DNA of 25,689 bases from a virus: positions 1 through 25,689 of the IMG/VR virus record IMGVR_UViG_3300035698_014457; one strand, given 5' to 3'. The position numbers and the translations under genes are program-made. This document shows, piece by piece, positions 1-25,689 of this stretch; position 1 is the first letter of the stretch; each line of letters starts with the position of its first letter. The notes under the pieces are model-generated. The model was not told the DNA's origin and ran no database searches. It worked only from the letters and a program-made list of their open reading frames with translations.

Positions 1-27
1 ATCCAAGCAGCACTGGAGGGGAAATGA
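1..27 (+). CDS. 3' end of an upstream plus-strand gene (partial)
   Basis: Only the last eight codons (IQAALEGK) and a TGA stop are visible; the gene starts before the window. The stop overlaps the ATG of the next gene in an ATGA arrangement, the usual sign of translational coupling, which is why I read these codons as coding. Nothing can be said about function. Confidence 0.45.
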   Translation: MQAALEGK

Positions 28-191
28 CCAATCCTGAAATAGAATGTTGGCAATGTGATGGTGAAGGCTGGCTTGGCAGCGTCAACGGTGAAGATTGCCG
101 CGCTTGCTACGGACAAGGCTACCGCCCCATGACCGACGATGAAATGAACGACCGCGCAGAGCAGGAAGATATTGAGAGGAACACACCATGA
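24..191 (+). CDS. Small double-CxxCxGxG zinc-finger protein
   Basis: This 55-residue protein carries two C-x2-C-x-G-x-G motifs (CWQCDGEGW and CRACYGQGY) about 19 residues apart, followed by an acidic tail. The CxxCxGxG pair is the signature of the DnaJ cysteine-rich zinc-binding domain, and four cysteines are enough for one zinc site. It lacks a J domain and any other module. Its ATG overlaps the upstream stop (ATGA), with GGAGGGG just before it as ribosome-binding site; its own stop overlaps the next ATG in the same way. It therefore sits in a coupled operon of small accessory genes. Partner and role are unknown; phage zinc ribbons of this size often bind host proteins or nucleic acid, but that is only a family-level guess. 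Confidence 0.75.
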   Translation: MTNPEIECWQCDGEGWLGSVNGEDCRACYGQGYRPMTDDEMNDRAEQEDIERNTP

Positions 192-661
192 CCACAATGG
201 ATAAAGACACGATAGAGCGGCTTCGCCAACTTAATTGTGAAATGGTGGAGATATGCCGCCCAAATCCCGACAATCCATCATCGGATATTATTCCGGTTAG
301 GAGGTTAGATTTGATTGATGCCATGAACACCCGCACCCCTCCCCCTGTTGACGGGGAGTTGATAGATTTGTTGTGCATCACCCACAGGGACGGCGGGCAA
401 TACATAGATAAACAAGGCATTGAAAAGGCCACCCAAGATGCGATAGAAATTGTTGCTGGGCATAACGCCCTAATCACCCACCAAGCCGAGCAGATCGCGA
501 AGTTGCGGGAGGTTGCAAAACCGTTTCTTAAGTACGCCATTCATAAAAACGAATTAGGTGAATCATCTGTGCTGATAGGCGTGACGGTTGCAGAAATACG
601 GATGCTTAATAAGACCTTTTTAGATATGGAGCATGAAAATGAAAATGAAAGCGCATCTTAA
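188..661 (+). CDS. Hypothetical protein of the accessory operon
   Basis: I do not recognise this 157-residue protein. It is soluble, without membrane segment or signal peptide. The N-terminus (MDKDTIERLRQL) and a middle stretch around residues 90-115 (HNALITHQAEQIAKLREVAK) look helical and may form a short coiled coil. The C-terminus ends in a charged, low-complexity ENENESAS. The start is supported by a GAGAGG ribosome-binding site eight bases upstream and the ATGA overlap with the zinc-finger gene. Its 3' end overlaps the next gene by about 23 bases. Coiled-coil proteins of this size are common in the accessory regions of temperate and T4-like phages, but I cannot assign a family. Confidence 0.8.
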   Translation: MTTMDKDTIERLRQLNCEMVEICRPNPDNPSSDIIPVRRLDLIDAMNTRTPPPVDGELIDLLCITHRDGGQYIDKQGIEKATQDAIEIVAGHNALITHQAEQIAKLREVAKPFLKYAIHKNELGESSVLIGVTVAEIRMLNKTFLDMEHENENESAS

Positions 662-824
662 AACCATAGCAACAATGCTTACTACTATGGTCGTGTCATT
701 TTTACTATTTATATTGTCGGTTAAATACCCAATGTTTATGGCTGCTGGTGTTTCTATTTTAATGATAGCCGTAATTATAGTATTTTTGTACTTAGTAATA
801 GTAATTTTAGAAGAGTATTATTAA
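639..824 (+). CDS. Small two-helix membrane protein
   Basis: This 61-residue protein has a short basic N-terminus (MKMKAHLK), then two long hydrophobic stretches (about residues 10-28 and 32-56) separated by a KYP turn, and ends in EEYY. It is predicted to sit in the inner membrane as a hairpin. Three in-frame ATGs lie at 633, 639 and 645. I prefer 639 because GGAG at 628-631 is seven bases upstream of it, whereas it is only one base from 633. The gene overlaps the end of the previous one, so it is probably coupled to it. Holin-like or superinfection-exclusion roles are conceivable for such peptides, but nothing here decides it. Confidence 0.65.
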   Translation: MKMKAHLKTIATMLTTMVVSFLLFILSVKYPMFMAAGVSILMIAVIIVFLYLVIVILEEYY

Positions 825-850
825 GTGGAACAATCAGATGGAGCATTGTA

Positions 851-1096
851 ATGTTTTTTAAAAGAAAACCAAAACAACCTACGACTAAGATGATTAAAGC
901 CATATCAGAACATAGAAACCGCCAAGAAACAAGGGAACGACCTGATTTAAAAGGCGCTGTGTATCATGCTGGTTGTCTTACGCGTATTTATCTCAAGGAT
1001 AATGATAACCGAGCTGGTATTGAATGGTGTTTAGGTTGTACATATTCTAACTTCGATTATTCTCTTCCTGATTTATGTGTAAATATTATAAAATGA
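851..1096 (+). CDS. Hypothetical basic protein with three cysteines
   Basis: I do not recognise this 81-residue protein. It begins with a strongly basic stretch (FFKRKPKQ) and has a CLGC pair at residues 60-63 and further cysteines at 42 and 76, so a metal site is possible but not a clear match to a known zinc-finger pattern. A GGAG ribosome-binding site lies seven bases before the ATG. It is the last gene of the plus-strand group and is followed by a terminator. Confidence 0.7.
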   Translation: MFFKRKPKQPTTKMIKAISEHRNRQETRERPDLKGAVYHAGCLTRIYLKDNDNRAGIEWCLGCTYSNFDYSLPDLCVNIIK

Positions 1097-1111
1097 AGGT
1101 AATAAATATCA

Positions 1112-1150
1112 GAACAAAAAAAGAGCGACCCGAAAGCCGCTCTTTAATTT
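1112..1150. terminator. Bidirectional factor-independent terminator
   Basis: The arms AAAGAGCG (1120-1127) and CGCTCTTT (1138-1145) form a perfect 8-bp stem around a 10-base loop. The plus strand has a T-rich tract after the stem, and the A-run before it becomes a U-run on minus transcripts. It lies exactly where plus-strand genes (ending 1096) and minus-strand late genes (ending 1211) converge, so it can stop both. Confidence 0.85.
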
Positions 1151-1210
1151 TGGGTATGAGAGGGCACAACATTATTAGACTTTTTTTCTACGATGGGCCC
1201 ATATAGTATT

Positions 1211-1765
1211 TCATTTTTCCTGAAGAGCTGCTGATGTTTTTGCTTTAGAGCCTTCTGAACGTGTAGTTCCCAATTTTGCTTGTCTTAGAGCTTCTTTGTG
1301 CTCTTTAGTCATTCCACCGCGCTCTGCAAATTTCTTTTTCTTAGCTTCTGAAATAGCCATGGCTTTCTCAGGAGAACACGGTCCTGTAGACTTACCAGTT
1401 TTTACAAAAGAAATTTTTTCTCCAACTGTTTTAATATGTTCAGGATATTTGTGCCACATTTCATTATTTTTAATATTTAAATTATAATATCGAATTCGAA
1501 TTTCTTCTGGTTTAATTAAATCTAAATATTTTTGCTCCGTAACGTAAGTTTCTTTACGTGTTTTAATATTAGACTTAAGAATTCTTCTTTTAAAGTGATG
1601 TGGTCTTGAACCATAGGCTTGCTTCATCCATTGGGAAAAACAAACATAACCATCGTTTTCAGTCCCCCAATGGCACCCAAGATAATAACGCTTGTGTTTA
1701 GTATCATACCATAAATAAACAAAACCATATTTTTCATTTTCATTACTATTACGTACGTAGACCAT
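1211..1765 (-). CDS. GIY-YIG homing endonuclease downstream of gp23
   Basis: This 184-residue protein is a free-standing homing endonuclease, which cuts alleles lacking it and is copied in by repair. The N-terminal GIY-YIG nuclease shows YGFVYLW (residues 13-19) and YYLG (27-30), arginines at 54-61 and the metal-binding glutamate at about 77 (VTEQKYL). The C-terminal half is basic and carries NUMOD3-like DNA-binding units (SPEKAMAISEAKKKK, TKEHKEALRQAKLG). In T4 the GIY-YIG gene segD occupies the same place, just after gene 23. Here no gp24 follows: the next thing is the convergent terminator. The ribosome-binding site GGGAG is seven bases before the ATG but buried in a hairpin (1768-1803) that overlaps a late promoter. 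Confidence 0.88.
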   Translation of the reverse strand: MVYVRNSNENEKYGFVYLWYDTKHKRYYLGCHWGTENDGYVCFSQWMKQAYGSRPHHFKRRILKSNIKTRKETYVTEQKYLDLIKPEEIRIRYYNLNIKNNEMWHKYPEHIKTVGEKISFVKTGKSTGPCSPEKAMAISEAKKKKFAERGGMTKEHKEALRQAKLGTTRSEGSKAKTSAALQEK

Positions 1766-1767
1766 AA

Positions 1768-1803
1768 AAATACTCCCAGAAAAGTTAATCTCTGGGAGTA
1801 TTT
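1768..1803 (-). promoter_or_regulatory. Hairpin hiding the endonuclease ribosome-binding site; possible gp23 terminator
   Basis: On the minus strand AAATACTCCCAGA and TCTGGGAGTATTT form a perfect 13-bp stem with a 10-base loop. The 3' arm contains the GGGAG ribosome-binding site and ends two bases before the ATG. Read-through transcripts from gp23 would fold it and block translation. The stem is followed by UUUUU, so it may also terminate gp23 transcripts. The late promoter at 1799-1806 overlaps the first bases of the 5' arm; a transcript starting about six bases after the promoter octamer would lack most of that arm and leave the site open. Confidence 0.8.
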
Positions 1804-1806
1804 ATA
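1799..1806 (-). promoter_or_regulatory. T4-type late promoter for the gp23-adjacent endonuclease
   Basis: The minus strand reads TATAAATA, the full T4 late-promoter octamer, 33 bases upstream of the ATG. Its last bases are shared with the 5' arm of the hairpin. Confidence 0.75.
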
Positions 1807-1847
1807 ATTATTATAGTACTTAAGAACTTAATCTTAAAGTATAGGTT

Positions 1848-3212
1848 TTACATAAGATTGTTAACAATCATACGACGGTAATAAACGTTGCTGTCTTGTA
1901 CTAGACGGCCTAGGCCTTCTGTAGCACCTTCAGCATATGGGTTAGCAACCATACCATAACGAGTTTTGAACCCGATCTTTGGTTGGAACGTATCAGGATT
2001 AACTGCACGTACCATCTGTAGAGGTACATATGGGCAATAGAAGAGACCAGCATCGAATGCGCTCGAGCCCTTATAGCCTACTACCATGTAGTTTGCACCA
2101 GCATATGGATCAACATAAACGCGAAGGCGACCGTTTAGAACACCTGCGAAGGTATTCCCAGTATCATCAACGTTTAGGTTGTTAGAGTTAAGAGCAGGTG
2201 TGTAATCTAGAACACCAGCCATCTGAAGAGCAGACGCTACGTCTGAAGAGCAGATGATGATATTCCCTTTACCACGACGAGTGCCCTTTGCAACCGCGTT
2301 AGCTTCACGTTCAACTTGGAACATAAGGCCCTTGAACTTTTCAACAGACCAACGGCCGTTTGAGTCAGTGTCAAGATCGAAAATACCGGGTGTTGTAGTA
2401 CCTTCAGTAGCACCTGGTTTAGCAGTTGTTACGATTGTACGAATAACTTCACGGTTAATTTCAGCAAGAATTTCAGCAGAAAGAATATTACTTAGTTCTG
2501 TTTCAGCATCTAGACCATGAATAGCCTTTAGATCCTGTGCTAGTTCTAGCGAATATTCTGCCTTTAGAGCGCGTGACTTAGCTTCAACAGAAACCTTCTC
2601 AATTGAGAACGCCATTTCTGGGAAAAGCGCAATTGCGTTTGAGCCAAGACCTTCAGCAAGTGTAGTCTGTACACCCCCAGCGAAGTTGTAAGTGTTACCA
2701 CCAACGTTATTAGATACTGCTGGTGAAGTACCGACGCTAGTTGTTTGACCACCAAGAACGTTAGCTGTGGCATAACCGGCATTAGTAGGAGTAGCATTAG
2801 CGCCACCACGAGCTGAGTGCCCAGTTTCAACTTCGTTGTAGAAAGTTTCAGTACCTGCTTGACCGTCGTAGCGAGCGCGCATAGCAAAGATAAGACCAGT
2901 TGGACCTGTCATTGGCTGCACACCGCAAACATCGTATGCCATTAGGTTTGGCATCGCACGGCGAACAAGAGAGATAAGAACTGGGTCGAAGTTGTCGACT
3001 GCAGAACCGGTTGCGTTAGTTGGACCAGCTTCGTTCAAAGAACCAAAGCCTGAATTCATTCCCGCACTACGTGCTTCGCGAATTGCATTCTCAGTATTCT
3101 CTAGAATCTGAGCTGTAACGGCACGTCTGTGACCGTCTGTGATAGGTGAAAGATCCTCATGCTCGAGGATTGGCTTCCACTTGTTTTGTGTTTCTTCGGC
3201 TAGATATGACAT
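1848..3212 (-). CDS. 23: Major capsid protein gp23
   Basis: This 454-residue protein forms the hexamers of the phage head. It has the gp23 layout: a helical N-terminal prosegment (to about residue 61), then the conserved opening of the mature protein (NFDPVLISLVRRAMPNLMAYD) and the central GPTGLIFAMRARY, a glycine-rich insertion near residues 130-190, and the C-terminal YYRRMIV. A prohead-protease site of the (I/L)-x-E type is visible as LNE61/A62, close to the cleavage after Glu65 in T4. It follows the scaffold gene with its own late promoter and an AAGGAGA ribosome-binding site, suiting the most abundant virion protein. No gp24 vertex gene follows. Confidence 0.97.
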   Translation of the reverse strand: MSYLAEETQNKWKPILEHEDLSPITDGHRRAVTAQILENTENAIREARSAGMNSGFGSLNEAGPTNATGSAVDNFDPVLISLVRRAMPNLMAYDVCGVQPMTGPTGLIFAMRARYDGQAGTETFYNEVETGHSARGGANATPTNAGYATANVLGGQTTSVGTSPAVSNNVGGNTYNFAGGVQTTLAEGLGSNAIALFPEMAFSIEKVSVEAKSRALKAEYSLELAQDLKAIHGLDAETELSNILSAEILAEINREVIRTIVTTAKPGATEGTTTPGIFDLDTDSNGRWSVEKFKGLMFQVEREANAVAKGTRRGKGNIIICSSDVASALQMAGVLDYTPALNSNNLNVDDTGNTFAGVLNGRLRVYVDPYAGANYMVVGYKGSSAFDAGLFYCPYVPLQMVRAVNPDTFQPKIGFKTRYGMVANPYAEGATEGLGRLVQDSNVYYRRMIVNNLM

Positions 3213-3259
3213 TTCGTGTTCTTCTCCTTAGTAAAAGCTTTTTCTTCTTAAGCTAATAT

Positions 3260-3267
3260 TATTTATA
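3260..3267 (-). promoter_or_regulatory. T4-type late promoter for gp23
   Basis: TATAAATA on the minus strand in the 61-base gap between gp22 and gp23, 47 bases before the gp23 ATG. The leader also contains AAGGAGA. A perfect consensus directly ahead of the major capsid gene matches T4 practice. Confidence 0.85.
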
Positions 3268-3273
3268 AAATTA

Positions 3274-4398
3274 TTAATTTACAGCCTTTTTAATAGCTTT
3301 TACGTAGTGATCCATTTGAGGTTCAATGCGACTTGGCTCTTCAGTAGTATCTGAACCATCGATTTCCTCCGTAATCAATCCGGTATTAGCTTTTACTTTA
3401 CCTGTTTTAAAATAGTTCTCTTTTACAATCTCGAGCTTCTTACGATATGTTTCAGCATCCGTATAATCGATACCTTCAGAGAACGTACGTAGCTTTTCAA
3501 TTTGTGTTTCAGCTAAGCCTTCAGATACTTCTTCAAGAGTAGCTTCTTTAGTAGCTTCTACAACAATGTTTTCAAGCTCAAACTTTTCATCAAGAACTGT
3601 GTTTAAGCTATCGCGCATTTCTTCAAGCTCTGCTTTCATCTCAGCAACAATATCGAGTTTCTCTTCAGGAACAGTGATAAAGTTTTCAGAAAATAGGTTA
3701 TGAAGACCTTGGATAAAGTTTTCTGCAATTTCAGTACGAAGACCATTATCAATTGCAAGAGCGTTTTCTTCAACCCATTGTTCTACAACATAGTCGAGAT
3801 ATTGGTCAAGCTTAGAGGATAGGGTTTCAAACATTTTATCTGACTCTTCTTCAAGAGCTAATTCAAATGCTTCTTCTAAGATTGCTTCTTTTTCAGCCAT
3901 TTCTTCTTCAAGACGTACTGTCTCGAGAGTCATACGCGTGTTAACTGCCGCTTCAAAGACTGTTTCAGCCTTTTCGCGAAGCTCTTCAGTTAATTCATCA
4001 GCACCAAACATTGCATCAATATCTTCTTTCCATGCACCAGAACCAACTGCTGCGGAAGGCTTCATAGAAACAGAACCACGGTTTTTAGCTGAATTATCTA
4101 CAGCACCGGGTACTTTATTTTTTGCAAATACTGCTTGCGAGTCATTAAATAACTTAGAAAGATCTTCTTTGCATAACTTAGAAAGCAATGATGTGAACGT
4201 TGCAAGTGTTACAGCTTTAGATTCTGTACCACCTGATCCTGCACCAGGTTTTAGTGTGTCAGCAGCGTTGCCTTCTTCGAGTTCATCTCCATCAATATCA
4301 TCGAAGTCTTCATTTTCTTCAATTTCATCAATTTCATCAATTTCATTCTCGTCAAGCGCTTCGTTGTCGACATCTTCAGGGTTTACCTTGTTTGCCAT
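3274..4398 (-). CDS. 22: Prohead scaffold core protein gp22
   Basis: This 374-residue protein is the likely assembly core of the prohead, degraded by gp21 after capsid assembly. It is extremely acidic: residues 10-45 are almost a run of Asp/Glu, encoded by 9-base tandem repeats. Residues 120-320 are strongly helical with heptad character (EEEMAEKEAILEEAFELALE, LDIVAEMKAELEEM). No cysteines are seen. Position between gp21 and gp23 is as in T4. A ribosome-binding site AAGGAG is seven bases before the ATG. The sequence is far diverged from T4 gp22, so the call rests on position, composition and the coiled-coil pattern. A possible weak late promoter (AATAAATA) lies upstream. Confidence 0.88.
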   Translation of the reverse strand: MANKVNPEDVDNEALDENEIDEIDEIEENEDFDDIDGDELEEGNAADTLKPGAGSGGTESKAVTLATFTSLLSKLCKEDLSKLFNDSQAVFAKNKVPGAVDNSAKNRGSVSMKPSAAVGSGAWKEDIDAMFGADELTEELREKAETVFEAAVNTRMTLETVRLEEEMAEKEAILEEAFELALEEESDKMFETLSSKLDQYLDYVVEQWVEENALAIDNGLRTEIAENFIQGLHNLFSENFITVPEEKLDIVAEMKAELEEMRDSLNTVLDEKFELENIVVEATKEATLEEVSEGLAETQIEKLRTFSEGIDYTDAETYRKKLEIVKENYFKTGKVKANTGLITEEIDGSDTTEEPSRIEPQMDHYVKAIKKAVN

Positions 4399-4440
4399 TT
4401 TATACTCCTTATAAGGTGGATTCTTAATTATATATTATGT

Positions 4441-4448
4441 TATTTATT
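4441..4448 (-). promoter_or_regulatory. Possible weak late promoter for gp22
   Basis: AATAAATA on the minus strand, one base off the consensus, 43 bases before the gp22 ATG and overlapping the gp21 stop. The spacing fits the other late promoters of the window, but the match is imperfect. Confidence 0.4.
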
Positions 4449-5121
4449 ACTTTACGGATTTTGAAAGTTTATTGATAAAATCTTCAAAAAGAGCAATCTT
4501 TCTCTCTTGAAGAGCACGCTGATATACAGCTTTCTCAATAGCTTTCTTAGATTCTTCTACAATTTCAATAGACTTCCAACCAAGGGTTTCATCGTATACC
4601 CATTCCACAGACTCCATGATACCTTCTACCCACGCATTAGGAGCAGATGGATCTGCAACAATATCAGCAGCAGTTGCTAGCTTAAAATCGTCTTGGACTT
4701 CGTTAATACCTTGCTTGTTCATCTTTAGAGTACCCATCGCACGAGATGAAACACCGAGTCTAACGTCAGATTCCATTAGCCCGCGAGCAATATTACCCAT
4801 TGGAGTGTTAGTAATCATCGCTTTCCCAACATAATCCGTACCTTCTTTACGAAGACTAACGATTCTATGTGATACGCGATCAAGGTTAATTTGTGGCCCG
4901 CTTGGATGTCCTAGTTCACCCATCGCAGTTTTCGCTTCGATAGATTCTTTCATATAACGCGCAACTTCTTTATCCATCACATGTTCTGGATAGATACGGC
5001 CGTTACGGTTTTTAATTGCGGATTGAAGGAATACCCCCTCAATAAAGAGGTTCTTTGTTCCATCTTCCTTAGCTTCCTGAATATAGGAAACTTCGTCTAA
5101 GATTTCTGTAATTAATTTCAT
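4447..5121 (-). CDS. 21: Prohead maturation protease gp21
   Basis: This 224-residue serine protease (T4 gp21, herpesvirus-protease-like fold) cuts scaffold, capsid and core proteins at (I/L)-x-E sites. Conserved features are FIEGVFLQSAIKNRNGRIYP near residues 26-45, GELGHPSG with a histidine at about 72, a second histidine in DRVSHRI at about 85, and GVSSRAMG at about 123-130 carrying the likely catalytic serine. Which histidine is catalytic I cannot decide. The length matches T4 gp21. It is ten bases downstream of the 126-residue gene and before gp22, the canonical order. Ribosome-binding site AGAGG. Confidence 0.95.
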   Translation of the reverse strand: MKLITEILDEVSYIQEAKEDGTKNLFIEGVFLQSAIKNRNGRIYPEHVMDKEVARYMKESIEAKTAMGELGHPSGPQINLDRVSHRIVSLRKEGTDYVGKAMITNTPMGNIARGLMESDVRLGVSSRAMGTLKMNKQGINEVQDDFKLATAADIVADPSAPNAWVEGIMESVEWVYDETLGWKSIEIVEESKKAIEKAVYQRALQERKIALFEDFINKLSKSVK

Positions 5122-5130
5122 TAGAACCTC

Positions 5131-5511
5131 TTAAGTTGTGAAGTATTCAGAATTGGATGTTAGATTACCAACCTTCTGAATCTCGAAAAATAGGTATTGA
5201 TTAGCATCTGTAAAGGTGATATCAATATTAGCAGATTGGTTTACACTTAATGGCATACCGGAACCAGAATAATCGTAATACCCACTAGAATCGTATGCCC
5301 CTACTAGAACACCGCCGCGTAGAATCTGTGCTTGCCCTGTGCCACCATTACCCCAGAATATCTGAGTGATGTAAGCACCTGTAAGGATTTCATCTTGGAT
5401 GGCTACATTAGATACAGAGTTATTACCTGCAATAATTAGTGTAGCATTAGCAGCTGATACGTGAATAACAGCAGATGTATTTTTCTTATTTGATGTAATA
5501 GTAACTGCCAT
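5131..5511 (-). CDS. Beta-rich putative virion protein between core and protease genes
   Basis: I do not recognise this 126-residue protein. It has no charged clusters, no cysteine and no membrane segment. Alternating polar and hydrophobic residues, many Ser/Thr/Asn/Gly (SNKKNTSAVIHVSAANATLI, LRGGVLVGAYDSSGYYDYSG) suggest an all-beta sandwich of the kind seen in capsid decoration proteins. Its ATG overlaps the stop of the upstream polyprotein (TAATG), so the two are translated together and in the prohead operon. T4 has nothing at this place. A capsid-surface or prohead component is my inference. Confidence 0.8.
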   Translation of the reverse strand: MAVTITSNKKNTSAVIHVSAANATLIIAGNNSVSNVAIQDEILTGAYITQIFWGNGGTGQAQILRGGVLVGAYDSSGYYDYSGSGMPLSVNQSANIDITFTDANQYLFFEIQKVGNLTSNSEYFTT

Positions 5512-7655
5512 TATGCACCTCTTGCTTCAATAGTAAAGTCTAGTAGCTTATTGATACCATCTTCAGAGTCAAGAGCTTCTAGCATTATAGTTTGATTTAC
5601 TTCATCGAGCGAGTCATGAAGTTCTAAGATAGTATGAATTTGATTCTCACTATAGTCTTCCATTACTGTAACAATATATTCTTCCGCTGAAAGTTGCTCT
5701 GCAACAACAGTTTCAGGATTATAACGGTTAATGGTGTTGTTTATAACGTCTTCTTTGGTAAGCTTATTCGCTACTAGAGATAAACCTTTAGCACGCTTTC
5801 TTAATCTGTTAGCTTGCGTATCCATTTCATATTTAGAATACGCCACTCTTTGACGTTCTTTTTGAGTACCACCATTTTTAGGAGAACCCAATGTTTTACC
5901 ATCTATCCATCTCTTACCAGCGTCGTAATCACCTTTATAATAGTCGTGAGTACTATATGCGCTTGAAGCTTCTTTACCTGCTTTATCTACATAGGAAGCA
6001 AGTGTACTTTTTCTAAGCTCATCAATCTGCGTATCCTCTTTGGTAAGTTTGTCAACAGCTTTGTTTATACCTGCTTTACGTAGTTCCCATGCTTTTTTGT
6101 TTACACCAGCAACACGGGACTTAGGTACATTCATAATTTCATCTTTTGATGGATGTTTAATCTGATAATGTGTCTTTGTTTTACCTACGATTTTGTATCT
6201 AGGGGTTGCTTTTGGGTTTGTCATGTTGACCATATCCCCAATTCTGTAACCTTCATCCATATGTTTATCAATAGTTGCAGTGGCTTCTTCTACCGCTGTT
6301 TCATACTTGCTCAGAGCTTCATTCAACTTCAATGTACGTTTGATAGGAGTGATACTCTCATCTAATTGTGTTGTTTCAATTACATCAGAAAGACGTAGAG
6401 TTTCTAATATAGCCAAAGAAGCTGCCTTGAATGTTTCTTCGTTATCATTCCCGACTGCAATTAGTGCTTCAAAGATTGCAGAAATTTCAGTTTCTGTTTC
6501 AAAGCTCTCATCAACTTCCATCTTCTTGTCGTGAAGTTTTACATCCACCCAATGGTGATTTTGAGTCCACGTAGAAGCACCACCGCGGAACGGGCGATAA
6601 TCATCTGTACCATGGTCAACTACACTATGCTTAATGCCTAGTTTGGCTAATTGCTTAGATATTGTTTCTGCGTGACTATTAGATGTAGAACCAGAGCGAT
6701 AAAAGAAACCACGGGCGATACGATGTGTACCGTTCTGTTTTTTCTTAACAGCGTCTGCCCCAATTAAATTATTTTCAAGTCGACCCTTAGAAATAACACG
6801 CATCGCTTCATCTAGCGATTCAGATAGATCGTCACTAATCTTAGCTCTACCCTTTAGGTAGTGCTTAAGTGCGTTTTGATGTTCGTCATGATTTTTAGTA
6901 ATTCCACCTACGCCGCGGATAGAAACTCCCGGTTTTAGATGGTTCTTCCCAAACTCGCGTTGATATACGTGGTGAGAAGTTACGTGTCCTGTGGAGTTAT
7001 TTTTAACTCTAATGTGACGCGTACCTTTAAATTTCGGGTCAGAGATATCCACACCTCTCTTTACAGGTACACCTATTTCTTTCAGTTTTTTTACATCACC
7101 GTCAATATGACTTACCTTACCTTCAGGAAAACCTTTTATAGCCGGGTGTGATGATATTGTATAATGGTTATAATTAACCTTACCTTCATCCAGCATTTCT
7201 AGCATGCTTTCTGTGAGATCTGTCGCTTCGAAATCTTCGACTTTTTCATTTATACCCTTAGCTCTTTTACGTAAGGTTCTTTTAGCTAAGCGATTTTGAA
7301 GATCAGCGGGCGATCCTTTTGGGGATTTGGTGTTTGCTAATTTCTCTAGACCTTTATCATCAAAAGACTTATTAGCACGTTTTACTGAATCAACGTCATG
7401 CATTCCCTTCTGCCAGCCCTTAAATCCTCTTTTAAGATTTGTTACTGTTGAAGCTTCATACACAGCTTCATCATCCCCGGAATCATGACCGTGACGTTCT
7501 GCTTTACGCTTATTGTACTTTGTGTTACCTTTAAACACATCATCGCCGTTGCCGTTACGATCCTTGTGCTTGATTGTAACATGCTTATCTACAAACTTTT
7601 GTTCGTCTCCAGACTTCGGTCTGTATACTTCAAAAAAATCCTTAAGCGTTTTCAT
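5511..7655 (-). CDS. Modular prohead core/internal polyprotein in the gp68 position
   Basis: This 714-residue protein lies where T4 has the 141-residue core protein gp68 but is five times longer. The first residues, MKTLKDFFEVYR, resemble the capsid-targeting start of T4 internal proteins (MKTYQEFI...). Basic blocks rich in Lys/Arg/His (about 1-66, 68-140, 158-275, 284-380, 470-545, 547-640) alternate with acidic linkers containing hydrophobic-x-Glu sites typical of gp21 cleavage: VYE67, LTE149, LDE157, LSE279, LDE283, VDE383, LDE433, LNE446, MDE468, IDE546, VAE653. RLRKRAKG-type and KLTKED motifs recur (TLRKRAKG/RLRKRAKG; DKLTKED/NKLTKED), suggesting duplicated modules. It overlaps gp67 by 14 bases. 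I infer cleavage into packaged DNA-binding peptides; no enzymatic motif was recognised. Confidence 0.8.
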   Translation of the reverse strand: MKTLKDFFEVYRPKSGDEQKFVDKHVTIKHKDRNGNGDDVFKGNTKYNKRKAERHGHDSGDDEAVYEASTVTNLKRGFKGWQKGMHDVDSVKRANKSFDDKGLEKLANTKSPKGSPADLQNRLAKRTLRKRAKGINEKVEDFEATDLTESMLEMLDEGKVNYNHYTISSHPAIKGFPEGKVSHIDGDVKKLKEIGVPVKRGVDISDPKFKGTRHIRVKNNSTGHVTSHHVYQREFGKNHLKPGVSIRGVGGITKNHDEHQNALKHYLKGRAKISDDLSESLDEAMRVISKGRLENNLIGADAVKKKQNGTHRIARGFFYRSGSTSNSHAETISKQLAKLGIKHSVVDHGTDDYRPFRGGASTWTQNHHWVDVKLHDKKMEVDESFETETEISAIFEALIAVGNDNEETFKAASLAILETLRLSDVIETTQLDESITPIKRTLKLNEALSKYETAVEEATATIDKHMDEGYRIGDMVNMTNPKATPRYKIVGKTKTHYQIKHPSKDEIMNVPKSRVAGVNKKAWELRKAGINKAVDKLTKEDTQIDELRKSTLASYVDKAGKEASSAYSTHDYYKGDYDAGKRWIDGKTLGSPKNGGTQKERQRVAYSKYEMDTQANRLRKRAKGLSLVANKLTKEDVINNTINRYNPETVVAEQLSAEEYIVTVMEDYSENQIHTILELHDSLDEVNQTIMLEALDSEDGINKLLDFTIEARGA

Positions 7656-7935
7656 CTAAATCGATATCCTCGAATTCGTCGTCTAAATCAGAAATATCTA
7701 AATCGTCAAGATCAAGATCTTCGTCGAACTCATCTTCTTCGTCAAAATCTTCTTCAATCTCTTCGTCAAAATCTTCTTCGTCAAAATCTTCGACGTATAG
7801 AGACGCAGCAATATCGAGCTGTCTTTCTTCGAGTGCAGCCATAACTTTTTCAGAAATAAGCTCATTAAAAGCTTCTTCGAATTGAGTAGGATTTTTTTCG
7901 ATTACAAGACCGATTAAATCGTTGATCTGAGACAT
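7642..7935 (-). CDS. 67: Acidic prohead core protein gp67
   Basis: This 97-residue protein has a helical N-terminal half (SQINDLIGLVIEKNPTQFEE) and a C-terminal half made nearly only of Asp and Glu with Phe/Leu (residues 49-95). T4 gp67 (80 residues) is likewise small, acidic and sits between gene 20 and gene 68; it is a core component cut by gp21. The acidic tail is encoded by imperfect repeats of a GTCAAAATCTTCTTC-like unit on the plus strand. It has its own late promoter and an AAAGGA ribosome-binding site, and its end overlaps the polyprotein gene. Confidence 0.85.
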   Translation of the reverse strand: MSQINDLIGLVIEKNPTQFEEAFNELISEKVMAALEERQLDIAASLYVEDFDEEDFDEEIEEDFDEEDEFDEDLDLDDLDISDLDDEFEDIDLDENA

Positions 7936-7963
7936 AAACTTTGTTCCTTTATTGGTATAACTC

Positions 7964-7971
7964 TATTTATA
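7964..7971 (-). promoter_or_regulatory. T4-type late promoter for the gp67-polyprotein-gp21 operon
   Basis: TATAAATA on the minus strand 28 bases before the gp67 ATG, just before the gp20 stop. It can serve gp67, the overlapping polyprotein, the 126-residue gene and gp21, which follow with almost no gaps. Confidence 0.8.
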
Positions 7972-7974
7972 AAA

Positions 7975-9546
7975 TTAGTTTTCGCCCCGTATTTCCATAC
8001 TCTCTGAGTCAGTTTCAGAGGGCTCTGATGCTGCGCCTGGCTTACTAGCATCTTCTTCAGCAGGGTAATACTGCTCTAATGACTGTTCTTTTTTAATTTG
8101 TTTATCAATCTCTGCAATTTCTGCATCAGACTGGTGTAATACCTTGCGGCGAATCCATTCATGAGAATAATATTTACCAGCGTAATCATCAATATCACGA
8201 AGCATGGCCATACGATCTCGAAGAATTTCTGTTTCTTTTAGCTCAGCAAAATAGTTATCTTGCGAAAACTTAAAGCGAATTACATCTTTAAAATCTTCCC
8301 ATTCGTCTGGGGTTATAATACCTTTTAGAATTAATTGACGCTCAAGAACGTTTAGAAATAATATACTAAACTTATTACGAATTCTTGCGATGAATTTTGC
8401 GAACTTAACTTCATCTCTAGAGATTTCAGTATTGCGGCCGAAACTAAACTGTACGTCAGGGTCTAATCTTGAAATGGGTACATTTAGAGAGTTAAATAGT
8501 TTTCTCTGGAAGTACATAATATCATCCATTTGACCTAAATTCATTCCGCCTGGAAGCGTTGTTACTTCTGTGCCCTTCCCACCTTCGCGACGAGGAAGCC
8601 AAAAGTCTTCTAACATCGTCATAAACTTACGATCATCTCGTACTTCACCAGTAGAAGCATCATATACAAGTTTATTTTTAAACTTAGTCATAATATCACG
8701 AAGATATTGTTCAGCTTTTAGTTTTGGAAGATTACCAACATCAATATAGAAAATGCGTCGTTCTGGAGCACGGGAAATACGATAAATAACTAATGAGTCT
8801 TCCATCGTACGTAGTTGATTAAGAGGTTTAATAGCTTTGTGTAGATATGATTGAATTAGATCACCATTAACGGAAGTAAGTCCTGACGTGCAGTGAATGA
8901 TAGAATCTTTAGCAATCTTAATACCACCTACAGAACTTGTAGGAAGAGCTGATGTACCAGAAGTTTTAGCAAACCCTTTGTCATTGTACATATAGTACTC
9001 TGCAGCAGTTTTAGATAGGTGAGCTGCACCTGCTAGGGATTTTTTCTTCACTTCACGTATTTTACGAATCTTCCTTGGATCAATATAACGAAGTTCTGTT
9101 ATACCATCTTTAGGTTGATCTTCGTTGATAATTGCGTGATAGTATAATCTACCATCTACATACCAACGTTTAAATACTTCGTACGACATATTATTAAACT
9201 GTAATAAACGAAGTACCTCATCAAATTCTGTAGTTAATAATTTTTTGATTCTTTCAGATTGCTCTAAATCATCTAGTATTAACTCTACCAGAGCTTGCTC
9301 AGGTTCTTGTGTAATAACTTCATTGATAATATCATCAATTGCTTGCTCCATTTCAGGGTGAGCAGACATTTCACGATATTTAGAAACAAGTTCAGCTTCT
9401 GTACGTATTGATCCGTCAAGATCTACATAGGTTCCGTAAACACCACCTTCTGCTACAACTACTGCACCATCATCTTCCTGCTTAGCAGAAAATGAAATAG
9501 GTTCAGGTTTAACTCTTTTTATATCAAAACCAAAAATTTCAGCCAT
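7975..9546 (-). CDS. 20: Portal vertex protein gp20
   Basis: This 523-residue protein forms the dodecameric portal through which DNA enters and leaves the head and on which the prohead is initiated. It carries well-known gp20 signatures: YREMSAHPEMEQAIDDIINE (about residues 57-76), LRYIDPRKIRKIREV, RISRAPERRIFYIDVGNLPK, TLPGGMNLGQMDDIMYFQRK and LNVPISRLDPD. Length equals T4 gp20 (524). The C-terminal 40 residues are acidic and variable. The ribosome-binding site is weak (GAGAG), and there is no late promoter in the 25-base gap to gp19, so it is probably read from the gp19 or gp18 promoters. Confidence 0.98.
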   Translation of the reverse strand: MAEIFGFDIKRVKPEPISFSAKQEDDGAVVVAEGGVYGTYVDLDGSIRTEAELVSKYREMSAHPEMEQAIDDIINEVITQEPEQALVELILDDLEQSERIKKLLTTEFDEVLRLLQFNNMSYEVFKRWYVDGRLYYHAIINEDQPKDGITELRYIDPRKIRKIREVKKKSLAGAAHLSKTAAEYYMYNDKGFAKTSGTSALPTSSVGGIKIAKDSIIHCTSGLTSVNGDLIQSYLHKAIKPLNQLRTMEDSLVIYRISRAPERRIFYIDVGNLPKLKAEQYLRDIMTKFKNKLVYDASTGEVRDDRKFMTMLEDFWLPRREGGKGTEVTTLPGGMNLGQMDDIMYFQRKLFNSLNVPISRLDPDVQFSFGRNTEISRDEVKFAKFIARIRNKFSILFLNVLERQLILKGIITPDEWEDFKDVIRFKFSQDNYFAELKETEILRDRMAMLRDIDDYAGKYYSHEWIRRKVLHQSDAEIAEIDKQIKKEQSLEQYYPAEEDASKPGAASEPSETDSESMEIRGEN

Positions 9547-9571
9547 AATTTATATACTCTCACTTTAAAAT

Positions 9572-10120
9572 TTATATAATAGTCCCGGTATTACCGCCTA
9601 CTACTTCGTACCAATCATATGCAAATGTCACTGTAAATTCTTCAATACGGTCTGTATCCGCCCAGCTTAGTTCAATTCCAGACACATCCGTTGGGAAAAT
9701 ACCATAGAATTTATACTCGCGGATAGGTTGACCACCAATTTTACTGAATTGCTTAACCTTCGCCTGTGACTTATAGTTCGCAGGAGCTGAAGAACCAGTA
9801 GTATTTAAATTTCCTTGAAGTGTATTAATAGCATGATGCCATCTTTCCATAGCATGACGTACCTTGAAATCTTCGTCATTGATGACGTTGATTGACCAAT
9901 TGTCAAACGTTCTATCACCAGCAACTTTAATCTTACGACCGAAATATGGCACTTCAATTGGGGTAATTGAAGAGGCTGGAATAGAAGTAGCTTGCGTCAT
10001 GAAAGGTGCAATGTTATTTAGATCGGAATCGAACGGTGATGTTATCTCGATTTCGAATAGTGTAGGACGCGCACCGCCGAGCTTTAGATTTGCTCTGATG
10101 TCGTTGATTTGAAAAGCCAT
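9572..10120 (-). CDS. 19: Tail tube protein gp19
   Basis: This 182-residue protein builds the inner tail tube. It shows typical tube-protein sequence: FQINDIRANLKLGGARPTLFEI at the start, the conserved PYFGRKIKVAGDRTF around residues 60-75, a WHHAINTL segment and a C-terminal DRIEEFTVTFAYDWYEV. T4 gp19 is 163 residues. It directly follows the sheath gene and has its own late promoter and an AAGGAG ribosome-binding site, as expected for a high-copy protein. Confidence 0.97.
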   Translation of the reverse strand: MAFQINDIRANLKLGGARPTLFEIEITSPFDSDLNNIAPFMTQATSIPASSITPIEVPYFGRKIKVAGDRTFDNWSINVINDEDFKVRHAMERWHHAINTLQGNLNTTGSSAPANYKSQAKVKQFSKIGGQPIREYKFYGIFPTDVSGIELSWADTDRIEEFTVTFAYDWYEVVGGNTGTII

Positions 10121-10140
10121 TTAAAAGTTCTCCTTTAATT

Positions 10141-10148
10141 TATTTATA
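10141..10148 (-). promoter_or_regulatory. T4-type late promoter for gp19
   Basis: TATAAATA on the minus strand, 20 bases upstream of the gp19 ATG, with the ribosome-binding site in between. The leader is very short. Confidence 0.8.
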
Positions 10149-10160
10149 AAAGTAGGCTCT

Positions 10161-12263
10161 CTAGCCAACAATCTCTGAGAATTCAATACCAGAGCGAACT
10201 GCTACAAAATTCAGTTGGATAAAATTGATTGAGCGAGCTGGTTTCACATAAATATCACCAACGAATCTATTTGAATCTACTACTTCACTAGAGTTATTTG
10301 TTTCATCGCAAACAACCTTAAAGTCTGTAATACCACGGCGACCTTGAACGTCACGTAGGAACGGCTCAACAAGGTTAATGAACTGTGTTCTTGTGAACTC
10401 GTCGTTAAACTCGAAGAGGAAGTTTTTAGCAGCTGTTGAAACTGCTTTCTCTAGTACAATAAACAGGCGACGTACGTTAATACGATCGAATGCAGATGGT
10501 TTATTTAGGAGGGTCTTATCTCCATAAAGAATCGTACCCTGTCCCGCTTGCGAGATGACTGGGTTTACACCATTTTTGTAAAGAAGATCGCGTTGCGCTC
10601 TGCTCGGATTAAACGCTAGCTTAATGCTATTACGAATATTACCACGAGAAGTTCCTGCTGGAGAGTACCATGGGTCACGTGTATTATCTGTTACTACACA
10701 TAGACCAGCAATATCACCATTTAAAGGTACGTAACGATTTACATCGTTATACTTATCGTATTGATACTTATAACCAGAGTCCATTACTGCGAATGAAGAA
10801 GAGCGAACAGCGTTTCGGAATTCTACTACATTATCCGGTGCATCTACAGTTTGATTTACTACGTCGTCAGAGCGAGGTGAAACAAATGTTACGCAATCCT
10901 TACGAACTTCTGAGATATTATCAATTAGATAATTTGGAAGTTGTTCGCCATGAGTACCACCGCGTGCTTTACCTGTAAGTACGAGTGAAATATCTACTTC
11001 CTCTGGTGAAGCAAATTTATCATACGCGCGTGCAATATCTGCAAACGGTGTCGTAGATTCATCACCGTCAACACCACCTTGGAATGAAAGTGTTAGAGGA
11101 GCAATAGCTGTTGAGGAAGCAACAAGCGCAGCTGTTGCTGAAGCAGCACCGGTGCGATCAGTTCCCCACCATACATACGTAGAGCGGTCGTTAATAACTT
11201 GCTTGTAGTAGTTAGAACCACCGTCCGCTAACTTAGCGTCTGAAGCGCGCGAAACTTGCTTATATACCTCAAGAATTGCCCCTGGTGAGCCTGTGAAACC
11301 ACCATCTTCGTCTACAATAACTACATGCATTTCATCTTGAGCTGAAGTATTACCGGAAACAGAAACAAATTCTGATTGTCCCGGTGCTACATCAACTTGA
11401 TTATAATATTCCCAGAAGCGTGTTACCGCACCGGTATCAATATTAGTAGCAATTTTAAGTGGTTGCGAAAAGGATAGTGATACAGTTGCAATACCTGTGT
11501 TTGTACCAGTTGTATTTTGTACTAGAACTGATCCTACATCTGTAATCTTGAGTGTCTGTTTTCCGATAGAGGAATTCCCTACTTCAACATAATCTCCTAT
11601 ATTGAATAGAGCCGCTACGTTATTAGCGTAAGGAGTAGGGGTATCACCAGTTAGCACCCCGGTATTCGCCAATGTGATAGTAGCAGAGTTAGAACCAACT
11701 GCAAGCTCAAACTTTGACCCTGCACCAATAAACAATGTATTAGATGTACCTGATACAGTATTACTTAGTAGGTTGATTGAAGACTGATACTGATTAGCTG
11801 AATCACATACAGAAACCTTTAGTGAATTACCTAATGCACCTGGATACCGTGCAATATACTGTACTGACGCATCAAATGATCCATCTTTAACTCCGTAATC
11901 ATCCGTATTCTTTACTGAGTGCGCTGCGTTTGCAGTAAATGCCCCTGAGTTAGCAATGGCGGAAAACATCGTAGCAGTATTCCCGGCACGGCTAACAAAT
12001 AGTGAATTAGAATAGCTAAGGAAGTTCGCTGCAGTAAACCATGTTTCAGGGTTAATTGAAGTTGGTTTGCCATATTTTGCAACTAGTTCATTTTCAGATG
12101 ATACTAGTACACGTTGATCGAGAGGTCCCCAGCTAAACACACCGGCAATCGCGCCGACTGTCGTCGCAACTGAAGGAACAACTGTAGTAATATCAATCTC
12201 TGATACATTGACACCAGGGCTGATTTGAAAACCACCACCTGAACCGAAATTTGAAACCGCCAT
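10161..12263 (-). CDS. 18: Contractile tail sheath protein gp18
   Basis: This 700-residue protein forms the contractile sheath. The N-terminus (FQISPGVNVSEIDITTVVPS, then VGAIAGVFSWGPLDQRV) is diagnostic for phage sheath proteins, and the C-terminal third has the conserved KLAFNPSRAQRDLLYKNGVNP, GTILYGDKTL, FDRINVRRLFIVLEKAV and FNDEFTRTQF. The surface-exposed middle (about residues 110-300) is poorly conserved. T4 gp18 is 659 residues. It has its own late promoter and a strong AGGAGAG ribosome-binding site. Confidence 0.98.
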   Translation of the reverse strand: MAVSNFGSGGGFQISPGVNVSEIDITTVVPSVATTVGAIAGVFSWGPLDQRVLVSSENELVAKYGKPTSINPETWFTAANFLSYSNSLFVSRAGNTATMFSAIANSGAFTANAAHSVKNTDDYGVKDGSFDASVQYIARYPGALGNSLKVSVCDSANQYQSSINLLSNTVSGTSNTLFIGAGSKFELAVGSNSATITLANTGVLTGDTPTPYANNVAALFNIGDYVEVGNSSIGKQTLKITDVGSVLVQNTTGTNTGIATVSLSFSQPLKIATNIDTGAVTRFWEYYNQVDVAPGQSEFVSVSGNTSAQDEMHVVIVDEDGGFTGSPGAILEVYKQVSRASDAKLADGGSNYYKQVINDRSTYVWWGTDRTGAASATAALVASSTAIAPLTLSFQGGVDGDESTTPFADIARAYDKFASPEEVDISLVLTGKARGGTHGEQLPNYLIDNISEVRKDCVTFVSPRSDDVVNQTVDAPDNVVEFRNAVRSSSFAVMDSGYKYQYDKYNDVNRYVPLNGDIAGLCVVTDNTRDPWYSPAGTSRGNIRNSIKLAFNPSRAQRDLLYKNGVNPVISQAGQGTILYGDKTLLNKPSAFDRINVRRLFIVLEKAVSTAAKNFLFEFNDEFTRTQFINLVEPFLRDVQGRRGITDFKVVCDETNNSSEVVDSNRFVGDIYVKPARSINFIQLNFVAVRSGIEFSEIVG

Positions 12264-12309
12264 TTATCTCTCCTATAGAAAGGTTTAATTATTGTTATAT
12301 TATCTTGTA

Positions 12310-12317
12310 TATTTATA
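12310..12317 (-). promoter_or_regulatory. T4-type late promoter for gp18
   Basis: TATAAATA on the minus strand in the gap between gp17 and gp18, 46 bases before the gp18 ATG. Confidence 0.82.
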
Positions 12318-12327
12318 AATTCCCGAA

Positions 12328-13968
12328 TTAGAAGAACTGAAACTCCTTCGATGGGTTAACTGTCAGGTCTATAATATCTTTATAGTCTTCGTGATTCCCT
12401 GCTTCAATAAACCCAAATGGCACTAAATCATTTTCAAGCTCATCGTCTGTTTTATCTCTAAGTTTCATTAATGTATTAATATCAGTTAGATCTTTAAAGA
12501 ATTGTTGGTCTGACATCCATCCGAATAATACTAACCCCATAACTAGATCATCGTTATTACCTGGTTCAGCTTCATAAGAAGTACCCTTCTTTGAAAATCT
12601 TGATAGTTCAAAGATTGTATTGTGATCATTAATAATAAGCTGACGTTGTTCTACTAGTAGTTTAAGCATAGAGCAACCAATTGCCTTAACGGTTTTTGTA
12701 GTACGTACCCCACGTTCAGTCCCACCCGTACTAGAGAAACCACCAGAAATACGCTTACCTCTAGCTCCAGCATTTTCAGTATAAATAATCCCTTCATACT
12801 CAAAATCATAAAACAATGAGTCAGCTACTTGAGCTCCTACATCATTTACTTCAACGAGTACTGTAGCATCATTATACCCTTTAGCTATTCTAAATATAGT
12901 CCCAGCGTAATCTAAAGGGGTAACCATATTATTCTTATAGGTACAAACTTGTTTATACGGCATAGTAGTTACATCAATTACACTAAACGCTGAATAATCA
13001 AGCCCCTTTCCTCTTGATACATCGCAAATAATAACGTAATTATGATTACCAGTCTTCTCTTCATATACTCTTAACCCATCATGTGCCATGAGAGGATCAA
13101 GGGAAGTTAAGGTCTTAAGTACCGCCCCGGAAATTAGCGTTCCCGATGACCCTAACCATGCACATTCGAACTCTTGTGAGAATTTTTCATGATCGAAGTC
13201 CATCGCTGCCAGTGTTTCTTGGCGCCATTCTTCACCACGGCCAGGAACTTGTTGCCACGGTACTTCTACAAACTGATACCCATTAGTGCCTTCTTTGGCC
13301 CCTATACACGTTTTATAGAAGTGATTTAATCCATTAGGTGTAGATGTAAATAGGATTTTTGTGGTTTTACCAGAAGAGATTGTAGGGAAAACAGCGGCAA
13401 AGAACTCATCCCAATTTTCAACGAACGCTGCTTCATCGATATATAAAAGGTTAACAGATTTACCACGAATTGCAGATGAAGAAGTCGCCGATGCGAGTAC
13501 TTTACACCCGTTTTCTAATTCAATAGAACCCTTGTTCCAGGAAACAACACCTTGTTGGAGCCAATCAGGGAGTGATTCATAGGATATTTTTACACGATCT
13601 AGAATTTCACGGGCAGCGTCCCCTTTGTTAGCTAGCAGTGCCACGAGTTTAAACTCATTAAATAATATGTAATGAAGGATAACACAAGCAGCGGTGGTTG
13701 TCTTCCCCGCTTGTCTACTAGTAACAACAGCAACGCGTCTATTATCTGTAATCTTTTCTATGATTTCTTTTTGATAATCATATAATTCGATAGGAATTAA
13801 GCCCTTATCTACGTTTACAATTTGAATATATTTTTCTGAAAAGTAAATAGGGTCCTGAGCACACTTCATCCACTCTTGAATCTGTTCAGGAGACCAATCG
13901 TGTATTCTCCTCGGTTTCTTGAGGTTTGCATTTCCATTATAACCCTTTAGGTTATCTCTATCAATCAT
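12328..13968 (-). CDS. 17: Terminase large subunit gp17
   Basis: This 546-residue protein is the DNA-packaging motor ATPase and headful nuclease. The ATPase half shows the Walker A loop SRQAGKTT (84-91), Walker B LLYIDE (174-179) and coupling motif TSTPNG (208-213). The RNase H-like nuclease half shows the acidic triad candidates D316 (IICDVSRG), E373 (VLVEVND) and D473/D474 (NNDDLVMG). Length is shorter than T4 gp17 (610) mostly at the N-terminus. It overlaps gp16 by eight bases and has no late promoter of its own, so it depends on transcripts from upstream. Confidence 0.98.
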   Translation of the reverse strand: MIDRDNLKGYNGNANLKKPRRIHDWSPEQIQEWMKCAQDPIYFSEKYIQIVNVDKGLIPIELYDYQKEIIEKITDNRRVAVVTSRQAGKTTTAACVILHYILFNEFKLVALLANKGDAAREILDRVKISYESLPDWLQQGVVSWNKGSIELENGCKVLASATSSSAIRGKSVNLLYIDEAAFVENWDEFFAAVFPTISSGKTTKILFTSTPNGLNHFYKTCIGAKEGTNGYQFVEVPWQQVPGRGEEWRQETLAAMDFDHEKFSQEFECAWLGSSGTLISGAVLKTLTSLDPLMAHDGLRVYEEKTGNHNYVIICDVSRGKGLDYSAFSVIDVTTMPYKQVCTYKNNMVTPLDYAGTIFRIAKGYNDATVLVEVNDVGAQVADSLFYDFEYEGIIYTENAGARGKRISGGFSSTGGTERGVRTTKTVKAIGCSMLKLLVEQRQLIINDHNTIFELSRFSKKGTSYEAEPGNNDDLVMGLVLFGWMSDQQFFKDLTDINTLMKLRDKTDDELENDLVPFGFIEAGNHEDYKDIIDLTVNPSKEFQFF

Positions 13969-14383
13969 TATTTTTCATATCTTCAATCATCTTCTGAAGC
14001 TCGGACGTGCTTCCGACGAATAAATTATTTACAGTTTGAGAACCACTATCTCCCTCACCCCGGGGACCGTTTAGTTTTTGCTTTTTTAATTGTAAATCAG
14101 CTAAGTTCATACTAATATCAGCAAGTGTTTTAATTGCGGCGTTCAGGGCTTCGTATGCTTTAGGGTGTTGAGATGACTGTGCAATCGCTAACATATCGCT
14201 AACAGCTTTTTGACTATTTTCTAAAGCTTCATATAGACCGCTACGAGCATTCGTAGTATCTTCCGTAATTTCTTCACCAACTGAAAGAGGTTCAATTTTT
14301 TCTAGTTGATTCTCAGTAAACTGTGCGTGTTTATTAGGAAGTTGTGCTGGTAAACCTAATGCGTTTTCTAAATCTTTTGACAT
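13961..14383 (-). CDS. 16: Terminase small subunit gp16
   Basis: About 140 residues. T4 gp16 recognises DNA and regulates gp17. The protein is helical, with a central pattern (ALENSQKAVSDMLAIAQSSQ, then ALNAAIKTLADISMNLADLQ) like the long helical hairpin of T4-type small terminases. Position between gp15 and gp17 fixes the call. An upstream in-frame ATG exists at 14428, but I chose the ATG at 14383 because it follows the gp15 stop by only one base and gives the usual acidic, glycine-containing start (MSKDLENALGLPAQLPN). No strong ribosome-binding site is visible, which suggests coupling to gp15. Confidence 0.88.
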   Translation of the reverse strand: MSKDLENALGLPAQLPNKHAQFTENQLEKIEPLSVGEEITEDTTNARSGLYEALENSQKAVSDMLAIAQSSQHPKAYEALNAAIKTLADISMNLADLQLKKQKLNGPRGEGDSGSQTVNNLFVGSTSELQKMIEDMKNND

Positions 14384-14384
14384 T

Positions 14385-15263
14385 TTAAATGTTTTCTGTG
14401 AAATCGATAATAAATCCGTAATTATCATCTGAAGTAATTGTATTAGCTACTACGGATGTAGGTCTTGGTGGATCTGAGGCAGTCGATGACCCATACCAAT
14501 CTAACGGAGCACCGTTTGCATCCATCCCTGGCGTTATGTTTATGTTTGTAATAGGATCAGTATTAGTGGGGGTTGCATCATTAATTTCAATACCAAATGG
14601 TGGGGTAATAAGATTAATATCAATCTCTTTAATTACTGCGCCCGCGGTACCACCACCTCTTGTAGGCCCAAATAACCACGCCTTTAGAGAAAAGTTTAAT
14701 GTCCAAATAATAGCGCGCCGTTCAACAAAACTACCCTCGTATGTATCTTCAGAGGTGATATTATCAAGCGTTAGAGGTACATCGTATTTAATATCTAAAT
14801 CAGGGTTAATTTTTAAGGTTGCAGTCCATTCAGGAGTAAAGTAAGGTAAGATTTGTTCTATTATGTATGTACCGTCTTCTGCATTTTTAACCATAATAGA
14901 TAATTGAAATTCAATATTATAAGGGACAGGCGCGTACTGATATATTTTTGAGTTTGGATCGTTTGGATCTCTAGCATAAATTTTATTTACTGTTTGCCCC
15001 TTTCTAGAAGAATCATAGTAGAGGTTTGTCATTTCAAAAGATATACGTGGAAGTTGAATAGCAATAGCTCTATCTAAATCAGGACCACCATCTAATCTTG
15101 CTAAAAACTTTTCACGTGGACCGTAATTAAGCGGTACTTTCATATTTTGAATAAGCGTACCCGCGACGTCATATCTGTTTAAACGTATATTATTAAACAA
15201 TGTACCGAAGTAAATTACATACTTTTTGATAGTGCCGTGGCCGAATCCTGTATTACTAAACAT
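14385..15263 (-). CDS. 15: Tail completion and sheath stabiliser protein gp15
   Basis: This 292-residue protein caps the tail tube and sheath and joins tail to head. It begins with the gp15-type pattern FGHGTIKKYVIYFGTLFNNI, followed by VPLNYGPREKFLARL and AIQLPRISFEMTNLYYD, matching the T4 order of conserved blocks (T4 gp15 is 272 residues). The C-terminal 60 residues are a Pro/Asn/Thr-rich extension. Its ATG overlaps the stop of gp14 (TAATG). Confidence 0.95.
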   Translation of the reverse strand: MFSNTGFGHGTIKKYVIYFGTLFNNIRLNRYDVAGTLIQNMKVPLNYGPREKFLARLDGGPDLDRAIAIQLPRISFEMTNLYYDSSRKGQTVNKIYARDPNDPNSKIYQYAPVPYNIEFQLSIMVKNAEDGTYIIEQILPYFTPEWTATLKINPDLDIKYDVPLTLDNITSEDTYEGSFVERRAIIWTLNFSLKAWLFGPTRGGGTAGAVIKEIDINLITPPFGIEINDATPTNTDPITNINITPGMDANGAPLDWYGSSTASDPPRPTSVVANTITSDDNYGFIIDFTENI

Positions 15264-15943
15264 TATACCAGCCCATCGCTAAAAGGATCCACTGTAGTCC
15301 AGTCAATGATATCTGAACCTTGAGTTTGAATTTCTTCATTCGTTGCGAAAACATCGCCGAGAGCAGTATCGAACGCAGTATTTGATATTTGTGTATTGCC
15401 TGTTCCTGCGAATGAATACTTATCTTCAATAGCATCAATTTCTGGTATACCTGTATCGAGAGTCTCGTTAGAATATTCCCATACTTCACAGGTTAATTTA
15501 TATGATTGAAGGTCACCCATTTGGTAAAACGTAGCACGCTCATCTACAAACTTGACAACAAATAAGCGTTTCATCATTCTTGAGTATATTAGATCCCCTT
15601 CTCTCGGCCTAATAAGGTCAGATTGTGTTTGAATTTCGTTCTCAAATGTTCGGTGAGCCACTACAAATGTAATTTCATCTCTAATTTCAAGGTTAAACTT
15701 AGATAAGAATGTACCATCGCCCCCATATGAGTCGTAAGATGAAATATACATGTCAATATCATACGCTGATTTATACGTGCTAAGAGTATCTTCCCCGTAG
15801 ACTTCATCTTTAGATACTAGAGTTCTCGGAAGATAATATACTGAATGCCCGTAAATTGAAATACTTTCCACAATAAGAGACGCAATGAGGTCTTGCTCCA
15901 TTGAGTTTGTAAAATTATTAAAAAAGACGTTTGTAGATGTCAT
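15263..15943 (-). CDS. 14: Neck protein gp14
   Basis: This 226-residue protein is a head-completion neck component, known in T4 to act with gp13 after packaging. Conserved blocks include FFNNFTNSMEQDLIASLIVE, IYGHSVYYLPR and FLSKFNLEIRDEITFVV. T4 gp14 is 256 residues. It has a GGG-containing ribosome-binding site seven bases upstream. Unusually, gp13 and gp14 are separated here by a 1.5-kb endonuclease gene; only a poor match to the late octamer (GCTAAATA) lies upstream. Confidence 0.92.
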   Translation of the reverse strand: MTSTNVFFNNFTNSMEQDLIASLIVESISIYGHSVYYLPRTLVSKDEVYGEDTLSTYKSAYDIDMYISSYDSYGGDGTFLSKFNLEIRDEITFVVAHRTFENEIQTQSDLIRPREGDLIYSRMMKRLFVVKFVDERATFYQMGDLQSYKLTCEVWEYSNETLDTGIPEIDAIEDKYSFAGTGNTQISNTAFDTALGDVFATNEEIQTQGSDIIDWTTVDPFSDGLV

Positions 15944-15966
15944 ACTTACCCTTGCTTATACCTTAT

Positions 15967-17463
15967 TTAGCATTTAGCATTCCATACAAAAACTTTTTGT
16001 CCGCAATCAAATATTTGAAAATATCCCTTCCTACACATTATTTCTACTTCACTATTATTTTCATTACTACTATCTGATATTTTATGCTTCTGTGTTTGAT
16101 ATCTAGATAAAGTATGATTTTTTGAATTAATCCATGTATAATTTGGAGGGGTATAGTGTGAAAATTGGAATCCAATTTTTTCATACATTGAACCAGTAAA
16201 TAACCGACGCTGAGCGTAACTAATAATACCTTTAGGCTCCTGGGTTTTTTTAAAATAAGATAAAAGCTTTCCGGCGCCTCCAATTACATTATGATTGAGT
16301 ATATTAAAATATCTTATTAGTTCATAATCATAATGATGATTAAATCGAGGCTTTGCAAAACTCATCACTGACACTATTTGCCCGTCATACTCCAACCCTA
16401 GTTTTACAGAAGCTGCGCAATACCCTTGAATATGATGTTCAATGCTTAAATCCCTATACTGAGATGTATTTAATTCAACTACATTAGTCTTCCGTGCTGC
16501 AATTACTCTATTTTTACCTAGAGCTGAATTAATTATTGAAAAAACCTGTTTGCTTTTAAAATCTAATTCGGAGTCTGTGAAGTGCAGCAGTCTAATATTT
16601 TTATTTTCACAGGCTTTAGTTTTGTTTAAGTGATAGTTTTTTCCAATTTTTTCAGCATTGTGCCAATATATCCCGTTAATCTCAATTCCTAAGTTTATGT
16701 GAGGAATAAATATATCTATCTCTTGAGGTGTGATTAGCGTTCTATTACGTCGTATGTGTGTAATATTGTTTTCATTTAAATAATCAGAAATTTGAACCTC
16801 ATATGATGAGGCATTGTTATTCCAAGCTACCAATTCACCATGTTTTTCCTTTACATAAGAACTAATATAATTAGGACAACAACCTAGTTTCTTTGCTATT
16901 GTCTTAGAAGTACCTCCGTTTTTTACTTGTGTTTGTACCCAGTTCACATCGTCTAATACAGCTCTCACATTCCTAAACCCACCCTCGTCTAATAGATTAT
17001 CTCTTCGGACCTTTACAGCTCTGGTGCTATCCGTTAATTTATTCTCTCTAAAATGTCTTTTTAAAAAATAATTATCTATTTTATACTTTTGAGCTAATTG
17101 TTCGATTGTAATATTAGTCGACTTATACTCATTTTCACATATTGTAATTTTATCAGCATATTTAGTATAACGCAATTTACGTAATGCCCACGCTCTTTTT
17201 TTATTGTTTACTTTATTAAGTAGTGAATTTCTCTTACCTTGTGCTTTTCTGTAACATGTTTTTGAACAATACTTACCAAACCCCTTTTTTATAGATATAA
17301 ACCTTGTGTTTTCTGTACACTCTAAACATTTAGGAGGCGTTATATTATGTGCGGCGCAATAGAGAGGTACATAATTGATTACTTGCCCGCTTATTTTTCT
17401 CCCGCTTACTTTTTTATTATTTTTAATACAATCAATAATATATGACTCGGTTAAACTGTACAT
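15967..17463 (-). CDS. VSR/Hef-type homing endonuclease between gp13 and gp14
   Basis: This 498-residue protein is a probable free-standing homing endonuclease. Domains in order: a C-x2-C/C-x3-C zinc finger (C46, C49, C66, C70); a basic stretch; two helix-turn-helix-like segments (about 119-141 and 185-207, the second TSKTIAKKLGCCPNYISSYV); a PD-(D/E)xK/VSR-like nuclease core with E248-x-D250 (QEIDIFIP) and IEINGIYWH (260-268); and a C-terminal domain (320-470: AARKTNVVEL, HHIQGYCA, MSFAKPRFN, ELIRYFN, ISYAQRRLFTGSMYEKIGF) typical of Hef-like phage endonucleases. The ribosome-binding site AAGGAG is nine bases from the ATG and a TATATAAT box lies just before it, suggesting its own non-late promoter. 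It is codirectional with the late genes. Confidence 0.85.
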   Translation of the reverse strand: MYSLTESYIIDCIKNNKKVSGRKISGQVINYVPLYCAAHNITPPKCLECTENTRFISIKKGFGKYCSKTCYRKAQGKRNSLLNKVNNKKRAWALRKLRYTKYADKITICENEYKSTNITIEQLAQKYKIDNYFLKRHFRENKLTDSTRAVKVRRDNLLDEGGFRNVRAVLDDVNWVQTQVKNGGTSKTIAKKLGCCPNYISSYVKEKHGELVAWNNNASSYEVQISDYLNENNITHIRRNRTLITPQEIDIFIPHINLGIEINGIYWHNAEKIGKNYHLNKTKACENKNIRLLHFTDSELDFKSKQVFSIINSALGKNRVIAARKTNVVELNTSQYRDLSIEHHIQGYCAASVKLGLEYDGQIVSVMSFAKPRFNHHYDYELIRYFNILNHNVIGGAGKLLSYFKKTQEPKGIISYAQRRLFTGSMYEKIGFQFSHYTPPNYTWINSKNHTLSRYQTQKHKISDSSNENNSEVEIMCRKGYFQIFDCGQKVFVWNAKC

Positions 17464-17527
17464 TGTAAATTCACTCCTTCATATTATATAGCTAATTAAA
17501 ACTTAATGGGAGGGGAATATGGGTAAA

Positions 17528-18271
17528 TTAGCCGATCATATCCGTAACCGGTAATGAATAACTACTAATCATCTCTTGTTCCATCTTGGCAATTTCTTGG
17601 GCTGCATCTTCTAAGATACGTTCACCGTTAAATTGGACTCCGCCAGGAAGTTGCATCCCTGTAAATTTAGTTAGATTAGAGCCCCATTGATATTTAATCT
17701 TAGCTGTAGTATAGTTTTGAAGCCAACGATCATTATACACATCTGAGTATACTTCCGGATCAACTACCTCATACGCTTCTACAACTAAATATTGAGTTGA
17801 TAAAGCTCTATTCCAATCCATATCAACGTATAAACGATCTTTGTGTCGATTATAGCGAATTGGTTGCTGACCAACAAGAAGTTCTTGGATCAACGCAATA
17901 TGCTCCATAGTCATATAGTAGGGGACCATAGAGACAGATGTGAGTGAGTATAAATCATTTAGAGCAATTTGATACCGGATATTAAAGATATCGTTTGCTC
18001 CTACATTAGGATCAGCAATAGGAAACACACGAACAGCACCAATGATATTCTCAGGAAGAGTAATATATCTATTAGTTTTATCTGTTTCTGTGATTAAATG
18101 CTTATAATAGATCTTTTCAGTACCATCAAAGTGATAGTCCCAATAATACCGAAAAGACTCATCAATACGGTCTTCTACCTGATCATCATCAACATTAATT
18201 TCGATTACAGGAGAACCTAGTTTTCTTAAGCAATACGCTTTAAATTCATCTCGTGTTGTAGGGATCGCCAT
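17528..18271 (-). CDS. 13: Neck protein gp13
   Basis: This 247-residue protein is the head-completion neck protein that connects portal and tail. The N-terminus TRDEFKAYCLRKLGSPVIEINV and the DDQVEDRIDESFRYYWDYHFDG block are characteristic of gp13 of cyanophage-type T4 relatives. Near the C-terminus, YTTAKIKYQWGSNLTKF and PGGVQFNGERI are also conserved. T4 gp13 is 309 residues; this is the shorter form. A late promoter and an AGGA ribosome-binding site seven bases before the ATG are present. In T4 gene 14 follows directly; here an endonuclease gene intervenes. Confidence 0.93.
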   Translation of the reverse strand: MAIPTTRDEFKAYCLRKLGSPVIEINVDDDQVEDRIDESFRYYWDYHFDGTEKIYYKHLITETDKTNRYITLPENIIGAVRVFPIADPNVGANDIFNIRYQIALNDLYSLTSVSMVPYYMTMEHIALIQELLVGQQPIRYNRHKDRLYVDMDWNRALSTQYLVVEAYEVVDPEVYSDVYNDRWLQNYTTAKIKYQWGSNLTKFTGMQLPGGVQFNGERILEDAAQEIAKMEQEMISSYSLPVTDMIG

Positions 18272-18298
18272 AATTATATCCTATAGTGTACTTTTAGA

Positions 18299-18306
18299 TA
18301 TTTATA
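18299..18306 (-). promoter_or_regulatory. T4-type late promoter for gp13
   Basis: TATAAATA on the minus strand, 27 bases before the gp13 ATG, in the gap after the glycosyltransferase-methyltransferase gene. It could drive the gp13 to gp17 block. Confidence 0.8.
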
Positions 18307-18335
18307 AGACTAGAACGCCGAGGATTTTAGTATAA

Positions 18336-19595
18336 TTATATCTTAAGAGTGTGGGGATATCTAATAGAATCGTCTTTTACTGCAACTAACCATGCAGTTG
18401 TTACACAAACATTCATATTTTGCATCCATTCGTTAGGGAAATACGTTTCTCTGCGGAATTCTTGGAAGCGAATCGTAGTATTGTCAATATATTGTGCAAG
18501 ATACGCGTCTGTATAGTACAAGAAGCAGTTCTCATTCCAATAGGACACATGAGTAGGGTCTTGGAAAGCGCCCCGGCCATCTGTCGAAGGTACTTCAATG
18601 AACGCCCAGCCACCATGCGCAAGTACTCTATGAATCTCAGACATGATCTTTGTTTTGTCGTGAAGATGTTCGATAATGTGAGATGCGTTTAGAACACCTA
18701 CGGAATTATCTGGGAGAGGTATTCCTTCGTTTAGATCGCACACATAATCTGATCCTGTACGCTGATCAACCGTAACATAGCCAGGATACGGGTTTATCCC
18801 TCCCCCGATATCTACCTTAAGGAGATGTCGTTCATCAGCATCTTTCTCAGCCAACCTCTGTGCATACTGATTACCGAGCTGCACAGTCAGAGTCTGGATT
18901 TGCTCGTTACGTTCAATCCAAGTGTTATTTCCAGTCACGCGATATATGTAAAGAACTTCTTCAATGTGATGCATTTTTGTATGAAGATAGGTTCTCAGCA
19001 TCAACTCATGATCATCACAGATAGAAAGTTCAGGGTTGTGTCCCCCAATCTCAATATATACATCTTTTCTCCACGCGCGAACGTGGTCGGGCGCGTACCA
19101 TATATACATTAACGAGTGGCTTGTAGGTGAAAAAGATCGCATAGCAGGAAGCATTGTGCCTTTCCAGTCAAAATATCTATGCTGCCAACCATAAGATGCG
19201 TCATATGGTGTAAACGTATCTGTCTCGTGGAGCACAGCATTATCACTATAAACAAATCCAACTTTAGGATCTTGGAAAGCTTTATTGAGCTCTTCTAAGC
19301 AGTTTGGGGTAATTAAATCGTCATGATCTACTTCAACCAAAACATCTCCAGACCCCATTCGAAACGCAGTGTTTTTAATAGCACCTACATTTTTAGTTGT
19401 ATCGTTTGTACGATGAAAGAATACCTTAGGATGATTTTTAATCTCTTTAGGGATATCTTTGACTTGAAACTTATTGTTTAGGTATAGAATCCACTCCCAG
19501 TTTTCATGAGTTTGTGCTTGAATACAACCCCACAGCTCTAATAGATTAGGGAGATTCTTTGGATCATGCTCCGGGGTCACTATTGACATCTTCAT
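18336..19595 (-). CDS. Glycosyltransferase-methyltransferase fusion
   Basis: About 419 residues. The N-terminal half (1-250) is a family-2-like GT-A glycosyltransferase: SIVTPEHDP start, KNVGAIKNTAF, and a metal/nucleotide-sugar site at residues 86-95 (LVEVDHDDLITP), then CDDHELMLRTY. The C-terminal half is an SAM-dependent methyltransferase: VDIGGGINPYPGY (261-273), DVCDL-type acidic position (YVCDLNEG) and ASHIIEHLHDK (304-314). Together they could add and methylate a sugar on a virion protein or glycan. The reading frame opens at 19652, but that stretch holds a plus-strand promoter and hairpin, so I start at the ATG at 19595 (or 19589), just before the conserved SIVTPEHDP. The ribosome-binding site is weak. 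Substrate unknown. Confidence 0.88.
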   Translation of the reverse strand: MKMSIVTPEHDPKNLPNLLELWGCIQAQTHENWEWILYLNNKFQVKDIPKEIKNHPKVFFHRTNDTTKNVGAIKNTAFRMGSGDVLVEVDHDDLITPNCLEELNKAFQDPKVGFVYSDNAVLHETDTFTPYDASYGWQHRYFDWKGTMLPAMRSFSPTSHSLMYIWYAPDHVRAWRKDVYIEIGGHNPELSICDDHELMLRTYLHTKMHHIEEVLYIYRVTGNNTWIERNEQIQTLTVQLGNQYAQRLAEKDADERHLLKVDIGGGINPYPGYVTVDQRTGSDYVCDLNEGIPLPDNSVGVLNASHIIEHLHDKTKIMSEIHRVLAHGGWAFIEVPSTDGRGAFQDPTHVSYWNENCFLYYTDAYLAQYIDNTTIRFQEFRRETYFPNEWMQNMNVCVTTAWLVAVKDDSIRYPHTLKI

Positions 19596-19613
19596 AATTA
19601 AAATCACTTTCTT

Positions 19614-19621
19614 TATAAATA
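19614..19621 (+). promoter_or_regulatory. T4-type late promoter for a plus-strand endonuclease
   Basis: TATAAATA on the plus strand, opposite to the surrounding late genes, 61 bases before the ATG of the endonuclease at 19683. If initiation occurs six bases after the octamer, as in T4, the transcript begins at 19627, the first base of the hairpin. Confidence 0.78.
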
Positions 19622-19626
19622 GGTAT

Positions 19627-19656
19627 ATGGTTCGCGAGTGATCAGACTCCAACCAT
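19627..19656 (+). promoter_or_regulatory. 5'-leader hairpin, copy 1 of a conserved architecture
   Basis: Stem ATGGTT/AACCAT (6 bp), an asymmetric internal loop CGC/C, inner stem GAGT/ACTC (4 bp) and a six-base loop GATCAG. It starts five bases after a late promoter and ends 26 bases before the endonuclease ATG. The hairpin at 22152-22181 has the same layout with different stem sequences. Function unknown. Confidence 0.72.
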
Positions 19657-19682
19657 TCTAGAACTTTAGGGAGTATCCAGCA

Positions 19683-20459
19683 ATGTCATTTATTTATCTA
19701 TACATTAAACAACACTCGGTTACCGGGTTAAAATATTTTGGAAAAACTACGCGGAGAGATCCCTTTAAATATAATGGATCCGGTAAATATTGGTTAAACC
19801 ACATCAGAAAGCATAATAAAAAATATATAAAAACCTTAGAAATATTTGGTTTTGATAATCAGGAACTTTGTACTGAATTTGCTTTAAAGTTTTCATACAA
19901 AAACGAGATTGTTAAATCAAAGGATTGGGCAAATTTAAAAGAAGAAAACGGATTAGATGGTGGAAGTGTATTAGGTAGAAAATTATCGGATAAAGCTAAA
20001 AGAAAAATGTCTGAAGGTAGTAGAGGTAAGAAACATACACAAGAAACTAAAGATAAAATAAGCTTGGGTAATATAGGTAAAGTAGCATCACAAGAAACTA
20101 TAAAATTAATTTCGGATCATCACGTTGGATTTACAGGTAAGAAACATACACAAGAAACTAAAGATAAATTATCAGTATTAAAACAGGGTAAGAAACACCC
20201 AGAAGAAGTTTTAGTAAAAATAAGAAATACAAAAGCTCTTAATAAGCAAATACCATGGAATAAAGGTAAAACATCAATATACTCACAAGAGACTTTAAAT
20301 AAAATGTCTAGATCTAGTAAAGGTAAGACGCACTCACAAGAAAGTAAAGATAAAATGTCTAGATCTAAGAAAGGAAGAATTTTTTCTGAAGAACATAAGA
20401 GAAAGATATCTGAAGCTTTAAAAGGTAAACTTAAACATCAAAAAAGAAAAGATGGGTAA
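19683..20459 (+). CDS. GIY-YIG homing endonuclease with multiple NUMOD3 repeats
   Basis: This 258-residue protein has an N-terminal GIY-YIG nuclease: FIYLYIK (3-9), KYFGKT (17-22), KYNGSGKYW (29-37) and a likely catalytic glutamate at about 65 ([10 protein letters not shown]). Residues 95-258 are at least six NUMOD3-type DNA-binding units of the form [13 protein letters not shown], two of which are identical at the DNA level over 34 bases. It is inserted on the plus strand between two minus-strand glycosyltransferase genes, has its own late promoter and leader hairpin, and an AGGGAG ribosome-binding site nine bases before the ATG. Its last 29 bases overlap the end of the opposing gene. Confidence 0.88.
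20024..20168 (+). repeat. 34-base direct repeat inside the NUMOD3 region
   Basis: Bases 20024-20057 and 20135-20168 are identical (AGGTAAGAAACATACACAAG...), spaced 111 bases (37 codons) apart, in frame, each encoding [11 protein letters not shown]. This looks like a recent in-frame duplication of two repeat units. Confidence 0.85.
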
Positions 20460-22116
20460 GCCTACCATTTTCCATATTATCTCCAAAATACGGCCCCGCT
20501 GAATGAAATAATCCTGCATCCATTATTATTAATCTATTATAGACATTTCCAACAACATCACAAATATCAAATTTAGTTGAATCGTAAAAATTCCCATTAA
20601 AAGCATCGTCTGCATTTTCTTCGTCCCGGTGTATAGTACCATTTAGTTTTGACTTATGAAAGCGGGTACCTGACTCAATAGGCGCGTTAGGGGTAAGAAA
20701 TATTATTGCAGCATGCGACTGACTATCATAGTGATACACTTGTTTGTCTTCAGCTTTCATTATCTGAAACACACCGTTAAACCCACCTTCAAAATCTTGA
20801 ATCGGTTCTCCGATGATTTCTTCAAAACGTCTTTTAATTTCATCTGTACGGTATGTAGTTGCACTTCTCATACCCTTATACCATCTATTATCTTCAGTAT
20901 ATTTTTGCTCTAGTGCATAGCGTCGCACCATATTAGGTGATTCATAGAAGTCGTCTACGACGAATAGTCTTTTTGAATTTTTTCTATTTACTCTAAGAGG
21001 CTGTTCTTGATCTATGAGTTCATTAGCACGATCATATAGTTCCTGTACACGTGTTCCTGTATCATAATACGCTGAACGATCAATAAAGACGGTATATTCC
21101 GGGAATGGACATTTCCGGCCATGATTTAATAGTATGTCTGCACAAATAAACATATTTTCGTAATCACCAAGTATTTCGTAAACACTTATAAGGCCAACAA
21201 TATGTTCGTTTCTTATTGGCACGTATACCCCCGCTCTGAGGTAGGCATCTAAAGCTTTATCATATTCGTTTAAAAATTTATAAGCCTCAGCTTGCATCAA
21301 TACAGCAGTGTATGCCATTTCATTAGGACCGCTCATAATTCTATTTTCAGAGGTATGTTTAATAAACTCCTCGAAGTAAAAAATTGCTCGTCGGGCGAAT
21401 TCAAGCCGTTGGTTTTCACCTAACGGAAACGCATCACTCGGGTATGCATCTACATATGATTTGGCGATATACCAGAAGTGATAGAGATCTTCTGCAAACG
21501 TATTTTCTTTAATCATTTTCTCTTCGAGAATCAAAGCGTCACTAATGAATTTATACGGGTTCGCCCAAGATTGCCCTTCATTGTACCCGATCTGCCTAAA
21601 CGATTCAGGGAGAGGTGTACGTGGGAAGTTCTCACCGATTGCGGGATCTGTATTATATACTGTTTCATGGCATGGGTCATGGTTAAATGCCCAGTTCATA
21701 CTTGCATTCCACATCCAGGCTCGATGGTAAATGGTGTTACCTGAAATAGCTGTAATGTGGAAAGAAGAAACGGACTTGTCATCGAGCAGCGTCCAATCAA
21801 AATCTTCATCAACTTCGAGGACTTCATCACAATCGATCTTTAGTATCCAGTCCCCGCCGTGATCTAGATTCTGGGCATATTGAAGGACATGGTCGCGGTT
21901 CCAGCCGAAACCTTGCCATTCTACTTCATACATTTCACCTGATACTTTATTTTTAAAAAGGAAATCTTTAACAATTTGATCTGTACCATCGGTTGAACCA
22001 TTATTTTGAAAAACATAAAAGTCAATAAAAGGCCGAACAGAATCAAGCATCCTTTGCATAACAGGTGCTTCATTTTTAAACATTACAATTAGTGTAATTT
22101 TTGCTTTTTTATTCAT
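20431..22116 (-). CDS. Glycosyltransferase - helical repeat - 2OG-dioxygenase-like fusion
   Basis: About 561 residues. Residues 1-230: GT2 glycosyltransferase with [21 protein letters not shown] (38-45) and DCDE (95-98, the metal site). Residues 235-360: helical pairs of TPR type ([19 protein letters not shown]). Residues 385-561: a prolyl-hydroxylase-like 2OG-Fe(II) domain with [17 protein letters not shown], iron ligands H462-x-D464 (YHYDSQSH) and H538 (LFHSAGP), and R552 (GRLTH) for 2-oxoglutarate. It may hydroxylate and glycosylate the same target. The frame opens with a GTG at 22128; I chose the ATG at 22116 because AGGTGA lies about eight bases before it. The end overlaps the opposing endonuclease gene by 29 bases. 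Confidence 0.88.
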
Positions 22117-22140
22117 AATATTAATCACCTAACATATTTT

Positions 22141-22148
22141 TATAAATA
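22141..22148 (+). promoter_or_regulatory. T4-type late promoter for a second plus-strand endonuclease
   Basis: TATAAATA on the plus strand, 55 bases before the ATG at 22204 and three bases before a hairpin. The arrangement repeats that at 19614. Confidence 0.78.
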
Positions 22149-22151
22149 AGT

Positions 22152-22181
22152 GGTAGCCGCGATACAGTAATATCCGCTACC
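22152..22181 (+). promoter_or_regulatory. 5'-leader hairpin, copy 2 of a conserved architecture
   Basis: Stem GGTAGC/GCTACC (6 bp), internal loop CGC/C, inner stem GATA/TATC (4 bp), six-base loop CAGTAA. Every stem differs in sequence from copy 1 at 19627-19656, yet stem lengths, internal-loop sequence and loop size are the same. It ends 22 bases before the endonuclease ATG. Confidence 0.72.
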
Positions 22182-22203
22182 TTTAGTCTAAGAGGAATCC
22201 TAT

Positions 22204-22815
22204 ATGACCAACACAATTATTTATACTAATATTTTCTATGTTTATTCTTATCTCAGAGAAGATGGTACCCCCTACTACATTGGTAAGGGCAATCGTGCAT
22301 TTTCTAAGCATCGATTTAAAATACCACAAGACCCCTCACGTATTAGTATAATTAAAGAAAAATTAACAGAAATAGAAGCGTTTGATTTAGAAGTCCAACT
22401 TATTAAACAATACGGCCGTAAAGACCTGGACACTGGTATACTTCGCAACCAAACTAATGGCGGGGAAGGGGCTTCGGGTGTTTTTCGTTCTATTGAAGTG
22501 CGAGCAAATATGAGTAAAGCTAGATTAGGTAAACCGCGCCCACCACATACGGAGATTACTCGAGAAAAAATTCGAAAAGCTAGAACAGGTATTCCTAGAT
22601 CATTAATAACACGTAAAAAGATTAGTGCTGCTCACAAAGGTAAAATTCGTACTATTGAACATCAAGCTAAACTAACTGCAGCTATGACGGGTAAACTTGC
22701 AACTGAGGAAACACGAGCTAAAATGAGTTTAGCTAAGAAAGGAAAACCTATTTCTGAGCAAACTCGTATACTCCGTGAAACAAATAGAGCTAGAAAGTTA
22801 GAGAGTCCCTCTTGA
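22204..22815 (+). CDS. GIY-YIG homing endonuclease (second plus-strand copy)
   Basis: This 203-residue protein has a GIY-YIG nuclease domain: FYVYSYL (11-17), PYYIGKGN (23-30), a glutamate at 63 (DLEVQLIKQYG) and the common LRNQTNGGEGASG segment. From residue 100 on there are NUMOD3-like units (ARLGKPRPPHTEITREKI, AHKGKIRTIEHQAKL, MTGKLATEETRAKMS, AKKGKPISEQTR). It is unlike the endonuclease at 19683 in its nuclease half, so the two are not recent copies. Ribosome-binding site AGAGGA seven bases before the ATG. It sits between two minus-strand genes and overlaps the end of the oxygenase gene by 18 bases. Confidence 0.88.
   Translation: MTNTIIYTNIFYVYSYLREDGTPYYIGKGNRAFSKHRFKIPQDPSRISIIKEKLTEIEAFDLEVQLIKQYGRKDLDTGILRNQTNGGEGASGVFRSIEVRANMSKARLGKPRPPHTEITREKIRKARTGIPRSLITRKKISAAHKGKIRTIEHQAKLTAAMTGKLATEETRAKMSLAKKGKPISEQTRILRETNRARKLESPS
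22218..22225 (-). promoter_or_regulatory. Possible late promoter for the glycosyltransferase-dioxygenase gene
   Basis: TATAAATA on the minus strand within the first codons of the opposing endonuclease, about 100 bases before the ATG at 22116. It faces the plus-strand late promoter at 22141. The same bases encode Tyr-Thr in a motif where tyrosine is common, so chance is possible. Confidence 0.45.
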
Positions 22816-23502
22816 TTCAATTAGTTTTAAAATATTAGGATCATTAGCTTGCTCTTTATATGGTGAGTATAAAGCTCTTTTTCGATCTGAGGCATTTGCT
22901 TCTGGTTGAATTAAGTAATACATCGCGATAGATTTACGATATATCCCTACCGGGCAAGTAATGGGTTCTGGGAAACCGTGCCATGAATTTTGAGTAGTAT
23001 CAAAAAGAACTGCTCTATTAAACTTGCAATCTACCTGAGTAACTTTTTCACGTGCAATATTTTCATCTCCATTCCAAAATTCAAGGTGACCACCATATTC
23101 TGGTTTCCAATCTTCACTTAGATAGTAAATGAGGTTGAGCTTGCGTTGGAGCTTAAGTTTAGGATGTATAGAATAATCTTGATGAATATTTAACTTACCA
23201 CCGTTACCATGTATATGCCAGCCAGCCCCATGAAGGCCGGGGTCAGGCTGTAATCCTTTAATGTTCGTAGTATTTTCAAGAAATTTTATAAATTCTGGCG
23301 AGTTTAAATATTTTATAAAATTATAAGTGACGGGGGGAAAATCATTCCAGCTACTTAAACTTTTTTTAACCTCTAGGGGATTGTCGTATTTATACCAATT
23401 TGTATCATAGTAATTTACAAAATCAGTAGAAAAATTTCGAGCTAAATCTTCATTTTGAAAATCGTCAAATACCCAGTAATCAAATGGTAAGCTCATCTCC
23501 AT
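22798..23502 (-). CDS. 2OG-Fe(II) oxygenase, prolyl-hydroxylase-like
   Basis: This 234-residue protein has the double-stranded beta-helix signature of 2-oxoglutarate/iron oxygenases: FDYWVFDDF at the start, iron ligands H107-x-D109 (NIHQDYS) and H175 (SWHGFPEP), and the 2-oxoglutarate arginine R189 (IYRKSIAMYYL). YLSEDWKPEYGGHLEFW is the typical strand pattern between ligands. Such enzymes hydroxylate protein side chains or sugars. It is translationally coupled to the upstream oxygenase: the stop of that gene lies within its start region, where ATGs at 23502 and 23496 are both possible (the latter with an ATGA overlap). All key residues are present, so it should be active. The substrate is unknown. 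Confidence 0.9.
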   Translation of the reverse strand: MEMSLPFDYWVFDDFQNEDLARNFSTDFVNYYDTNWYKYDNPLEVKKSLSSWNDFPPVTYNFIKYLNSPEFIKFLENTTNIKGLQPDPGLHGAGWHIHGNGGKLNIHQDYSIHPKLKLQRKLNLIYYLSEDWKPEYGGHLEFWNGDENIAREKVTQVDCKFNRAVLFDTTQNSWHGFPEPITCPVGIYRKSIAMYYLIQPEANASDRKRALYSPYKEQANDPNILKLIESRGTL

Positions 23503-24056
23503 TTAGGCCCTGAAAACCAAGCAGCAATCGAATGACGATTTCCTTTTGTAACCGGCTCAGCACAGTGATATAAAAAGGAGGGAAAGAAGATTACAGTACC
23601 TTGTTTCCTAATACCAGGAGTGTCTGGATGCTCTTGTACGTCAAATAAGCGAAAATTACCTCCCTCATAGTCATCAGAATCGGATAATTGTATAACAATT
23701 GATAATTTTCTATCACACATTGTTGGATTTGCCCAAAATGTGTCTACATGCCAATCATATTTTCCTTGATTTTTATCAGTATATTTAGTCAATTGTATAT
23801 CATTAATTTGGTTAATATCAAACCCAAATGCGCTTTTATTAGCAATTTGTGCATAATTCCAAATCATATTTTTAATATCTGGAAATATATTTGGGTTTAA
23901 CCATTTAACTTGACTTCTACGATAATCATTATTAGAAGTAGAACCGTCAAATCCTAAACCAGGGTCGGTCCATTCGAGTTGTTCTGTACTTTTAAAAATA
24001 TCTGAAATTATTGTACTGTTAACACCGCCGTTCCAATATTGCCATATTTGATTCAT
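23493..24056 (-). CDS. PKHD-type 2OG-Fe(II) hydroxylase
   Basis: This 187-residue protein is a compact dioxygenase of the PKHD (PiuC-like) type, a family common in cyanophages and other aquatic T4-like phages. It shows the substrate-loop pattern LQLTKYTDK...GKYDWHVDTFW with iron ligands H103-x-D105, the GGNFRLFD strand, FFPSFLYHCAEPVTKGNRHS with H164 and the 2-oxoglutarate-binding R174, and the end AAWFSGP. All ligands are intact. It lies just after the tail-fibre and membrane-peptide genes and overlaps the second oxygenase gene. Confidence 0.92.
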   Translation of the reverse strand: MNQIWQYWNGGVNSTIISDIFKSTEQLEWTDPGLGFDGSTSNNDYRRSQVKWLNPNIFPDIKNMIWNYAQIANKSAFGFDINQINDIQLTKYTDKNQGKYDWHVDTFWANPTMCDRKLSIVIQLSDSDDYEGGNFRLFDVQEHPDTPGIRKQGTVIFFPSFLYHCAEPVTKGNRHSIAAWFSGPKWR

Positions 24057-24085
24057 TATTATTCCATTTTATTAAATTGTTTATT

Positions 24086-24229
24086 TTACTGGTCTGGGTT
24101 GTTTGTTGGCGGGGTTTTACCAGAACTCGAAGAACCTGACCCAGAAGAAGGTGGCGATTTCTTATTTATTATTGTATAGATAAAATATCCAAATGCGATT
24201 ATTAGTACTATTGCTAAAATATATTCCAT
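24086..24229 (-). CDS. 47-residue single-helix membrane peptide
   Basis: The frame MEYILAIVLIIAFGYFIYTI is one membrane helix (about residues 3-21), followed by NKK and a flexible Ser/Gly/Pro/Asn tail of 23 residues. AAGGA precedes the ATG by a suitable seven to eight bases. It fills most of the gap between the fibre and the hydroxylase gene and is codirectional. There is no lipobox cysteine, so it is not an obvious spanin or lipoprotein. A membrane-anchored helper or lysis-related peptide is possible; the function is unknown. Confidence 0.65.
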   Translation of the reverse strand: MEYILAIVLIIAFGYFIYTIINKKSPPSSGSGSSSSGKTPPTNNPDQ

Positions 24230-24308
24230 GTTATTTTCCTTTTTAATTATTAAGCTTTATTACTTACTTATAATATAATTTATAATAATTTTTAATTGAC
24301 ATTCTTTC

Positions 24309-24316
24309 TATTTATT
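24309..24316 (-). promoter_or_regulatory. Possible weak late promoter after the fibre gene
   Basis: AATAAATA on the minus strand, one base off consensus, 79 bases before the membrane-peptide ATG. The rest of the 120-base gap (24230-24349) is AT-rich with no other structure that I can support. Confidence 0.35.
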
Positions 24317-24349
24317 GTTTCATCGTTTGAATGTCTGTATCTTCTTCTA

Positions 24350-25689
24350 TCACACTTCAAGTGCGGCTACTCGCGCCGACAGTTCTTGAACAGCTTTAAC
24401 TAATGCAGCAACAATAGGCTGGTCGTTTAGTCCGATGTAGACGGCTTCTTTGCCTGAGGCATCGGTGTTGGATTCCTCAACGTAGGCTTGGGGAATGTAG
24501 TCCTTAACCTCTTGGGCTATAAATCCAAGTTGCTTTGGTGATGCATTGTCATCCGTTTTCATACGGAACAGTGTCGGCTTAAGCCCGAGAATAGCTTTAA
24601 GGCCAATTCCAGAAGGTTCGAAGTCCTTCTTTTTGTCTCTATCTGATAGGGCTGTATAAGCGCCGGTAGATGTGTTAATAGAAGCGATATTACCAACAGC
24701 CGGATTGTACAGGTAGATTGTTCCACTAGTTGTGTACCACCCGTACCAGTTAGCGGCGGATGTTGGGGCCACCGACCTGTTAGCCCAGAATATACCAGCG
24801 GCGGCGCCGGTCGACATCATATCCCTGTTTACCTCAAAGTTATGTTGTAGCGACGCCGCAGATGGAGCGGCTTCGTTTATAAGAAAATTGCCCGAACTAT
24901 TGATACGCATACGCTCTTGGATGCCGTTGTTTCGGAATATGATACTTGCTGCGGCGTCTTTGGCGTCGATATATAAATTATCGTCGGTGAAATACGTTAT
25001 CGCTCCACCATTCGTCGTTGTATTCCACGAACCTGCTGCGTTTTGCCATAGTACCGAAGCTGCGTTCTGGAGATTGAGGGAGCGGTCCCCCGGAGTGTAA
25101 CCACTAGCGAGTGTGGTTAAACCGATACCGATATTGGTTCCGTCGTCATATATCAGGGAATTGCTGACAGCGGAGGTTCCGTTGCCTTTGGGCAAGTAGT
25201 TCGCAGTAAGGGTTGCAACACCTGTACCACCACTTGAAACCCCTAATACACCCGCAGCAAATGAACCAGTATAACCAATAACACCCTGAGGCCCTGTGGG
25301 TCCTGCAACTGTTGATGCTGATCCTGTAAATCCGGTTGTACCTTGAGGACCCTGTGTACCTTGAGAGCCAGTAGGACCAGTTCCACCTAGTGAACCGGTA
25401 TAACCAATAACACCCTGTGTACCTTGTGTACCTTGAGGGCCAGTTCCACCTAGTGAACCGGTATAACCAATAATACCTTGTGGTCCAGTTCCACCTAGTG
25501 AACCGGTATAACCAATAACACCCTGTGTACCTTTAGAACCGGTATAACCTAGTGAACCAGTATAACCTATAACACCTTGAGGGCCAGTTCCACCTAGTGA
25601 ACCAGTATAACCTATAACACCTTGTGTACCTTGTGTACCTTGAGGGCCAGTTCCACCTAGTGAACCAGTATAACCTATAACACCTTGTG
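24350..25689 (-). CDS. Collagen-like tail fibre with C-terminal S74 chaperone (N-terminus outside window)
   Basis: The frame is open from the window edge to the stop at 24350, about 446 residues. An apparent start at 25195 is internal (TTG, within ANYLPKGNGTSAVSN). The upstream part is a Gly-X-Y collagen-like repeat (GVIGYTGSLGGTGPQG). Then come SSGGTG, a linker and beta-rich fibre sequence (IYDDGTNIGIG, ERMRINSSGNFLI). The C-terminus is an intramolecular chaperone of the S74 endosialidase type: LSDRDKKKDFE with the cleavage serine at 24644-24646, LGFIAQEVKDYIPQ, and a terminal coiled coil (LVKAVQELSARVAALEV). Such chaperones trimerise the fibre and then cut themselves off. It should be the receptor-binding fibre, located where T4 has the whisker region before gene 13. 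Confidence 0.92.
   Translation of the reverse strand, partial: QGVIGYTGSLGGTGPQGTQGTQGVIGYTGSLGGTGPQGVIGYTGSLGYTGSKGTQGVIGYTGSLGGTGPQGIIGYTGSLGGTGPQGTQGTQGVIGYTGSLGGTGPTGSQGTQGPQGTTGFTGSASTVAGPTGPQGVIGYTGSFAAGVLGVSSGGTGVATLTANYLPKGNGTSAVSNSLIYDDGTNIGIGLTTLASGYTPGDRSLNLQNAASVLWQNAAGSWNTTTNGGAITYFTDDNLYIDAKDAAASIIFRNNGIQERMRINSSGNFLINEAAPSAASLQHNFEVNRDMMSTGAAAGIFWANRSVAPTSAANWYGWYTTSGTIYLYNPAVGNIASINTSTGAYTALSDRDKKKDFEPSGIGLKAILGLKPTLFRMKTDDNASPKQLGFIAQEVKDYIPQAYVEESNTDASGKEAVYIGLNDQPIVAALVKAVQELSARVAALEV
25265..25689 (-). repeat. Tandem DNA repeats encoding collagen-like Gly-X-Y units
   Basis: The plus-strand core CCACCTAGTGAACCRGTATA recurs five times (near 25384, 25446, 25490, 25590, 25654), with a variant at about 25545, and is joined by CCTTGTGTACC-type spacers in variable number. 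The unit translates to GYTGSLGGTGPQG with GTQG inserts. The repeats run out of the window. Near-identical copies imply recent expansion or gene conversion. Confidence 0.9.

Follow-up and report, generated by a model that had tools for sequence, protein, structure and literature searches.

A conserved hairpin leader that probably restricts a phage GIY-YIG homing endonuclease to its own late transcripts

The window, by which we mean the whole stretch of DNA analyzed, is a 25,689-base IMG/VR virus record that carries T4-type head and tail genes. On its minus strand, an endonuclease gene lies downstream of the major capsid gene, gp23, behind a leader that reads TATAAATACTCCCAGAGATTAACTTTTCTGGGAGTATTTTTATG (minus strand, 1806-1763). 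The locus has the following features:

1848-3212, minus strand: gp23 major capsid gene (PF07068), upstream, the presumed source of read-through RNA
1799-1806, minus strand: late promoter motif TATAAATA, recognized as a motif, with a predicted +1 at 1793
1791-1803, minus strand: 5' arm of the stem, AAATACTCCCAGA, whose start falls within the promoter motif
1781-1790, minus strand: loop of 10 nt, from the sequence
1768-1780, minus strand: 3' arm of the stem, TCTGGGAGTATTT, from the sequence and from covariation in relatives
1773-1777, minus strand: Shine-Dalgarno (SD) sequence GGGAG, inside the 3' arm
1766-1772, minus strand: UAUUUUU tail, a possible terminator U-tract, from the sequence
1211-1765, minus strand: free-standing GIY-YIG homing endonuclease of 184 aa (ORF; phrog_314; fold like the I-TevI catalytic domain)
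1117-1145, minus strand: terminator 3' of the endonuclease; by the order in relatives it is probably the native gp23 terminator, now displaced

The stem is perfect: positions 1803-1791 form 13 Watson-Crick pairs with 1780-1768, and after the 3' arm come TT and then the ATG at 1765-1763, which leaves seven bases between GGGAG and the start codon. A preliminary description had placed the ribosome-binding site in the 3' arm of a perfect 13-bp stem and a promoter across its 5' arm, and the sequence confirms both. When all 25.7 kb were scanned for perfect hairpins of at least 10 bp (loop 3-12), this stem was the only one found; dinucleotide shuffles of the window (n = 40) gave a mean of 0.15 such hairpins, and none gave one of 13 bp. 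Its modeled energy is -21.8 kcal/mol. The motif TATAAATA occurs 12 times in the window, against 3.8 expected, mostly on the minus strand, where copies stand shortly upstream of late genes with unlocked leaders, gp23, gp19 and gp18 among them. We found no role for the hairpin on the plus strand, because the last plus-strand gene stops at 1096 and is followed by a terminator.

The endonuclease product matches a PHROG homing endonuclease family (phrog_314), and in fold it comes closest to 1mk0 and 1ln0, structures of the I-TevI catalytic domain (probability 0.93 but E 0.16). A GFVY..YYLG motif and invariant R, E and N residues are shared across 26 relatives. Searches with the window protein gave no match in Pfam and nothing at the sequence level in the PDB, and BLASTP against T4 SegB detected no homology (E 4.5). 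From the family match and the I-TevI-like fold, the protein is most likely a GIY-YIG enzyme, of the fold family of I-TevI and SegB. Its optional presence at several genomic sites is consistent with homing activity.

To place this leader in its family, we collected relatives by protein searches (8, then 80 viral loci, plus phage isolates) and by a search of GTDB genomes, which gave two MAG contigs with one usable leader (L175). An automatic, rule-based screen of about 60 distinct upstream regions assigned 29 to class A, defined by a late motif, a hairpin, an SD in the 3' arm and a start codon, and 25 to class B, most of which have a late motif, a terminator hairpin and then a separate SD; six were unclassified. 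A few assignments were corrected manually in the tree: class B leaders L128, L130, L147, L157 and L166 and the unclassified L094 appear locked by eye and are treated as locked there. Nearly all family members have a hairpin stem at this boundary. In about 20 of them the SD lies outside the hairpin while promoter and hairpin are kept, indicating that the lock is not indispensable to the endonuclease gene. Two class B leaders (L102, L104) have U7 upstream of the endonuclease, followed by ATGGAGAAATATTAATGGAAAAG; the first start there encodes M-E-K-Y-stop, and its GGAG is the SD of the real start, an arrangement suggestive of a locked start that was bypassed.

The preliminary description had proposed looking for compensating changes among related leaders, and these were found: the stem is kept while its sequence varies. 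Class A stems include CTCCC/GGGAG, CCCCC/GGGGG, CCTCC/GGAGG, CTCTC/GAGAG and CCTCG/CGAGG, with pairing preserved throughout. Among 25 aligned leaders, 98% of cells are paired, compared with at most 67.5% in slid-alignment controls, and double changes occur at 5 of the 10 pairs. Double-change cells number 22, against 5.8 ± 2.3 in shuffled alignments, a count taken over related leaders and hence not one of independent events. The leaders matched no Rfam family.

The position of the predicted transcript start is equally regular. The motif TATAAATA occupies -13 to -6 relative to the start (PMC1524935), and the late consensus reported for Aeh1, CTAAATA (PMC1524935), is a common variant among the endonuclease leaders. 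With the promoter assigned on motif and position, 28 of the 29 locked class A leaders have their predicted +1 no more than one base from where the loop begins; the window leader is the lone exception, with its predicted +1 (1793) two bases before the first loop base. We modeled the cost of freeing the SD in both kinds of RNA. For class A the median drops from 15.3 kcal/mol in the long RNA to 1.7 in the late-start RNA, and for the window from 18.7 (coding-strand fold) to 0.2, while class B changes only from 4.0 to 2.5 kcal/mol. The window leader shares two marks with the SD-lock leaders of I-TevI, e and segB: a T4-type late motif at the 5' arm, and an SD buried in a stable stem of the long RNA.

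Taken with the covariation, these models and this geometry give good support to the earlier proposal that long RNA would be locked and late RNA open. We consider it very probable that the leader limits endonuclease production to RNA from its own T4-type late promoter and that, next to gp23, it probably also acts as a partial terminator; within this scheme we infer promoter use, translational block and termination from sequence. In RNA entering from upstream, above all gp23 read-through, the 5' arm would pair with the SD and block translation. RNA begun at TATAAATA would start at 1793, close to where the 5' arm ends, would form no stem, and would be translated. At the gp23 site the hairpin and U-tract would probably stop part of gp23 transcription, and the late promoter would escape this stop because its start lies inside the stem. 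There is no need for the locked RNA to be an early or middle one: the evident candidate is read-through from gp23, whose late message is very abundant.

The mechanism itself is already known: T4 I-TevI and gene e are established cases, and segB and mobE are reported ones (PMC2988022, PMC3014915). In the I-TevI leader (td intron), the late motif is AATAAATA, the stem begins in the motif, and the SD is in the 3' arm with the ATG just after it (AATAAATACTTCTATATTTAAAGAGGTATTTATG); the protein is likewise a GIY-YIG enzyme. Unlike the window gene, I-TevI is intron-encoded inside an early/middle gene, and its stem is shorter and has no long U-tract. T4 segB is a free-standing GIY-YIG endonuclease gene with the leader CATAAATACTCTTAGAAATAGGAGATATTTATG, for which a late promoter and hairpin have been reported (PMC2988022), but it lies in the tRNA region and lacks a U-tract, and its product has no BLASTP similarity to ours. 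Gene e (lysozyme) shares TATAAATA with an SD-locking stem (PMC3014915), but is a phage gene, not a mobile one, and has two late promoters. Aeh1 mobE and seg43(25) of phage 25, which we compare through the description in a review, are free-standing endonuclease genes with hairpins at the start site; in seg43(25) the hairpin precedes an open ribosome-binding site, resembling our class B leaders (PMC2988022). The suggestion that the T4 I-TevI logic arose here in an unrelated free-standing gene is therefore not upheld: free-standing segB and mobE were already known (PMC2988022), the protein, like I-TevI, has the look of a GIY-YIG enzyme, and the leader is common to the family. Because the lock is already described in T4 and Aeh1 genes, our finding is best stated as new members of a known mechanism with a variant feature, a promoter inside a terminator-lock stem, and this is well supported. 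What is new is the conservation across the family, the mobility, the site-linked U-tract, and the sister class in which promoter and terminator overlap but the SD is free.

The covariance model R1, built from class A leaders, points the same way. The I-TevI and gene e leaders are textbook cases, and they are the two best places that R1 finds in all of T4, with weak scores (E 0.088 and 0.47). Among 80 gp23 loci R1 picks out only two, L062 and L020, each of which has the endonuclease. In phiN3 its hits include the leader of a further GIY-YIG gene (E 7e-5) and, as a weak match, that of a mobE-like gene (E 0.17). A collection scan for TAAATACYYY...RRRGTATTT...ATG returned at least 120 distinct elements; among the matches listed, stems of at least 12 bp make up 36% of elements, compared with 5% when the arms are swapped. 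Among those matches the pattern precedes many genes, including cyanophage-type neck (gp14) genes with U7 tails, and so the architecture is not confined to endonucleases. Neck gene examples are L179, L223, L227, L253, L255 and Synechococcus phage S-SCSM2R (H70), e.g. TAAATACCTCTAGGAAACTAGGGGTATTTTTTTATG. A similar pattern without a U-tract stands 5' of small proteins of about 55 aa.

Could the hairpin be merely the intrinsic terminator of gp23, its overlap with SD and promoter a by-product of a short intergenic region? All 21 locked leaders at the gp23 site combine a GC-rich stem with a run of at least four T, class B keeps hairpin and U-tract without the lock, and gp23 is followed by a terminator in 71 of the 72 loci without this endonuclease, as such a reading would have it. 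The T run is, however, a property of the site: it is found in 21 of 21 locked gp23-site leaders but in 0 of 7 leaders from the gp14 region (Fisher p 8e-7, on related rows), where the copies sit within an operon without a following terminator and retain the lock. Lock and terminator are thus separable, and the tie between U-tract and insertion site appears to be a new feature. The same leader also precedes the gene where gp23 is absent, and SD and ATG are placed consistently relative to the 3' arm.

The genomic context argues further against this terminator-only reading. Of 48 gp23-site endonuclease leaders, 43 have a late motif that overlaps the hairpin, against only 1 of 72 regions downstream of gp23 that lack this endonuclease (Fisher p 9e-26, on rows that are not independent); in 59 of those 72 the terminator comes first and the promoter after it. 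The single such locus with an overlap is L031 (4370-4420), where the next gene resembles another endonuclease type. In relatives, a terminator is usually still present 3' of the endonuclease, often followed by a late motif, and the endonuclease gene therefore appears to have entered between gp23 and the gp23 terminator with its own leader. We reject a pure gp23 terminator as the whole story, given the leader at other sites and the native-type terminator that persists downstream, and we regard it as unlikely that the hairpin is nothing else.

A contribution to termination was part of the preliminary description, which held that the stem may also end gp23 transcripts. This is plausible in view of the T runs at the gp23 site, but the hairpin is not the sole gp23 terminator: past the endonuclease comes the native-type one at 1145-1117. 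Many relatives have U6-7 tails. The window tail, UAUUUUU, is marginal and short, so that termination here is a possibility; its first bases double as stem bases, which is why a simple terminator scan did not call the window leader.

Another reading makes the inverted repeat a DNA operator: bound there, the endonuclease would repress its late promoter in the manner of I-TevI. We think this quite improbable. The site does overlap the late promoter, and I-TevI autorepression at an overlapping operator is known (PMC2988022). The I-TevI operator resembles its homing site. The free variation of the stem sequence with pairing kept nevertheless fits RNA better than sequence-specific binding, and operator and lock could coexist. 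Least probable of all is a stem that mainly shields RNA ends from decay, either the 3' end of gp23 mRNA or a processed endonuclease 5' end: decay is commonly slower where an RNA ends in a stable stem, and a stem stands at this boundary in nearly every member, but such protection leaves unexplained the SD in the 3' arm and the match between predicted start and loop.

We return to the leader as a translational lock, and to its movement with the gene. Most endonuclease copies follow gp23; others lie between gp19 and gp20 (Rhizobium phage RHph_I1_18), at non-capsid sites in the Sinorhizobium phages phiM12 and phiN3, or in the gp14 region. The tree places these other-site copies amid locked gp23-site rows; it has a minimum of 3 changes of the lock label, and parsimony counts 7. 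The leader thus accompanies the gene to other sites, which means that it is not merely a gp23 terminator, and its conservation and mobility are family-wide, a family trait and not a local novelty. In the window itself, the gp14-adjacent site used elsewhere by GIY-YIG relatives (L147, L157, L158, L166, L172) is held by a 498-aa putative endonuclease gene (15967-17463, minus strand, after a gp14-like gene), labeled HNH by eye only.

A second leader element emerged from the same comparison. It consists of a 6-bp stem, an asymmetric CGC/C internal loop and a 4-bp stem, usually followed by UCUA, the SD region, often CAGC, and AUG, and it is carried by some class B leaders and by the window's two other GIY-YIG genes. 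Across 36 sequences, 97.5% of cells pair and 9 of 10 pairs have double changes, with 80 double-change cells against 21.9 in shuffled alignments of these related sequences. A model lacking the window copies still finds them, at 19625-19685 (plus strand, E 1.5e-8) and 22150-22206 (plus strand, E 0.015). No Rfam family matches this leader, which precedes unrelated HNH genes and several GIY-YIG types (including L310-L366). For about half the copies, the start predicted from the late motif coincides with the first stem base or adjoins it, so that this hairpin, unlike the lock, would be kept at the mRNA 5' end. With its strong covariation, it appears to be a different, undescribed element. The two window genes behind it (19683-20459 and 22204-22815, plus strand) carry NUMOD3 repeats and run opposite to their neighbors, so that their predicted late promoters face against the late operon.

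Together, these observations suggest, tentatively and at somewhat less than even confidence, that T4-like free-standing homing endonucleases travel with portable late-expression leader cassettes. One type would be three-in-one, with a late promoter that starts inside its own terminator and SD-lock stem and escapes both, the terminator part being gained or lost with the insertion site. The other would be the undescribed hairpin with the invariant CGC/C internal loop, situated at the predicted 5' end of the mRNA or close to it, common to unrelated HNH and GIY-YIG genes and present twice in the window.

On our reading, the late-only translational lock described in a few T4 genes would be a conserved and mobile trait of a widespread family of free-standing endonucleases. 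Such a lock would allow insertion beside the most strongly transcribed late gene without production from that message. Why phages restrain these endonucleases is a question left open by a review of T4 (PMC2988022); locked versus unlocked leaders, and sites with versus without a terminator, offer a natural experiment on that restraint.
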